This document shows positions 1 through 60,144 of a DNA stretch of 60,144 bases, in pieces. The stretch lies in assembly GCA_902530595.1 (NCBI GenBank), contig CACAAX010000009.1, forward strand, positions 1 through 60,144, given 5' to 3'. Position numbers and translations under genes: made by a program. Numbering within the stretch: position 1 is the stretch's first letter; every line of letters begins with the position of its first letter. The stretch is from an uncultured Alphaproteobacteria bacterium. Its GTDB lineage: Bacteria; Pseudomonadota; Alphaproteobacteria; Rhodobacterales; Rhodobacteraceae. A model generated the notes under the pieces. The model saw only the letters and a program-made list of their open reading frames with translations. It was not told the DNA's origin and did not search any database.

Positions 1-55
1 AAATATAAAGAGAATAAGGGAAGCTGCTGAAAGCGCCCTAAAAATAGAAGGATAA
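1..55 (+). CDS. 3' end of a truncated upstream gene
   Basis: One frame is open from base 2 to a TAA at 53-55 and would encode a 17-residue C terminus (reading ...RIREAAESALKIEG). The composition looks protein-like and the next gene follows 5 bases later, which suggests the tail of a co-directional gene cut by the window edge. The fragment is too short to identify, and an open frame of this length can occur by chance. Confidence 0.35.
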   Translation, partial: NIKRIREAAESALKIEG

Positions 56-60
56 AAAAA

Positions 61-615
61 ATGGCAGAAATTCCTCCAGTTTGTGATTTTGGTTGGCGAG
101 CAAAAGAGTTTAACTTGCCATCTGTTGATGGGAAAAAATATACTCTGGAAGAAGTTAGCGGGGCTAATGGTTTATTGATTATGTTTATATGCAATCATTG
201 TCCTTATGTGCTGGCCATTTTGGATCGAATTGTTCGAGACGCCAGTGATTTAAAAAAGCTTGGGGTTGGTATAGCGGCCATTAGTTCAAATGATGTAATT
301 AGTTACCCAGAGGATTCCTTCGATAACATGAAAAAGCTGGCTGCAAATCATAATTTTACTTTTCCATATATGTATGATGAGACCCAAGAAGTGGCTAAGC
401 TATACGATGCTGTATGTACTCCGGATTTTTTTGGATTTAACAAGGATCACGAACTACAGTACAGAGGAAGATTAGACGCATCCAGGAAAGAGGCCGGTCC
501 AGTTGATTTAAAAAGAGATCTCTTCGAAGCAATGAAAGGTGTGGCTCAAACTGGAAAGGGACCAAGTGACCAAATTGCCTCAATGGGTTGTTCTATAAAG
601 TGGAAAGTTAACTGA
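61..615 (+). CDS. Thioredoxin-fold peroxiredoxin-like protein
   Basis: A 184-residue redoxin of the AhpC/TSA superfamily (PRX-like group). It carries the CxxC-type motif CNHCPYV around residues 44-50, which is characteristic of this small family, followed by the thioredoxin-fold core and a TPDFFGF segment. It probably acts as a cytoplasmic thiol oxidoreductase or peroxidase; the substrate is unknown. No signal peptide is visible. An AAGGA at 48-52 supports the ATG at 61. It is convergent with the cobalamin genes, separated by only about 40 bases, and is probably unrelated to them. Confidence 0.85.
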   Translation: MAEIPPVCDFGWRAKEFNLPSVDGKKYTLEEVSGANGLLIMFICNHCPYVLAILDRIVRDASDLKKLGVGIAAISSNDVISYPEDSFDNMKKLAANHNFTFPYMYDETQEVAKLYDAVCTPDFFGFNKDHELQYRGRLDASRKEAGPVDLKRDLFEAMKGVAQTGKGPSDQIASMGCSIKWKVN

Positions 616-656
616 ACCGATTAAAAGCAGGTAGATATTACGAAAAGCTATTGCAT

Positions 657-1175
657 TCATTTAATTTTTATAGAATGTCCTGCGACGACTAAAGTTACGC
701 TTTTTGCAAAACGACCTATATCTTGATTCAATTTTCCTGATACTTTTAGAAATTTCCTCGATAGTTCGTTAGCTGGTAAGATGCCAAGGCTGGTTTCCTG
801 TCCGACTATAATCAATGTAGATTTACACTTTTTTAGATCATCTCTAATGTCATCAATGCGGCGATCTCTAAACTGACTTAGTGTTAAAATGTTCGATACC
901 GACATTGATATACAATCAATCAAAATTATGTCCTGCGGTTTCGAGCTTTTGAGTATATCTGCACTCAGGTCAGGAGAATCTATGGTTTCAAATTTTTGGT
1001 TTCTTCTCCTCTTATGTTCACTAATTTTCTCTTGCATTTCAGAGTCATATGCAAGGCCGGTAGCTATGTAATACAATTTACCATAGGTGTTTTTTTGTAA
1101 GCTTAGCGCTGATTGTTCTGCAAACCTAGATTTTCCGGAGTTGCTTCCTCCAAGTATCAGATATGTTTCAGGCAT
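657..1175 (-). CDS. cobU: Adenosylcobinamide kinase / adenosylcobinamide-phosphate guanylyltransferase (CobU/CobP)
   Basis: A 172-residue bifunctional enzyme, called CobP in alphaproteobacterial nomenclature. It phosphorylates adenosylcobinamide and then transfers GMP to give adenosylcobinamide-GDP. The N-terminal P-loop is GGSNSGKS (residues 9-16). The segment EHKRRRN carries the expected guanylylated histidine, and LIDCISM resembles a Walker B strand. The length matches the family. It is the last gene of the minus-strand run cobL-cobE-cobM-cobB-cobA-cobF-cobU, with 5 bases to cobF. Confidence 0.95.
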   Translation of the reverse strand: MPETYLILGGSNSGKSRFAEQSALSLQKNTYGKLYYIATGLAYDSEMQEKISEHKRRRNQKFETIDSPDLSADILKSSKPQDIILIDCISMSVSNILTLSQFRDRRIDDIRDDLKKCKSTLIIVGQETSLGILPANELSRKFLKVSGKLNQDIGRFAKSVTLVVAGHSIKIK

Positions 1176-1180
1176 AAATC

Positions 1181-1960
1181 TCAGTTCCTTATTAGTCGTT
1201 GTAGTTTATAGACATCTAAAATCCATCCTTTATCAGAACGCAACGTATTTCTTGTTTTAATAATTTCTTTTCCAATTTTTGGAACCTTGCCTTTAATAAG
1301 AGTTTGCTCTTTCATTCCGAGATATGCAGCCCACCATATATAGATATTATTGTCTTTTAAAAATGTGAATGAGCACTCTCCATCTAAAACAACGTAAATT
1401 GTTTCCGTTCCATCTGGCCATCCTCTTTCCTTTAGAAGCCGACCTGTAGTAATCAAGACCGATTGCCCGATTTCGTTAAAGGGGATTCCAAACGCAGAAA
1501 CAAGCAACTGTATTGAAGAGAGTCCAGGAATCAGTTTGATGGAAGTATGGTGTAAAGTGCTTTTAAATCGTGAAGCAATTCTCTGGCTACTATCGTACAG
1601 TGAAGGGTCCCCCCATATGGGAATTCCTACGTTTATGTTTCTTCTTGCAGTACTGGAAGTATATTTCTTAATTATGTCGACCCATGTTTTCGCGATATCA
1701 TCATGCCAGTCTATAACTGAATTGATATATTTTTTATTGGGCAATTGTCGCTCCGGTATATAAAATTCCTTAAACTTCACACTATTTATTTTTATGAAAG
1801 ATTTACAAATATTCTTTTTAAGGTCAGCAATCTCGGATTTTTCGTCTTTTTTCTTTCCGATTAGTATCAAATTACAACTCTTGATTGTCTTAGCTGCTTC
1901 TTCTGTTACATGCTTTGCATCTCCGAAACCTATTCCTATTAGATATAAGTTAATACTCAA
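1181..1960 (-). CDS. cobF: Precorrin-6A synthase (deacetylating) CobF
   Basis: A 259-residue SAM-dependent methyltransferase. In the aerobic pathway it methylates C1 of precorrin-5 with loss of acetate, giving precorrin-6A. The N-terminal IGIGFGD loop, the WHDDIAKTW segment and IPIWGDPSLYDS are typical of CobF rather than of other tetrapyrrole methylases. CobF marks the oxygen-dependent route. The start is TTG and overlaps the TGA stop of cobA in a TTGA arrangement, implying translational coupling. Confidence 0.93.
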   Translation of the reverse strand: MSINLYLIGIGFGDAKHVTEEAAKTIKSCNLILIGKKKDEKSEIADLKKNICKSFIKINSVKFKEFYIPERQLPNKKYINSVIDWHDDIAKTWVDIIKKYTSSTARRNINVGIPIWGDPSLYDSSQRIASRFKSTLHHTSIKLIPGLSSIQLLVSAFGIPFNEIGQSVLITTGRLLKERGWPDGTETIYVVLDGECSFTFLKDNNIYIWWAAYLGMKEQTLIKGKVPKIGKEIIKTRNTLRSDKGWILDVYKLQRLIRN

Positions 1961-2664
1961 AGTAACGGTCCAAAAATTATAACTGCAGGATGATTGCTTT
2001 TAATATCCTTTAGATAGATTAATATCTCCTCAACCGTACCCTTTTTAATATTTTCCTCTTTTCTTGAAATGTCTTCCGCCACGAGAACTTTTGTTTTGAT
2101 ATCAAGACCATTTTCTAAAAGAATCTGAGCGAGATTAGGGAAAGTTTTTTTTCCCATGAAGATTACGGTTGTACAATTTGGATCAATTAAAGATGCAATA
2201 TTTAAGTCATCGGGAAGTTCACCATTGAAATCATGTCCAGTGATAAACTGTACACGTCTCGACATAACTCTTCGGGTTAATGGGATTTTTGCAGCCGCAG
2301 CCGCAGCCATTGCTGAAGATACTCCTGGGATTATTTCAAACTCTAACCCATTCTCATTTAATGCTGTAATCTCTTCCTCTAATCTTGAAAAAATACTACT
2401 ATCACCCGACTTCAGCCGAACAATTTTTTTTCCTGTTCTACCATATTCTACGAGTAATCTAGATACTTGATTTTGCTTTGGAGATGCAAGCCCCGCTCTT
2501 TTCCCCACACTCAAAAGTGTGGCGCTTTTTTTTGCAAGATTCAGTATTTCACCTGCGGATAAATCATCATAGAAAATAATATCCGCATCACTAATTCTTT
2601 TTACCGCCTGTACAGTAAGCAGGTCTGGATTGCCAGGACCAGAACTGACAAAGCTTATAGTCAT
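1957..2664 (-). CDS. cobA: Uroporphyrinogen-III C-methyltransferase (SUMT) CobA
   Basis: A 235-residue SAM-dependent methyltransferase that methylates uroporphyrinogen III at C2 and C7 to give precorrin-2, the branch point from heme to cobalamin or siroheme. Visible motifs are the GPGNPDLLT glycine loop near the N terminus, RLKSGDSSIFSRLEEE (the GGDP-type loop in the form seen in CobA-type SUMTs) and the IPGVSS signature. Its ATG overlaps the cobB stop by ATGA. It stands alone, not fused to siroheme (CysG) domains, and its position inside the cob operon points to corrin synthesis. Confidence 0.94.
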   Translation of the reverse strand: MTISFVSSGPGNPDLLTVQAVKRISDADIIFYDDLSAGEILNLAKKSATLLSVGKRAGLASPKQNQVSRLLVEYGRTGKKIVRLKSGDSSIFSRLEEEITALNENGLEFEIIPGVSSAMAAAAAAKIPLTRRVMSRRVQFITGHDFNGELPDDLNIASLIDPNCTTVIFMGKKTFPNLAQILLENGLDIKTKVLVAEDISRKEENIKKGTVEEILIYLKDIKSNHPAVIIFGPLL

Positions 2665-3986
2665 TGTTCGCTCCCAATGAGATGAAAAAATGTTCCGGTA
2701 GCATTAGAGTTTTTGGAGCCTAACTGACCTAACTCATTTTTGTAAGCATCTTCTACAAAGACAATAGGAGCATCATTTATTTCGACAACTGTCGTATAGT
2801 GAAACTCATGTCCAAGAACAGTGGAACCCTTTTTGATTCCAAAAAAAGGCTCCATTGCCTTGGCTTTTCGATATCCTAGATTGAGCTTGCGTTTTTCAAA
2901 AGAAGTGACCAAATCAAACATACCAATCATGTCATATGCCTGACCACTTTTTCCAATAATTTTTCTTCCCAAAACCATATAGCCACCACACTCCCCGTGC
3001 ACTGGTCTTTTCTTACTAAAATCAATAAGTCCATTCTTAAAATTTTTACATTCAGATAAGCGACCGAGGTAAAGTTCAGGGTATCCTCCTGGCAACCAGA
3101 CCATGTCATCGCTATTTGAAGGGGGCTCATCGTTTAGCGGAGAGAAAAAGGAGATCTCAGCACCTTGCTTCTTCCATCCCTCTATCAAATGGGAATAAGT
3201 AAAGGTAAATGCATTATCTCTCGCAATAGCTATTCTCTGCGCGGGAGGAGTAATTTTTTGTAACGTTGATATTGGAGGAAAGCTATTTCTTGCAGTACAA
3301 GCTATTGCTTCTAGGTCACAATTTTCTTCAATGAGTGTTCCAAGCTTAAAAATTAGTTGCTCCAAGTCAGATAAATCTTCTGCTTGGACTAGACCTAAGT
3401 GCCTTTCTGGGATAGTTAGTTCGTTAGATCTTGGGATAACACCTAGGATTGGAACTTTTGTTTTTGAAACTTCACTGACTACTAAAGCTTCGTGCCTTTT
3501 GCTTGATATATTATTTAGAATTATTCCACCGATTGTTATGTCATGTCTAAATGAGTTGAAACCGGCAATCAAAGCAGCTACAGATTGAGCCTGCTTTGCG
3601 CAGTCGACTACTAAAATTACTGGCCAATTCGTTATACTTGCTAGATCTGCGGTGGAACCATTTCCACCTGCACCCTTGCTTATTACTCCATCAAATAATC
3701 CCATTGACCCTTCAGCAATACAGATATCCGAAGGGCCCACCATGCCAATCATATTAAGGATATCGCTAGATGACATTGCCCATGTATCTAAGTTATATGA
3801 AGGACGATCTGCCGCAACACTTTGAAATTTTGAATCTATATAGTCAGGACCACTCTTGAAAGGTTGTACAGATCCTTTACGGGCAAAAGCGTTAATAAGC
3901 CCCAGAGTTACAGTCGTTTTTCCAGCTCCCGACGCCGGAGCCGAAATAATTATACCTTGCCTATTTATGATTTCTTCCAGTGGCAT
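2661..3986 (-). CDS. cobB: Hydrogenobyrinic acid a,c-diamide synthase (CobB)
   Basis: A 441-residue glutamine- and ATP-dependent amidotransferase. In the aerobic pathway it amidates the a and c side chains of hydrogenobyrinic acid, before cobalt insertion by CobNST. The N-terminal dethiobiotin-synthetase-like domain has the SAPASGAGKTTVT P-loop (residues 15-27). The C-terminal class I glutaminase domain has the nucleophile in HGECGGYMVLG and a late HEFHYT histidine. The 5' end overlaps the 3' end of cobM by 26 bases. Confidence 0.94.
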   Translation of the reverse strand: MPLEEIINRQGIIISAPASGAGKTTVTLGLINAFARKGSVQPFKSGPDYIDSKFQSVAADRPSYNLDTWAMSSSDILNMIGMVGPSDICIAEGSMGLFDGVISKGAGGNGSTADLASITNWPVILVVDCAKQAQSVAALIAGFNSFRHDITIGGIILNNISSKRHEALVVSEVSKTKVPILGVIPRSNELTIPERHLGLVQAEDLSDLEQLIFKLGTLIEENCDLEAIACTARNSFPPISTLQKITPPAQRIAIARDNAFTFTYSHLIEGWKKQGAEISFFSPLNDEPPSNSDDMVWLPGGYPELYLGRLSECKNFKNGLIDFSKKRPVHGECGGYMVLGRKIIGKSGQAYDMIGMFDLVTSFEKRKLNLGYRKAKAMEPFFGIKKGSTVLGHEFHYTTVVEINDAPIVFVEDAYKNELGQLGSKNSNATGTFFHLIGSEQ

Positions 3987-4749
3987 CTATTTCTCTAAAT
4001 CTCCTATCATAGGTTTCATCATACAATTTGCTTGCTGTAAAATTAGCAGTGTCTAAATGCGGACCAATAAGTATCAAAGCTGTTCTATCCATATATTCGG
4101 GTATCGCTTTTTCTATATTACTTAAATCTGAATGAATAATTTGTTCCTCTGGCCAAGATGCTTTCCACACAACTTTTACTGGGCAAGAACCGTTATAGAA
4201 AGGCTTTACTTTTTTGACCACTTTTGCAATATCATGAATTGATAGATGTATCGCAAGAATAGCACCACTTTTAGCAAAATTTTCTAAAGTTTCATTTTCA
4301 GGCATCTTTGATGCCCTACCTTCGGTTCTAGTGAGAACTATAGATTGGGCTATTTGGGGCTTGGTTAGTTCCTGTTTTAAACTTGAAGCGGCAGCTGAAA
4401 AAGAAGTTACTCCTGGCGTCATGCTAAAAGGGATTTCTAATTTTATTAACTCACGTATTTGTTCATTCACTGCCGACCATATAGATAGATCACCAGAGTG
4501 AAGCCGAGCAATTTCATGACCCTCATTATGAAATTTTTCTATTTTTTTAATAATTTGAGAAAGTGATAGGGGTGCTGTATTTATTTTTTTTGTTGAAGGG
4601 TCGCAATGGGATAATATTTCTTTCGGAATGATCGATCCCGCAAAGAAACAGATAGAGCATTTTTCCAAAAGTCTTTTTCCTTTAAGCGTTATGAGTTCGG
4701 GATCACCAGGACCTGCGCCTATGAAGTGTACTGTCAATTTAATCTCCAT
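3961..4749 (-). CDS. cobM: Precorrin-4 C11-methyltransferase CobM
   Basis: A tetrapyrrole methylase that converts precorrin-4 to precorrin-5. I place the start at the ATG at 4749 (MEIKLTVHFIGAGPGDPE, 262 residues). The longer open frame upstream adds 39 residues that lie over cobE and show no family similarity. Motifs are GAGPGDPELITLKG, RLHSGDLSIW (the GGDP-loop equivalent) and MTPGVTSFSAAA. The start overlaps the cobE stop by 11 bases and the end overlaps cobB. Confidence 0.93.
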   Translation of the reverse strand: MEIKLTVHFIGAGPGDPELITLKGKRLLEKCSICFFAGSIIPKEILSHCDPSTKKINTAPLSLSQIIKKIEKFHNEGHEIARLHSGDLSIWSAVNEQIRELIKLEIPFSMTPGVTSFSAAASSLKQELTKPQIAQSIVLTRTEGRASKMPENETLENFAKSGAILAIHLSIHDIAKVVKKVKPFYNGSCPVKVVWKASWPEEQIIHSDLSNIEKAIPEYMDRTALILIGPHLDTANFTASKLYDETYDRRFREIDATGRNHK

Positions 4750-5104
4750 CCATTTCTGCGATTGCGATGGTAGCAAGCCTATCAGAAGAGATTTTCCGCT
4801 CACAAATAATTTTGGATGCGGTACCTCCTGCAGCAAGTGCTGCAGCTTCACAAAAACTGCCAACATTTTTAAACTTCATACTCAAATGGGAAACAGTAGG
4901 TGTGATAATATTGTAAATATCGTCTTCCTCAATCTGGATCAATTTTAGGCGGTTTGTACTGACAAATTTTAAAAAGACTGCATTTATTGCTTTTTCCTTT
5001 GAGGTAGCAACTGTAAAAGCACTATACCTTTTGATATAACTTTCAAATAACTCGTTAAATGAAGTAATAGTAACTGTAGATTTAAAGCCAATTCCTGCAA
5101 TCAT
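4739..5104 (-). CDS. cobE: CobE / CbiG C-terminal domain protein
   Basis: A 121-residue protein matching the CbiG C-terminal (CobE) family: MIAGIGFKS at the start, a central T(V)ATSKEKA-type segment, and the glycine-rich AAALAAGGTASKI followed by CERKIS near the C terminus. CobE is part of the aerobic cob operons; its exact role is not firmly established and it may handle pathway intermediates. The ATG overlaps the cobL stop (ATGA) and the end overlaps the cobM start. Confidence 0.88.
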   Translation of the reverse strand: MIAGIGFKSTVTITSFNELFESYIKRYSAFTVATSKEKAINAVFLKFVSTNRLKLIQIEEDDIYNIITPTVSHLSMKFKNVGSFCEAAALAAGGTASKIICERKISSDRLATIAIAEMDGD

Positions 5105-6303
5105 GTTTTAAAGCTCCATTGGATTATATTATATTGAGCTGACCAAATTGTTTTTCCCCCAATAGGCTTAGGCTTGGATATATTAATTTTTTTCAAATTA
5201 CCGCCGAACTGCTTGTATTTTTTTAACAAAAGAGCCTGGGATTCAAGAGTGACAGCATTTATTACAAGTCGGCTATTTTTACCAAGGGCTTTAATCACTT
5301 GGTAAATTAAATCTGAAGTTACTCCCCCACCTATAAAAACAGCATTTGGCGTTGGTAAATCTTTGGCTATCGTTTCAATATTACCATGTTTTACAGTTAA
5401 TCTTTCTTGTAAGCCAAATTTTTTTCTATTAGCTTTGATCAAAGAAATACGATCCCTTCTTCGTTCAATGGCAAAGGCCACGTTTTTAGGATGCCCCAAA
5501 CACCATTCAATTGAGATTGAGCCTGAACCAGCTCCTATATCCCACAACACTTCACTTCCAAAAGATTTTAATTCTGAGAGGGTCAGAGCTCTTATGTCTT
5601 TTTTAGTTATATTCCCATCAGTTTTGAAAGCATCATCATCCTGCCCTTGAAAATAACTGATATCTGATGGAGGTTTTTTATATGTTATGCTCAATGCTAG
5701 TGGTTTTAAAGATTTAGATGCTTGTTTAAAATCAGATAGTTTTGAGTCTGTAATTTTTACTACTTTTTCCTCTGGGCAGCCAAGTCTCGACAGCATAAAA
5801 CTTTCTTTAACATTAACATCATGTTTCTCTAGTACAGAAAGAATCTGCTCTATTTGCTTAAACTCTCTGAGAAGAACTATTGCTTTCCCAGATTCTGACA
5901 GTTTTGCAGGAAGGGTTTCTACTGGTTTTGCATGGAAGGCTAAGCAGTCAACAGCGTTTATAGGCCAGCCTATTTTATTGGCAGCTAGAGAAAAAGTAGA
6001 TGGCACAGGGTAAGAGCGCCATTCATTTTTCTTTAAGTTTTTAGTAAGGAGAGGTCCTACACCAAACCAAAAAGGATCACCTGAAGCCAGTACCACAGCC
6101 AGTTTATATTTATAACTGAATACTTCATCAATGCTAAATGGTATAGGCCATGATTTACCTTTTGATTTAACCTCTGCAAGAGCCAATTGGCGAGCACTAC
6201 CAAAAACGACGCTCGCCCTCTTCAATAAATCAGTGCTTGATTTATCAAGGCCATTTAGTCCATTCTCACCTATACCAATAATATGAAGCCAGGTTTTAGT
6301 CAT
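5101..6303 (-). CDS. cobL: Precorrin-6Y C5,15-methyltransferase (decarboxylating) CobL
   Basis: A 400-residue two-domain enzyme. The N-terminal CbiE-like half begins WLHIIGIGENG. The C-terminal CbiT-like half has the SAM-binding loop WDIGAGSGSISIEW. It methylates precorrin-6B at C5 and C15 and decarboxylates the C12 acetate to give precorrin-8X. I choose the ATG at 6303 over a GTG nine codons upstream, because homology begins right after it. That ATG shares the palindrome CATG with the start of the divergent cobK. No Shine-Dalgarno is visible and a TATAAG hexamer lies 10 bases upstream, so a leaderless mRNA is possible. Confidence 0.93.
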   Translation of the reverse strand: MTKTWLHIIGIGENGLNGLDKSSTDLLKRASVVFGSARQLALAEVKSKGKSWPIPFSIDEVFSYKYKLAVVLASGDPFWFGVGPLLTKNLKKNEWRSYPVPSTFSLAANKIGWPINAVDCLAFHAKPVETLPAKLSESGKAIVLLREFKQIEQILSVLEKHDVNVKESFMLSRLGCPEEKVVKITDSKLSDFKQASKSLKPLALSITYKKPPSDISYFQGQDDDAFKTDGNITKKDIRALTLSELKSFGSEVLWDIGAGSGSISIEWCLGHPKNVAFAIERRRDRISLIKANRKKFGLQERLTVKHGNIETIAKDLPTPNAVFIGGGVTSDLIYQVIKALGKNSRLVINAVTLESQALLLKKYKQFGGNLKKINISKPKPIGGKTIWSAQYNIIQWSFKT

Positions 6304-7036
6304 GACAAAAATTCTTATAATAGGAGGCACTGCCGAGGCAAAAAATCTGCATTTTAGACTTCATGAAAAGAAACTTTTTACAATACTTTCTTATGCAGGT
6401 CTTACTGAAAGCATTGATAAAGAGGTAAAAAATATTCGGGTCGGTGGCTTTGGCGGAGCGACGGGAATGTCTGCGTTTGTCAAAGATGAAGGTATAACCC
6501 ATATCCTTGATGCCTCTCATCCTTTTTCTAAAAATATTACAGTAAACTCTCTTCTCGCTGCGCAACTCGCAAAAATTGAATATTTGGGTTTTGAACGTCC
6601 AAAGTGGCAGAGACAAAATGGCGACAAATGGAAGCTGGTGAGTGATATGAATAAAGCTATAAAGCTTATAGACGAAACTGACAGGGTTTTTGTAACAATC
6701 GGTAGTAAGGAAATACGTTTTCTGAATAGGAAGCCCAAACCATTTTATCTGATCAGAATGATTAACGAACCAGAAAACAAGATGCTTCTCGATAGATTTA
6801 AGCTTATTTTTGATCAAGGCCCATTTACTTTCGAGCAAGAGCTGGAAATTATGAAAGAGTTTTCTATAAATAAACTTATAACAAAGAATTCTGGCTCCAA
6901 TGCAGTAGTTGAGAAAATACATGCAGCTAGGGAACTTGGCGTTGAGGTCATAATGATTGAAAGACCTACGTTGCCGAAAAGAAAGCTTTTTACTGATGAA
7001 AATCAAGTAGTTCAATTTTTTTCTACCCCTGAATAA
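6302..7036 (+). CDS. cobK: Precorrin-6A reductase CobK
   Basis: A 244-residue NADPH-dependent reductase converting precorrin-6A to precorrin-6B. The N terminus ILIIGGTAEAKNL is the family nucleotide-binding start. DASHPFSKN and TIGSKE are the conserved CobK/CbiJ motifs, and KNSGSNA near residue 200 precedes the C-terminal ERP motif. It is the only plus-strand gene between cobU and the riboswitch. It starts on the same CATG as cobL and overlaps the 3' end of cobJ by 25 bases, so its promoter would have to lie inside cobL. Confidence 0.93.
   Translation: MTKILIIGGTAEAKNLHFRLHEKKLFTILSYAGLTESIDKEVKNIRVGGFGGATGMSAFVKDEGITHILDASHPFSKNITVNSLLAAQLAKIEYLGFERPKWQRQNGDKWKLVSDMNKAIKLIDETDRVFVTIGSKEIRFLNRKPKPFYLIRMINEPENKMLLDRFKLIFDQGPFTFEQELEIMKEFSINKLITKNSGSNAVVEKIHAARELGVEVIMIERPTLPKRKLFTDENQVVQFFSTPE
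6314..6341 (-). promoter_or_regulatory. Candidate cobL promoter inside the start of cobK
   Basis: On the minus strand, TTGCCT (6341-6336) and TATAAG (6319-6314) are separated by 16 bases, and the cobL ATG begins 10 bases after the -10 element. This resembles a sigma-70 promoter giving a nearly leaderless transcript, which would fit the lack of a ribosome binding site before cobL. The match is partial and short hexamers are common in AT-rich DNA, so this is only a candidate. Read-through from the riboswitch operon is an alternative. Confidence 0.22.
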
Positions 7037-7767
7037 CGTGGCGTATATATATAACCTGTGTTTCTAATCTTTTTAGTGCGTGATGATCCAATAATTACTA
7101 GAGTCTTCATTGACACAGAAGAAGCATCAGCTTCTGACAATGTAGTCTCAAAAACAGCCTCAGATTCAGTAGAAATTGAATTTGCATAAATAACAATCCG
7201 GTCACTTTTACAATTTTTTCTTAAAACATTATAAATTTCTGAAAGCTGATTTTTACGAGATTTCGATCTTGGGTTGTAAAATGCTATTACAAAGTCCGCC
7301 TTTGCGGCTGCGATAACTCTTGATTTCAAAATATCCCAAGATTTAAGATTATCAGACAAATTAATAACACAGAAATCATGTCCTATAGGAGCGCCCAATC
7401 TGGCGGATGCTGCTAAAAGAGCAGTAATTCCTGGCAGAACTACAATTGATAAGTCATCTATAGAAATGTTTTTTTTATCTACAACTTCAAATATTGCCGA
7501 GGCCATTGCAAAAACTCCAGGATCTCCCGAAGAAACAACAACTACCTTTTTTCCTTGCAAAGCAAGATTAATAGAAAGTTCAGCTCTATCAATTTCCTCC
7601 CTATTATCGCTTGGGTGAAATGACTTGCCGCTAGCATCCTTCACTCTTTCAATGTACTTAGAGTAACCCACAATGTCTGTTGAATCTTTTAATGCATCGG
7701 TTACTGCTGGTGTAATAAGTTCTGGCGCTCCTGGTCCTAAACCTACTATGGTTAAGCTTCCCTTCAT
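7012..7767 (-). CDS. cobJ: Precorrin-3B C17-methyltransferase CobJ
   Basis: A 251-residue tetrapyrrole methylase carrying out C17 methylation and ring contraction to precorrin-4. The start MKGSLTIVGLGPGAPELIT, the YSKYIERV segment, VVSSGDPGVFAMA and VLPGITALLAASARLGAP are diagnostic of CobJ/CbiH. The FYNPRSKSR motif lies near residue 165. The ATG overlaps the cobI stop (ATGA). The 3' end runs into the convergent cobK. Confidence 0.95.
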   Translation of the reverse strand: MKGSLTIVGLGPGAPELITPAVTDALKDSTDIVGYSKYIERVKDASGKSFHPSDNREEIDRAELSINLALQGKKVVVVSSGDPGVFAMASAIFEVVDKKNISIDDLSIVVLPGITALLAASARLGAPIGHDFCVINLSDNLKSWDILKSRVIAAAKADFVIAFYNPRSKSRKNQLSEIYNVLRKNCKSDRIVIYANSISTESEAVFETTLSEADASSVSMKTLVIIGSSRTKKIRNTGYIYTPRYSGVEKN

Positions 7768-8483
7768 TCGTAATGGTCCTCTGAAATTAGAATTATCGAG
7801 AAATATGGTGCTTCACTTTTAGTATATTCCCTTAGAGGAATAATTTTTTGTTCAGGCATAGTTGCTTTTTCAATTACTAATGCCTCATTAAGCCGATCCG
7901 TTTCTTCTAGTACAGATTTTACTTTTTCTAATTGGGTGCCCACTTTCATGATTACAACATTTTTGGAACTCTCAAGATGGCTCTTTAATTCTTCGCGACT
8001 TTGTATGCCCATTAGGATAGTTAGGGGTTGATCTCCCATTGCTATTGGTAACTTAGAATTGTTCCAAGCACCTGACATTGCAGTTATTCCAGGCACGAAT
8101 TCTATATTCACATCTTTTTTCAAAAGTCTAAATAGATGAACAAATGATCCATAAAAAAGAGGATCACCTTCTGATATTACCACCACATCGTCGTTCAATA
8201 AGAGTTTCTTTAGTTTATTGGCACAGTCATCATAAAATCGATTAATCGAATGCTTATATTTATCAGATCGAAAATCGACTTCATTAGTTACAGGGTATTC
8301 CATGGCGTATTCAAAGGGCGCACTATTGGAAATTAATGTATTTATAATCGCTCTTGCTCTGCCCAACGTATTTTTTTTTCTGAAATATGCTATTTGTCTT
8401 GCATCGGATATTATTCTAGATGCCTTAACTGTCAGTAACTCAGGATCACCTGGTCCAACCCCGACGCAATATATACTATACAT
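7764..8483 (-). CDS. cobI: Precorrin-2 C20-methyltransferase CobI
   Basis: A 239-residue SAM-dependent methylase converting precorrin-2 to precorrin-3A. Motifs are VGVGPGDPELLTVKA at the N terminus, VVISEGDPLFYGSF and FVPGITAMSGAW. The family segment is YFRKKN, whose codons include a 9-base A tract that stays in frame. AGGAG lies about 11 bases before the ATG. The gap to cobH is 2 bases. Confidence 0.95.
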   Translation of the reverse strand: MYSIYCVGVGPGDPELLTVKASRIISDARQIAYFRKKNTLGRARAIINTLISNSAPFEYAMEYPVTNEVDFRSDKYKHSINRFYDDCANKLKKLLLNDDVVVISEGDPLFYGSFVHLFRLLKKDVNIEFVPGITAMSGAWNNSKLPIAMGDQPLTILMGIQSREELKSHLESSKNVVIMKVGTQLEKVKSVLEETDRLNEALVIEKATMPEQKIIPLREYTKSEAPYFSIILISEDHYE

Positions 8484-8485
8484 AT

Positions 8486-9115
8486 TTATTCTTTCTCCTG
8501 CGCCAAGGCGTTAACTGCAGCTACCGCTACAGCACTTCCCCCCAACCGGCCTTTAACAACTAGACTGTTCAGCGTTTTTACTTCGATTAATGCTTGCTTA
8601 GATTCTGCCGCTCCAACAAACCCGACAGGGCAACCAATTATCCCCACAGGTTTCAAGTTTTTTCTCTTACCAAGAAACTCTAACAAATAAAATAATGCAG
8701 TGGGAGCGTTACCAAAAACAATTAGAGAATCTTGTATGTAGTCTTCCCATAGATGAATGGCTGCAGCCGTTCTGGTATTCGATATTCGTTTTGCAATGTC
8801 TGGTACGGACTTATCATTCAAAGTACAGATGATTTCATTGTCCGCTGGTAGTCTCGCTTTTGTTATTCCCTCACTTACCATCCTCGTATCGCAAATAATC
8901 CGAGCTCCTCTCTCTAAAGCATCTCTTACTTTGCCAACAAAATCTGGAGTAAATTGAATATATTTTTCCAGCCCAATAAAACCAAGGGCATGTATCATCC
9001 TCACTGCAATTTTCTCTTCAAGGTCTGAAAAAGAAGAAAGGTCCGCTTCTTTTCGAATAATAGAAAAAGATTGCTCATAAATTTTGTCTGGGCTTCTTTC
9101 ATATTCAAATGTCAT
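8486..9115 (-). CDS. cobH: Precorrin-8X methylmutase CobH
   Basis: A 209-residue enzyme that moves a methyl group from C11 to C12 to form hydrogenobyrinic acid. The catalytic histidine is in RMIHALGF (residues 40-47). ARIICDTRMV, IFGNAPTALFYLLE and GCPVGFVGAAESK are conserved CobH/CbiC motifs. The ATG overlaps the cobG stop (ATGA), consistent with coupled translation in the riboswitch-controlled operon. Confidence 0.95.
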   Translation of the reverse strand: MTFEYERSPDKIYEQSFSIIRKEADLSSFSDLEEKIAVRMIHALGFIGLEKYIQFTPDFVGKVRDALERGARIICDTRMVSEGITKARLPADNEIICTLNDKSVPDIAKRISNTRTAAAIHLWEDYIQDSLIVFGNAPTALFYLLEFLGKRKNLKPVGIIGCPVGFVGAAESKQALIEVKTLNSLVVKGRLGGSAVAVAAVNALAQEKE

Positions 9116-10242
9116 TTATTCAATTCCATAGAAATTTTTGATGCTAAATGCTGAAATTTATCATCTTTTACGCTTACAGACTTTTCCCCTTCTGAACTGT
9201 TAATAAGTATAGATGTCTGTTTTGAGAGACCACAATTTTTTAAACAACCACTTATGTGAATCTTTGCTTTATTTGTTTTATTTTTTAATCTTTCTTTTAG
9301 AAACGTAGTGACCACTTTTGCCACCTGACTGGTTTCCAAAATGCCTTGACTACAATAGGGTTTACCAGAGCAATAGCTCACGCTCAGATCATGACCTGTA
9401 TTTTTTGAGAGAAAACTTAAAGGTGGTTTTGTTTTGGCTGAATAAATAAAAAAAGATTTCCATGGGGTCACTGCTACTCCTTTAACATGCGAAGCTAATT
9501 CCCTCAGTTGGTAACTTGAAAATTTTCCTCCAGGTACCGTAATCATATATCCTCCAAAACAGGGACCGAGTCTTGGAGAAAAATTTTGTTTTCTTGGTTT
9601 AATGTCTGGAAAATAAATATGGTCTATCTCTCCAATTGAATTAATTAAATCTCTGCTTTTCAGTTGGTTCGAGACAGCCATTACATTACTCAAAATCATT
9701 TCTATTTTTTCAATTAATGTTTCTGGTTCTACAACTATACCGCGGTCAGAACCGTCAATTCTTAAAATTAGATTTTTTTCTTTGTTTGTCTCTATCCTGA
9801 GGTCTGCATTGGTTTCTTGCAGGCTGGCCACTTCTCCTAAGTCAACAGCAATACCGAATTTCTTATGGGGTTTGGGGATATTATTAAGATTATCTTCTAA
9901 AATACTTGCTATCTTTTGTGTTAGTTTTTTATTTTTCGTAGAAAAGGGACTATAAATGATATTTGAAATATTCTCCTTTTTTTCAGCAGCATTAATAATA
10001 CCGGCCTGATTAAGGAAATTTGATAGCTGTTCAAGATGTTTTTTTTGAAGACCTCTTACTGTGATGTTAGCTCGCGATGTCAATTCGATAAAGTTACTTC
10101 CAAAACTAGAAATTGCATCAGCAAGAATAGAGAGTTGTTTAGATGAGAGATATCCGTATTTTGGCCTGAAACGGATTAAGTAACCATCGTTAGATTTAAT
10201 TGGTGAGTCAATAGTTGGGCATATTCCTAAGACCCTAGCCAT
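9112..10242 (-). CDS. cobG: Precorrin-3B synthase CobG
   Basis: A nitrite/sulfite-reductase-like Fe-S mono-oxygenase that hydroxylates precorrin-3A at C20 and forms the gamma-lactone. It requires oxygen and so marks the aerobic pathway. Cluster cysteines are visible as CSGKPYC (C-x5-C) and CLKNC (C-x3-C) near the C terminus. GPCFGGYMITVPGGKFS is a typical core segment. The start could be the ATG at 10242 (MARVLGICPT, 376 residues, chosen because an 8-base overlap matches other junctions here) or the ATG at 10263 (383 residues). It overlaps the end of cobN. Confidence 0.9.
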   Translation of the reverse strand: MARVLGICPTIDSPIKSNDGYLIRFRPKYGYLSSKQLSILADAISSFGSNFIELTSRANITVRGLQKKHLEQLSNFLNQAGIINAAEKKENISNIIYSPFSTKNKKLTQKIASILEDNLNNIPKPHKKFGIAVDLGEVASLQETNADLRIETNKEKNLILRIDGSDRGIVVEPETLIEKIEMILSNVMAVSNQLKSRDLINSIGEIDHIYFPDIKPRKQNFSPRLGPCFGGYMITVPGGKFSSYQLRELASHVKGVAVTPWKSFFIYSAKTKPPLSFLSKNTGHDLSVSYCSGKPYCSQGILETSQVAKVVTTFLKERLKNKTNKAKIHISGCLKNCGLSKQTSILINSSEGEKSVSVKDDKFQHLASKISMELNK

Positions 10243-13200
10243 TTTCAACCAGTCTTTCCTCATATCGAATAGAGTTATGAAAACTTTTCCATAGACCTAA
10301 GTCTCTAAGCTCACTAAAAGTATTTTCTAAACCTTTAAGAGCATCTATATTTTCCTCTGCCATAAAGTCAGCAACTTTTGTATTGGCTAAAGTTGAGTTA
10401 TATACCAATTCTATTAAGTGATTAGGTAAATATACTCCAGATTTGCCAAAATTAGACAAGTTGAATACTAGTTCTGTTATTTCAGCCGCGCCTCTGTAAC
10501 CATGCTGCAACATTCCTGAAACCCACTTATCGTCAGAAAGCTTTCCCCTGATAATTCTTGCTAATTCTTGATTTGTTGTACGAACTTTTGGAATTCCATC
10601 GGATGAAATATCTAAATGGTATAGTTTAGGATTGGTTTTCTGCATACTGGCAACAGCTGCGTTAAAACCCCCTATGTGGTCAGCATAATCCTTTGCTGAC
10701 AACAAATCACTTTCACATAAATCATGAGAGTGAATTAGTGCTTCAGTATCGGCTAACCTTTTCTTGAGACTTTCTGTATTTTGGTTAAATTTTCCATTCT
10801 TTTGATAAGCCCAAGCCGAGCTTTTAATCCATGCCTCGCCAAACTTAGCCGTGTGATTGGCTAGGGGTCCTTCAATTTTTTCTTTGATATTTATCCCAAA
10901 AGATCCAGGCTTAGGCGCAAAAATTCTGTCAATCTTGTTTTTATAAGGGTTATCTTTCAATGTCTCATCTCTTTCATGAAGTTTATCGATTGCATCAAAA
11001 AATAATCTATTAAGATCTGGAAAGATGTCTCTGAACAAACCTGACTGTCTGATAGTAATATCAATTCTCGGGCGACCTAGCTCTGCTAGTGATAGAATGC
11101 TAAAACCAAGGATCCGAGCGTTATTTTTGTCCCAAATTGGTGTAAGGCCAGCAAAAGCAAGTGCCATTGAGTACTCTTGTCCCCCCGTTCGCATGGATGC
11201 TGATCCCCAAAGATCAATGGTTAAATTTTTCGGATAATCTCCATTGTCTTGCAAATATTGTCTTACAAATTCATCTGCCATTGCTTGACCATTTTGGAAA
11301 GCTATTTTTGTGGGTATCGATCTAGGGTCTACAGCATATATATTCCTGCCTGTAGGTTTAATATCAGTACGGTTCCTATATGGCGATCCCGATGGTCCAC
11401 TGTTAATTCTTTTTCCCTCTAGGCATCGGAGTAAGCCATTCAGTTCGGATACTCCACAATCTCCTTTTCCAAATATATGAAGACCACTTGAAAACTGGGA
11501 TTCCTTTAAATCACAAACAAAAGAGTCTATTCTTGTTAACCATTCACTATCTGATGTTATGGGATCAACTGATAGCTCTTTATCTAATTTTATTTTCTTA
11601 GCCTCATGAATTATTTTCTTTTCAATATGCTCTTTCCTTACTTGATCGAGATCACCGCTCGTAGAATATTCATCTAATAGAAATTCAAGATCTCTCAATT
11701 CATTTGGAAGATCCATAGTCTGAATTTTTGGAGGCATGTGCCCCACAGTAAGAGCCCCCAATCTTCTTTTTGCCTGCGATGCTTCTCCCGGATCATTAAC
11801 AATAAACGGATAAATAAAAGGTATGTCGTTTACTAGTAACTCGGGCCAGCACTGATTGGAAAGACCTACTGTTTTCCCTGGTAGCCATTCGAGACTTCCA
11901 TGCGTTCCCATATGAAGAAATGCATCAATATTTTGCATCTGCAACCAGAGATACATTGCCACATAGCTGTGACAAGGTATTTTTTCAAGATCGTGATAAT
12001 CGGCTTTTTTATCCTCTAGTAAACCTCTTGAGGGCTGCACCAGCACAAAAAAATTATTGTCTTTATAACCCTGAAGAACAAACTTGTCCTTTTCAAAAAA
12101 AGCATCTTCTTCGAAACCACCCCATGTTTTAAATAATTTAGTTCTAGGTTTTAGTGGAATAAGATTTAGCACTCTTTCGTATAACTTGATGGGAATCTCT
12201 ATCCTAGAGCTTTTTAACTTCTCAAAAAACTTATCAGGGTTAGAGAATTTAAATCCATTATCTCCAAGAAATCCTAAAATATGCTTTGTTGATTTAATTG
12301 TGTCTAGGCCAAGCGCATGAGCTAATTGAAAGTCACGACCCGGGTATGAAGATAATACGATGGCTATTCTTTTTCCTTCATTTTTCTTAGATCTAAGAGC
12401 ATGCCACTTTTCAACTTTATTTATTATCTTTTTAGAAAGAGTTTTCTCGACTTTATGCTTTGAGATTGGAAACTGTAATGCGGGGTCTATAGCTTGTTCA
12501 GATTTAAAACTTACAATCCCTCCATTTATGCGCCCATCTACCTCTGGTATAGCAACGTGCATAGCCAAATCAGAGGAATTTAAGCCAATTGGATTCCGTC
12601 TCCAAGATTCTTTCTTAGAGGTAGATAAAATTATTTGAAAAACAGGCACACCCACATGATCTAATGGAGATTTGCCAGTTTCGCGATTTTTTGCTGAAAA
12701 GGCTGTAGAATTAAGTATCGCAATAGGGGATATTTTCAATAACATCGACTCTATCCACTTGGCGGTCGATTTGATTTTAAGTGAATTTACAAAAATACTT
12801 ATGCATTTTATGCCTCTCTTTTTAAAATCTCTAAATAATTGGTCTATGGGTTCGAGGTCATCAGCCATCAGGTATGATCTATAAAATATAATACAGACAG
12901 TAGGTTTTGCATCAGTGCTCACGGTAAAATTTTCTAAAATACCTTTTTTATAGCAATAAAAACCATGAGATTTTACTTTGCTGAATTCTGTAATGGCTGG
13001 GAAGTGAAGTGATGCAGCAAGTGCCATTTGAGCTAATACCGCTTGTGCAGATAGTTCTCCGCCGTCATCACAGAGATTTTTTAAGTTTTCTAATGTTGAC
13101 TTTGGCAAATTTGAATACGAGTCTAAAACCTTATCTTCCCTCCCATCGGCTGGTATTACAGCCAACGGTATCTTTTTCTTAACTGATACGCTCTTTAAAT

Positions 13201-13510
13201 AATTTAATCCGTATGGCCAATATTGCTCACCTCCAATAAGTCTTACAAGAATACCTTTAGATTTGGAGACTGTTTTTTCAATGTAGGTATCAATAGATAA
13301 ATTATGGGTTAGTTGTTTTATGTTTGCCAGTCTCAATGTAGGAACAGACTCTCTACCAAAGTCCCCTAACGTTTTTTTCCATGCATTCGCAAACGCATTT
13401 AAATCACTATCTGAAAAAGACAAAATAACTAGATCAGCAGGCTCCTGGTTCAAATCAACTGGAACACTGGAATTATCTAAATAGTGATCTTCATTAAAAA
13501 TGATATGCAT
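10235..13510 (-). CDS. cobN: Cobaltochelatase subunit CobN
   Basis: The large (1091-residue) subunit of the ATP-dependent aerobic cobaltochelatase, which inserts cobalt into hydrogenobyrinic acid a,c-diamide. The signature GTHGSLEWLPGK and the WPELLVNDIP...YPFIVNDPGE block lie near residue 540, and DLWGSASMRTGGQEYSMALA and GRPRIDI further on. It is somewhat shorter than the classical roughly 1275-residue Pseudomonas denitrificans protein. The partner AAA+ and MoxR-type subunits (CobS, CobT) are not in this window and must be encoded elsewhere for activity. Confidence 0.95.
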   Translation of the reverse strand: MHIIFNEDHYLDNSSVPVDLNQEPADLVILSFSDSDLNAFANAWKKTLGDFGRESVPTLRLANIKQLTHNLSIDTYIEKTVSKSKGILVRLIGGEQYWPYGLNYLKSVSVKKKIPLAVIPADGREDKVLDSYSNLPKSTLENLKNLCDDGGELSAQAVLAQMALAASLHFPAITEFSKVKSHGFYCYKKGILENFTVSTDAKPTVCIIFYRSYLMADDLEPIDQLFRDFKKRGIKCISIFVNSLKIKSTAKWIESMLLKISPIAILNSTAFSAKNRETGKSPLDHVGVPVFQIILSTSKKESWRRNPIGLNSSDLAMHVAIPEVDGRINGGIVSFKSEQAIDPALQFPISKHKVEKTLSKKIINKVEKWHALRSKKNEGKRIAIVLSSYPGRDFQLAHALGLDTIKSTKHILGFLGDNGFKFSNPDKFFEKLKSSRIEIPIKLYERVLNLIPLKPRTKLFKTWGGFEEDAFFEKDKFVLQGYKDNNFFVLVQPSRGLLEDKKADYHDLEKIPCHSYVAMYLWLQMQNIDAFLHMGTHGSLEWLPGKTVGLSNQCWPELLVNDIPFIYPFIVNDPGEASQAKRRLGALTVGHMPPKIQTMDLPNELRDLEFLLDEYSTSGDLDQVRKEHIEKKIIHEAKKIKLDKELSVDPITSDSEWLTRIDSFVCDLKESQFSSGLHIFGKGDCGVSELNGLLRCLEGKRINSGPSGSPYRNRTDIKPTGRNIYAVDPRSIPTKIAFQNGQAMADEFVRQYLQDNGDYPKNLTIDLWGSASMRTGGQEYSMALAFAGLTPIWDKNNARILGFSILSLAELGRPRIDITIRQSGLFRDIFPDLNRLFFDAIDKLHERDETLKDNPYKNKIDRIFAPKPGSFGINIKEKIEGPLANHTAKFGEAWIKSSAWAYQKNGKFNQNTESLKKRLADTEALIHSHDLCESDLLSAKDYADHIGGFNAAVASMQKTNPKLYHLDISSDGIPKVRTTNQELARIIRGKLSDDKWVSGMLQHGYRGAAEITELVFNLSNFGKSGVYLPNHLIELVYNSTLANTKVADFMAEENIDALKGLENTFSELRDLGLWKSFHNSIRYEERLVENG

Positions 13511-13511
13511 A

Positions 13512-14549
13512 TTAATTCAGACTTGAGTGGAGATAGGCTGAGATTACGTCTTGATCGATCCTCCCTTTTTCACCTATAAAAACTAAGTTCCCAGTATTTT
13601 CTACAGGAATTTTAGTGTCTGTAAAATTTACTGATAATCTTTTACCAACACCTTGAACAAGTAAATTTAGTGGCTTACTTTCAACTCGCAAAAAACCTTT
13701 AATTCTCAATATGTCATTTTTCCGTATGAGTGTTTCTAAAACTATTTTAAATTTCTCTATATCTAGGATTTTTGGCACAGAGATGCTAAAAGTGTCAAAA
13801 TCATCGTGCTCATGATCATCAAAGCCATCATGATGAGATCGTCTATTATCTAAATCAGTCTCCGCTGCTGCATTTACGCCTAAAATCACATCAGCCCCAA
13901 TGTCACCATTTTGAACTTCTAAAATTGGAACATTCCGTTCCATTTCCTTAATTATGATATTTCTGGCGTCTGAAATGTTTTCCACAAGGTCTGGCTTTGT
14001 TAGTAGCACAACATCTGAGCAGTTTATTTGGTCCTCAAATACTTCGGAGAGAGGTGTTTCATGTTCAACGTAAGTTTTATTTTGTTTTTCTTCAAGTTCA
14101 TTAGACATTTGAGGTGCAAATATACCATTAACAACCGCCTCTGCATCTACAACTGCTAAAACACTGTCAACCGTGAGGCGGCTTCGAATTTCCGGCCACT
14201 CAAAAGCTTTTAATAAAGGTTTGGGAAGGGCGAGACCGGATGTTTCTATCAATATATGTTCCGGAATATATTGGCCCTCTAAAAGGGATTTCATAGTGGG
14301 AATAAAGTCGTCGGCCACTGTACAACATATACACCCGTTTGCTAATTCGAGAATATTTTCTTCTGGGCAGGTTTCATCTGAACATTGTTTTACTATTTCT
14401 CCATCTACACCCAAATCACCAAACTCATTTATAATAACGGCCAGTTTTTTCGATTTGTTCTTAAGAATTAAATTTCGAATTAATGTAGTTTTTCCGGCTC
14501 CCAAAAAACCAGTTAAAATGGTGACAGGAATTTTTTCTAGACTACTCAT
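13512..14549 (-). CDS. cobW: CobW GTPase, metallochaperone (COG0523 family)
   Basis: A 345-residue G3E-family GTPase. The P-loop is GFLGAGKTTL near the N terminus and the metal-binding motif GCICCT is near residue 75. A histidine/aspartate-rich stretch (RSHHDGFDDHEHDD) lies before the C-terminal domain. CobW-type proteins are thought to deliver cobalt to CobN; its place directly upstream of cobN fits. I choose the ATG at 14549, which overlaps the upstream gene by 8 bases; a TTG two codons earlier is possible. Confidence 0.93.
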   Translation of the reverse strand: MSSLEKIPVTILTGFLGAGKTTLIRNLILKNKSKKLAVIINEFGDLGVDGEIVKQCSDETCPEENILELANGCICCTVADDFIPTMKSLLEGQYIPEHILIETSGLALPKPLLKAFEWPEIRSRLTVDSVLAVVDAEAVVNGIFAPQMSNELEEKQNKTYVEHETPLSEVFEDQINCSDVVLLTKPDLVENISDARNIIIKEMERNVPILEVQNGDIGADVILGVNAAAETDLDNRRSHHDGFDDHEHDDFDTFSISVPKILDIEKFKIVLETLIRKNDILRIKGFLRVESKPLNLLVQGVGKRLSVNFTDTKIPVENTGNLVFIGEKGRIDQDVISAYLHSSLN

Positions 14550-14913
14550 CTTCAACTACCATGTAGTTTTCTGGTGGAACCCTAGCTAGTGATTGTTTTT
14601 TAAACGCTGCAGGGCGTTCTGAGAACCGGATTTTACCATCTCTTGTTTTTTTATATAATGTAAATCCAGATAAAATATCAGCTTCGTCTTGATTAGGGGT
14701 TAAGTTGCCAATTACATAAGTCCATTTATTTTTATTTGTAAGACTCAGAGTGCAACCATTAGAGCATCCTGCCAAACATTTAACAGGTTTTATATTCATC
14801 CTACTATTCAACCGTTTTAGGTTGTCATAGAGTATCTTTCCAGGACGTGGTTCAACAGCTTCACCATTTTTTTTGCATGTAATGCAAACATATAAAATAT
14901 CATCGGATTCCAA
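14542..14913 (-). CDS. DUF1636 ferredoxin-like metal-binding protein
   Basis: A 123-residue protein of the DUF1636 family, a thioredoxin-like [2Fe-2S] ferredoxin fold commonly linked to cobW/cobN. Cysteines lie in CITC near the N terminus and in CLAGCSNGC around residue 45-53, the expected cluster ligands. It is the first gene after the cobalamin riboswitch. The start is TTG, preceded by a strong AAGGAGG 5 bases upstream (14919-14925 on the plus strand). Its function is unproven; electron delivery or cobalt handling for the chelatase is an inference from context. Confidence 0.88.
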   Translation of the reverse strand: MESDDILYVCITCKKNGEAVEPRPGKILYDNLKRLNSRMNIKPVKCLAGCSNGCTLSLTNKNKWTYVIGNLTPNQDEADILSGFTLYKKTRDGKIRFSERPAAFKKQSLARVPPENYMVVEDE

Positions 14914-14929
14914 TTATTCCTCCTTACTG

Positions 14930-15160
14930 GAAAACGGGATCAAAAAAACAATATCTAACTGTTTTCAGACACGAATATCCCGTTCGCTCTTCTTTTTTTT
15001 ACTGGCAGGTCTCCCGGCTATTAAAAGTAAAGCACAGCTTTATGAATACCAACTTCCCAAGATTATTTCTCAGTGTTAATATTCTCTTTTATTTACGGTC
15101 GCGGGTACGGCTACGATTTGCTTTTTAGTCTTTTTCGCATTCCCATTTAACCAAAAAAAA
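14930..15160 (-). promoter_or_regulatory. Cobalamin (AdoCbl) riboswitch with expression platform
   Basis: This fills most of the 306-base gap between DUF1636 and cobO. On the minus strand, in order, are GGGAAT near 15139-15144, the CCCGCGACCGTAA core near 15093-15107, CACTG then TTGGGAAG near 15053-15075, and the B12 box AGCCGGGAGACCTGCC at 15019-15004. These match the class and order of cobalamin riboswitch elements. Downstream, AACGGGAT (14984-14977) and ATCCCGTT (14940-14933) form an 8-bp stem ending just before the Shine-Dalgarno of DUF1636. It should repress the cobW-cobN-cobG-cobH-cobI-cobJ operon when adenosylcobalamin is abundant. Confidence 0.92.
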
Positions 15161-15219
15161 GGACCAGTTAATTACTAGTTGAGCAGTAAAAATATGCACT
15201 TGTCAAGAGGATAAAAAAA

Positions 15220-15825
15220 ATGTCTGAAAACGAAAAACATAATGAAAAAATGAAGAGGCTGAAGATTTCGAAGCAAAAAATTTTCGCAAAAAAAACGGTA
15301 AAAAAAGGCCTAATAATTGTTCATACTGGAACAGGCAAAGGAAAGAGTACTGCTGCCTTTGGCATGGTTTTTAGAGGTATTGCACATGGTATGCCATGTG
15401 CAGTTGTTCAATTTATAAAGGGCGCGATGGCGACCGGCGAGCGTGACCTGATCCAAAAGTACTTTCACGAATTTTGTGAATTCCATACTCTTGGAGATGG
15501 ATTTACTTGGGATACCCAAGATAAAGAAAAAGATATTGAATCTGCAAAAAAGGCATGGGGTAAAGCTAAGGAACTTATCCTGGATAAGGAAAAAAAGATA
15601 ATTTTACTTGATGAAATCAATATAGCGCTCAGATATGGTTACATCGAAATCGATGATGTTGTAACTTTTTTACAAGAAAAAAAACCTGAGATGTCTCACG
15701 TAATACTCACGGGAAGGAATGCTGATGAGAAGTTAATCAATATTGCAGACCTGGTGACAGATATGACCTTGGTTAAGCACCACTTTCGAAATGGTGTAAT
15801 GAGTCAAGAAGGTATAGAATTTTAA
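15220..15825 (+). CDS. cobO: Cob(I)yrinic acid a,c-diamide adenosyltransferase CobO
   Basis: A 201-residue ATP:corrinoid adenosyltransferase (CobA/CobO/BtuR family) that transfers the 5'-deoxyadenosyl group to cob(I)alamin-type corrinoids. The P-loop is HTGTGKGKSTAAFGM near residue 35. VQFIKGAMATGE, LDEINIALRYGY (Walker B-like) and LTGRNAD are family motifs. A GAGGA precedes the ATG. It is divergent from the riboswitch operon and followed by cobQ after 2 bases. The riboswitch lies on the opposite strand and should not be in this transcript. Confidence 0.95.
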   Translation: MSENEKHNEKMKRLKISKQKIFAKKTVKKGLIIVHTGTGKGKSTAAFGMVFRGIAHGMPCAVVQFIKGAMATGERDLIQKYFHEFCEFHTLGDGFTWDTQDKEKDIESAKKAWGKAKELILDKEKKIILLDEINIALRYGYIEIDDVVTFLQEKKPEMSHVILTGRNADEKLINIADLVTDMTLVKHHFRNGVMSQEGIEF

Positions 15826-15827
15826 CT

Positions 15828-17288
15828 ATGGGAAAAGCGCTAATGATTCAGGGGTGTGGTTCCAATGTTGGAAAATCACTTTTAGTCGCTGGGCTTATAA
15901 GAGCGGCTAAGAAACGAGGCCTGCGGGTTGCTCCTTTTAAACCTCAGAATATGTCAAACAATGCTGCTATAACGGTGGACGGAGGAGAAGCTGGCAGAGC
16001 ACAATCATTTCAAGCTTATGCAGCGGGTATTGATTTTCACTCAGACATGAATCCAGTTCTATTAAAACCAGAAAGCATGATCGGGTCTCAGGTTATTTTG
16101 AATGGGAAAAAATATAAATCTCTGAAAGCACGGGAGTATTATTCTCATAAAGATAAATTTATAGGGATAGCAATAAATAGTTTTACGAATTTGGTTAATG
16201 ACTATGATCTGGTCATTGCAGAAGGCGCAGGTAGTTTAGCAGAAGTTAATCTCAGAAAGGCTGATATTGCAAACATGGGGTTTGCTTCAGTTTTGAGTGT
16301 TCCTGTAATAGTAGCAGCAGATATTGAAAGAGGCGGGGTTATTGCTCAGCTTATAGGTACAAAAGAAGTCCTTGACCAAAACGACATAAACTTAATTGAA
16401 GGGTTCATTATAAATAAGTTTCGCGGAGACAAAAGTTTGTTTGATGATGGGGTTGCCTTCATCGAAAAGAAAACAGATTGGAAGAGTTTTGGGGTTATGC
16501 CCTTCTTTGACAAGGCAAAATTATTTCCAGCAGAGGATAGTCAAGATCTGAAGAATAGTTTCGGCACCGGTAAGTGCGTAATTTCGGTCTTGAAGTTATC
16601 TCGTATCGCAAACTTTGATGATTTTGATCCTCTCAAAATTGACAATCGATTAAAATTACAATTTGTCGAACCTGGCAATCCTATACCAGCAGATACGAAG
16701 TTGATTATAATACCAGGAACAAAGTCAACAATAGCTGACCTAAAATTTCTTAAATACCAAGGCTGGGATATCGATATTAAGGCGCATTACAGAAGAGGAG
16801 GTTCTATATTGGGAATTTGTGGCGGTTACCAAATTTTAGGTAACGAAATAATAGATGATCAAGGATATGACGGTACACCATCGAAAGCAAAAGGCCTTGG
16901 CCTCCTAAACGTTAAAACAAAAATGGGGAAAGAAAAGAATCTTGGAAAAAAAGAATTTATCAGCACTATAAATGGGAAAAAAATTTCTGGTTATGAAATA
17001 CATCTGGGTATTACTTCTGGAAGTGATTGTAATAATCCCTTCGCCATTTTAGGCAACAGAAAAGATGGTGCAATATCGTCTAATAGGCTCGTTATGGGCA
17101 CCTATCTTCATGGCTTATTTTTTTCTGACGAATTTAGAAATAACTTTGTAGCTAAATTAAGTTCAGAAGAGAAAAAAGAAGACATCTCTTTCCATGACAG
17201 TATTGAATTTATTTTAGAGGAATTTGTGAGAGTAATAGAGGATAATCTTGATGTTGATTCAATATTATCTGTTGCCAGGAATATCTAA
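15828..17288 (+). CDS. cobQ: Cobyric acid synthase CobQ
   Basis: A 486-residue glutamine-dependent amidotransferase that amidates side chains b, d, e and g of adenosylcobyrinic acid a,c-diamide. The P-loop-like MIQGCGSNVGKSLLVAGL opens the dethiobiotin-synthetase domain. FKPQNMSNN and EGAGSLAEVNLR are conserved. The glutaminase domain has ILGICGGYQILG (nucleophile Cys) and GTYLHGLF (His). Its stop codon directly abuts the stop of the convergent cobC (TAATTA at 17286-17291). Confidence 0.95.
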   Translation: MGKALMIQGCGSNVGKSLLVAGLIRAAKKRGLRVAPFKPQNMSNNAAITVDGGEAGRAQSFQAYAAGIDFHSDMNPVLLKPESMIGSQVILNGKKYKSLKAREYYSHKDKFIGIAINSFTNLVNDYDLVIAEGAGSLAEVNLRKADIANMGFASVLSVPVIVAADIERGGVIAQLIGTKEVLDQNDINLIEGFIINKFRGDKSLFDDGVAFIEKKTDWKSFGVMPFFDKAKLFPAEDSQDLKNSFGTGKCVISVLKLSRIANFDDFDPLKIDNRLKLQFVEPGNPIPADTKLIIIPGTKSTIADLKFLKYQGWDIDIKAHYRRGGSILGICGGYQILGNEIIDDQGYDGTPSKAKGLGLLNVKTKMGKEKNLGKKEFISTINGKKISGYEIHLGITSGSDCNNPFAILGNRKDGAISSNRLVMGTYLHGLFFSDEFRNNFVAKLSSEEKKEDISFHDSIEFILEEFVRVIEDNLDVDSILSVARNI

Positions 17289-18269
17289 TTATTGATTGAG
17301 CGCCTGTCTAACTCTTGCCCACTCATACTTTGAAGTTGGAATGCCAAGTCTTACCCAGCTTTTAGAATAATCAAAAGTTCTAATCCAAATATAATGGGTT
17401 GCAAATTGCTCTTCAACTTCAACACAATTCGAAGTGGCATACGTATGAAATAAATTAGTTTTTCCAACTAATTTCCAATTTTTTGTATTACAAGCTTCAT
17501 GCAAAACATTACTCCCTTCAAGCAATATTTTTTCCATTGCAGATATCCAAGTTTTGTCATTCAGGGCAATTATGCCAATTTCGGCAGCTACGCTAGAAAC
17601 TGGCCAAGGTCCTAACATTCCTCTTACCGATTTAATAAAATCAGAGGGGCCTGATACAAATCCAAGTCTTACGCCTGCTAAGCCAAAGAATTTTCCCAGT
17701 GAGTTAATTTGTATTACATTATCGAACTTTTGAATTCTTCTCGAAGAGAACATTTTAAAGCTTTCATCAATAATCAAAATTCTTACTTTTTTTGACAAAT
17801 CGTCAAGTATCTCTTCGGCAATCACTTTACCTGTAGGATTATTAGGATTAACTATAATAGCAATATCACTAGAGGATAGTTTTGAAACCTCAGATACTGT
17901 CTCGGCTTTAATTCCGGAACTTTTGAAAGCCTTTTCATATTCATTATATGTTGGTCCAAGTATAGCTACTGAATTATAATTTTTTAAGCATATAGGTAAG
18001 AGGCTGATAATTTGTTGAGCCCCCTGAACAGCTGCGGTATCAGTGCCTTCTGCGACCTTATATGCTCTCGATGCAGCTTTCTCTAAACCCATCAAAAGTT
18101 TACTACTTGGTAAGTCTCTTAACTCGACCTTTACACTTTCCTGCCATGGATACGAGGTTCTATTTATACCAGTAGAGAGGTCTATCCAATCTGCTCTTTG
18201 CCCTCCATATTTTTTTATGGCAAGGTCAATATCACCTCCGTGTTGTATATTAAGATCCTTATTACCCAT
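17289..18269 (-). CDS. cobC: Threonine-phosphate decarboxylase CobC (CobD-type, PLP)
   Basis: A 326-residue fold-type I PLP enzyme similar to histidinol-phosphate aminotransferase. It makes (R)-1-amino-2-propanol phosphate, the linker attached by CbiB. The N terminus HGGDIDLA...WIDLSTGINR is typical of this decarboxylase. NPNNPTG and the PLP lysine in SLGKFFGLAGVRLGF are visible. It is named cobC in aerobic-pathway organisms and cobD in Salmonella. The start overlaps the cbiB stop by 8 bases. Confidence 0.92.
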   Translation of the reverse strand: MGNKDLNIQHGGDIDLAIKKYGGQRADWIDLSTGINRTSYPWQESVKVELRDLPSSKLLMGLEKAASRAYKVAEGTDTAAVQGAQQIISLLPICLKNYNSVAILGPTYNEYEKAFKSSGIKAETVSEVSKLSSSDIAIIVNPNNPTGKVIAEEILDDLSKKVRILIIDESFKMFSSRRIQKFDNVIQINSLGKFFGLAGVRLGFVSGPSDFIKSVRGMLGPWPVSSVAAEIGIIALNDKTWISAMEKILLEGSNVLHEACNTKNWKLVGKTNLFHTYATSNCVEVEEQFATHYIWIRTFDYSKSWVRLGIPTSKYEWARVRQALNQ

Positions 18270-19233
18270 TCATGAACCAAAAATTGAGAGCAAAGAGTAT
18301 TACGTATATTTGAATAATAAGATAAATATAATATTTAAGAGCTGTTGAGAGGTTTTCTTTGTTAGGTAAAGGGTGCCCAACGTTGATAGTAGGCTGTTCG
18401 ATAAGTATGCCTTTTGATCGTTTTGGCCCAAGAAGAGATATCCCAAGAATGTATGCGAATGTTGCTTGTGGCCATCCAGCATTTGGAGAAGTGCTTGCTT
18501 TTGCATTCTTTAAAGAAAATAGAAATGTTTTAATTGGTTTAAGAGTAAGGGCACAAAAAAGAATAGAAGACAATCTCGCTGGCACCCAATTTACAAAGTC
18601 ATCAACGTTAGCGCTAAACCAGCCAAAGTCTAAGAACTTATTGTTCTTATACCCTACCATACTGTCCAACGTATTTATCGCTTTATAAAAAACTATTCCA
18701 GGAAGTCCAAAAAGAAATGCCCAAAATAAAGGAGCGATTATTCCATCAGACGTGTTCTCAGATAAGCTTTCGATGGCGCCACCACATATAGTATTTTCAT
18801 TGGAATTTGTTAAGTCCCTACCGACTATTTTTGAGAGCGCTGCCCGAGAAGCAATTAAGTCTTTTTTGTCAAGCGAATCCGCGACATCTTTTACATGTGT
18901 GTAGAGAGATTTAGTTGCTAAAAATGGCCAAATTAATAATGCTTGGATAACAAAACCATAATAAAAATTTAAAAGCATTTGCTCTATCAAAAAAGCTATC
19001 GCTGTTATTGGGAACACGGTTAGAAAAAAAGTTAAAGTCCCAAGGAGTTTAAGTGATTTTTTCGAGTATTCTTTCTTATTTAGTAAGTGTTCAAAATACG
19101 ATATTACTTTGCCAATCCAAGTAACTGGGTGCCCAATATTCTCGTAAACTTTTTCTGGCCACCCTATTACAATATCAAGGGTTAGGGCTATTAAGAGTAT
19201 TAAGGGGACCATAAAATAAATTTCAGAGTACAT
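18262..19233 (-). CDS. cbiB: Adenosylcobinamide-phosphate synthase CbiB
   Basis: An integral membrane protein that joins adenosylcobyric acid to aminopropanol phosphate. Visible are several hydrophobic segments, the DIVIGWPE and HPVTWIGK motifs near the N terminus, GGAIESLSENTSDGIIAPLFW in the middle and LDSMVGYKN. I favour the ATG at 19233 (323 residues); the open frame extends to a TTG at 19275 with a non-family N terminus, and an ATG at 19212 is also possible. In alphaproteobacterial nomenclature it is cobD. It pairs with cobC. Confidence 0.92.
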   Translation of the reverse strand: MYSEIYFMVPLILLIALTLDIVIGWPEKVYENIGHPVTWIGKVISYFEHLLNKKEYSKKSLKLLGTLTFFLTVFPITAIAFLIEQMLLNFYYGFVIQALLIWPFLATKSLYTHVKDVADSLDKKDLIASRAALSKIVGRDLTNSNENTICGGAIESLSENTSDGIIAPLFWAFLFGLPGIVFYKAINTLDSMVGYKNNKFLDFGWFSANVDDFVNWVPARLSSILFCALTLKPIKTFLFSLKNAKASTSPNAGWPQATFAYILGISLLGPKRSKGILIEQPTINVGHPLPNKENLSTALKYYIYLIIQIYVILFALNFWFMNG

Positions 19234-19311
19234 GGTAATAATCAGTTGTCTTTGCCTTAAAATTTTTATATCCAAACTATAATCGTTTTAACATATCCAT
19301 ATTGAGTTTTT

Positions 19312-20337
19312 ATGAAAAAATTAGAATTAGTCCACACTATAGATGATATTTTTAATTTAGTGGATAGCGCACCAACATGGTCCAAAGAATTAAAAGAAAA
19401 AGCTGTTGAAAGGCAAAAGAATTTGTTGAAACCAGCCAATTCCTTAGGTCAGCTTGAAGACATAGCAGTTTTTTTGTCATCGTGGGGCAAAAAGACTATG
19501 AAAGACATGGAAAAAATATCCACTATTGTATTTGCTGGTAATCATGGTGTGTGTAGACAATCAATAAACCCATTTCCCCAAGAAGTTACTTTTCAGATGG
19601 TAGAAACGTTTAAATTGGGAAAAGCAGCAATAAATAAGATATGTGAGTCAAACGAAATCAATCTAGAGGTTATCCCGATCGATCTAGAAAAACCAACGGC
19701 TGATATATCCATTGGACGTGCCATGGATGAAACGGAGTTTATTAAGTCCTTTAACATAGGGTTGCGTGCAGTTTCAGAGAATATGGATTTAATTACCTTG
19801 GGAGAAATGGGAATTGGTAATACAACAATTGCATCAGCATTATGTTATTATTTTTTTAATAACGATGTAAGTTCATGGGTAGGACCAGGAACTGGCTCTA
19901 ACCAAGATCAGGTGATACATAAGGGCAAAATAATTGAAAGAGCAGTAAAGACAAATCGGCCTGATATTGTGAGACCTCTCGATGCAGGAGTATCCCTAGG
20001 CGGTAGAGAACAAGCAGCGATTTGTGGAGCTGTAGTAGCTGCGAAGCATTATTCGGTGCCAGTAATTTTAGATGGTTTTATTTGTACTGCAGCAGTATTA
20101 CCGATTTTCTTCGAAAGGAAGGATATCCTTGATCATTGTTTATTTGGGCACTGCTCTAAGGAACCAGGGCATCTGTTGCTACTAAAGATGTTAAACAAAA
20201 AGCCTATTTTGCGTCTAGATATGGCCTTAGGGGAAGGGTCCGGTGCTGCCTTAGCTACTTCCATAGTCAAAGCGGCTTTCAAGTGTCATGTAGAAATGGC
20301 CACGTTTGAAGATACAGGAGTTTCTGGAAAACAATAA
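19312..20337 (+). CDS. cobT: Nicotinate-nucleotide--dimethylbenzimidazole phosphoribosyltransferase (CobT/CobU)
   Basis: A 341-residue enzyme that activates 5,6-dimethylbenzimidazole to alpha-ribazole phosphate for the lower ligand. Motifs are FAGNHGV, EMGIGNTTIASAL, the glycine-rich GPGTGSNQDQV and the catalytic glutamate in LGEGSGAA near the C terminus. It is called CobU in Pseudomonas denitrificans nomenclature. It is divergent from cbiB across a short gap with no riboswitch motifs. The product would feed cobalamin synthase, which is not encoded here. Confidence 0.95.
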   Translation: MKKLELVHTIDDIFNLVDSAPTWSKELKEKAVERQKNLLKPANSLGQLEDIAVFLSSWGKKTMKDMEKISTIVFAGNHGVCRQSINPFPQEVTFQMVETFKLGKAAINKICESNEINLEVIPIDLEKPTADISIGRAMDETEFIKSFNIGLRAVSENMDLITLGEMGIGNTTIASALCYYFFNNDVSSWVGPGTGSNQDQVIHKGKIIERAVKTNRPDIVRPLDAGVSLGGREQAAICGAVVAAKHYSVPVILDGFICTAAVLPIFFERKDILDHCLFGHCSKEPGHLLLLKMLNKKPILRLDMALGEGSGAALATSIVKAAFKCHVEMATFEDTGVSGKQ

Positions 20338-20338
20338 G

Positions 20339-20854
20339 CTATGATTTCCAGCTGGTTATCCTTTGCATAATATTATCCCCAAGAAAAATTTGATGATAAG
20401 CAACGCCAATGAGATGGGTTATTATAAAGAGGTATAATATATTAACTAAAATTTTGTGAGCTATACCCAGATCGATATTGACAGTTGAAAAGGCCAATAG
20501 ACCGGTAATAGGAATAGCAAAAAGAATAAAGTAAATCCCCAAATGCACAAAAGTTGATAAAAATTTCAATAAAGCATTTGTTTTCTTTGTGGGAGTAGGG
20601 ACACCAAATTTTATTCTTAGAAAAATTCTAACAGCCATAAGTAAAAATATAAATAGGCCTCCTAATATATGAAATTGACTATTGCTTGTATTTCCATTGT
20701 TGGTGATGGCCTCATTACGAAGTGCTAAAAATTCTAAGGCAATTTTATCGCCAGTGATCATTTGGAACAAGATGATGACAACTACTAGCCAGTGGATGAG
20801 GATGTGAAATTTATTATAATGAGTTGGAATATTTAAACTTTTATTTGCAGACAT
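20339..20854 (-). CDS. Cytochrome b561 family membrane protein
   Basis: A 171-residue four-helix membrane protein of the cytochrome b561 (CybB) family. Candidate heme-ligand histidines are in the IHWLVV segment of helix 1, FHILGG at the start of helix 2, TFVHLGIYF of helix 3 and THLIGVAYH of helix 4. It probably passes electrons between quinone and a redox partner in the inner membrane. Its ATG overlaps the last base of the selO stop codon, suggesting coupling. It ends two bases from the cobT stop. Confidence 0.85.
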   Translation of the reverse strand: MSANKSLNIPTHYNKFHILIHWLVVVIILFQMITGDKIALEFLALRNEAITNNGNTSNSQFHILGGLFIFLLMAVRIFLRIKFGVPTPTKKTNALLKFLSTFVHLGIYFILFAIPITGLLAFSTVNIDLGIAHKILVNILYLFIITHLIGVAYHQIFLGDNIMQRITSWKS

Positions 20855-22338
20855 TATGTCCCACAGAAAGTTTGATGCACGACTTCGCTATCTATTGGTG
20901 CATTATAAAACGTTTCATGATTTTCCTTTACTTCGAAAGGAGTAATTAAAAGATCACATAGAATCTCAAAATCAGAAAAATCACCCTTCGTTGCTTTCCC
21001 AATAGCCTGTTCTACAAGATGGTTTCTCATAATAAACTCAGGGTTACTTGAACTTAGCAATTCAATTGCCTCGGTTTTACTCTTGCTATTTTCCTGTAAT
21101 AATTTTCTCCAATTGCCTAACCATTGACTAACAGCGTGCTGGTTCTCCTCATCTGAGTTTCTAAAATTATTTAAGAAAATAGTGTCGTCTTCTTTAATTA
21201 GCGTTGCTTTGAGTGACTTGAAAGTCCCGGTAAAATCTGCTTTACCAGCCTCCATTAAATTCAGTAACTCGGAATAAAGCGAGCTTGTTTTCTTTATATT
21301 ATTTTTAAACCCTAATTTGTGTGATATTAAAATATCTAAAGAATTGTTGAAATTTTTATCAAAATCAAAAAGAATTTCTTCAACTACTTTTATTGCGTCT
21401 GATGTATTCTTTGAAATTAAAAATAAAATGGTTTCTGCCAACCTGCTTAGGTTCCATGGAGCTACGCGTGATTGGTTAGAGAAAGCGTATCTTCCATACT
21501 GGTCTATTGAGCTAAAAACTTTATTTGCTTCATAAGAGTCCATAAACGCACATGGCCCATAATCGATTGTCTCGCAAGATATGGAGGTATTATCTGTATT
21601 CATTACACCGTGAATAAAACCAACTGAGTTCCATTGAGCCACTAAGGTAGCTTGACCTTTAACTATTCTCTCAAAAAATAATTTATATTTTTCCTTGTTA
21701 TCAGAGAGGTCTGGATGGCTTCTTTCAATCATAAAATCAGCCAACTTTCTTATATGGTCCTTCTGATTTCTTATTGCAAAAAACTCAAATGTACCAACTC
21801 TAACATGGCTTTTTGCAACCCTTGCAAGCATCGCTCCAGGGGAAACTTCTGCTCTAACAACCTTTTCCCCGGTTAATAAAACAGCTAAAGACCTAGTGGT
21901 AGGAACTCCCAAATGGTGCATACTCTCCGAAATTAGGTACTCTCTAATAACAGGTCCTATTCCCGCTCTACCATCTCCTCCTCGAGAGAAGTATGTTTTT
22001 CCACTTCCTTTTAGTTGTATGTCTCGCCTCACACCATCTTGACAAATTTTGTCTCCCAGTAGAACTGCGCGGCCATCTCCTAATTGTGGTACCAAATGCC
22101 CGAATTGATGCCCTGCGTATGCTAGAGAAATAGAATTAGTAAGTGTTTTGGAATTTTTCCCACTGAGAAATCTAAGGCCAGATTGACTTTTTAAAAAACC
22201 AATATCGATGTTTAGCAAGTCCGCTAATTGTTCGTTTATCGTAACCACACTGACATCGGGCATAGCCTCTGCCTCTGTATACCTGAAAAACTCTTGAGGC
22301 AGAGATGTGTATGTATTCTCCAAATTAATGGAATTCAT
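20854..22338 (-). CDS. selO: Protein adenylyltransferase SelO (YdiU/UPF0061)
   Basis: A 494-residue pseudokinase-fold enzyme that transfers AMP to protein hydroxyls. Conserved segments include YAGHQFGHLVPQLGDGRA, LKGSGKTYFSRGGDGRAG, a VIREYLISESMHHLGVPTTR helix, HGVMNTDN and IDYGPCAFMD (the metal-binding DYGP motif). The length matches the family. The C-terminal selenocysteine or cysteine of some homologs may correspond to the CGT end seen here. A role in redox stress is inferred from the family. Confidence 0.93.
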   Translation of the reverse strand: MNSINLENTYTSLPQEFFRYTEAEAMPDVSVVTINEQLADLLNIDIGFLKSQSGLRFLSGKNSKTLTNSISLAYAGHQFGHLVPQLGDGRAVLLGDKICQDGVRRDIQLKGSGKTYFSRGGDGRAGIGPVIREYLISESMHHLGVPTTRSLAVLLTGEKVVRAEVSPGAMLARVAKSHVRVGTFEFFAIRNQKDHIRKLADFMIERSHPDLSDNKEKYKLFFERIVKGQATLVAQWNSVGFIHGVMNTDNTSISCETIDYGPCAFMDSYEANKVFSSIDQYGRYAFSNQSRVAPWNLSRLAETILFLISKNTSDAIKVVEEILFDFDKNFNNSLDILISHKLGFKNNIKKTSSLYSELLNLMEAGKADFTGTFKSLKATLIKEDDTIFLNNFRNSDEENQHAVSQWLGNWRKLLQENSKSKTEAIELLSSSNPEFIMRNHLVEQAIGKATKGDFSDFEILCDLLITPFEVKENHETFYNAPIDSEVVHQTFCGT

Positions 22339-22356
22339 TATTAAATCTTCGTTCGA

Positions 22357-23676
22357 TTAATTCCCATGTTTGTTTAGGGTACTCCTAAACTTTTCAATGA
22401 TCTCATCAATATGTTTATGTTCAGAAATGAACATTGGAGCTACAATTCCTGAGTCACCAGTAAATTTGACGTGTAGACCCTCCCAGAACAACTCTTTTTG
22501 GAATTTTGTTCCTCTTTTTCCTGGATGCCCGTCGGCATGAAGCTCTACTCCACCCATCATCCCAATTCCTCTCACATCTTTTACTAGTGGATGATCGCAG
22601 AGTGAAAAAAGAGCATCAAGAAAATAACCAGACATTTCATTAGCTCTGCTAAATAAATCTTCCTCCTCATATATTTCAAGTGATGCCAAACCTGCTGCAC
22701 ATGAACCGGGGTGACCAGAATAAGTATATCCGTGAAAAAACTCAATAGTATCTGGGTTAGAGTTATCTGTAACAGTTTCATAAATATGGTCTTTGACACA
22801 TACTGCCCCCATTGGCATTGAACCATTTGTAATTGCTTTTGCCATTGTCATAATGTCTGGCGTTACATCAAATTTTTGTGAAGCAAAAGGAGTTCCCATT
22901 CGACCAAAGCCAGTTATTACCTCGTCAAAAACAAGTAAAATCCCATGCTCATCACATATTTCTCTTAGTCTTTCAAGGTAACCCTCTGGGGGTACTAAGG
23001 TTCCTGTCGATCCTGCAACTGGCTCAACGAAACAAGCGGCGATAGTATTGCCACCATAAGCTTGTGCAAACCTTTCTAGGTCATTAGCTAGTTCAACTCC
23101 ATTTTTAGGTTGCCCTTTAACTTTAAGCTCTTCTCCGGTCCATGTATGTCGCATTAACACAACGTTCGGCATAACTACGGGAAAGGTTCTTCGATTATTA
23201 ACCATTCCGGATAAAGATACTCCGCCAATATTGACCCCATGATAAGCTCTTTCTCTACTTACAAAACGATGCCTATTTTGACCGGTAGCAGAATTATAGG
23301 ACATTATTATTTTTAATGCTGTATCTATAGCTTCAGAACCTGAATTTACAAAAAATACATGGTTCATTTCTTCTGGAGTAAGTTCCGAGACTTTATCTGC
23401 TAATTCGAAACTGGCTGGATGGCCCATACCAAAAGGAGATGTGTAGGTGTTCTTCTTCAGCTGATTGTGAACTGCTTCAATAATTTTTGGATGACAGTGT
23501 CCAGCAGGAGAACAAAATAAGCCAGAAGAACCATCAATGATTTTTGTATTCTTATGGCTAGTCATATATACACCTGAGGCTTCTGTAATAAGTCTTGGGT
23601 CTATCTTAAAGCCTCTGTTATCGGTAAACGGCATCCAATGATTTTCTAATGAATTCTTAATAATGTTATTGGCCAT
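22357..23676 (-). CDS. Class III aminotransferase (omega-amino acid--pyruvate type)
   Basis: A 439-residue PLP aminotransferase of the omega-amino acid:pyruvate or beta-alanine:pyruvate subgroup. HWMPFTDNRGFK near the N terminus, the FVNSGSEAIDTALK phosphate-binding region, the VFDEVITGFGRMG motif and the PLP lysine in MAKAITNGSMPMGAV are visible. It would transfer the amino group of beta-alanine, a polyamine product or taurine-like compound to pyruvate; the substrate cannot be told from sequence. It is followed by selO after 18 bases. Confidence 0.88.
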   Translation of the reverse strand: MANNIIKNSLENHWMPFTDNRGFKIDPRLITEASGVYMTSHKNTKIIDGSSGLFCSPAGHCHPKIIEAVHNQLKKNTYTSPFGMGHPASFELADKVSELTPEEMNHVFFVNSGSEAIDTALKIIMSYNSATGQNRHRFVSRERAYHGVNIGGVSLSGMVNNRRTFPVVMPNVVLMRHTWTGEELKVKGQPKNGVELANDLERFAQAYGGNTIAACFVEPVAGSTGTLVPPEGYLERLREICDEHGILLVFDEVITGFGRMGTPFASQKFDVTPDIMTMAKAITNGSMPMGAVCVKDHIYETVTDNSNPDTIEFFHGYTYSGHPGSCAAGLASLEIYEEEDLFSRANEMSGYFLDALFSLCDHPLVKDVRGIGMMGGVELHADGHPGKRGTKFQKELFWEGLHVKFTGDSGIVAPMFISEHKHIDEIIEKFRSTLNKHGN

Positions 23677-23806
23677 TTGTCTAAATCCTATTATTTGACG
23701 TTAAAAAATGGTGGCGATGAAAAACTTCCCCCAAAACACTGTATTTTTTCAAACACAATACTATAATTAAAGTATCAAAATCGTAAAAAGTCAAAAGGGA
23801 ATCTCT

Positions 23807-25024
23807 ATGAAAGACACTATCGAAGTAAAAGAAAAAAAAGACAGGGACGCTTTTTTTCATTGGGCCGACCCATTTCTGATATCCGATCAACTTTCAGAAG
23901 AGGAAAGGATGATTAGCGAAACAGCTGCCTCCTTTGCTAATAAGGAGCTTAGCGTGCGAATCGAAAAAGCTTATAACGAAGAAATTATAGACGAGGGCAT
24001 TTTCAAACTCATGGGCGACACCGGATTGCTAGGGTGTACAATACCGGAGGAATTTGGGGGGCTAGGAGCTAATTACGTTTCGTATGGATTAATAACAAGA
24101 GAGATAGAAAAAGTGGATTCAGGCTACAGGTCCATGATGTCAGTTCAATCATCTCTTGTAATGTATCCTATATCCAAATTTGGATCCCAATCACAAAAAG
24201 AAAAATACCTTCCAAAATTGGCATCTGGTGAAAGTGTTGGTTGCTTTGGGCTCACAGAAGCAAACTCTGGTTCTGATCCAGCTTCTATGACAACAAAAGC
24301 AAAAAAAGTAGCCGGTGGATTTGAGTTGAATGGTTCAAAAATGTGGATTTCAAATGCTCCTATAGCAGATGTTTTCGTTATTTGGGCAAAGTCGGAATTT
24401 CATGAAAATAAAATTAAAGGCTTTATATTAGAAAAGAATTTCGTTGGACTGGAAACGAAAAAAATTCCCGGGAAATTGAGCTTGCGTGCTTCTGTTACTG
24501 GTGAAATAAGTTTTAATAATGTCTTTGTTCCTGACGAAAATATTTTAGAGGATGTCGAAGGTTTGAAAGGACCCTTCAGCTGTTTAAACATGGCGAGATA
24601 TGGCATAGCCTGGGGAGCAATGGGCGCTGCGGAATTTTGCTGGCATGCAGCAAGAGATTATGGTCTGTCAAGAAAGCAATTTAATAAGCCTTTAGCCGGG
24701 ACTCAATTATTTCAAAAAAAATTGGCTGATATGCAAACGGAGATTTCGTTAGGTGTACAAGGAGCGCTCAGGCTAGGCAGATTGATAGATGATGGCCGCG
24801 GGGCACCAGAGGCAATAAGCCTGATGAAAAGAAACAATTGTGGTAAAGCACTGGACATCGCTCGTCAAGCAAGAGATATGCATGGAGGGAACGGCATATC
24901 CTCTGAGTACGGTGTAATGCGCCACGCGCAAAATTTAGAGACGGTTAACACTTACGAGGGTACACACGATGTACATGCACTCATTTTGGGTAGAGCTCAA
25001 ACAGGTATTCAAGCCTTTTTCTAA
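23807..25024 (+). CDS. gcdH: Glutaryl-CoA dehydrogenase
   Basis: A 405-residue FAD acyl-CoA dehydrogenase. Strong signs of the glutaryl-CoA class are [18 protein letters not shown], the FAD motif [16 protein letters not shown], the active-site region [19 protein letters not shown] (catalytic Glu in YEGT) and [13 protein letters not shown]. It oxidises and decarboxylates glutaryl-CoA to crotonyl-CoA in lysine or tryptophan breakdown. AAAGGG lies before the ATG and a TATAAT at 23762-23767 is a possible -10 box. Its stop abuts that of the next gene (TAATTA). Confidence 0.93.
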
Positions 25025-25786
25025 TTATGTTCGTAGTCTGTAGCCCGTTTTGAAAATTATCGCAATAACTGCTAAACAGATCGCCATAAATGACAATATA
25101 GCTACTATAGATAGGGCTATAGGTATTTCAGATGTACCAAAAAAACTCCATCTAAAACCGCTTATAAGATAAAAAACAGGGTTAAGTAATGATACCTTTT
25201 GCCAAAACTCAGGCAACATATCAATGGAGTAAAAACTTCCTCCGAGAAATACTAATGGGGTTACAAGTAGAGTGGGTATTATACTCAATTTCTCCCAGTT
25301 TTGTGCCCAGATACCAATTATAAATCCGAAAAGAGAAAAGGTGATTGCTGTCAAAATTATAAAAATAGCCATTACTAAAGGATATTTTATATCATGGTTA
25401 ACAAATAGATTAGACGTAAGAAAGATCATCAAGCCAATTATCGTCGACTTTGAAGCTGCGGCACCAACATAACCAACAGTGGCTTCCAAAGAAGAGACAG
25501 GTGCTGATAGGACTTCGAAAATTGAGCCAACAAATTTGGGAAAATAAATTCCGAAGGCGGCGTTGTTGATACTTTCAGTCATCAGATAAAGCATTATTAA
25601 TCCGGGTACTATGAATGAGCCATATGAGACGCCATTAATAGTTTCAATTTTTGATCCAATCGCGGCGCCAAAGACCACAAAATAGAGGGAAGTAGTGATT
25701 ATCGGAGCTACCAAGCTCTGAAATATAGTCCGCCTAAAGCGAGCCATCTCAAATTTGTAAATTGTTATTGCGGCTTGAATGTTCAT
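25025..25786 (-). CDS. ABC-2 type transporter permease
   Basis: A 253-residue membrane protein with about six hydrophobic segments, matching ABC-2 type permeases (NodJ/YadH-like). The segments FVVFGAAIG, GLIMLYLM, TPLVFLGGSFYSIDMLP and LLNPVFYLISGFRW are typical. With the adjacent ATPase it would form an exporter for a lipid, polysaccharide or drug. The start overlaps the ATPase stop by 4 bases (ATGA), so the two are co-translated. The substrate is unknown. Confidence 0.9.
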   Translation of the reverse strand: MNIQAAITIYKFEMARFRRTIFQSLVAPIITTSLYFVVFGAAIGSKIETINGVSYGSFIVPGLIMLYLMTESINNAAFGIYFPKFVGSIFEVLSAPVSSLEATVGYVGAAASKSTIIGLMIFLTSNLFVNHDIKYPLVMAIFIILTAITFSLFGFIIGIWAQNWEKLSIIPTLLVTPLVFLGGSFYSIDMLPEFWQKVSLLNPVFYLISGFRWSFFGTSEIPIALSIVAILSFMAICLAVIAIIFKTGYRLRT

Positions 25787-26700
25787 TGCGTTTCAACCAA
25801 ATCTAAAAATATATCCTCTAACGAGTTGTCTACTGTATTAATTTCAGTAAAAGCGATACCATTCTGCGAAAGCAAATTCACGATGGATTGCAATTCATTA
25901 GACCTATTGTTGATGCCAACGAGCTTAAGCGTCATTCCATTCTCTGTAAGTGAAATCTTTTTATTTTTTTTCATAAAAGAAAGGTTCTTAAGCTTTTTAC
26001 TTAATCTTATAAAAGTAGTTTTTTTACTAAATTCACTCATAAGAGCAGTTTTTTCTTTAACGAGAATAATTTCGCCGGAATTAATAATGCCAACTCTGTC
26101 AGCCAACTGTTCTGCTTCCTCGATATAGTGTGTTGTAAGAATGATAGTAACGCCCATTTTTTTTTGATCTTCTATAAGCTTCCAGATATCTCTTCTTAAT
26201 GACACATCAACACCTGCAGTAGGCTCATCCAAAAAAAGGATTTTGGGTTCATGTGCCAAAGCTTTAGCTATAAGGAGACGTCTTTTCATTCCCCCCGACA
26301 GTCCAAAAATCTGTTCATCTCTTTTATCAAAGAGTGACAAGGTTTTTAAAATTTTTTCAATATGGTCCCGGCTGTCTTTTAATCCAAAGAGCCCTCTCGA
26401 AAATTGACATGAGTTATAAACACTCTCAAATCCATCTAAAGGTAACTCTTGAGGAACCAACCCAATTTGATTTCTCGTCTCTTTGTAGTGAGTTAAAGTA
26501 TCAAAATTATTAACTTTTATATTCCCACTTGATTGCCTACACAACCCACATATAGCTGATATTAATGTTGTCTTTCCAGCGCCATTTGGCCCCAATAAAG
26601 CGAAGATTTCACCTTCTTTGATTTCAAGGGAAACATTATTTAAAGCTTTATGCCTTCCAAATACTTTTGAGACATTCTCAATTGAAATTTGACTTTTCAT
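25783..26700 (-). CDS. ABC transporter ATP-binding protein
   Basis: A 305-residue ABC ATPase with Walker A LLGPNGAGKTTLI, signature LSGGMKRRLLIAKAL, Walker B ILFLDEPTAGVD and the H-loop in LTTHYIEEAEQLAD. A C-terminal domain of about 90 residues follows the ATPase core, as in DrrA/YadG-like exporters. It pairs with the downstream ABC-2 permease. Upstream, the aldo/keto reductase gene ends 3 bases before its ATG, so the three may share a transcript. Confidence 0.93.
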   Translation of the reverse strand: MKSQISIENVSKVFGRHKALNNVSLEIKEGEIFALLGPNGAGKTTLISAICGLCRQSSGNIKVNNFDTLTHYKETRNQIGLVPQELPLDGFESVYNSCQFSRGLFGLKDSRDHIEKILKTLSLFDKRDEQIFGLSGGMKRRLLIAKALAHEPKILFLDEPTAGVDVSLRRDIWKLIEDQKKMGVTIILTTHYIEEAEQLADRVGIINSGEIILVKEKTALMSEFSKKTTFIRLSKKLKNLSFMKKNKKISLTENGMTLKLVGINNRSNELQSIVNLLSQNGIAFTEINTVDNSLEDIFLDLVETQ

Positions 26701-26703
26701 AAC

Positions 26704-27750
26704 TTACATAGGCATTGGAATTTTTTTATAAAGCTTGTTTACTTCTGCTAACACATCGTCTTTGAGGTATATGTCTTTACCTTTTAAAATCAACTTTAGT
26801 TGATCTACGTTTGATGCACCAAATATCACGGATCCCATAAATGGTCTCGATCTACAAAAGCTTAGAGCTAAGTGAACGGGATCTAATTCAAAACTCTTAG
26901 ATAATTCGATATATTCTTCTATTGCTCTTGTGGAATTTGGCGTGACCCTTCCAAACATATCAGGAACCCTAGATAGCCTTGAGTTTTCGGGCACTTGACT
27001 ATTAAGATACTTTCCTGTGATCATTCCGCCAACCAACGGCGAATAGGCTAGCAACTTAACATTTTCGTGAAAACATGTTTCAGCCAAGTCCGTATCAAAT
27101 ATTCGACAAAGTAAGCTATATTCATTTTGTATTGATGCAATTGAGAAGTCCTTATATTTTTTCGCTTCGTTGGCAAACTGCACTGTTCCCCAGGCTGTTT
27201 CATTAGATAATCCGATATATCTAATTTTTCCCTCTTTTTTGAGATCATATAATTCCTTTACCACTAGCTCAATATTTTCTCGCTCTAAACTACTTTCCTG
27301 GCTGGTAGGGTCGTAGTTCCAATATTGTCTAAAATGATAACTGCCTCTGTTTGGCCAATGTAATTGATAAAGATCAATATAGTCTGTTTGTAAATTTTTT
27401 AGACTACCTTCTATCGCTAACCGGATTTCTTTTGGAAAAATTCCTTTACCATTTCTAACATTCTTATAGCCTTTGCCACTGATTTTTGTAGCAATTACTA
27501 ATTCTTTTCTTTTTTGCAAATTTTTACCAAGCCAGTTGCCCAGGATTCTTTCAGTATCACCCGTGGTTTCTGCTCTCAAAGGACATACAGGATACATTTC
27601 GGCAGTATCTATGAAGTTTATTCCCGCGTCTAAACTCATTTCTATTTGTTTATGGGCATCCACTTCATCAGTTTGCTCGCCCCAAGTCATCGTTCCTAAG
27701 CAAAAGTCTGTTACTTTTAGTTCTGTACTTCCTAAGTTTACAAATTTCAA
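26704..27750 (-). CDS. Aldo/keto reductase (Tas-like)
   Basis: A 348-residue NADP-dependent oxidoreductase with the TIM-barrel AKR signature. The N terminus LGSTELKVTDFCLGTMTWGEQ is close to the Tas subgroup. The catalytic tetrad appears as D and Y in FIDTAEMYPV, K in VIATKIS and H in LYQLHWPNR. Length is typical. The physiological substrate is unknown. It is the first gene of a probable three-gene minus-strand unit with the ABC exporter. Confidence 0.9.
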   Translation of the reverse strand: MKFVNLGSTELKVTDFCLGTMTWGEQTDEVDAHKQIEMSLDAGINFIDTAEMYPVCPLRAETTGDTERILGNWLGKNLQKRKELVIATKISGKGYKNVRNGKGIFPKEIRLAIEGSLKNLQTDYIDLYQLHWPNRGSYHFRQYWNYDPTSQESSLERENIELVVKELYDLKKEGKIRYIGLSNETAWGTVQFANEAKKYKDFSIASIQNEYSLLCRIFDTDLAETCFHENVKLLAYSPLVGGMITGKYLNSQVPENSRLSRVPDMFGRVTPNSTRAIEEYIELSKSFELDPVHLALSFCRSRPFMGSVIFGASNVDQLKLILKGKDIYLKDDVLAEVNKLYKKIPMPM

Positions 27751-27885
27751 TTTTAAGTTCCTTCACAAGATTATTTGCGTATTAGCATTTTTTTGGATTT
27801 AAGAGATGGCCTATAAGCTTTGACTATTAGTGCATAAACAATTATTTGTAAAATGTTAACAATTAATTTCTTGATGGGGTGAGCC

Positions 27886-28698
27886 ATGGGTATGATTAGC
27901 AGTGTAAGGAAATTTTTTCAAAGAAAACCATTGGTTGTTGTTATACGGCTAGATGGGGTCATAGGTGCAGTGAGTAGATTTGGGTCAGGAGGTCTAGACG
28001 ATTCCAATACTCAAAAATTATTAGACAAGGCCTTTGAGTTCGAAAAAGCCAAAGCGATTGCAATAAAAATAAATTCTCCTGGTGGTTCCCCTACACAATC
28101 ATCTCTTATAGCATCGAGAATTTTAAAATTATCAAAAGAGAAAAGAATACCCGTTTTATGCTTCTGTGAAGATGTTGCTGCATCTGGAGGCTATTGGTTA
28201 GCTTGTGCTGGTGAAGAAATTTACTCGGATATAAATTCGATTATTGGTTCCATAGGTGTAATCTCTGCAAGTTTTGGTTTTTCAGAGCTTATATCCAGAT
28301 ATGGTATAGAGAGAAGAGTATACACGGCTGGAGAAGAAAAGAGTATGCTGGATCCTTTCCAGCCAGAAAAAGCTAGTGACGTAAAACGGCTAAAATCTAT
28401 CCAAAAAGCCATTTTTGAAAACTTTAAATCTTTTGTGAGCAAGCGCAGAGGTGAAAAGATAAAAGGAAAAAAAATATTTAACGGCGAAGTATGGGATGCA
28501 CCAAGAGCAAAAGATCTTGGTCTCATCGATGGCATAGGGATGATGGAAGATATTTTGGAGGCAAAGTTCGGACCAGATATAAAACTTAAATATATAAATA
28601 AAAAGAAATCATTTTTGTCTCGCTTTAGTAGTTCATTGATAAATGATATCAACTCGAAGATAGTCGAAAAATACTACTTCTCGAAATTTGGGCTATAA
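27886..28698 (+). CDS. S49 family peptidase (SppA-like)
   Basis: A 270-residue single-domain member of the signal-peptide-peptidase A family. The Ser-Lys dyad is visible: Ser in EDVAASGGYWLAC and Lys in AGEEKSMLDPF. KINSPGGSPTQSSL and GSIGVIS are conserved. There is no clear N-terminal membrane anchor; a KPLVVVIRLDGVIG strand follows a short basic leader. It may cleave remnant signal peptides or membrane proteins. GGGGTG precedes the ATG by 5 bases. Confidence 0.9.
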   Translation: MGMISSVRKFFQRKPLVVVIRLDGVIGAVSRFGSGGLDDSNTQKLLDKAFEFEKAKAIAIKINSPGGSPTQSSLIASRILKLSKEKRIPVLCFCEDVAASGGYWLACAGEEIYSDINSIIGSIGVISASFGFSELISRYGIERRVYTAGEEKSMLDPFQPEKASDVKRLKSIQKAIFENFKSFVSKRRGEKIKGKKIFNGEVWDAPRAKDLGLIDGIGMMEDILEAKFGPDIKLKYINKKKSFLSRFSSSLINDINSKIVEKYYFSKFGL

Positions 28699-28717
28699 GC
28701 TGTCGATGGGAAGCTAA

Positions 28718-29503
28718 TTGAAAGAACAAAAAACAGCACTAATCACAGGGGGAGCCAAACGACTAGGGCGTTCTATTTCAAAGGAGCTGGCAAGAGCTGG
28801 CTATAATGTTATTATACATTACAACAGTTCAGAGAATGATGCACTAAGCCTCAGAGAGGAGTTGCTAGAATTCGGTGTCGATGTTTCCCTTCTTCAGGCT
28901 GACCTATTAAATGACAACGAAACACTTTCATTATTTGACAAGTGTAAAAAGCTGATAAAAAGACCTGTGAATCTACTCATAAATAATGCATCGATCTTCG
29001 AATATGACAATATAAAAACTGCAACTTTAGAAAGTTGGAATCGTCATCTAAAGTCAAATCTGCAGGCACCATTTTTTTTAACACAAAAATTTGCTGAGCA
29101 AGCACCGGAGCCTGAGAAGCTAGAAAATGGTGAGTTGGAAAGTAGGTCGTGTATCATAAATATAATTGATCAAAGAGTTCAGAATCTGACAACCGATTTT
29201 ACTACTTATACACTAGCCAAATCCGCTTTGTGGACATTAACACGAATTTCAGCTAAGGCGCTGGCCCCAAAAATAAGAGTGAATGCTATAGGGCCAGGTC
29301 CAACTTTGAAAGCAGAGTTTCAAAGTGTTTCGAATTATAAAAAACAACGGCTTTCTACACCGCTAAAAAGAGGCTCAAGTACGTATGAAATATGTGCAAC
29401 GATTAAATACCTTGTTGATACTCCAAGCGTCAGTGGGCAATTGATATGTGTTGATGGTGGACAGAATTTACAGCAAATAAAAAAAACTGAGGAAATCGAT
29501 TAA
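28718..29503 (+). CDS. SDR oxidoreductase, pteridine-reductase-like (FolM/PTR1 type)
   Basis: A 261-residue short-chain dehydrogenase. The cofactor motif is TGGAKRLGRS (the TGxxxRxG form of pteridine reductases). The active site has Asp in NIIDQRVQ where most SDRs have Ser, plus YTLAK. This combination is characteristic of PTR1/FolM enzymes, which reduce dihydrobiopterin, dihydromonapterin or dihydrofolate. The start is TTG with GGGAAG upstream. It precedes uvrC-pgsA-moaD-moaE, an order found in related alphaproteobacteria. Confidence 0.85.
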   Translation: MKEQKTALITGGAKRLGRSISKELARAGYNVIIHYNSSENDALSLREELLEFGVDVSLLQADLLNDNETLSLFDKCKKLIKRPVNLLINNASIFEYDNIKTATLESWNRHLKSNLQAPFFLTQKFAEQAPEPEKLENGELESRSCIINIIDQRVQNLTTDFTTYTLAKSALWTLTRISAKALAPKIRVNAIGPGPTLKAEFQSVSNYKKQRLSTPLKRGSSTYEICATIKYLVDTPSVSGQLICVDGGQNLQQIKKTEEID

Positions 29504-29524
29504 TAAATTAGGTAAATTTTGCAA

Positions 29525-31381
29525 ATGACACAAAGTGACCCGAACAAATTCTCACAGGGAGAAAAGGTAGTTTCCTCTATAGTTAAAACATTGCCGAATA
29601 AACCAGGTGTATATCGAATGCTCGATGACACTGGTAACGTTTTGTACGTAGGAAAAGCAAAAAATCTTAAGAATAGAGTCTCAAGTTATTCGAGAGTGAC
29701 AGGACACTCTCTTAGAATAGGCAGAATGATTTCTGCAACCCGAGATATGAATTTTTTTATAACAGAAACGGAGCTAGAGGCCCTACTATTAGAACAGAAT
29801 CTGATAAAGAAGTATAGTCCCAGATACAACGTGCTTTTAAAGGATGATAAGAGTTTTCCTCAGATTGCAATTACGAAAAACAAACAGTTTCCTCAAATAA
29901 CGAAATACCGTGGGAAAAAGGTGGATGGCGTAAAATATTTTGGTCCTTATGCCTCTGCCACTGCAGTTAATAATGCTATTAATTATATTCAGAAGATTTT
30001 TCAATTAAGAAATTGCCGAGATAGTAATTTTTATGGACGAAGTCGAGCATGCCTTTTGCATTATATAAATAAATGCTCGGCCCCTTGTGTTGGAAAAATT
30101 TCTGAGGAAGAATATTCAAAAACAGTAGATGAGGCAGAAAATTTTCTATTAGGTAAACATACTGAAATCAAAGATAACTTACAAAGCAATATGCTACAAG
30201 CGAGTAAAAACTTGGATTTTGAAAGAGCGGCTTTCTACCGAGATCGGATTGAATTAATTGCAAAAATTCAATCGAGTCAAAATATCAATAATTTGAATGT
30301 TAAAGATGCTGATATTGTAGGTCTATTTAAATTGGGGAATGAAGTCTGTATTCAGGTATTTTTTATCCGATCATATGAGAATAGAGGAAATCATGCTTTT
30401 TTTCCTAAGACTGGGGGCGGAGCAGACGATATAGAAATTTTAGAAAATTTTATCGCCCAGTTTTATTCCACAAAAATTCCTGCGAGAGAAATACTCATAT
30501 CTTACTCCTTGAGAAATAACGAAGTATTAGTAAGGTTTCTAACTGAAAGAAGGAAACAAAAAGTTGTAGTTAGATCACCCACTAGAGGAAGAGCAAAAGA
30601 TCTCATAAAAACTGCTGAAAAAAATGCTAAAGAAGCATTAGAGCGAAAGATAGCTATGAAGGCTTCTCAGAAATCGCTTTTTGAAGAAGTCGAAACTTGG
30701 CTAAAATTAGAAGAGAAAATAAAAAAAATTGAGGTCTACGATAACTCCCACATTCAAGGGAGTTTCCCTATTGGTTGTCTTGTAGCTATAAATTTAGAGG
30801 GCTACTCCAAGTCAGATTATAGAAAATATAATATTAAGGACAGTGCTATAAATCCCAAAGATGATTTGGCAATTATGGGTCATGTCTTTGAGCGAAGATT
30901 TGGGAAGGTAAAAAGCGAAAATTTAGAAGATTTTAAAAAAAACCTCCCCGATCTAATCGTTATTGATGGTGGCCGCAATCAAATGAATGTTGCCTCGGCT
31001 GTCCTGAAGAAGTACAAACTAGAAATTCCGATATTAGCTATTGCTAAAGGAGAGAAAAGAAATGAAGGAAGAGAAGACTTCTATTTTAGAGATAGAATTT
31101 TTAGTTTTCCTACAAGTAGTAGTGTCCTTTTCTTTTTTCAAAGAATTCGTGACGAAGTACACCGTTTTGCTATTGGCGCTCATAGGCAGAAAAGATCTTC
31201 TGGTATCAACAAAAGTGAACTTGATGAAGTTTATGGGATAGGACCCAAGAAGAAAAAGGAATTATTGCAGCATTTTGGGTCAGCAAAGGAGGTTGGGAAG
31301 GCAAGTTTAAAGGATCTTTTGGGTGTAAAAGGAATATCAAAAAATTCAGCAGAAATTATTTTCAATCACTTTAATTCATGA
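29525..31381 (+). CDS. uvrC: Excinuclease ABC subunit UvrC
   Basis: A nucleotide-excision-repair endonuclease of about 618 residues. The N-terminal GIY-YIG domain reads PGVYRMLDDTGNVLYVGKAKNL. A UvrB-interacting UVR motif (LDFERAAFYRDRI) lies near residue 215, the RNase H-like nuclease carries VIDGGRNQM, and two helix-hairpin-helix segments close the C terminus. The start is either the ATG at 29525 or a TTG two codons earlier; the nearest Shine-Dalgarno-like AGG fits the TTG better. The stop overlaps pgsA (ATGA). Confidence 0.96.
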   Translation: MTQSDPNKFSQGEKVVSSIVKTLPNKPGVYRMLDDTGNVLYVGKAKNLKNRVSSYSRVTGHSLRIGRMISATRDMNFFITETELEALLLEQNLIKKYSPRYNVLLKDDKSFPQIAITKNKQFPQITKYRGKKVDGVKYFGPYASATAVNNAINYIQKIFQLRNCRDSNFYGRSRACLLHYINKCSAPCVGKISEEEYSKTVDEAENFLLGKHTEIKDNLQSNMLQASKNLDFERAAFYRDRIELIAKIQSSQNINNLNVKDADIVGLFKLGNEVCIQVFFIRSYENRGNHAFFPKTGGGADDIEILENFIAQFYSTKIPAREILISYSLRNNEVLVRFLTERRKQKVVVRSPTRGRAKDLIKTAEKNAKEALERKIAMKASQKSLFEEVETWLKLEEKIKKIEVYDNSHIQGSFPIGCLVAINLEGYSKSDYRKYNIKDSAINPKDDLAIMGHVFERRFGKVKSENLEDFKKNLPDLIVIDGGRNQMNVASAVLKKYKLEIPILAIAKGEKRNEGREDFYFRDRIFSFPTSSSVLFFFQRIRDEVHRFAIGAHRQKRSSGINKSELDEVYGIGPKKKKELLQHFGSAKEVGKASLKDLLGVKGISKNSAEIIFNHFNS

Positions 31382-31968
31382 TATTACCGGTGGTTATGTA
31401 TAGCTATATACCAAATTTTCTCACTTTTCTGAGGCTTTTTGCTGCGCCAATATTAATATTATACTTGATCATAGACCAATCTTTTTCTGGTAAGTATTTT
31501 GGTTTAATAATCTTTTTCTTTATTATTCTGACCGATTTTTTTGATGGCTATTTGGCTAGGAAGTTTAATACAGAAAGTAATATTGGAAAAGTCTTTGACC
31601 CAATAGCTGATAAGATCATGGTTATTTTACTATTCGCTTTCTTCCTTGGCATTAACTTAGACAATCCAGAAAAATTGTTTATGTCGCTAATGCTTATACT
31701 ATTAATTACTAGGGAGATTATGATCTCAGGATTAAGAGAATTTGTAAGCGCGAAAAAAGCAGATCTAAGCGTTACACAACTTGCTAGATGGAAAACGTTT
31801 TTTCAGACCGTACTACTGATCTTCTTATTTTTCGATTACATATATCTTTTCCAAAGCACTGTAATCAGTTGGTCGATAGATTTATTTTGCTTGGTTACAT
31901 GTCTTCTAACATGGTATACTGGTATGCAATACATTTTTAAAGCTTTTGACACTGCAAACAATGGGTAA
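31378..31968 (+). CDS. pgsA: CDP-diacylglycerol--glycerol-3-phosphate 3-phosphatidyltransferase PgsA
   Basis: A 196-residue membrane enzyme making phosphatidylglycerol phosphate. The CDP-alcohol phosphotransferase motif is complete: DGYLARKFNTESNIGKVFDPIADK, in short D-G-x2-A-R-x8-G-x3-D-x3-D. About five hydrophobic helices are visible. An alternative start at the ATG at 31396 would give MYSYIPNFLTFLRL, closer to the usual N terminus. It overlaps uvrC at the start and moaD at the end. Confidence 0.94.
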   Translation: MILPVVMYSYIPNFLTFLRLFAAPILILYLIIDQSFSGKYFGLIIFFFIILTDFFDGYLARKFNTESNIGKVFDPIADKIMVILLFAFFLGINLDNPEKLFMSLMLILLITREIMISGLREFVSAKKADLSVTQLARWKTFFQTVLLIFLFFDYIYLFQSTVISWSIDLFCLVTCLLTWYTGMQYIFKAFDTANNG

Positions 31969-32218
31969 GGTTAAGCTAAAATATTTTTCAAGAATTCGGG
32001 AGACAATTGGTAAGACGTCAGAGCTAGTTGAAATAAAATCAACGAATATCCAAGATTTGATAGAAGAGCTACAGGCAATGGGTGAACAGTACTCAGTTCT
32101 GAAAGGAAGAGATTTTGCTGTTTATTCAGCGGTAGACCAAAGTATAGTTACAGACGTTAAAACTTCAATCGAAGGTGCCAGAGAGATTGCTTTTTTCCCT
32201 CCTATGACTGGGGGATAA
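31961..32218 (+). CDS. moaD: Molybdopterin synthase sulfur carrier subunit MoaD
   Basis: An 85-residue ubiquitin-fold sulfur carrier ending in the required Gly-Gly (PPMTGG). The YFSRIRETIG segment near the N terminus is typical. The ATG at 31961 overlaps the pgsA stop by 8 bases. MoaD receives sulfur as a C-terminal thiocarboxylate and gives it to MoaE to make molybdopterin. moaE follows after 4 bases. Confidence 0.94.
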   Translation: MGKVKLKYFSRIRETIGKTSELVEIKSTNIQDLIEELQAMGEQYSVLKGRDFAVYSAVDQSIVTDVKTSIEGAREIAFFPPMTGG

Positions 32219-32222
32219 ATAT

Positions 32223-32648
32223 ATGCTAAATAAGATAATCGTAGCAGTCCAAAAAAGTGATTTTGATCTAGATTCCGAATTGGAAGCTCTGAAGTTAAAA
32301 ACTGAAAAAGCAGGAGCTGTTGTGATCTTTGTTGGGAAGGTTAGAGACCTTGAAGACGATAATTTAAGATATCTAGAGATAGAATCCTTTGAGGATCTTG
32401 CAAAAAATCAAATAAAAGAAATTTGTGATGATGCTGCAAATAAATGGGATTTAGAATTAATTCTAGTAAAACATCGATTTGGAAGATTGAAAATTAACGA
32501 TAACATTGTCCTCGTTATTACATGTTCCAAGCATCGAAAGAATGCATATGAAGCCTCTGAATTTATAATGGACTATCTTAAAAGCAATGTACCATTTTGG
32601 AAAAAAGAAGTAGCAGACAAAACCCAAAAATGGGTCGAGAATTCTTAA
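32223..32648 (+). CDS. moaE: Molybdopterin synthase catalytic subunit MoaE
   Basis: A 141-residue catalytic subunit that converts precursor Z to molybdopterin with MoaD. VIFVGKVRD, VKHRFGRLKIND and the active-site lysines in VPFWKKE are visible. The usual substrate-pocket HYPGM-type segment is divergent here (LRYLEIESFED). It ends close to the convergent ubiA; a perfect AT-rich palindrome lies between the two stops. Confidence 0.93.
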   Translation: MLNKIIVAVQKSDFDLDSELEALKLKTEKAGAVVIFVGKVRDLEDDNLRYLEIESFEDLAKNQIKEICDDAANKWDLELILVKHRFGRLKINDNIVLVITCSKHRKNAYEASEFIMDYLKSNVPFWKKEVADKTQKWVENS

Positions 32649-32652
32649 ATCT

Positions 32653-32670
32653 TTTTTTTAGCTAAAAAAA
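32653..32670. repeat. 18-base perfect AT-rich palindrome between moaE and ubiA
   Basis: Seven T, AGCT, then seven A, a perfect inverted repeat that covers the last codons of ubiA and the 13-base gap after the moaE stop. It could act as a weak two-way transcript end, because each strand would give a hairpin with a U-rich flank. The stem has only one G-C pair on each side, so it is far weaker than a normal intrinsic terminator. Confidence 0.5.
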
Positions 32671-33621
32671 CTTAGTTATAGTAGCTAACATCATAAAGAC
32701 TGTAAGTATAAGTCCAGCTGTTCTATTTGATTTGAAAGTTTCAAGACAACCTTCACGGTTTCTAATGTCCAATTTTAATAGTTGAAACGTTAAATGGAGA
32801 GAGAAGAAAAAAATACCAAGCGTAAGAATAAAAATTTGAATTGGATCACCATTCGATAAAAAATAAAAAATAGGTCCGACTGTCAAAATTATAAAAACGA
32901 TGAAAATTGTTAGGTATTGCTTAGGATTGGCTTCAAATAAGATACCAGTAGATCTTATGCCTACTTCTTTATCATCATCTAGATCCTGAAATGAGTAAAT
33001 TGTGTCGTAAAATATTGTCCATGCTATTGCAGAGATATACAAGCCAACACAGAAGTAATCTAATGTGCCACTATTAGCAGCGTAAGCCAGCAATATACCC
33101 CAGTTAAAAGAAAGGCCTAAGAAAAATTGCGGCCAGTACGTAAATCTCTTCGCGAAAGGATAAATAACAACGGTGATAAGAGATAGAAATCCTAAAATTA
33201 TTGCTAAACGATTAAAGGTTACCAATATCCCAAATGCTAAACAACATTGTAATATCAGCCATAAAAATGCCTGAGACTTTGAAACGTTCCCAGCGGGAAT
33301 GGGTCTGTTTTTTGTCCGTAATACTTTTGCATCAAGCTTTGCATCCGTTATATCGTTCCAGGTACATCCTGCACCACGCATTAGAAGACCACCAATATAA
33401 CAAGCGATCAAAATATATAAAGAGTTGCCATTCAATAGATTTGGGTCAACATTAGTGGATAAAAAGACACCCCACCAGCAAGGAATTATTAGCAACCAAG
33501 ATCCTATTGGCCTATCCAACCGACTTAACTTAAAAAAAGGACGAATACCTTTAGGGACATATAAATCTACCCAATTGTTTGATTGTGCATCTATCAACTT
33601 GTCATTAAAAAATTTATGCAT
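32662..33621 (-). CDS. ubiA: 4-hydroxybenzoate octaprenyltransferase UbiA
   Basis: A 319-residue polytopic prenyltransferase of ubiquinone synthesis. The two Asp-rich motifs are present: NDITDAKLD (first, with RTKNRPIPAG following) and DTIYSFQDLDDDKEVG (second). Eight or so hydrophobic helices are apparent, with SRLDRPIGSWLLIIPCWWG near the N terminus. It is divergent from rsmE-gshA; this ubiA/rsmE/gshA neighbourhood recurs in alphaproteobacteria. Confidence 0.95.
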   Translation of the reverse strand: MHKFFNDKLIDAQSNNWVDLYVPKGIRPFFKLSRLDRPIGSWLLIIPCWWGVFLSTNVDPNLLNGNSLYILIACYIGGLLMRGAGCTWNDITDAKLDAKVLRTKNRPIPAGNVSKSQAFLWLILQCCLAFGILVTFNRLAIILGFLSLITVVIYPFAKRFTYWPQFFLGLSFNWGILLAYAANSGTLDYFCVGLYISAIAWTIFYDTIYSFQDLDDDKEVGIRSTGILFEANPKQYLTIFIVFIILTVGPIFYFLSNGDPIQIFILTLGIFFFSLHLTFQLLKLDIRNREGCLETFKSNRTAGLILTVFMMLATITKFF

Positions 33622-33649
33622 TTAAGGTCATTCATGGTAATTAAACTTT

Positions 33650-34414
33650 ATGAACAAGAATATTAGTATAAGGCTATTCTGTGAAGTCACTTTAACAGTT
33701 GGTGAAAGGATTAATTTAGAGACTGAGCAATCTCATTACTTAAAAAACGTAATGCGTTGTAAGATTGGCGAAAAAATTCTTGTTTTTGACAATTATACCG
33801 GCGAATACGAAGCAGAGATCGTTTATATTCACAAACGTTTTATTGATATTAAAATTTTGGAAAAAACTAAATCTAGATGTATACCTGGAGATGTTTGGCT
33901 GATATTTTGTCCGCTTAAAAAGTCAAGAACAGACTTTTTGTTGGAAAAAAGTACCGAGCTCGGTGTAAGAAAATTTTTACCGACTTTAAGCGATAAGACG
34001 CAAACTAAAACGATTTCACTTAATCGTTGTAGAAAAAATATTGTTGAAGCTGTAGAACAGTGTGGAGGAACCTTTATCCCGGAAATATCACCTATAAGTT
34101 CTTTATCTAAAGTTATTGAACAACAGCCCGAAGACAGAACTTTAATATTTTGTGATGAAACATTGGAAAGTAGAAATATCAATGAGGGTTTATTGTTGAA
34201 AAGGCCACAAAAAGTTGCGGTATTAGTTGGGCCTGAAGGAGGATTTAGTCATGGTGAAAGAAAGTTATTAAGAACAAAAAAAAATATACTTCCAGTATCT
34301 TTAGGTAATAGAATACTAAGAGCAGAAACGGCGGCAGTTTCAGCTTTAACAATGTGGCATGGTATGGCTGGAGATTGGCTCAAAAAAGTGGATCATCAAA
34401 ATAATGAAAACTGA
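33650..34414 (+). CDS. rsmE: 16S rRNA (uracil1498-N3)-methyltransferase RsmE
   Basis: A 254-residue SPOUT methyltransferase acting on U1498 of 16S rRNA. The C-terminal knot shows VLVGPEGGFSHGE and SLGNRILRAETA, the SAM-binding signature. The N-terminal PUA-like domain contains HYLKNVMRCKIGE. A 9-base A tract (TKKN codons) stays in frame. The last 11 bases overlap gshA. Confidence 0.95.
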   Translation: MNKNISIRLFCEVTLTVGERINLETEQSHYLKNVMRCKIGEKILVFDNYTGEYEAEIVYIHKRFIDIKILEKTKSRCIPGDVWLIFCPLKKSRTDFLLEKSTELGVRKFLPTLSDKTQTKTISLNRCRKNIVEAVEQCGGTFIPEISPISSLSKVIEQQPEDRTLIFCDETLESRNINEGLLLKRPQKVAVLVGPEGGFSHGERKLLRTKKNILPVSLGNRILRAETAAVSALTMWHGMAGDWLKKVDHQNNEN

Positions 34415-35780
34415 GGAACGCACAGACTTTTTGGACCGAGATCAATTAAGACTTTATTTCGAGCAAGGGTGTAAACCTCATTCGGAATGGGGGATAGGGT
34501 CGGAGTATGAAAACTTTATTTTTGATACAGATTTAAATAGACCTGTTGCATATGAGGGGCCTAAGTCTATTTCAAAAGTTTTCGATGTGTTGATCAAAAA
34601 ATTCGGCTGGGCACCATTATTTGAGAAATCAAAAATTGTTGGCCTTGAGAAGGACAAAGCAAATATAAGTTTGGAGCCAGGGGGACAGTTTGAGCTATCA
34701 GGTGCTATAAAAAAAAGTATTCATGAAGTTGACCAGGAAATGAAATCTTTCATACAAAATATGAAAGTTGTCTGTGAAGAATTAGGCTTGAGATTGTTTT
34801 CAATTGGTGCTGCACCCAATTGGGAAAGGGATGACATGCCCATAATGCCAAAAAATAGATACAAAAAAATAATGATGCCTTACATGAAAACAGTTGGAAC
34901 TCAAGGTTTAGATATGATGTTGAGAACTTGTACCATACAAGTGAATCTTGATTACTCTTCGGAGGCGGATATGGCAAAAAAGCTTCGAGTCGCCGCATGC
35001 ATACAACCCCTTGCAACCGCTTTGTTTGCGTCTTCCCCCATCTTTGAAGGTAAAAATACTGGTTATCAGAGCTGGAGAGCACAGATATGGAAGAATACAG
35101 ATAGTGATAGAACAGGCATTCCAAAATTCATTTTTGATGACGATCTGAGTTTTGATAGTTGGATTGAATATGCGTTGGACGTACCCATGTATTTCATAAA
35201 GAGAGATGGAGATTATGTGAATCTGTCTGGCGAATCTTTTCGAATGTTTATGAAAGGTCAGTTGAAATCCTTACCAAATCAAAGAGCTACCTATTCTGAT
35301 TGGATTGACCATCTGACGACAATTTTCACAGATGTTCGTTTAAAAAATTTCATTGAAATGAGAGGTGCGGATGGAGGGCCGAGTCAAAATGTAACGGCAT
35401 TAGCCGCAATGTGGGTCGGGCTACTATATGATAGCGACTCACTGGATAATGTTTTTAATTTAGTTAAAGCTCTTGATTGGGAGTCAGTCAATGAGTTAAG
35501 TATTGATGTTTGTAAACATGGTATGAACGCAAAAATTAACGATAAGACTTTATGGGAATTTGGTGAAGAAGTTCTTAACATGGCACAAAGTGGATTACAA
35601 AATCGAGGCTCAGCTCACGATATCAAAGATGAAACTCTATTTTTAATGCCATTATTAGAACGAGTGTCAAAAAAACAATCTCTTTCAAGTCAATTAGCGA
35701 ATAAATTTGACAGCAAATGGAAGAACAATTTTTCTACTTTTTATGATGATTTTAATTTTTATCACGGCCTTCGAAACTAA
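34404..35780 (+). CDS. gshA: Glutamate--cysteine ligase GshA (plant/alphaproteobacterial type)
   Basis: A 458-residue enzyme catalysing the first step of glutathione synthesis. The ATG at 34404 (MKTEERTDFLDRDQL) is chosen over an in-frame ATG at 34359 deep inside rsmE. The segments GIGSEYENF, LEPGGQFELSG, MMLRTCTIQVNLDY and EMRGADGGP are typical of the class shared by plants and alphaproteobacteria. The 3' end overlaps the convergent plsY by 29 bases. Confidence 0.95.
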   Translation: MKTEERTDFLDRDQLRLYFEQGCKPHSEWGIGSEYENFIFDTDLNRPVAYEGPKSISKVFDVLIKKFGWAPLFEKSKIVGLEKDKANISLEPGGQFELSGAIKKSIHEVDQEMKSFIQNMKVVCEELGLRLFSIGAAPNWERDDMPIMPKNRYKKIMMPYMKTVGTQGLDMMLRTCTIQVNLDYSSEADMAKKLRVAACIQPLATALFASSPIFEGKNTGYQSWRAQIWKNTDSDRTGIPKFIFDDDLSFDSWIEYALDVPMYFIKRDGDYVNLSGESFRMFMKGQLKSLPNQRATYSDWIDHLTTIFTDVRLKNFIEMRGADGGPSQNVTALAAMWVGLLYDSDSLDNVFNLVKALDWESVNELSIDVCKHGMNAKINDKTLWEFGEEVLNMAQSGLQNRGSAHDIKDETLFLMPLLERVSKKQSLSSQLANKFDSKWKNNFSTFYDDFNFYHGLRN

Positions 35781-36342
35781 GTTCCTCTTTCTTTAAAAGA
35801 CGCTTAATATTTTCTGAGTGTTTGAATAAAATAAATATACTCAAAAGAAGTGCTGATAATTTTATTGGTGAATTATCACAAAAAAACAATAGAAAAAAGT
35901 TTGATAAAACTATAGCGCTTATTCCTGCGACTGAAGACTTTCTTGTTAAATAAAATACCGTTATCCATGTCAATAAAGTCAAGCCACCAACGACAGAGCT
36001 GTAAGATAATAATGCTCCCAAAAAGGTTGCCACCCCTTTTCCACCTTTAAATAGTAAATAAATAGGAAAAATATGTCCAAAAACCACCGCCAGTATAGCT
36101 AGGTAAATTAGATCTGTTTCGATGTATGATGCAATAAAGACCGCAAAGAACCCTTTAAACATATCAAAGAAAAGCGTGAAAGCTGCTGCTTTTTTGTTTC
36201 CACTCCTGAGAATGTTAGTAGCTCCGATATTTTTTGAACCAAATGTTCGGGGATCTTGAATTTTAAAAAAAAATTTTCCAACCAAACCAAATGGTATTGA
36301 TCCTATAAGATAAGCTACAAAAATAATGACAAAAGCCGACAT
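35752..36342 (-). CDS. plsY: Glycerol-3-phosphate acyltransferase PlsY
   Basis: A 196-residue membrane acyltransferase using acyl-phosphate to acylate glycerol-3-phosphate. The three PlsY motifs are seen: SIPFG near the N terminus, GSKNIGATNILRSGN, and FKGGKGVATFLG. I use the ATG at 36342 (MSAFVII); a longer frame to 36393 would overlap the upstream gene. It lies 7 bases after the dihydroorotase-like gene, in the order pyrB-pyrC'-plsY. Confidence 0.94.
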   Translation of the reverse strand: MSAFVIIFVAYLIGSIPFGLVGKFFFKIQDPRTFGSKNIGATNILRSGNKKAAAFTLFFDMFKGFFAVFIASYIETDLIYLAILAVVFGHIFPIYLLFKGGKGVATFLGALLSYSSVVGGLTLLTWITVFYLTRKSSVAGISAIVLSNFFLLFFCDNSPIKLSALLLSIFILFKHSENIKRLLKKEELSFEGRDKN

Positions 36343-36349
36343 CACACTA

Positions 36350-37633
36350 TCATACTTCAAACGAATTTTTTTTAAAAATAATTTCGCCCTCAACCATTGT
36401 TAACAAGTTTTCACCTTGTAAATTAAAGCCATCAAAAGGCGTATTTTGCGATTTTGACCGAAACTGGAATCGATCGATTTTCACCGGTTTATCTGGGTCA
36501 AAAATGATAATGTCCGCTGGCTGACCTTCGTCTAGACACCCCAAACTCTTCTTAATAATATTTGCTGGGTTGAAAGCTAATAATCTAAAAAGCTGATTAA
36601 GACTTAATATCTTATTGTGATATAGCGAAAGAGATGCAGGTAATATTGTTTCAAGACCTACGGCACCCGGTGCGGCCTCTTCAAAAGGGAGCCTTTTGCT
36701 TTCCTCATCCTGAGGTGTATGCATGGAGCAAATATTATCAATCAGTCCTTCTCGTATCGCTTCCGTCAAAGCCTCTCTGTCAGCGTTACTTCTCAACGGT
36801 GGTTTTAATTTAAAAAACGTTCTATAGTTCCCTATATCAAGTTCATTGAATAAAAGATGGTGAACAGAAGTTCCGGCCGTTATACGGTTGTTTGTCGATT
36901 TTATATCTCTTAGCACGTCTAAGCCGATTTTTGTCGTAACTTGGTCTGCGTGATAACGGATGTTTAAATTACTGATCAGCGCTGTGTCGCGTTCTATTCC
37001 AATCTTTTCTGCAAAATCAGGGCTGGATGAAAGTCCTTTAATTGATGCAAAAACTCCGTTTGTAGCTGAGGTATTTTTTGTTAAAAAATAGTCTTGAGGA
37101 TGTCCTATGATGAGGGTATTGAAATCAGAGGCATATTTCAAAATTTGGTGAAAAATTTTTGTATTAGGGATTGAGTTAAAGCCATCAGTAAATGCAACAG
37201 CACCGCCATCATGAAGGAAGCCAATTTCTGTCATCTTTTTCCCATTATTTCTTTTTGTTAAAGATGCAGTAGGAAATATTCTAACCTTACTAGCTTCTTT
37301 ACCTCTATTTTTAAAAAATTCTAGTAGTTCTGGATTATCTATTGAAGGCTTTGTATCTGGACGGGTTACTAAACTAGTGACACCTCCAGCGGCAGCAGCA
37401 CTGCTAGCAGATCTGAAGCTTTCCTTATGTTTCTCTCCAGGCTCGCATACCTTAACCCCAATATCTACGATACCGGGTGCTAAACACATTCCTTTGCAAT
37501 CGATTACCTTACCTTTAATTCCATCATCTTTCTTGTCTATTAATCCACCAGTTATTGTTAAAGTCCCTGCCGTTTCTATTTCTACTTTAGGATCAATTAA
37601 TCTTGCATTTATAAATGTAATTTGTTTTTCCAT
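36350..37633 (-). CDS. pyrC: Dihydroorotase-like protein, metal site lost (PyrC'/PyrX type)
   Basis: A 427-residue amidohydrolase-fold protein next to pyrB. Active type I dihydroorotases have D-x-H-x-H-x-R-E-P-G. Here the same place reads VDIGVKVCEPGE, so both metal-binding histidines and the Arg are gone. The late TDHAPH-type motif is replaced by CSMHTPQDEE. Other conserved blocks (AAAAGGVTSLVTRPDT, FFKLKPPLRS) remain. In several bacteria such non-catalytic homologs are structural partners of aspartate transcarbamoylase, which is the most likely role here. An active dihydroorotase must then be encoded elsewhere. Confidence 0.88.
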   Translation of the reverse strand: MEKQITFINARLIDPKVEIETAGTLTITGGLIDKKDDGIKGKVIDCKGMCLAPGIVDIGVKVCEPGEKHKESFRSASSAAAAGGVTSLVTRPDTKPSIDNPELLEFFKNRGKEASKVRIFPTASLTKRNNGKKMTEIGFLHDGGAVAFTDGFNSIPNTKIFHQILKYASDFNTLIIGHPQDYFLTKNTSATNGVFASIKGLSSSPDFAEKIGIERDTALISNLNIRYHADQVTTKIGLDVLRDIKSTNNRITAGTSVHHLLFNELDIGNYRTFFKLKPPLRSNADREALTEAIREGLIDNICSMHTPQDEESKRLPFEEAAPGAVGLETILPASLSLYHNKILSLNQLFRLLAFNPANIIKKSLGCLDEGQPADIIIFDPDKPVKIDRFQFRSKSQNTPFDGFNLQGENLLTMVEGEIIFKKNSFEV

Positions 37634-37634
37634 A

Positions 37635-38567
37635 TTAATTTTTCCTATCTACTAATAGGTGAAGAACGGCCATTCTCAAGGCAACACCAATTTCTACCTG
37701 TTCTTGGATAACGCTTCTATTTAGATCGTCAGCAATAATTCCGTCGATTTCAACTCCTCTGTTCATAGGACCAGGATGCATAACTATTGCATCACTTTTT
37801 GCTAGCAAAAGTTTCTGATTATCAAGACCAAAGCGATTGAAATACTCGCGCCTTGAAGGAATAAAACCACCCTTCATTCGTTCTTTTTGTAATCTAAGCA
37901 TCATTATTACGTCAGCATTCCTAACGCCATCTTCCATACGATTATATATTTCTAGACCCATATCCTTAAATGAGTTTGGTAACAGGTTGCTAGGACCGAT
38001 AAGTCGCACTTGGTTATTAAATTTACATAATAGGGCTATATTGGATCGAGCTACACGGCTATGGCTTATATCTCCGCAAATAGCAATTATTAAGCCTTCT
38101 TTTTTTTTCTTTCTGTGCTTTATAGTCAAAAAATCTAGCAATGCTTGTGTTGGGTGCTCGTGACTGCCATCTCCAGCATTAAGAACCGAGCAATTAACTT
38201 TTTCTGACAAGAGATTCACAGCACCTGAAGAAGAATGTCTTACAATGAGCAAATCGGGTCTCATTGCATTCAAAGTTAAAGCAGTATCGATGAGAGTCTC
38301 TCCCTTTTGTATAGAACTAGTTGCAATTCTTATGTCTTGAACTATACCACCCAATTTTTTTCCTGCTAATTCGAAGCTCGCTAGCGTCCTAGTTGAGTTT
38401 TCAAAAAAAACATTAATTTGAGTAAAAGATGGTAGATGATGTTTTTGCTCAACTTTACTCTTATTTTTCTGAAGGTAATATTCAGCAAGAGCAAAAATCT
38501 CTTCTATGTCACTTCTGCTTAGATCATCTATTTGAATTAAATGCTTTGCCTGCAAAAATCTTTCCAC
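37635..38567 (-). CDS. pyrB: Aspartate carbamoyltransferase catalytic subunit PyrB
   Basis: A 310-residue enzyme that condenses carbamoyl phosphate and aspartate in pyrimidine synthesis. The carbamoyl-phosphate motif is [24 protein letters not shown] and [12 protein letters not shown] are also conserved. A run of nine A in the HRKKKKEG codons remains in frame. It is followed after 1 base by the metal-site-less dihydroorotase homolog, consistent with an ATCase-pseudoDHOase complex. Confidence 0.95.
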
Positions 38568-38643
38568 CTAACAATAAAATGATTAGATAAAGATTTAAGT
38601 ACCAGATAAAATTTCTAAAACAATAATTAAATTGCAAAGCTAA

Positions 38644-39414
38644 ATGAGAAGTGATTTTGAACAACTTTTATGGTTATACTCAATGGGTGTTGAGGATGTT
38701 GCAACCCGTAAGCCCCAAAATTATTCCAACCTTCAACTAGTAAAGAAAATCAACGATTCGGCTTATCAAGATGGTCCCTTATTAAAAAAAAGTGAAGAAA
38801 ATGGGGATCTAGACAGAGAAAGCTTTTTAAATGAGGTTTACAAAAAAGATATTAATGCAATTAAGAGTGTTGGTATTTTGGAGGCATATTGGCGAGATTC
38901 TTTGATAGATAACTTCAATATCAAGAAATTCTGGGGATATAATAAACTAAACAAGATAAATAAGCTAAATATCTTGATTATTCATGAACCCCCAAATAGA
39001 AGCGACTTCAATCAGTATTTGTTCCTGGATGGAAAAAAGAGGAATTTAATCAACAATATCATATTCAGTATCTTATCGGGTGAGAACGAAAGAGAAGTGC
39101 AAAATATTTTTGTTCCTATATTACCAATCCCCTTAAGCAAGGCGATGGAATTCAAAAATCTTCAATCTTTTCATTTAATGTTCTTGAAGCGGTTAAAGCA
39201 TATAATCAAACCTTCCCTAACTATTCTAATTGGTGACAAGGCAATCTCTCTTATATCACCGAATCTGAGATTAAATAAGGAGGCCATGAAAGAAGATCAT
39301 TATTTTTCAATTCCTGAGCTCGAGTATATGATGAGTGTTCCAGAAGTAAAAAAAACTGTTTGGGAAGAATGGAAACAAAAAAGAAGGACTTTAAAGAATG
39401 AACTCTTCTTATAA
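38644..39414 (+). CDS. Degenerate uracil-DNA glycosylase family 4-like protein, no cysteines
   Basis: A 256-residue protein that aligns by eye along its length with family 4 UDGs of Rhodobacterales. The N terminus EQLLWLYSMGVEDV resembles their LLEWQ..LGADEA start. IIHEPPNRSDFNQ stands where GEAPGxxED is expected, and IKPSLTILIGDKAISL matches the VxPxLLVLxGxxAA strand. The C terminus MMSVPEVKKTVWEEW matches LLRxPxxKRxxWxD. It has no cysteine, so it cannot bind the [4Fe-4S] cluster, and the catalytic GEAPG and HPxxL motifs are lost. Glycosylase activity is unlikely. moaB overlaps its end. Confidence 0.7.
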   Translation: MRSDFEQLLWLYSMGVEDVATRKPQNYSNLQLVKKINDSAYQDGPLLKKSEENGDLDRESFLNEVYKKDINAIKSVGILEAYWRDSLIDNFNIKKFWGYNKLNKINKLNILIIHEPPNRSDFNQYLFLDGKKRNLINNIIFSILSGENEREVQNIFVPILPIPLSKAMEFKNLQSFHLMFLKRLKHIIKPSLTILIGDKAISLISPNLRLNKEAMKEDHYFSIPELEYMMSVPEVKKTVWEEWKQKRRTLKNELFL

Positions 39415-39946
39415 TATGTCTCGAGAATTTAAATCTATAAATATAGCAATTCTCACCGTTTCAGATACAAGAACAAAGACAACGGACAAATCTGGCGATT
39501 TTTTATCCAATGCTGTAGAAGATGCCGGTCATAATGTAATTCATAGGCGTATTGTTAAAGATGAGTTAGTTGAAATAAAAAATGTTTTAGAGGCGTGGAG
39601 TATGAGCTCCAATATTGATGTAATAATAAGCACCGGTGGGACTGGTCTTACCAAAAGAGACGTTTCCGTAGAAGCCCACTCTCAAGTGTATGAAAAAGAG
39701 ATAACAGCATTTCCAGCAATGTTTGCATCAATTTCAATGGAAAAAATAGGTACATCAGCGCTGCAAAGTCGAGCATGTGCAGGAGTGAGGAATGGAACCT
39801 ATTTATTTGCTTTACCAGGATCTCCTTCAGCTTGTAGAGATGCATGGGAGAGTTTGCTAAGACCACAATTTGATTATAGACATTTACCTTGTAACTTTGT
39901 AGAGATAATGCCGCGGTTAGTAAAGGACCCTGTGGATGAAAGTTAA
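39398..39946 (+). CDS. moaB: Molybdenum cofactor biosynthesis protein B (MoaB/MogA family)
   Basis: A 182-residue MoaB/MogA-fold protein involved in adenylation of molybdopterin. The signature IISTGGTGLTKRDVSVEA and the C-terminal FALPGSPSACRDAWE are clear. The ATG at 39398 has AAGGA about 10 bases upstream and overlaps the UDG-like gene by 17 bases; an ATG at 39416 lacks a ribosome binding site. Together with moaD and moaE it shows that this organism makes molybdenum cofactor. Confidence 0.93.
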   Translation: MNSSYNMSREFKSINIAILTVSDTRTKTTDKSGDFLSNAVEDAGHNVIHRRIVKDELVEIKNVLEAWSMSSNIDVIISTGGTGLTKRDVSVEAHSQVYEKEITAFPAMFASISMEKIGTSALQSRACAGVRNGTYLFALPGSPSACRDAWESLLRPQFDYRHLPCNFVEIMPRLVKDPVDES

Positions 39947-39999
39947 GGATAAGTGCTAACTCAAAACGCTGCGTCTATAATTTTAGAGACAGTGATAAT

Positions 40000-40026
40000 T
40001 TGAAAATTTTTTAAAAGTAATATAAT
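40000..40026 (+). promoter_or_regulatory. Candidate promoter of the RND efflux operon
   Basis: TTGAAA at 40000-40005 and TATAAT at 40021-40026 are separated by 15 bases, a little short of the usual spacing, and lie 34 bases before the preferred ATG of the efflux adaptor gene. The gap after moaB is about 110 bases, enough for a promoter. A small TCT-AGA hairpin lies upstream. The match is good for the -10 box but the region is AT-rich, so confidence is low. Confidence 0.3.
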
Positions 40027-40059
40027 AAAACTACACGTTTGTGGAAATTTTTTGGGCAA

Positions 40060-41526
40060 ATGAAGTTTTTTAAAAGAACATCAATATTTTTTATACTTGG
40101 CGGTTTAATACTTCTATTCTTTGGGTACACAGTGACCTCTTTCATCTCTTCATCTGAAAAAGATGGTAGGTATTCAAACAAAAGGAAAGGCGGGGAGAGA
40201 GAATATACAGTTTTTACGGATAAAATAAAGAGATCGGAAGAGACTCCAATCATAAACACCTATGGAGAGGTGAAAAGCTGGCGTACTTTGGAAATAAGAG
40301 CACCAGTTGTAGGAAGAATATCTGAAGTTGCCAAGGTCTTTAGAGATGGATCAACGGTGGGTGAGGGAGATTTCTTGTTTTCTATTGAAGACACAGAATA
40401 CAAGGACAGCCTCGCAATAGCTAAAGCTGATCTACGAGATGCTGAAAGCGATCTGGTAAATGCCAAAACACTTTTTGAGCTTGCAAAATTGGATCTCGAG
40501 GCAGCAGAAAAGGAAAAAACTATTCGATTGGCTTCATTTGAAAGGCAACAGAAACTAAAATCTAATGGAGTTATATCAGAAACTATATTTGAACAGTCAT
40601 CTTTAGCTCTTACGAATTCAGAGAAATCTCTTATCATGAAGAAGAATTCTTTTGTTCAAGCAAAGAATAAAATTTTTAAGGCTGAAGTGCTTGTAGAACG
40701 AAAGAGGGTTGCTCACGATTTAGCAAAAAGGCAGCTGGCGGATACAAAAGTTTTTGCTCCATTTTCAGGAGTGCTAGATCAAGTGAATGCAGTTACAGGA
40801 CGCCTTATTTCATCCAATGATCGTCTAGGTGAAATACTCGATCCCAAAGCTTTAGAAGTGGTATTTCCTTTATCTGACATTCAATATCCCAGAATTACTG
40901 ACAAGGAAGGGAATTTTATCAAACTTAAGGTTGAGTATTCTTTCGGAGGACTAGACAAAAAGAATGTCTATTCTGGAAATATAGAAAGAGTAGGTGGTCA
41001 GGTGAATACAGGTAATACAGGAAGACAGGTATTCGCTAGTATCTCTGCGCAGAATGGATTGTTTTTGAAACCAGGAGATTTTGTAAAGGTCAAGATATTT
41101 GAACCGAAGCTAAAGGGCATAGCCAAGCTTCCACTGGGGTCTTTGGGGTCAAATAATACTATCCTGCTGGTTAATGATGATCTTAGATTAGAAAAAATAA
41201 ATATTGATGTTATTAGATTCCAAGAAAACCATATCCTGGTAAAAAACGTTCCATTTGATAGAAAGTTTGTAACTAAATGGTCTCCTCAATTAGATGCAGG
41301 TGTAAAGGTAAAAGTTATAGATAGTTCTAAAGGTGCAGAGGGGGTAAAGCCTGCGGAAAACGACAAAATAAAATTGACTGACGAAGAAAGAGATAGGTTA
41401 ATTAATGCTGTTGAAAATAACAAGTGGATCCCAAAAGATGTGAAAAACAGGCTTGTTAAACAGCTCAGTCAGGAACTTGTTCCTAAAAAAGTCGTAGATA
41501 GGCTAAGAAAACGAATGGGAGGTTAA
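40060..41526 (+). CDS. RND efflux periplasmic adaptor (HlyD/MFP family)
   Basis: A membrane-fusion adaptor of 488 residues. An N-terminal membrane anchor (FFILGGLILLFFGY) is followed by a lipoyl/barrel-sandwich domain (IRAPVVGRISEV ... VFAPFSGVLDQV), a long coiled-coil hairpin between them (about residues 120-235), and a beta-barrel region. The C terminus is unusually charged with a helical tail (KLTDEERDRLINAVENN). The ATG at 40060 is preferred to a TTG seven codons earlier. It works with the RND pump encoded 5 bases downstream; no outer-membrane factor is seen. Confidence 0.92.
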   Translation: MKFFKRTSIFFILGGLILLFFGYTVTSFISSSEKDGRYSNKRKGGEREYTVFTDKIKRSEETPIINTYGEVKSWRTLEIRAPVVGRISEVAKVFRDGSTVGEGDFLFSIEDTEYKDSLAIAKADLRDAESDLVNAKTLFELAKLDLEAAEKEKTIRLASFERQQKLKSNGVISETIFEQSSLALTNSEKSLIMKKNSFVQAKNKIFKAEVLVERKRVAHDLAKRQLADTKVFAPFSGVLDQVNAVTGRLISSNDRLGEILDPKALEVVFPLSDIQYPRITDKEGNFIKLKVEYSFGGLDKKNVYSGNIERVGGQVNTGNTGRQVFASISAQNGLFLKPGDFVKVKIFEPKLKGIAKLPLGSLGSNNTILLVNDDLRLEKINIDVIRFQENHILVKNVPFDRKFVTKWSPQLDAGVKVKVIDSSKGAEGVKPAENDKIKLTDEERDRLINAVENNKWIPKDVKNRLVKQLSQELVPKKVVDRLRKRMGG

Positions 41527-41531
41527 AATAG

Positions 41532-44500
41532 ATGGAACGAGACCAGAGCCCATCATTATTTGGATCTTTTTTTGGATACTTCATTGCTCATAGCACAATT
41601 GCTAACCTTGTTTTAGTTGTAGTTGTGGTTTTGGGTTTTTTTTCAATAAATAAGCTGAGATCTCAATTTTTTCCTGACGTGATTATTGAAACAATTAATA
41701 TTAGCGCATATTGGCCAGGTGCAGGTGCCGAAGACCTAGATACTGGAGTTGTAGGCTATCTCGAGCCTAGTTTGTTGGAATTGGAAGGAATAGAGAGAAT
41801 TGTATCGCGTTCCTATGAAGGAGTATCTAGGATAACTATTGATTTTGTTTCTAACTGGGATATGGAAAAGGCATTAGATGATGTCAAGATTGCAATTGAA
41901 GAAGCCCAAAATTTACCTGATGAATTAGACGATATTGACGTCAAGAGGCGAGTATGGAGAGATCGCGTTACGAACGTTGTTTTTTCTGGTCCCTTTACTA
42001 TTGAACAATTAGAAAAATATTCAGACGAATTTCTACAACTTTTATATAGTGAAGGAATTGCAAAAACTTCTACTCGGGGAGGAATGGAACCAATTGTACG
42101 AGTAGTGGTGCCAGAAATTAGCCTTCTTAAGAATAACTTGACTCTGCGTGAATTATCAAATGCTGTCAGTTCGGGCGCTTCAAGTAGACCAGCAGGTGAA
42201 ACAAGTGATGGGTTAGCCAGATTGAAGGCTGGTTCCGATAAAACACAACAAATAGACCTGGCTGAAATTACTGCCAAAACGTCTTTAAATGGTGAAAGCA
42301 TAAAGCTTGGGGATATTAGCGCGATTAGCATCGATGAATTTCCAACGGTGGAATTCTTTAAAGGAAAAAATCCGGCGATAATTACTAGAGTTGACAGGGG
42401 GTCCGATGGAGACGCCATCAAAATACAAGATAAAGTGGAAACTTTAATAAAAAAATTTCAGCTAAACATGCCTGAAACGCTAACTATCGAATTGTCTGGG
42501 ACACGTACGGAGGCAATTAAGAATAGATTAAATATATTGATTTCTAATGGAGTAGTTGGATTAATCTTAGTCTTATTTTTTCTTTTTTTATTTCTGAATG
42601 CAGAAACAGCTTTTTGGGTAGCTGTTGGAATTCCAGTTGCACTTTTTGCTTCCTTTGGCTTGATGTACCTAATAGGTATTTCAATTAATATGATATCACT
42701 TTTTGCTTTAATTATCTGTTTGGGGATTGTGGTAGATGATGCGATTGTAGTAGCCGAACATGCAGATTATCGTGCGTCATCTCTAAAGGAAGACCCATAT
42801 AACGCTGCAAAAAACGCAGCTACATTTATGGGACTTCCAGTTTTTACTGCCACCATAACCACTGTTTTGGCTTTTAGTGGCTTAGTACTTATAGGTGGCA
42901 GGTTTGGATCATTGATTGCTGACATTCCATATACAGTTATCTTGGTATTGGTTGCATCCCTATTAGAGTGCTTTCTCATTCTTCCAAACCATATGTATCA
43001 CAGCTTAAAAAATAGTGCCAAAGGTATTAAGTGGTATAATGTTCCAAGTCAAAAATTTAATGAAAAATTTAAAATTTTTAAAAACAAATATTTTAAAGCT
43101 TTTATACAACTTAATTTACAGTATAGATACCTAAGTTTGGTCTTTATGCTTTCACTTCTTTTTTGTTCAGTAAGTTTGTTAGTCTCTGGTGATGTTAAAT
43201 GGAGGTTTTGGAATCCACCAGAGATAGGGCGTTTAACGGCTAATATTGCAATGGTCTCTGGCGCTGAGCGCAAGCATACTTTGGCTATGATACGAGAATT
43301 AGAAAGAGCAAATAAAAAAGTAGCTGCAGGGTTTGAAGAAGAAAATGGCAAAAATCCTATTACTTTTCAAATTAGCCAAATTGGTGGAAACGAAGGTCGT
43401 GGTATTTCAGGCGCTGAAAATAAAGATAAAGACTTACTTGGTTCTTTCACTGTAGAGTTAATTGACGCTGATCTAAGGCCTTATTCGTCTTTTACCTATC
43501 TTGCGGCGCTTCAGGATGAAGTAAACAAAAGTCCACTTTTAGAAACCATAAGTTTTAGGAGATGGGGATCTGGTCCTGGTGGAGACGGCATTTCTATAAA
43601 CTTGGCGGCGTCTGATACAAAAACTTTAAAAGAAGCTGCCGAACAGTTAAAAGCTTCTCTTTCTTCTTATCAGGAAATCTCTGCGCTTGAAGATTCGCAA
43701 GGTTATGACAAGACTGAATATATCATTACTTTAACTAATCGTGGGAAGAAACTAGGCTTTACAATAGATAGTATAGGTAGGCAGTTATCAGATAGGTTAA
43801 ATGGAATTGAGACATTAACCTTTTTGAAAGGGAATAAAACTGGAAAAATAATAATAGAGTTATCGAAGGAGAATTTAAATGGTGATTTCATTCAAAACGC
43901 TAAGGTTAGAAGCAATAGAGGGCATTATGGAAGTTTATCTGATATTGTAGAAATCAAAGCACAGTATGGATTTTCATCAGTAACTAGGGAAGATGGGCAA
44001 AAGATAATAACAGTCACAGGACAATTGTCTGAGGAAGATGCAGAACAAGCTGAAATAGTAAAAGATAGAATACAAAACGAAATTTTGCCAGCAATCGAAG
44101 AGGGGTTTGGCGTAATAAGTAGTTTAACCGGTTTAGCTGAACAGGAACGGAGGTTTTTAGACGATGCACTTATCGCTTTTCTTTTATGTATTTTAGGCAT
44201 TTATTTAACTTTAGCGTGGGTGTTTGCGAGCTGGTCTAGGCCAATGGTTATCATGCTTATAATCCCTTTTGGGTTAATTGGGGCTCTATGGGGCCACTAT
44301 GTCTACGGTATAGCTTTATCTATGTTCAGTATTATTGGATTAATTGGGATGACAGGAATTATTATAAATGACTCAATTGTACTTATCTCTACTTTTAATG
44401 AATACAAGAAGAAAATGGACAATACCGGAGCTATCATTAAAGCAACATGCGATAGGTTAAGACCAATACTTTTAACAACACTCACAACAGTTTTCGGATT

Positions 44501-44897
44501 AGCTCCCTTATTATTCGAACAATCAAGAGATGCTCAGTTTTTAAAGCCAACTGTAATCACTTTAGTTTTTGGGCTAGGCTTTGGGATGTTAATCTTGCTG
44601 ATAATAGTACCGGTGTTCATCGCAGTACAGCATGATTTATATAAGCACTATAAGTCTTTTAGGAGATTTGTTTTTTCAGCTAGGCTTAATGCGCAAAATG
44701 GGTGGAAAAACTTAATTTATGTTTCAGTCTTCTTTTTAGGAGTATTGGGTCTTATTTTTATCCAATTACTTTTTTCCTTTGATTACTTTTTTATCTTTTT
44801 TACCGCTTTCGTATGCTTAGGATTGTTTTACATTTGGTTTGCGTTTTTGAAACAAATTCAAGATAGAGTGTTTTCAATCCGAAAGCCTACATTGTGA
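41532..44897 (+). CDS. RND efflux transporter permease (AcrB/MMPL-like HAE family)
   Basis: A 1121-residue proton-driven inner-membrane pump. There are twelve predicted core helices plus two large periplasmic loops. The TM4 proton-relay aspartates are in GIVVDDAIVVAEHA, and the symmetric GIIINDSIVLIS lies in the second half. The protein extends past the last core helix with two or three extra hydrophobic segments (around residues 1055-1105), which is longer than AcrB. The substrate is unknown. It is co-transcribed with the adaptor. Confidence 0.93.
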   Translation: MERDQSPSLFGSFFGYFIAHSTIANLVLVVVVVLGFFSINKLRSQFFPDVIIETINISAYWPGAGAEDLDTGVVGYLEPSLLELEGIERIVSRSYEGVSRITIDFVSNWDMEKALDDVKIAIEEAQNLPDELDDIDVKRRVWRDRVTNVVFSGPFTIEQLEKYSDEFLQLLYSEGIAKTSTRGGMEPIVRVVVPEISLLKNNLTLRELSNAVSSGASSRPAGETSDGLARLKAGSDKTQQIDLAEITAKTSLNGESIKLGDISAISIDEFPTVEFFKGKNPAIITRVDRGSDGDAIKIQDKVETLIKKFQLNMPETLTIELSGTRTEAIKNRLNILISNGVVGLILVLFFLFLFLNAETAFWVAVGIPVALFASFGLMYLIGISINMISLFALIICLGIVVDDAIVVAEHADYRASSLKEDPYNAAKNAATFMGLPVFTATITTVLAFSGLVLIGGRFGSLIADIPYTVILVLVASLLECFLILPNHMYHSLKNSAKGIKWYNVPSQKFNEKFKIFKNKYFKAFIQLNLQYRYLSLVFMLSLLFCSVSLLVSGDVKWRFWNPPEIGRLTANIAMVSGAERKHTLAMIRELERANKKVAAGFEEENGKNPITFQISQIGGNEGRGISGAENKDKDLLGSFTVELIDADLRPYSSFTYLAALQDEVNKSPLLETISFRRWGSGPGGDGISINLAASDTKTLKEAAEQLKASLSSYQEISALEDSQGYDKTEYIITLTNRGKKLGFTIDSIGRQLSDRLNGIETLTFLKGNKTGKIIIELSKENLNGDFIQNAKVRSNRGHYGSLSDIVEIKAQYGFSSVTREDGQKIITVTGQLSEEDAEQAEIVKDRIQNEILPAIEEGFGVISSLTGLAEQERRFLDDALIAFLLCILGIYLTLAWVFASWSRPMVIMLIIPFGLIGALWGHYVYGIALSMFSIIGLIGMTGIIINDSIVLISTFNEYKKKMDNTGAIIKATCDRLRPILLTTLTTVFGLAPLLFEQSRDAQFLKPTVITLVFGLGFGMLILLIIVPVFIAVQHDLYKHYKSFRRFVFSARLNAQNGWKNLIYVSVFFLGVLGLIFIQLLFSFDYFFIFFTAFVCLGLFYIWFAFLKQIQDRVFSIRKPTL

Positions 44898-44904
44898 AAA
44901 AGAA

Positions 44905-45690
44905 TTAAGCCGGACAACCAATAGTTCTCTTAGGTACATGATTATCTAAATATAAAATAGAAAAATTCTCTTTATCTTTATTTTTCTTTGAAGGATCCTT
45001 TAATTTCAGAAAAGCCTCCACTTTCCCACTATTCGGAGAGAATGACTGTTTTTCTATAATCCACGAATTTCCCTCATAATCTACTAAAACGCTACTCACT
45101 GTTTCATTATTTTTCATAAAATTATTTTCAATGGTAATTCGGTATTCCTTATCCGTCTTTTTCTTTATTGTACATTTATTAGAATTGCCAAAACTTGTTG
45201 TCATCGTAATTCTGTTTTTTGATTTTAGAAGCTTATCTAGAACCAAATAATTAAGATCACCTTCGTCACTTATTTCTAGGGTTTTATTCTGAACAATACA
45301 GACGCTTTTGCAAATGCCAAAAGAGATATCTAAATGTAAATATATCTTTTTTCGGTCATCTAATTTTTTTAATTCTATCGGTAGCAAGAGGTTATCATCG
45401 TATCCAAGATACGTAAAACTTTTAGGCCCCATTTTTTTTGGATATGGCCAAGAAATAGAAAATGATTCTACATTTTTTTCATTTAAAATTCTTATCTTAG
45501 GCATGAACCCATTTGGCCCTGGAAACTTCCAATATGTACTCCAACCCTCAGGAAACGCTATGCTTATAGCACCCTTGGTTGAGCTATCTTTAGATATATT
45601 ATAGTACTCTACATTCGCCTGAGAAAAACTTGGTTTGAGTAAGGTTAAGTTGACGAAGAGAACAGTAAAAACGAAGATTATTTTTAACAA
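44905..45690 (-). CDS. Secreted DsbD N-terminal-domain-like protein
   Basis: A 261-residue protein with a signal peptide (hydrophobic FVFTVLFVNLTLL, probable cleavage near PSFSQA). It resembles the periplasmic immunoglobulin-like N-terminal domain of thiol:disulfide interchange protein DsbD, here without the membrane domain. A redox pair C-x3-C is seen in FGICKSVC, and WSTYWKFPGPNG is a family block. The start is TTG with AGAGGA upstream. It is divergent from yqgE. It likely takes part in periplasmic disulfide reduction. Confidence 0.78.
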   Translation of the reverse strand: MLKIIFVFTVLFVNLTLLKPSFSQANVEYYNISKDSSTKGAISIAFPEGWSTYWKFPGPNGFMPKIRILNEKNVESFSISWPYPKKMGPKSFTYLGYDDNLLLPIELKKLDDRKKIYLHLDISFGICKSVCIVQNKTLEISDEGDLNYLVLDKLLKSKNRITMTTSFGNSNKCTIKKKTDKEYRITIENNFMKNNETVSSVLVDYEGNSWIIEKQSFSPNSGKVEAFLKLKDPSKKNKDKENFSILYLDNHVPKRTIGCPA

Positions 45691-45760
45691 AATTTTGTTC
45701 CTCTAATTTGGTAACTCTATTAATTTTATGCATATTTTTTTTTTCAATCTATAATTAAGA

Positions 45761-46326
45761 ATGATTTATGAAAACTATAAAGGAAAATTATTGATTTCGT
45801 CGCCAGAAATTTCGGATGGTGTTTTTGATAAAAGCATAATTCTTATTTGTGAACATAATGCTAATGGCGCGATGGGTTTTATTTTAAATAAGCCCCTTAT
45901 AGATGTTAGCCTAGAGCAAATATGGACTAATATAGGCTACAAAAAAAAAAATCATACTTAACTAATGAAGACGTATTTATGGGTGGCCCCCTAGCATCAA
46001 ATGCGATGTTTGTGATCCATTCGCCTGAGTACTTTATAGACAAAAAAACGATTAAGGTTTGTGAAGAAATTTCTGTAACAGGTACTAAAGAAATTACAGA
46101 TGACATCCAGAAAGGAAAGGGGCCTAGAAAAGCAATTTTTTTACTAGGTTATTCTGGCTGGGCGCCGGGACAATTAGAAGATGAAATTATGATGGATAGT
46201 TGGTTTGTATCAGAGAAATTCCAAAACCTTATTTTCAGCGTCGATCATCAAACGAAGTGGACAGATGCTTTATTACTCATAGGAATTGATCCCTCTAAAT
46301 TATCCTCGTATGCTGGATCCTCCTAA
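45761..46326 (+). pseudogene. yqgE: YqgE/AlgH family protein, interrupted by a frameshift at an A11 tract
   Basis: The first frame (from ATG 45761) encodes GKLLISSPEISDGVFDKSII and EHNANGAMGFILNKP, then stops at 45958-45960 after a run of 11 A (45941-45951). The rest of the family sequence continues in the -1 frame, giving VFMGGPLASNAMF, LLGYSGWAPGQLEDE and IGIDPSKLSSYAG. One extra A restores a 188-residue protein, the usual YqgE length. Either the gene is broken, the A count is a sequencing error, or slippage on the tract rescues it. The intact downstream frame argues against old decay. YqgE function is not firmly known. Confidence 0.85.
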
Positions 46327-46332
46327 ATTTCA

Positions 46333-47286
46333 CTATTGAGCTACTGCTCTCATTAGCCTATCGTTTATCGCTGCTCCCACACCAATTGATGGTATAGGAG
46401 CTACTTTTATAGGAATTCCACCTTTAGATTCGCTCAATCGATCTAAAATATGAAGAAAAGTGAAAAGGTTTTTTGCGGCCTCTTCTAAGTTCTTTGACTC
46501 AGATAGTGTTAATCCATCAATCTCTTTTGGATGAGGCCCGAAACTTAAAAATATATCTCCTCTATTAGGTTTATTTTGATTTAAAAGTAAGTTAGCATCT
46601 GGTGAATAGTGCTTTAACAATTGTCCCGGACTTTTTATCTGTTTTTCTGATTGCAAGCTGGGGGCAATTTCATATTCTAAGAAACTAGATATTTCATCAA
46701 GCGTAATATTTCCAAATCTAAGAATACAAGGTTTTTCTACTGAGCAGTCGACTACTGTGCTTTCAAGTCCTAGTTCGGCATCACCTCCATTGAGAAGAGC
46801 ATCTATGCTATTTTTTAATTTAGCAAATACATCTCCTGGATTTGTACAGGTAAGCTTCCCAGATTTATTCGCTGAAGGCGCAGCTATAGGTTTTCCTAAC
46901 TCTTGTATCAATCTGCTCGCAATAATGTTATTTGGACATCTTAAAGCTATAGTCTCTAGTTTCGCAGTAGCCGCTTCGACTACTTTCGATTTCTTTTTTT
47001 TTACTATTATGGTTAAGGGTCCAGGCCAATACTTTTTTACAAGTTTTTCAGCTGTATAATTGAAAATCCCATATTCCTTTGCCATTTCGTAGCTAGACAC
47101 ATGAATGATTAGCGGGTTGAAACTTGGCCGTCTTTTTATTTCATATAATTTTGTCACAGCCTTTTTTGAGAAGGCGTTTGCACCGAGCCCATAAACTGTC
47201 TCTGTGGGGAACGCAACAATACCATTACCAGCTAAAATCTCTGCTGCTTCTTTAATACCTGCAAAAGTATTTTCAATTATCTTCAT
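46333..47286 (-). CDS. Threonylcarbamoyl-AMP synthase (TsaC/Sua5 type)
   Basis: A 317-residue enzyme making threonylcarbamoyl-AMP for the t6A37 tRNA modification. The YrdC domain has FPTETVYGLGANA, KRRPSFNPLIIHV, TIALRCPNN and IAAPSANKSGKLT. A C-terminal Sua5 domain (about residues 210-317, with SPGQLLKHYSPDA as the linker) follows, so this is the long Sua5 form. A 9-base A tract (VKKKKS) stays in frame. It is convergent with yqgE, with a 6-base gap. Confidence 0.94.
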   Translation of the reverse strand: MKIIENTFAGIKEAAEILAGNGIVAFPTETVYGLGANAFSKKAVTKLYEIKRRPSFNPLIIHVSSYEMAKEYGIFNYTAEKLVKKYWPGPLTIIVKKKKSKVVEAATAKLETIALRCPNNIIASRLIQELGKPIAAPSANKSGKLTCTNPGDVFAKLKNSIDALLNGGDAELGLESTVVDCSVEKPCILRFGNITLDEISSFLEYEIAPSLQSEKQIKSPGQLLKHYSPDANLLLNQNKPNRGDIFLSFGPHPKEIDGLTLSESKNLEEAAKNLFTFLHILDRLSESKGGIPIKVAPIPSIGVGAAINDRLMRAVAQ

Positions 47287-47369
47287 TTGGACAATATGAC
47301 ATGTTGATTTGTAGAACTTTAAATACTAGAGTTCATTTATTAAATCAATTCATTAAAGAGTAAAAAAGA

Positions 47370-49112
47370 ATGAGTTATACCGCCCCAATAGATGAAACAA
47401 AGTTTTGGCTATATGAAATACTGGAGGCAAAAAGGCTGTTCTCTCTTTCAAATTTCCGTGGTTTAAAGAAAGACGATTTGGATCTAATTCTAAGTGAGGC
47501 TGCTAAAATCACATCGGAAAGTATTTATCCTCTCAATCAGAAATCAGACCAAAGTCCAGCAAAGCTAGAAAATGGAGTATGTCGAACAACGCCGGGCTTT
47601 GCAGAAGTATACAAGCTTTTAATTCAAGGTGGTTGGGCAGGTATTTCTGGTGATCAGAAATACGGAGGGATGGGCTTACCATCCATAGTCACAAGTTGCT
47701 TCAATGAATATTTTGGCAGTGCGTGCCTTTCATTTTCGTTACTGTTTTTAATGAATCAGGGTCAGATAGATGCTCTGGAAAATCATGGTAACGAGGATAT
47801 AAAAAATATCTTCTTACCAAAATTAAATTCCGGGGAATGGACCGGTACTATGAATTTAACCGAGCCACATGCGGGTTCAGATGTTGGAGCATTAACAACT
47901 AAAGCAGAAAAAAATAGTGATGGGTCTTATGCGATTACTGGCCAGAAAATATATATTAGTTGGGGTGAACATGATCTATCAAATAATATATGTCATTTAG
48001 TTCTGGCAAGATTACCGAAGTCTCCAAAAGGATCAAAAGGCGTTTCCCTTTTTATTGTGCCTAAGTATATCCAAAATCAAGAGGATGAGTGGCTTTTAGA
48101 AAACAATGTCAAGGCGATTTCGCTCGAAAAGAAAATGGGCATGCATGGATCTCCGACGGCTATAATTGAATATAGACAATCACGAGGTTGGCTGGTCGGG
48201 GATGAAAACGCTGGGTTACACGCAATGTTTACGATGATGAATAATGCTAGGCTGGGTGTTGGGATCGAAGGATTATCGCAGAGCGAATTAGCCACACAAA
48301 AGGCTTTAGAATTTGCAAGAAACCGAAAACAGGGTCACGCAAAAATTGATAATAGGAAGGGTGTTATTCTGGATCATCCAGATGTGCGAAGAATGCTCAT
48401 AACAATGAAATCGCTAACAGCAGCTGTCAGGGCTTTATGTCTTGACGCTGCACTTTCTCTCGATCTTTCTAAGTCAAATGATAAACAACTTGCGAGCAAA
48501 GAGAGTGCAAGGGCCTCATTTTTAATTCCAATAGCTAAAGCATTCTCTACAGATATTGGATGTCGAGTAGCTGATATTGGCATACAAGTCCACGGAGGAA
48601 TGGGTTACGTGGAAGAAACAGGAGTAGCACAGGTTTTCCGTGATGTCAGAGTAACTGCTATTTACGAAGGGACCAATGGCATCCAAGCTATTGATCTTAT
48701 TGGAAGAAAATTGGCTGATAACGGAAAAGCTGCCAATGGGCTCATTGATGAAATAAAAATAACAATTAGCAATTGTAGTAATCATGAAGATCAACAAATA
48801 AGGGAGATGGGAAATAGATTATCTAAATCCTTGGTATGTTTGGAGAGCACCTTGAATTGGATGCTAAAACAAGAAGATTTTAATAATAGACTTGCAGGTG
48901 CAACTCCTTTCTTACAAGCTTTTGGAATGATTTTAGGTGCAAATTATTTAGTTAAGGCAGCGATGAAAACTGAGGCAATAGATAGAAAATCACTAGCTCA
49001 ATTTTATTGTGTAAATATTCTGCCGGAAATGGAAGCCTATGGAGTTATAAGTCAAAGTGGACAGAAATCGCTTTATAATTTTACAGACAATTTTTTTGGG
49101 TTTTCTCAGTAA
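47370..49112 (+). CDS. Acyl-CoA dehydrogenase, DmdC-like (3-methylmercaptopropionyl-CoA dehydrogenase family)
   Basis: A 580-residue long-form acyl-CoA dehydrogenase with an extra C-terminal domain. The N terminus MSYTAPIDE, the FAD motif TMNLTEPHAGSDVGAL and the active-site Glu in YEGTNGIQAIDLIGRK match the group that includes DmdC of the DMSP demethylation pathway. Without dmdA, dmdB or dmdD nearby, the substrate could equally be another acyl-CoA. The stop overlaps the MBL-hydrolase ATG by 1 base, so the two are coupled. Confidence 0.85.
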   Translation: MSYTAPIDETKFWLYEILEAKRLFSLSNFRGLKKDDLDLILSEAAKITSESIYPLNQKSDQSPAKLENGVCRTTPGFAEVYKLLIQGGWAGISGDQKYGGMGLPSIVTSCFNEYFGSACLSFSLLFLMNQGQIDALENHGNEDIKNIFLPKLNSGEWTGTMNLTEPHAGSDVGALTTKAEKNSDGSYAITGQKIYISWGEHDLSNNICHLVLARLPKSPKGSKGVSLFIVPKYIQNQEDEWLLENNVKAISLEKKMGMHGSPTAIIEYRQSRGWLVGDENAGLHAMFTMMNNARLGVGIEGLSQSELATQKALEFARNRKQGHAKIDNRKGVILDHPDVRRMLITMKSLTAAVRALCLDAALSLDLSKSNDKQLASKESARASFLIPIAKAFSTDIGCRVADIGIQVHGGMGYVEETGVAQVFRDVRVTAIYEGTNGIQAIDLIGRKLADNGKAANGLIDEIKITISNCSNHEDQQIREMGNRLSKSLVCLESTLNWMLKQEDFNNRLAGATPFLQAFGMILGANYLVKAAMKTEAIDRKSLAQFYCVNILPEMEAYGVISQSGQKSLYNFTDNFFGFSQ

Positions 49113-50149
49113 TGAAAAAGATAGACTTTGTATTTCAGGAAAGTCCTGAAGCTGGGGAACTATATCGGATTACTGAAGGCGTATATTGGTTTCCGATGCC
49201 TCTGCCTATGATGGGACCTGACTATGTGAACTGCTACATTTTAGATGACGGGCAAGAAATAGCATTGATAGACACAGGCGCAAACATTGGAGACTCTAAA
49301 CACATATGGGAAAATACTCTTAAAAAAAATTTTCCTAACAAAAAGATTAGTAATGTATATGTAACACACCATCATCCCGACCATATCGGTTTGGCTGGGT
49401 GGCTATGCAAGAAGTACAATACTGAAATGATTTGCTCTCGTACTGCCTATTTGATGGCTAAGATGCTTTCCCTCGATGTACATGAAAAGGTTAGTACGAG
49501 TACAGAGCTCTTTTGGAAGCAGGCAGGTATGTCTCAACAAATGCTTGAGGAAAAACTTAGAGCTAGACCTTTTAATTTTGGCGATGGTGTTTCACCGCTA
49601 GACAAAGGTTTCATAAGAATTAGTGAGAATGAAATTATTACTATAAATGGACTCGACTGGACCGTAAGTATGGGAAATGGGCACGCTCCTGAGCATGCAA
49701 CTTTTTGGTCAAAAGAGTTAAATTTGGTTCTTGCTGGTGATCAGGTTCTGCCCGGAATTTCATCTAACTTGGGCGTTTATCCTACAGAACCGAATGCAGA
49801 TACCGTAGGTGATTGGATAAACAGCTGTAAGAAATTTCTTGAGCTAGCTAGCGATGAGCACATAGTCTTACCTGGTCACGGCAGACCATTTTCTGGACTA
49901 CCTCGAAGACTTGTACAGTTAATTGAAAATCATGAAGCAGCTCTTAAAAGGATAAAGGAAGCCTTAGAAGTAGAACCAAAAACTGCTGTGGAGCTATTCA
50001 AGACAATATTTAAAAGGGATATTAATAAGAGAGAATATATGCTAGCATTACATGAAGCAGTCGGACATGTTAACCATCTCCATAAAACTGGGTTAGTTAA
50101 TAGACGTGTTAGGCAGGACGGAGCATTTATTTTTGAATTGATAAGGTAA
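49112..50149 (+). CDS. MBL-fold metallo-hydrolase
   Basis: A 345-residue metallo-beta-lactamase-fold hydrolase. The zinc motif THHHPDHIGLAG (HxHxDH) lies near residue 86-97. Further ligands are likely in GNGHAPEHA and LAGDQVLP, and in LPGHGRPFSG. The C-terminal winged-helix-like domain (about residues 270-345) is seen in LACTB2-like hydrolases. Its translational coupling to the acyl-CoA dehydrogenase suggests a thioesterase-like or related role in the same pathway; this is an inference. Confidence 0.88.
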   Translation: MKKIDFVFQESPEAGELYRITEGVYWFPMPLPMMGPDYVNCYILDDGQEIALIDTGANIGDSKHIWENTLKKNFPNKKISNVYVTHHHPDHIGLAGWLCKKYNTEMICSRTAYLMAKMLSLDVHEKVSTSTELFWKQAGMSQQMLEEKLRARPFNFGDGVSPLDKGFIRISENEIITINGLDWTVSMGNGHAPEHATFWSKELNLVLAGDQVLPGISSNLGVYPTEPNADTVGDWINSCKKFLELASDEHIVLPGHGRPFSGLPRRLVQLIENHEAALKRIKEALEVEPKTAVELFKTIFKRDINKREYMLALHEAVGHVNHLHKTGLVNRRVRQDGAFIFELIR

Positions 50150-50164
50150 CTAGGAGTTCTACAA

Positions 50165-50296
50165 TTGAATTACAAAAAAGGTGAGATGGATATAGAAGAG
50201 CAAAAGAAAATTTACTCTGGTTTCATAAAGTTTTTATTCGCTATAGTGGCGTTTTCAACATTTTCTTTGATTTTTTTAGCGCTTTTTAATTCGTAG
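50165..50296 (+). CDS. aa3-type cytochrome c oxidase subunit IV (small)
   Basis: A 43-residue protein in the gap after the MBL hydrolase. It starts at a TTG with AGGAG 8 bases upstream (50152-50156). It carries the family signature GEMDIEEQKKIYSGF followed by one transmembrane helix ending LIFLALFNS. This matches the bacterial aa3-type oxidase subunit IV that packs against the CoxABC core in Paracoccus and Rhodobacter. The other oxidase genes are not in this window; a detached subunit IV gene is normal in the group. Confidence 0.88.
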   Translation: MNYKKGEMDIEEQKKIYSGFIKFLFAIVAFSTFSLIFLALFNS

Positions 50297-50307
50297 TAGA
50301 CCTTTGT

Positions 50308-50514
50308 TTACAGTAGGCCTTCTCTTATCATTTTTTTTCTAGCTAACTTTCTTGCCCTTCTGACAGCTTCGGCCTTCTCTCTAGCTTTCTTCACGGACGG
50401 TTTTTCAAAATGCTGTTTGAGCTTCATTTCCCTGAAAACTCCTTCTCGTTGTAGTTTTTTTTTCAGGGCTCTTAAAGCTTGCTCAATGTTGTTATCTCTG
50501 ACGTTTACTTGCAC
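50308..50514 (-). CDS. rpsU: 30S ribosomal protein S21
   Basis: A 68-residue basic protein with the family N terminus [19 protein letters not shown], central [16 protein letters not shown], and an Arg/Lys-rich helical C terminus. It is convergent with the oxidase subunit IV gene, with an 11-base gap that could hold only a weak imperfect hairpin (AGACCT/AGGCCT). It is transcribed from the 92-base gap shared with the quinone reductase gene. Confidence 0.96.
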
Positions 50515-50606
50515 GCATGAATCCTTATAAAGTTATGAAGATCATGTGTATCAAGACACTCAGTGCTTGTCTACAAAAATAATGACTAAATAAGGAAAAA
50601 CAAGAT

Positions 50607-51590
50607 ATGAAAGCAGTAATTATTAAAAAGTATGGGGATTTGGGGGGTTCAATTTTAAAAACAGGCATAGAGATCCCACGACCAAGTCAACACGAGGTGT
50701 TAATCAAAGTTAAAGCTGCAGGGGTGAATCGCCCTGATATTTTGCAAAGACAAGGGTTATATAAAGTGCCAAGCGACGCTAGCCCAATCATGGGATTGGA
50801 GGTCGCTGGAGAGATAGTTGAAGCTGGCGAAGATGTAACAAAAACAAAGATAGGAAAACAAGTTTGTGCATTAGTACCCGGAGGTGGCTACGCGCAATAT
50901 GTTCTAACAAATGAAGCACACTGTCTTCCAGTTCCTAGGGGTTTATCCATGGAGAAAGCTGCAGGCTTATGTGAGTGTCTTTTCACAGTTTGGATTAATG
51001 TAGTAAAGTTAGGTCAATTAAAAGAAAATGAAAGATTTCTTGTCCATGGTGGGTCTAGTGGTATAGGAATGTTTGCAATACAAGTGGCAAAGCAATTGGG
51101 AGCAACGGTACTAACGACGGTAAAAAACCAGGAAAAGTCAGATTTTTGTTACTCGTTAGGGGCTGATGAAGTTGTCCAATATTCTAAACAAGACTTTTAC
51201 AATATTTTTAAAAGTAATAATGAGGGACGAGGTATAGATTTGATTTTAGATATGATTGGGGGTGACTATTTTGAAAAAAATATTGACCTTTTAAATCAAG
51301 AAGGAAGGCTGGTAAATATTGCTTTTCTAAAAGGCAACTCTGTAAAACTAGACTTAAGTAAATTAATGATGAAGAGAATTAATTTAACCGGTTCCACTCT
51401 TAGACCTAGGACGACCGAATTTAAAAGTAAAATCGCAGACGAATTGCGCGAGACTGTTTGGCCCTTATTGGATACAAATAAAATCAGAGTTCACATAGAC
51501 TCTGTATTTCCATTGGAAAAATTCAAAGATGCCCATATGCGGATGGAAAATGGAAATCATTTGGGTAAGATTATATTAAGTCTTGATTGA
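50607..51590 (+). CDS. NAD(P)H quinone oxidoreductase (PIG3-type, MDR superfamily)
   Basis: A 327-residue medium-chain dehydrogenase/reductase of the quinone oxidoreductase group. The GVNRPDILQRQGLY motif is the hallmark of the PIG3-like subgroup. The nucleotide-binding loop is VHGGSSGIGMFAIQ. No zinc ligands are seen. It would transfer electrons from NADPH to quinones, probably as a detoxifying enzyme. It is followed by trcR. Confidence 0.92.
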   Translation: MKAVIIKKYGDLGGSILKTGIEIPRPSQHEVLIKVKAAGVNRPDILQRQGLYKVPSDASPIMGLEVAGEIVEAGEDVTKTKIGKQVCALVPGGGYAQYVLTNEAHCLPVPRGLSMEKAAGLCECLFTVWINVVKLGQLKENERFLVHGGSSGIGMFAIQVAKQLGATVLTTVKNQEKSDFCYSLGADEVVQYSKQDFYNIFKSNNEGRGIDLILDMIGGDYFEKNIDLLNQEGRLVNIAFLKGNSVKLDLSKLMMKRINLTGSTLRPRTTEFKSKIADELRETVWPLLDTNKIRVHIDSVFPLEKFKDAHMRMENGNHLGKIILSLD

Positions 51591-51662
51591 TAGATGATTT
51601 TTTTTGTATAAAGCATAATAAGATAAGAGCTAAAAGCAAATTAAAATGTTAGAGAGGAATGG

Positions 51663-52283
51663 ATGGAATACCCACTTATGAGGAAGGCTACAGCGGTTTG
51701 GCTGTTAGACAATACAACTCTTACTTTTAGGCAAATAGCAAGCTTCTGCGGGCTTCATGAATTAGAAATTAGTGGGATTGCCGACGGTGAAGTGGCGGGT
51801 GGTATTCGTGGAATTGACCCCATTATCAATAGTCAACTTACTGTAGATGAGATAAAGAAGTGTGAAGCCAATGAAGACTTGGATCTTCAGCTTTACAAGA
51901 ACCCAGCTGCGGTTGGAGAGAAAAGATCTAGGGGCCCTAAGTATACGCCTCTTTCTAAAAGACAAGATAAACCAGCAGCCATAGCCTGGCTTGTGAAATT
52001 TCATCCAGACATAACCGACGCACAAATCTCCAGACTAATCGGTACTACAAAAAATACGATTAAGGCTATAAGGGAAAGAACTCACTGGAATATAAATAAT
52101 CTTACGCCAACTGATCCAGTAATATTAGGACTTTGTAAACAAATAGAACTTCAGAAAGTACTAGATAAGATACCCAGAAAAATTTCTAATGAAGCACAAG
52201 TCAATGAGATTTCCGAAACAAAAATAGGTGTTGTAGAACCTTCCCAAGCTCTATTTGGTGAAAATACTGATAAAGAACATTAA
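51663..52283 (+). CDS. Cell cycle transcriptional regulator TrcR (DUF1013)
   Basis: A 206-residue DUF1013 protein, restricted to alphaproteobacteria. The N terminus MEYPLMRKATAVWLLDNT(T)LTF resembles a helix-turn-helix start. Two such segments are visible: TFRQIASFCGLHELEI and ITDAQISRLIGTTKNTIKAI. RSRGPKYTP is conserved. In Caulobacter the homolog (TrcR) is a nucleoid-associated cell-cycle regulator. AGAGG lies 5-9 bases upstream of the ATG. It helps fix the taxonomic placement. Confidence 0.92.
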   Translation: MEYPLMRKATAVWLLDNTTLTFRQIASFCGLHELEISGIADGEVAGGIRGIDPIINSQLTVDEIKKCEANEDLDLQLYKNPAAVGEKRSRGPKYTPLSKRQDKPAAIAWLVKFHPDITDAQISRLIGTTKNTIKAIRERTHWNINNLTPTDPVILGLCKQIELQKVLDKIPRKISNEAQVNEISETKIGVVEPSQALFGENTDKEH

Positions 52284-52303
52284 ATTAGGTAAGGGAAAAG
52301 TAT

Positions 52304-53110
52304 TTAGTAGGCAGCCTTCTCTAGTTTATTCAAAATAGATCGACCCCCATCAATTGTGATTACCTGACCTGTTAGGAAGCTAGCACCTTCAGATGACAAA
52401 AATAGAGCAAGTTCTGCTACTTCTTCGGGTTCAGCAATATACCCCAACGGTGTTGCATCAATTATTGAGTCTTGTAATTCAGGGTTGCTATGAAGATTTA
52501 ATCGCAAACTTGAACTCATAATACTACCAAGAGATATAGCATTTACTCTTATTCCATTTTTTGCCAGCGATACGGCAAGTGATCTAGTCAATTGGTTCAA
52601 GGCTGCGCAACTTACAGAGTATGGCATCATGTCGGGTATTGTTTGATTGGCAGCTATAGAAGTCAAATTTATTATCGAACCAACAATCTCACTATTTTTT
52701 CTATTTTTAGTTTGCTTAATCACTGACTTTGCAAAAAGTTGACTTACGTTCAAGGTCGCGATTAAATTTTGTGAGATAGACTTCTCGAGAGCTCCCCCTT
52801 TTTCATCCAATGGGTTTGAAGGGATGATGGCTCTATTAGCATTGACCAAAATATCTACTTTTTCATATTTATTTAATGTTGTTGCAATTAGATTATTGAT
52901 AGCCAGTTTATCTTGCATATTTCCGTAGAAAGAGTGAGCGCTCCCACTGTCTAAGGGAACTCCAGAGATTAAGCTTTCAAGATCAAATTTAACATAATCT
53001 GAAAAAACAACATTTGCTCCAGCTAAAAGAAACTTTCTGCCAATTTCCATTCCTATTCCATTTGACGCTCCCGTAATAATGGCAGTTTTATTCTGTAAGT
53101 AGTTAAGCAT
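52304..53110 (-). CDS. SDR family oxidoreductase with catalytic Lys replaced by Cys
   Basis: A 268-residue classical short-chain dehydrogenase. The cofactor loop is TGASNGIGMEIG, and the C-terminal LTGQVITIDGGRS closes the fold. The active-site Ser (INLTSIAA) and Tyr are present. The Y-x-x-x-K motif, however, reads YSVSCAALNQL: the Lys position is Cys (TGC near 52606). The surrounding residues are otherwise normal. Activity is doubtful, or the chemistry altered. The substrate is unknown. The gene stands between trcR (convergent) and the rsmC-like gene. Confidence 0.85.
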   Translation of the reverse strand: MLNYLQNKTAIITGASNGIGMEIGRKFLLAGANVVFSDYVKFDLESLISGVPLDSGSAHSFYGNMQDKLAINNLIATTLNKYEKVDILVNANRAIIPSNPLDEKGGALEKSISQNLIATLNVSQLFAKSVIKQTKNRKNSEIVGSIINLTSIAANQTIPDMMPYSVSCAALNQLTRSLAVSLAKNGIRVNAISLGSIMSSSLRLNLHSNPELQDSIIDATPLGYIAEPEEVAELALFLSSEGASFLTGQVITIDGGRSILNKLEKAAY

Positions 53111-53114
53111 ACTG

Positions 53115-54127
53115 TTACCTCTTGATTTTTGGTTTTAGTAATTGACAAACAAAATAGTGATTATCCTTGTACAAAATCTTAATATTATCGAAGTAATTTC
53201 GAAGTTCATTTTCCAAATATACTCCTGATACAAAAACCATCCAAACACTACCTTGGTGTGTTATTAACCTAGAGCTGTAGAAGATAAAGGATCTTAGTAA
53301 ACCCATATCTTTAGGGCGTCCAGAGTGAAAAGGAGGATTGCAAATTACATGATTGAACCGTGCTTTTAAGTTTTTTATATTATACAGGCTAGCCCATCTA
53401 AATTTTGCTCGTTCATCATCTATGTTTTTTTTTGATGCAAGATATGCAGAATAATTACTTTCAAATAACGTAACTTTCGTAATTTTATCATTTAACCTAA
53501 GCGCTTCTTTACTCAAATATCCCCATCCAGCCCCTAAGTCAGCAACTTCTCCAAATAATTTTCCGTTGAATGCTGAGGTAAGTTTTTTAGAACCTTTATC
53601 TATCTCTTTTGGAGAAAACATATCGCATCGGGTATAATAGCCATCTCTATTTATATGAAAATCTTGATATTTTTTCCAGTGGCTAAATTTTTGTTTTTTT
53701 TTTTGTATATTGCTATCCTACCTTTTTTTTTAACCATCGTATGCTCTGCTGGCCAATGGTTAGAAATATTTTTGAGAAAACTTTTGACACCAATTTGATT
53801 ATCACCATTTATAATTAACTTTCCTTCATCCTTTATATACTCCTCAGCCAAGGCTATAAGACCCAAATTAGTTTCTTTGCTTTTTGTCAGCTCGAGAATA
53901 ATAATGTCGTAGTAGTGTTGCAAAATAGTGGAAATTACAAAACCTAAACCTTTAGCCTCCCTCAAAGAATCTTTTATATTTGAAATAAAGTGGTACAAAT
54001 CTTTATCCTGTAAGCAGTTAAAGTTTTGTGGTTGATCAGAACCTATAATAGCTACTTTTTGGCCTAAATAAGATGGTGCCACTTGGCTCCAAAATGTTTC
54101 AAACCTTTGGCTTGCAAGACTATGCAA
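53115..54127 (-). pseudogene. RsmC-like class I SAM methyltransferase, interrupted by a frameshift at an A11 tract
   Basis: The upstream piece (54127 to a stop at 53651) has the N-terminal pseudo-methyltransferase domain (VAIIGSDQPQNF). The downstream piece carries the SAM motif VADLGAGWGYLS and the catalytic motif CNPPFHSGR (NPPF). They are in different frames. The break is at a run of 11 A on the coding strand (T11 at 53694-53704). One extra A joins them through QKFSHWKK...HINRDGYYTRCDMFS, the expected linker, giving about 337 residues. The start TTG is 1 base after the clpS stop, with GGAG upstream. The target is probably rRNA guanine. Confidence 0.85.
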
Positions 54128-54128
54128 T

Positions 54129-54458
54129 CTATTCTTTCTCCATGGTACACTGTAGCGGGTGCTGATTTTTCCTAGAATAGTCCATAACCTGAGTGACTTT
54201 GGTTTCGGCTATATCATGGGAATACACGCCAACAACAGCAATGCCCTTTTTATGCACGGTAAGCATTATCTGCACAGCTTTTTCGTGCCCAATGGCAAAA
54301 AATTTCTCTAACACATGTACAACAAATTCCATGGGAGTGAAGTCATCATTAAGTAGCAAAACTTTATAGAGTGGAGGCTTTTTTAGCTTGCTGCGCTTTT
54401 TTACAAGCACTGACGTATCTGAAAAGTCATTATTTATATCGTCATCTTTATTAGCCAT
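54129..54458 (-). CDS. clpS: ATP-dependent Clp protease adapter ClpS
   Basis: A 109-residue N-recognin that delivers N-degron substrates to ClpAP. The core [17 protein letters not shown] (with the NDD(F/Y)TPMEFV signature), the [15 protein letters not shown] helix and Y(S)HDIAETKV(T) are conserved. The start may be the ATG at 54458 (MANKDDD) or one four codons earlier at 54470. It lies immediately upstream of the RsmC-like gene and is divergent from the D,D-carboxypeptidase. Confidence 0.95.
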
Positions 54459-54656
54459 TCCGTTTACCATTTCTTATTTCACTTTTTTTCTTAGTCCAGT
54501 CTAAGTATATTAAAAAGTAAAGAAAAGTATTAACTAAAATTTTCTTTTGGAATTTATTATAATTTGTATTTTTAAAAATTGTTGGCCTTTTTTTTTATAT
54601 ATCGTAAGTGATATGAATTGACTAACTCAACAAATATATTTTGGAATTATAAAAGA

Positions 54657-55916
54657 ATGAAAAGAAACGCATTGTACATTTATTTTCGATTGGTCATGCA
54701 TTTCATTCTAATGATCCTTGCTATATTTATTTTTGGATCAGAACTGTCGGCTAGAACTTATGCATATGTTGTTGCTGATGCGAGAGATGGCAAGATTATA
54801 AACAGCCACAACTCGAGACAAATAATTCATCCTGCATCACTTACAAAAATGATGACCTTATATTTAGCTTTCGATGCAATACGTTATGGTCGACTAAAGT
54901 TAGATCAAAAAGTTGTTATAAGTAAAAATGCGGCATCGGAACCTCCATCAAAATTTTGGTATAAGCCAGGTCAGAGGGTTTCAATAAGGTATTTAATTAG
55001 AGCATCTGCAATAAGGTCTGCTAACGATGCAGCAACAGCGCTTGGAGAGGCTATTTCAGGCTCAGAAAAAATATTTATCAGCGATATGAATACTGCGGCA
55101 AAAAAAATGGGTATGAATTCTACAAATTTTTTGAATGCTCATGGTTTAACAGAGAAAGGCCACTATTCGACTGCCAAAGATATGCTAATATTAGCCCGGA
55201 GACTTATGCTGGATTACCCAGAGTATTTCAATATCTTTAGCAGATTGGAAACATATGCTTCAGGAAAAAAAATTAAAAATACAAATTATAAGTTTCTTAG
55301 GCAATATAACGGTGCCTCTGGCATTAAAACAGGTTATACAAACGCAGCAGGACATAACTTAGCAGCATCTGCCAAACGAGGTGAAAAACAGCTTATAGGA
55401 ATTATAATTGGAACCAGTTCTTCTTCTGAAAGAGCAAAAAAAATAATTGGGCTTTTTGATGATGCCTTTAAAGCTATCCCAAAAAGAAAAAATATTAGTA
55501 GTTTGGCACCACTAAATTTGACAAAAATTAATTCAACTCGACAGATAGCCGCTGTCAACATTCCTCTATTAAAACCAAAATCATTTGAAGATATGCTAAA
55601 GTCCCAAGGGAAAGAGAATGTCAATGAATTACACAAAAACCCAAATCAAACTTCAACTAAAAGTGCCAGGAGAAATAATGTCAATGTACAGATTGGAATG
55701 TACACAACTCTTGTTTCAGCAGAGAGAGATATGCCAAACATTCTTTTGTTAAATATTGATTTGCTGGCTGATATCGATAATGAATCTATAAAAATAAGAA
55801 AGAATAAGGAGGAAAAATACTCAATTTTTGTTAATGAAATTACATATGCATTAGCCGAGAATCTTTGTGTTAGAACACAGTCCCAAGAAACTACCTGCTC
55901 TATCTTAGCAAACTAA
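54657..55916 (+). CDS. D-alanyl-D-alanine carboxypeptidase (DacA/DacF type, PBP5-like)
   Basis: A serine D,D-carboxypeptidase trimming peptidoglycan stem peptides. The N-terminal hydrophobic signal is MHFILMILAIFIFGSELSA. The catalytic motifs are S-x-x-K in PASLTKMM, S-x-N in SANDAA, and KTG in GIKTGYTNAAG. After the catalytic domain (ending near residue 285) is a divergent, charged tail with a SPOR-like end (QIGMYTTLVSAERDM). The ATG at 54657 is used; a TTG at 54618 is in frame. It is convergent with mipZ, the two stop codons overlapping as CTAA. Confidence 0.92.
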   Translation: MKRNALYIYFRLVMHFILMILAIFIFGSELSARTYAYVVADARDGKIINSHNSRQIIHPASLTKMMTLYLAFDAIRYGRLKLDQKVVISKNAASEPPSKFWYKPGQRVSIRYLIRASAIRSANDAATALGEAISGSEKIFISDMNTAAKKMGMNSTNFLNAHGLTEKGHYSTAKDMLILARRLMLDYPEYFNIFSRLETYASGKKIKNTNYKFLRQYNGASGIKTGYTNAAGHNLAASAKRGEKQLIGIIIGTSSSSERAKKIIGLFDDAFKAIPKRKNISSLAPLNLTKINSTRQIAAVNIPLLKPKSFEDMLKSQGKENVNELHKNPNQTSTKSARRNNVNVQIGMYTTLVSAERDMPNILLLNIDLLADIDNESIKIRKNKEEKYSIFVNEITYALAENLCVRTQSQETTCSILAN

Positions 55917-56710
55917 TCACCAATTAAATTTAACCCAGCTAACAGCATCCTCATTTCTTGTCGTGCTGATATATGGCTTAGAGTAGGTTGCCAATCGGCC
56001 ATTTTCTCGAGATCAAGTAATGTTAATCCAGATAAAAACAATTCTTTAAATATAACTCGCTCCGAAAATCCTGTGCTTAACCGAAAACCAATTCTCTTTG
56101 AGAGATTTTTTAGAGATTTACCAACCTGATGCTTATTTTTACTAAAAACGTGTGACATCCGATTTCTGAGTATAACCCAATCGATTGGTGGATGTTTTGC
56201 CGATGCTCTTATTTGTCTGCATTCCCAAACCATTTCTGAATAAATCGAGGGCCCGACCACTTTTCCTGTTGACGCCTCTATCTTCGCTAAAAGATCAAAA
56301 TCAATCAGACTATCATTCATCGGTGTGACTAGTATATCAGCTACGGTGTGAGCCATCTTTACGAAATTTGATATGCCCCCAGGACAGTCAATAATTAAAA
56401 AGTCACATGTTTCTTCTAAAGTTGTTAAGGCGTCTGCAAATCTTTTCTCTTCTTCTGAATTAGACTCAGCTTTACTATCTTTATTTGATTGATCAATTTT
56501 ATAAAAAGATGGTCTTGGTAAATCAGACTTTTGTTTTCTACAAAAATCAGATCGATTTTCTAAGAATCTAAACATACTTTTCTGTCTAATATCTAGATCA
56601 ATAACACCTACATTCTTATTCTGGTAACATAGGGCTATGGCCACGTGTATAGCAGTTGTCGACTTTCCAGACCCCCCTTTTTCATTACCAAAAACGATAA
56701 TCTTTGCCAT
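55913..56710 (-). CDS. mipZ: Division plane positioning ATPase MipZ
   Basis: A ParA/MinD-type ATPase of 265 residues that inhibits FtsZ away from midcell in alphaproteobacteria. The deviant Walker A is EKGGSGKSTTAIH, with IDLDIRQKS (typical MipZ D(L)DxRQ) and LIIDCPGG following. The length and the DLPRP segment are typical. The ATG at 56710 is used; a TTG four codons upstream is possible. It is convergent with the D,D-carboxypeptidase. Confidence 0.94.
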   Translation of the reverse strand: MAKIIVFGNEKGGSGKSTTAIHVAIALCYQNKNVGVIDLDIRQKSMFRFLENRSDFCRKQKSDLPRPSFYKIDQSNKDSKAESNSEEEKRFADALTTLEETCDFLIIDCPGGISNFVKMAHTVADILVTPMNDSLIDFDLLAKIEASTGKVVGPSIYSEMVWECRQIRASAKHPPIDWVILRNRMSHVFSKNKHQVGKSLKNLSKRIGFRLSTGFSERVIFKELFLSGLTLLDLEKMADWQPTLSHISARQEMRMLLAGLNLIGD

Positions 56711-56766
56711 TTTTTCTGCCAAGATTTATAGGTCTCTAGGTAGAGAATACACTACAATAAAAGATG

Positions 56767-56988
56767 TTAGAGCTTAAAACCCTCATACTTTTTCTTGAAT
56801 TTCGAAACTCTACCACCAGTATCGAGTAGTTTTTGTGACCCTCCTGTCCATGCCGGATGAGTTAAGGGATCTATTTCAAGGTTCAGACTCTCATCTTTTT
56901 TGCCGTATGTAGATCTAGTCTTATATGTCGTCCCATCAGTCATCTTTATGTTAATAAAATGGTAATCTGGGTGTATATCTCTTTTCAT
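56767..56988 (-). CDS. rpmE: 50S ribosomal protein L31
   Basis: A 73-residue L31 of the zinc-free (C-) type: no cysteines. [11 protein letters not shown], the [19 protein letters not shown] block and the FKKKYEGF C terminus are family features. It is the last gene of the ffh-chorismate mutase-rpsP-rimM-trmD-rplS-rpmE run, 3 bases after rplS. Confidence 0.96.
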
Positions 56989-56991
56989 TTC

Positions 56992-57387
56992 TTAGTCCTC
57001 TGCTTTAGTCGAGGTGCTAATTTCGTTCTTATAATTGGTCTTCTCAGCTATTCTAGCAGACTTTCCTCTTAGCCCTCTCAAGTAATATAGTTTTGATCTT
57101 CTAACCCGACCTCTTCGAACGACTGTAATTGAGTCAATGTTTGTGGAGTAAAGTGGAAAGACTCTTTCAACTCCTTCCCCAAATGATATTTTCCTAACAG
57201 TAAACGACGCAGCTAATGTAGACCCGCCCTTCCTTGCAATCACAACGCCTTCGTAGTTTTGTATTCTGGTTCGTTCACCCTCAGTTATTTTGTAACCTAC
57301 TCTTATAGTATCGCCAGAAGCAAAATCAGGTATAGTTTTGCCAATATTTTCTATGTGTTCGTTTTCAATTTTCTCAATGATATGCAT
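56992..57387 (-). CDS. rplS: 50S ribosomal protein L19
   Basis: A 131-residue L19. [47 protein letters not shown] and the Arg-rich [17 protein letters not shown] core are typical. It lies between trmD and rpmE. The C terminus is slightly longer than in E. coli, with a charged tail. Confidence 0.97.
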
Positions 57388-57412
57388 TTTTAGACCATCA
57401 AAATTTCTTTAA

Positions 57413-58147
57413 CTATTTTCTTTTAATCTTTTTTTTATTTTTTTCAACGTATTTAATAAATAAATCAGGTCTATTTTTTTTTGTGATTTGTTCCGCTGTC
57501 GTATTTTTCCACTCCAATATTCTTTGGTGATCACCAGTTCGAAGAATTTCTGGTACTTTCATGCCGTTCCAGTCTATTGGTTTCGTGAATTGTGGCGCTT
57601 CAAGCAAATCATCTGTGAAGCTTTCTGAAATAATAGATTCGGCATTGCCTAAGGTGCCAGGAAGCAATCTAACTATGGTATCCAATAGAACCATAGCTCC
57701 CAGCTCACCTCCCGTTAAAATGAAATCTCCAATAGATACTTCCATCATTTTATGTTTATCAATAACTCTCTGATCGATACCTTCAAATCTACCACAGACA
57801 ATTATTATTTCATTATATTGAAGCATATTCCTCACTAAATTTTGACTTAGAGGAATACCCTTTGGACTCATACAAACTATAAGCTTATTTTTACCACTGA
57901 TTAAACTATTTGCTTTAAGTACGGCTTCATCTAAAACATCGGGCATTAAAATCATACCCGGCCCACCCGAAATAGGTTTATCATCTACTTTCTTGTGTCT
58001 ACCCCTCCCATATTTTTTTAGGTCGATAGTTTCTAGGGACCAAAGCTTGTTCTCTAATGCTCTACCTGTAACTGACGCTGATAATGGACCAGGAAAAAGC
58101 TCCGGATAAAGGGTTATAACCTTAGCACTTAGTTGAGTTTTATACAT
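57413..58147 (-). CDS. trmD: tRNA (guanine37-N1)-methyltransferase TrmD
   Basis: A 244-residue SPOUT enzyme methylating G37 of tRNAs to prevent frameshifting. ITLYPELFPGPLS, DDKPISGGPGMIL, CGRFEGIDQRV and the knot motif SIGDFILTGGELGA are visible. The C terminus is a Lys-rich tail. It lies 25 bases upstream of rplS and 19 bases after rimM, in the canonical trmD operon. Confidence 0.97.
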   Translation of the reverse strand: MYKTQLSAKVITLYPELFPGPLSASVTGRALENKLWSLETIDLKKYGRGRHKKVDDKPISGGPGMILMPDVLDEAVLKANSLISGKNKLIVCMSPKGIPLSQNLVRNMLQYNEIIIVCGRFEGIDQRVIDKHKMMEVSIGDFILTGGELGAMVLLDTIVRLLPGTLGNAESIISESFTDDLLEAPQFTKPIDWNGMKVPEILRTGDHQRILEWKNTTAEQITKKNRPDLFIKYVEKNKKKIKRK

Positions 58148-58166
58148 TTTCTTTTTTTATTCGAGT

Positions 58167-58691
58167 TCAGGTAAGTAAGCCTTTGATGGGTGTCAATAAA
58201 ATCTCCCTTTTACTTAAGTCTATTCTTCTCACATTATCCTTATCAAAAGGGATGTATATGGTTGCTTTTTTATCGTCAAGTGAAACCTCTAATACATCTC
58301 CACTACCAAAATTAAAAACATCCTTTACGATACCTTTTTGTATACTTCCATCAATTTTAATCTGAAGTCCTTTTAGGTCTTCATAATAGAATTCGTTAGC
58401 CATTAATTTAGGCAGAAATTTTTTCTCAAGAAATATAAGCTGACCTTTCAAACCTTCTGCTTGTTCTTTGTTTTTAGTTTCAGCGATGGATGCTATCCAT
58501 ATCGATTTTTTTGAATTCTTTAAAAATTCGATTTTGGTCATCAGTAGTGATTTACCTAGAAAAAACACCTTCGAGGTTCGTAGAAGTTTTAAATCTTCAA
58601 GATAAACATCCACTTTTGTTTGGCCCTGCAAACCGTATGCACCAATTACCTTGCCAACGGTAATAAAACTATCTAGTTGCTCCTTAGTCAG
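58167..58691 (-). CDS. rimM: Ribosome maturation factor RimM with a non-canonical start
   Basis: A 30S maturation factor. The N-terminal domain motif VGKVIGAYGLQGQTKV and the PRC-barrel region (NEFYYEDLKGLQI, GIVKDVFNFGSGDVLEV) are clear. The conserved motif lies upstream of the first usable ATG/GTG/TTG, a TTG at 58631 that would start within it. The frame is open up to a TAG at 58695-58697. The only plausible starts are a CTG at 58691 (L-TKEQLDSFITVG, 174 residues) or an ATT at 58664. I give the CTG; this is tentative. Confidence 0.75.
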   Translation of the reverse strand: MTKEQLDSFITVGKVIGAYGLQGQTKVDVYLEDLKLLRTSKVFFLGKSLLMTKIEFLKNSKKSIWIASIAETKNKEQAEGLKGQLIFLEKKFLPKLMANEFYYEDLKGLQIKIDGSIQKGIVKDVFNFGSGDVLEVSLDDKKATIYIPFDKDNVRRIDLSKREILLTPIKGLLT

Positions 58692-58801
58692 ATCCTAAAA
58701 CCAATTTATAACTAATAAAAAACTTCAAGGCACTATTAGGGTCGTGTAAAAGTACGCTCTCTACCAAAGCCATGTTTATTAGTCCTTCCAAAACTTTTTC
58801 A

Positions 58802-59251
58802 TTATTTTGGTTCTTTAGCAGGAGCTTCCTCAGCTTTTGGTTCTTTAGCAGGAGCTTCCTCAGCTTTTGGTTCATCAGCAGGAGCTTCCTTGGCTTTTGG
58901 TTCTTCGGCGGGGGTTTCCTCGGCTTTTGGTTCTTCGGCGGAGGTTTCCTCAGCTTCTTTTTTAGGTTTTGCCTTTATAGGATTATTTCGTATTTTTTTC
59001 GGAAGTACGTCTAGATTTTCTAGTAATCGGCTGATCCTGTCAGTTGTTTGTGCTCCTTTGGATAGCCAATCTTTAATTCTATCCAAGTCTAAATTTACCC
59101 TATTATTGTCTTCTTTATTTAGGAGAGGATTATAAGTACCTAACTTTTCTATAAATCTTCCGTCTCTGGGCATTCTACTGTCAGCAGCGACGACGCGGTA
59201 AAATGGCCTCTTTTTTGAACCGGCCCTAGCAAGCCGTATTTTAATACTCAT
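58802..59251 (-). CDS. rpsP: 30S ribosomal protein S16 with a repetitive C-terminal tail
   Basis: A 149-residue S16. The core is [33 protein letters not shown] and [17 protein letters not shown]. After about residue 100 the protein ends in tandem ten-residue units of the type [20 protein letters not shown] encoded by a 30-base DNA repeat. Acidic Ala/Pro tails on S16 are known in alphaproteobacteria. GAGAAT lies before the ATG. It is followed after 110 bases by rimM. Confidence 0.96.
58805..58954 (-). repeat. Five tandem 30-base repeats in the rpsP tail
   Basis: On the plus strand each unit starts TTTTGGTTC and ends near TTCCTCAGC. The two units at 58805-58834 and 58835-58864 are identical; the next three differ at a few positions. 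They encode the ten-residue Lys-Ala-Glu-Glu-Ala-Pro-Ala-rich repeats of S16. Identical copies suggest recent slippage or duplication, so copy number may vary between strains. Confidence 0.95.
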
Positions 59252-59254
59252 AAA

Positions 59255-59563
59255 TTATTCTCCTATTTCTTTCTTTATTTGCTCGTGTTTTTTCTTTGAT
59301 TCTGTTGTAATTAGGTTCATAAGATTTACTATGAATTTTTTATCGAGATCACTATCCCCAATAAGCTTTTCAAGTGTCTTCACTTGTTCTTGTTCCCTTT
59401 CTCCATCATGCGGCTCAATATTGTTTTCAGCTTTTATTAATCCAATCCTCTTTGTAACCGAAAATCTTTCAATTAAAGCATTTATTATTATTGCATCGAG
59501 CCTATCGATAGTACTTCTCTCATTTTTTAACAATAAATCAACATTAATTTTGTTTTTTTTCAT
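59255..59563 (-). CDS. Chorismate mutase (AroQ type)
   Basis: A 102-residue all-helical protein of the type II (AroQ) chorismate mutase family, converting chorismate to prephenate. ERSTIDRLDAIIINALIERF is the first helix with the catalytic Arg/Asp region. RIGLIKAENN and a REQEQV helix follow, with EPHDGEREQE typical of the ffh-rpsP-linked alphaproteobacterial form. It lies 3 bases upstream of rpsP and 4 bases after ffh. Confidence 0.88.
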   Translation of the reverse strand: MKKNKINVDLLLKNERSTIDRLDAIIINALIERFSVTKRIGLIKAENNIEPHDGEREQEQVKTLEKLIGDSDLDKKFIVNLMNLITTESKKKHEQIKKEIGE

Positions 59564-59567
59564 TTGA

Positions 59568-60144
59568 TTATTTTTTAAAGTTTAATCCGGTCAGGTTTGT
59601 TGGAAGTTTCGATCCCAATTGCTTTTGTAGTAATTGGGCATCAGGAAAAGAAGGCACCCCACCGTCGTTCTTTCCTGACATCTGCTGCATGAAGCTCTTT
59701 AACATGCCTTTGCCGCCCATTTTACCCATTCTTTTCATCATATCTGACATTTGCCTATGCATCTTAATCAACTTATTTAATTCGGGTACTTCTAGCCCTG
59801 CACCAAGTGCTATTCTTTTCTTTCTACTTGCCTGGAGAAGATTAGGAGCTAATCGTTCTTTTTTAGTCATTGATTGAATTAGGGCAATTTGGTGTTTTAT
59901 AACTGAGTCATTTAGAGATTTATCATCTAAATTTTTCACGAGCTTCCCCATTCCGGGCATCATTCCCATTAAGCTCTGCAGACCACCCATTTTTTGCATT
60001 TGCTCTAACTGGTTTTTTAAATCATTCATATTGAACAACCCTTTTTGGAATCGGCGCATGGATCGCTCTGCTTTTTCGGCTTCCAATGTTTCAGAGGCTT
60101 TTTCAACTAAGGAAACTATATCACCCATACCTAGTATTCTTCTT
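59568..60144 (-). CDS. ffh: Signal recognition particle protein Ffh (C-terminal part, cut by window edge)
   Basis: The last 190 or so residues of Ffh. The reading frame runs off the window: just before the internal Met it reads RRILGMGDIVSLVEKA, the normal end of the G domain. The Met-rich M domain follows (FNMNDLKNQLEQMQKMGG, MGMMPGMGKL), which binds SRP RNA and signal peptides. The LQASRKKRIALGAG segment is the RNA-binding region. The GTPase N and G domains are outside. Confidence 0.95.
   Translation of the reverse strand, partial: RRILGMGDIVSLVEKASETLEAEKAERSMRRFQKGLFNMNDLKNQLEQMQKMGGLQSLMGMMPGMGKLVKNLDDKSLNDSVIKHQIALIQSMTKKERLAPNLLQASRKKRIALGAGLEVPELNKLIKMHRQMSDMMKRMGKMGGKGMLKSFMQQMSGKNDGGVPSFPDAQLLQKQLGSKLPTNLTGLNFKK

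Follow-up and report, generated by a model that had tools for sequence, protein, structure and literature searches.

Frame breaks at long poly-A tracts in two genes of a marine alphaproteobacterium and their possible tolerance through slippage

Two genes in the window analysed here (the whole 60,144-nucleotide stretch of DNA) are each split at a run of eleven adenines that follows TAC, which raises the question of whether such breaks are a shared design for slippage-dependent expression, a wider tolerance of broken frames, or an error of the assembly. One tract lies in yqgE and the other, on the opposite strand, in an rsmC-like gene (Table 1). Both halves of yqgE match a single family, DUF179/YqgE (PF02622), and the halves of the second gene fit one RsmC-type methyltransferase, the N-terminal half through PF08468 (24.9 bits, cut-off 27.3) and the C-terminal half through PF05175. 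As the sequence-only reading of this DNA had described, the TAC is in frame before both tracts and both tracts begin at a codon boundary; the 3′ halves are both in the −1 frame relative to the 5′ halves. No other A/T run in the window reaches 11, the next longest being a T10 at 45735, upstream of yqgE. In the whole 1.36-Mb genome (G000), which also has homopolymer runs of 12 and 13, TAC-A11 is found at these two sites only.

Table 1. Features of the two split genes, and a T9 tract in a third gene, in window coordinates
Feature	Positions	Strand	Basis or remark
yqgE (YqgE/AlgH, DUF179) 5′ half, frame 0	45761..45961	+	ORF list; PF02622 profile 1-43; stop shortly past the tract
A11 after TAC, yqgE frame junction	45941..45951	+	GAG-A8 there in G002, G006 and G016, frame intact
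yqgE 3′ half, −1 frame	45955..46326	+	PF02622 profile 58-157
rsmC-like methyltransferase 5′ half, frame 0	53651..54127	-	ORF list; weak PF08468 MTS_N match below cut-off
A11 (T11 on the + strand) after TAC, rsmC frame junction	53694..53704	-	Tract lengths differ in relatives
rsmC 3′ half (MTS domain), −1 frame	53115..53690	-	PF05175; NF007023 RsmC and NF011577 RlmG below cut-off
T9 (coding strand) in intact PlsY-like gene (35755-36393, -)	36265..36273	-	Sequence

Comparison with other genomes showed that both A11 sites are genuine frame breaks at the level of the species and that they originated at long poly-A tracts. When window ORFs were set against the matching ORFs of two relatives, 62 of 65 (G006) and 62 of 66 (G016) were full length, and the only frame breaks were those in yqgE and rsmC; besides these, one ORF is cut by the contig end. 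That the window's frame breaks fall in its two longest coding runs is more than chance, and each of the two genes is otherwise intact, its single break lying in a long A/T run. A second genome of the species (G004), 99.8–99.9% identical to G000 over the 37.7 kb compared and free of indels there, has the same two breaks, with A11 at both loci in both genomes (n = 2), which confirmed the earlier claim that both runs break the frame. The companion claim, that in-gene runs of nine are intact, held as well: among 100 examined of the 133 exact A9 tracts in G000, 68 lay within long open frames by script and none of the remaining 32 was clearly a break by eye. An internal ATG at 45979 in the yqgE 3′ half is ATA in G004, which disfavours a separate start of that half there; one scan of this half gave no viral relatives.

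The idea that TAC-A11 itself is a design shared by the two genes had to be abandoned. Relatives do not carry the signature: intact yqgE genes have Tyr followed by GAG in 9 of 12 and a shorter run in all 12, and the rsmC site reads A12 in G016 and G017, C-A11 in G007, G020 and G012, and CCC-A9 in G003 and G006, within open frames of 364–383 codons. A third broken in-gene A11, in smr, begins in another phase, inside ATA, and many A11 tracts elsewhere in the genus are in frame. Tracts of at least seven A in the window's ORFs start at phase 0 in 15 of 60 cases; by arithmetic, two tracts would have some phase in common with p of about 0.37 and the same direction in 1 of 2 cases, so that the shared TAC and phase are not convincingly beyond chance. 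The Tyr codons are older than the tracts, and the match in codon and phase probably reflects inheritance plus coincidence. The lost base of yqgE may itself sit just 3′ of the run; parsimony places it in the CC there and not within the A run.

Looking beyond the two genes, we counted 145 A11 tracts in the genus, which is AT-rich, uncultured and marine and whose members here were deposited as Alphaproteobacteria or Rhodobacteraceae. Among the 110 examined, 28 are read in frame within genes, 69 were not assigned to the interior of any gene, nine further tracts flagged by script are gene ends, starts or overlaps (six read, three by identical context), and four are real breaks, namely yqgE, rsmC, smr in G010 and smr in G005. 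In smr, 10 of 14 genomes have the A tract out of frame, and the frame differs among species. In the regions compared across the genus, frame breaks of otherwise conserved genes sit in long A/T runs, and to that extent the expectation that frames break only at long tracts was upheld; G000 has one exception, a decayed DUF1932 gene in which several lesions and an A10 are present. The expectation that every break needs one added base failed genus-wide. In G003 and G005, smr is broken in a direction that a one-base insertion does not join, and the same is true in G016 of the gene at 35755–36393 (−), which is PlsY-like by its sequence; its tract, T9 in the window, is T10 and out of frame there. These cases count against insertion by slippage at those sites.

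A further gene, tsaB, encodes a protein of t6A tRNA modification and is broken at exactly T10, in a single frame relation, at 19 of 19 loci and in 18 of the 18 genomes where it was found (22 genus genomes). A run of at least nine A/T is thus conserved at the frame junction, and both frames are under purifying selection, with omega of 0.175 for the N-terminal half and 0.192 for the C-terminal half (17 of 19 loci). The read-through product spans positions 2–211 of TIGR03725, compared with 41–211 for the C-terminal half alone, and scores 65.8 bits, under the cut-off of 69.3. Among tsaB loci of other genera (n = 58, some genomes counted twice), the N-terminal motif is in the same frame in 47, and 10 have 65–121 open codons upstream. 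Conservation of the T run alone proves little, because five of nine other conserved Phe columns in tsaB are all-TTT, which weakens it as stand-alone proof. The TsaB score falls below cut-off in 4 of 120 family genomes (G000, G070, G082 and G156), and in a wider scan 23 of 394 genomes showed no match; some genus genomes may hold a second tsaB, since they are incomplete. Genome-wide slippage tolerance, the broader proposal of the sequence-only reading, is thus partly supported, by tsaB and smr and not by the TAC-A11 signature.

We regard it as fairly probable that slippage, most likely by RNA polymerase, keeps some of these broken genes expressed at their long A/T runs, and that for tsaB it does so obligately. 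RNA polymerase would slip by one nucleotide at the run, some transcripts would thereby regain a continuous frame, and the break would therefore be tolerated; tsaB would be the obligate case, with full-length TsaB produced only via slippage or −1 ribosomal frameshifting. In one study, one-nucleotide insertions predominate at A/T runs during transcription and increase with run length (PMC5574713), which is the direction needed by yqgE, rsmC and tsaB. We infer that slippage takes place, that it does so during transcription, and that useful YqgE and RsmC may come from it. The chances seem to us evenly balanced that the genus makes TsaB only by slippage at the conserved T10, in an amount set by slippage, with yqgE, rsmC and smr as later, looser uses of that tolerance.

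Ordinary decay offers another, somewhat doubtful account, in which yqgE and rsmC are young pseudogenes, probably dispensable, whose A tracts are prone to indels during DNA replication and whose frames were lost by drift in one species and are not rescued. The two breaks do occur in one species only, the decayed multi-lesion DUF1932 gene with its A10 is found in the same genome, and between G000 and G004 the two genes have four nonsynonymous differences to one synonymous, against 18:32 in intact ORFs (Fisher p 0.15), at a raised rate of 5 differences in 1579 bp compared with 50 in 34739 bp elsewhere (p 0.09). These differences, with 3:0 in smr, lean toward relaxed constraint and away from rescue. 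However, neither gene has acquired a second frame break, and omega for the four yqgE and rsmC parts is only slightly higher, in all four, between G000 and relatives (0.11–0.17) than among relatives (0.10–0.16), although the former mostly reflects time before the break. Decay would also leave tsaB unexplained.

It appears unlikely that the halves are joined by dnaX-like −1 programmed ribosomal frameshifting at the runs themselves. The direction of such a shift is right for tsaB, yqgE and rsmC, and the slippery heptamers A_AAA_AAA and U_UUU_UUU or U_UUU_UUC are present in the zero-frame phase, motifs of a kind that shift in E. coli (PMC4066793). The 81 nt past the tsaB tract, however, showed no unusual RNA structure at the 4 of 19 loci folded (three distinct sequences; z of −0.56, 0.65, −0.56 and 1.38, folding without pseudoknots), and such frameshifting cannot join the genes broken in the opposite direction, which are smr in both G003 and G005 and, in G016, the PlsY-like gene. 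Phase variation, with tract length in the DNA switching between cells to turn yqgE and rsmC on and off, is improbable: tract lengths of at least nine do differ between species, but both genomes of this species (n = 2) are A11 at both loci. A systematic 12-to-11 undercall is the least credible account, for although errors are common in long A runs and the species' two assemblies may have a technology in common, these two agree, G000 itself contains runs of 12 and 13, A12 (at rsmC in G016 and G017) and 28 A11 tracts were called in frame elsewhere in the genus, the tsaB T10 recurs in relatives matching metagenome-derived records, and the missing base of yqgE lies by parsimony outside the run.

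Slippage tolerance of the kind that we favour has parallels in several known systems. Tamas et al. 2008 is reportedly the work behind poly(A) slippage correction in endosymbionts; the relatives studied here presumably come, by their names, from seawater samples, compared with the insect hosts of Buchnera and Blochmannia. In insect endosymbionts (n = 2), slippage at poly(A) runs yields 12–50% corrected transcripts (PMC5009743). The likeness lies in an AT-rich genome, in breaks at long A runs of conserved genes and in a direction correctable by +1 slippage; unlike in those symbionts, the tsaB break is common to a genus, and it is known from genomes alone. In Thermus thermophilus dnaX, where slippage occurs at A9, a homopolymer in a conserved gene likewise yields heterogeneous frames, but there the full-length protein is read from the DNA frame as it stands and two products, both useful, are made (PMC1088944), whereas the tsaB DNA frame encodes just a short piece of the N terminus. 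In Citrobacter rodentium, tssM is likewise interrupted prematurely and, by the title of PMC4256274, transcriptional frameshifting rescues it; this is a single gene in a single species. E. coli dnaX-type −1 ribosomal frameshifting has its slippery heptamer in phase, as here, but for tsaB no downstream structure was found at the 4 of 19 loci folded. Among the matches listed in literature searches, judged by title and start of abstract, there was no report of tsaB recoding (tsaB or yeaZ with frameshift), and the matches listed for slippage in marine or streamlined bacteria likewise held no such report; the main text of PMC3711429 mentions neither 'yeaZ' nor 'Smr'.

PMC1088944 suggests that slippage is suppressed in some AT-rich genomes, and the present lineage would be the opposite case. 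Should recoding of tsaB be obligate, reliance on slippage by a probably essential gene would have persisted while at least 18 genomes diverged, and it would lie outside the insect symbionts from which correction of this kind has been described; metatranscriptomes could then be used to test for slippage tolerance in AT-rich plankton. Genes of this kind would tend to be annotated as pseudogenes, and the genus to be scored as having an incomplete t6A pathway; the TAC-A11 match itself is of little importance. Because loss of t6A raises frameshifting, a shortage of TsaB could, if a ribosomal step contributes, raise its own recoding, by analogy with the feedback known from RF2.

Both A11 tracts singled out by a sequence-only reading of the window, one in yqgE and one in an RsmC-like methyltransferase gene (here rsmC), are present, with the TAC codon, codon phase and frame claimed for them (sequence and ORF check): each run begins on the first base of a codon, right after TAC, and the 3′ half lies in the −1 frame, which one added base would join to the upstream half. 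The window, contig C9 of a 1.36-Mb genome, G000, that is 62% complete in 51 contigs, is AT-rich (GC 36% by base counts). Identical tracts and the same two breaks occur in a second genome, G004; because the two are 99.8–99.9% identical with zero indels over the 37.7 kb compared, we take them as separate genomes of one species. The agreement confirms the consensus sequence, yet counts as one evolutionary event, not two. Systematic undercalling of 12 bases as 11, one of the explanations initially proposed, is unlikely, as an in-frame A12 occupies the same rsmC site in two relatives (G016 and G017) and runs of 12 and 13 are present at other places in G000.

Coordinates of the runs and genes discussed
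Feature	Location	Strand	Remarks
A11 splitting yqgE	window 45941-45951	+	both halves match PF02622
A11 splitting rsmC	window 53694-53704	-	RsmC-like methyltransferase
T10 (coding strand) splitting tsaB	G000 C1:61855-61864 (L003:1502-1511)	-	minus-strand gene
A run in smr	G000 C24:11564-11574 (L128:1565-1575)		A8 to A12 across species
DUF1932 gene	G000 C21 (L029:1181-1660)		several indels and one stop; aligned relatives without these lesions
T10 break in PlsY-like gene	G016, L425 about 16356-16363		orthologue of window 35755-36393
Two A11 tracts 45 nt apart	G000 C24:7919 and 7964 (L031, L032)		flanking genes hemE-like and aroE-like, named by eye

Within the window, breaks are confined to long tracts. 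Among 68 ORFs of G006 compared with the window, 65 matched at 70% or more (62 full length, 2 frame-broken, 1 cut by a contig end); for G016, 66 of 69 matched (62 full length, three rows on the same two broken genes, 1 cut by a contig end). In a smaller comparison with 11 relatives, 203 of 228 ORFs matched and again only yqgE and rsmC were broken. The whole of G000 has 33 runs of 10 or more: 8 classed inside intact genes (L005, L007, L009, L010, L014, L020, L026 and L129), 5 in broken genes (yqgE, rsmC and smr with A11, tsaB with T10 and a DUF1932 gene with A10) and the remaining 20 intergenic or at gene ends by eye. The DUF1932 gene is a contrast case, a decaying gene with further lesions away from the run; the sole similar lesion in aligned relatives is another single-base insertion, in G014, and no match was found in G004. 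Of 133 exact A9 tracts in G000, 100 were examined; a script placed 68 in long open frames, and none of the other 32 was clearly a break by eye.

The strongest recoding candidate that we met is the T10 break in tsaB, a gene essential in most bacteria. TsaB is among the proteins required for t6A synthesis in vitro with the E. coli system (PMC4330362). A match was found in 18 of the 22 genomes of the genus (in two pieces in G009, where it is only about 70% identical), and in all 18, as in a second G011 locus, the run is exactly T10 and the halves stand in one and the same frame relation. The stop of frame 0 comes 13 nt past the run in 17 of these 19 loci and 28 nt past it in the other two (G012 and G001); the −1 frame, in the 17 loci measured, is open from only 2–5 nt before the run. 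Median omega values of 0.175 and 0.192 for the two halves (17 sequences; 119 usable of 136 pairs per half) show that both are under constraint. The TIGR03725 cut-off is exceeded in 116 of 120 family genomes (one per genus); G000 falls below it, its single match being the C half. We read 58 tsaB loci from other genera, a number of genomes being counted twice. The N-terminal motif lies in the same frame in 47 of them; another 10, for which the motif used was too strict, show 65–121 open codons upstream with no run longer than 5, and one lacks the GPG motif. Because a read-through product scores 65.8 bits against the 69.3 cut-off, its probable assignment as TsaB rests on profile coverage (2–211 of 212) and on PF00814, which is above cut-off in the C half. 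The two G011 loci (C39 and C23; L135 and L150) share 92% and 80% identity with the species of the window, and this genome is perhaps a mixed bin.

Run conservation served as a control. Nine runs of at least 9 in the window's final 16.6 kb retain their exact length in at most 7 of 11 relatives, some runs of 8 are retained in 10 of 10 or 10 of 11, and of the 9 Phe columns conserved in tsaB, 5 consist of TTT throughout. The tsaB case therefore lies in the conserved break and the constraint on both halves, not in the run alone. A further T10, at 45735–45744 directly upstream of yqgE, keeps its length in 5 of 10 relatives.

The shared design proposed for yqgE and rsmC is most likely coincidence. 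A yqgE match was found in 12 other members of the genus, and every one has a shorter run at this site within an intact 190-codon frame, with Tyr-GAG before the run in 9. At the rsmC site the close relatives with an intact gene have 12 nt, which read A12, C-A11 or CCC-A9; a Tyr codon thus predates the run in both genes. By the best alignment, the base missing from yqgE was lost from a CC pair immediately 3′ of the run, loss of an A costing two extra substitutions; this is a parsimony argument only, and contraction of the A run would be the likelier type of indel. Of 60 tracts of seven or more A in window ORFs, 15 start in phase 0. Of 145 A11 tracts counted across the genus, 110 were examined: 28 cross a gene without leaving its frame, 4 are genuine breaks, 9 more that had been flagged fall at the ends, starts or overlaps of genes, and the rule of the script did not place the remaining 69 inside a gene. 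Eleven A's in a row are thus by themselves no mark of a break. Seemingly one gene carries an unbroken, in-frame A11 in seven genomes (L317, L337, L352, L381, L389, L399 and L418). The paired A11 tracts of G000 recur with the same spacing in G004 (C1:232455 and 232500).

Transcriptional slippage at long A/T runs, adding one nucleotide, would join the halves and is the mechanism we favour, because the insertion direction fits tsaB, yqgE, rsmC and 8 of 10 broken smr alleles and RNA folding 3′ of the tsaB run showed nothing unusual in four loci (three distinct sequences). In PMC5574713, 80% of transcription insertions are of one nucleotide, prevailing at A/T runs and rising exponentially with length, deletions are seldom in such runs, and no case of a frame restored by transcription error was detected. 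A review (PMC5009743) reports that in two insect symbionts 12–50% of transcripts are corrected at poly(A) runs. Slippery heptamers in phase at the breaks would also allow −1 ribosomal frameshifting.

For yqgE and rsmC, both low-level rescue and early gene loss are possible. Four of their five differences between G000 and G004 are nonsynonymous, compared with 18 nonsynonymous and 32 synonymous in intact ORFs (Fisher p 0.15 for ratio, 0.09 for rate), and the coding parts of smr compared have 3 nonsynonymous and 0 synonymous; the pattern in the three genes leans towards relaxed constraint. The broader idea of genome-wide slippage tolerance is partly supported, with tsaB a better illustration of it than yqgE and rsmC.

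The behaviour of smr differs from that of tsaB, its frame relation varying among species of the genus: of 14 genomes, 8 have the downstream part in the −1 frame, 2 (G003 and G005) have it shifted the other way and 4 (G017, G014, G013 and, with N's, G011) have a continuous frame. The N-terminal piece is similar among genomes by eye, and the Smr domain (PF01713) is recognised in G000. Window 35755–36393, which we take to be a PlsY-like gene, had no break flagged in the ORF comparison with G006; it is intact with T9 where G016 has its T10 break, and the direction of that break is opposite to the window's two.
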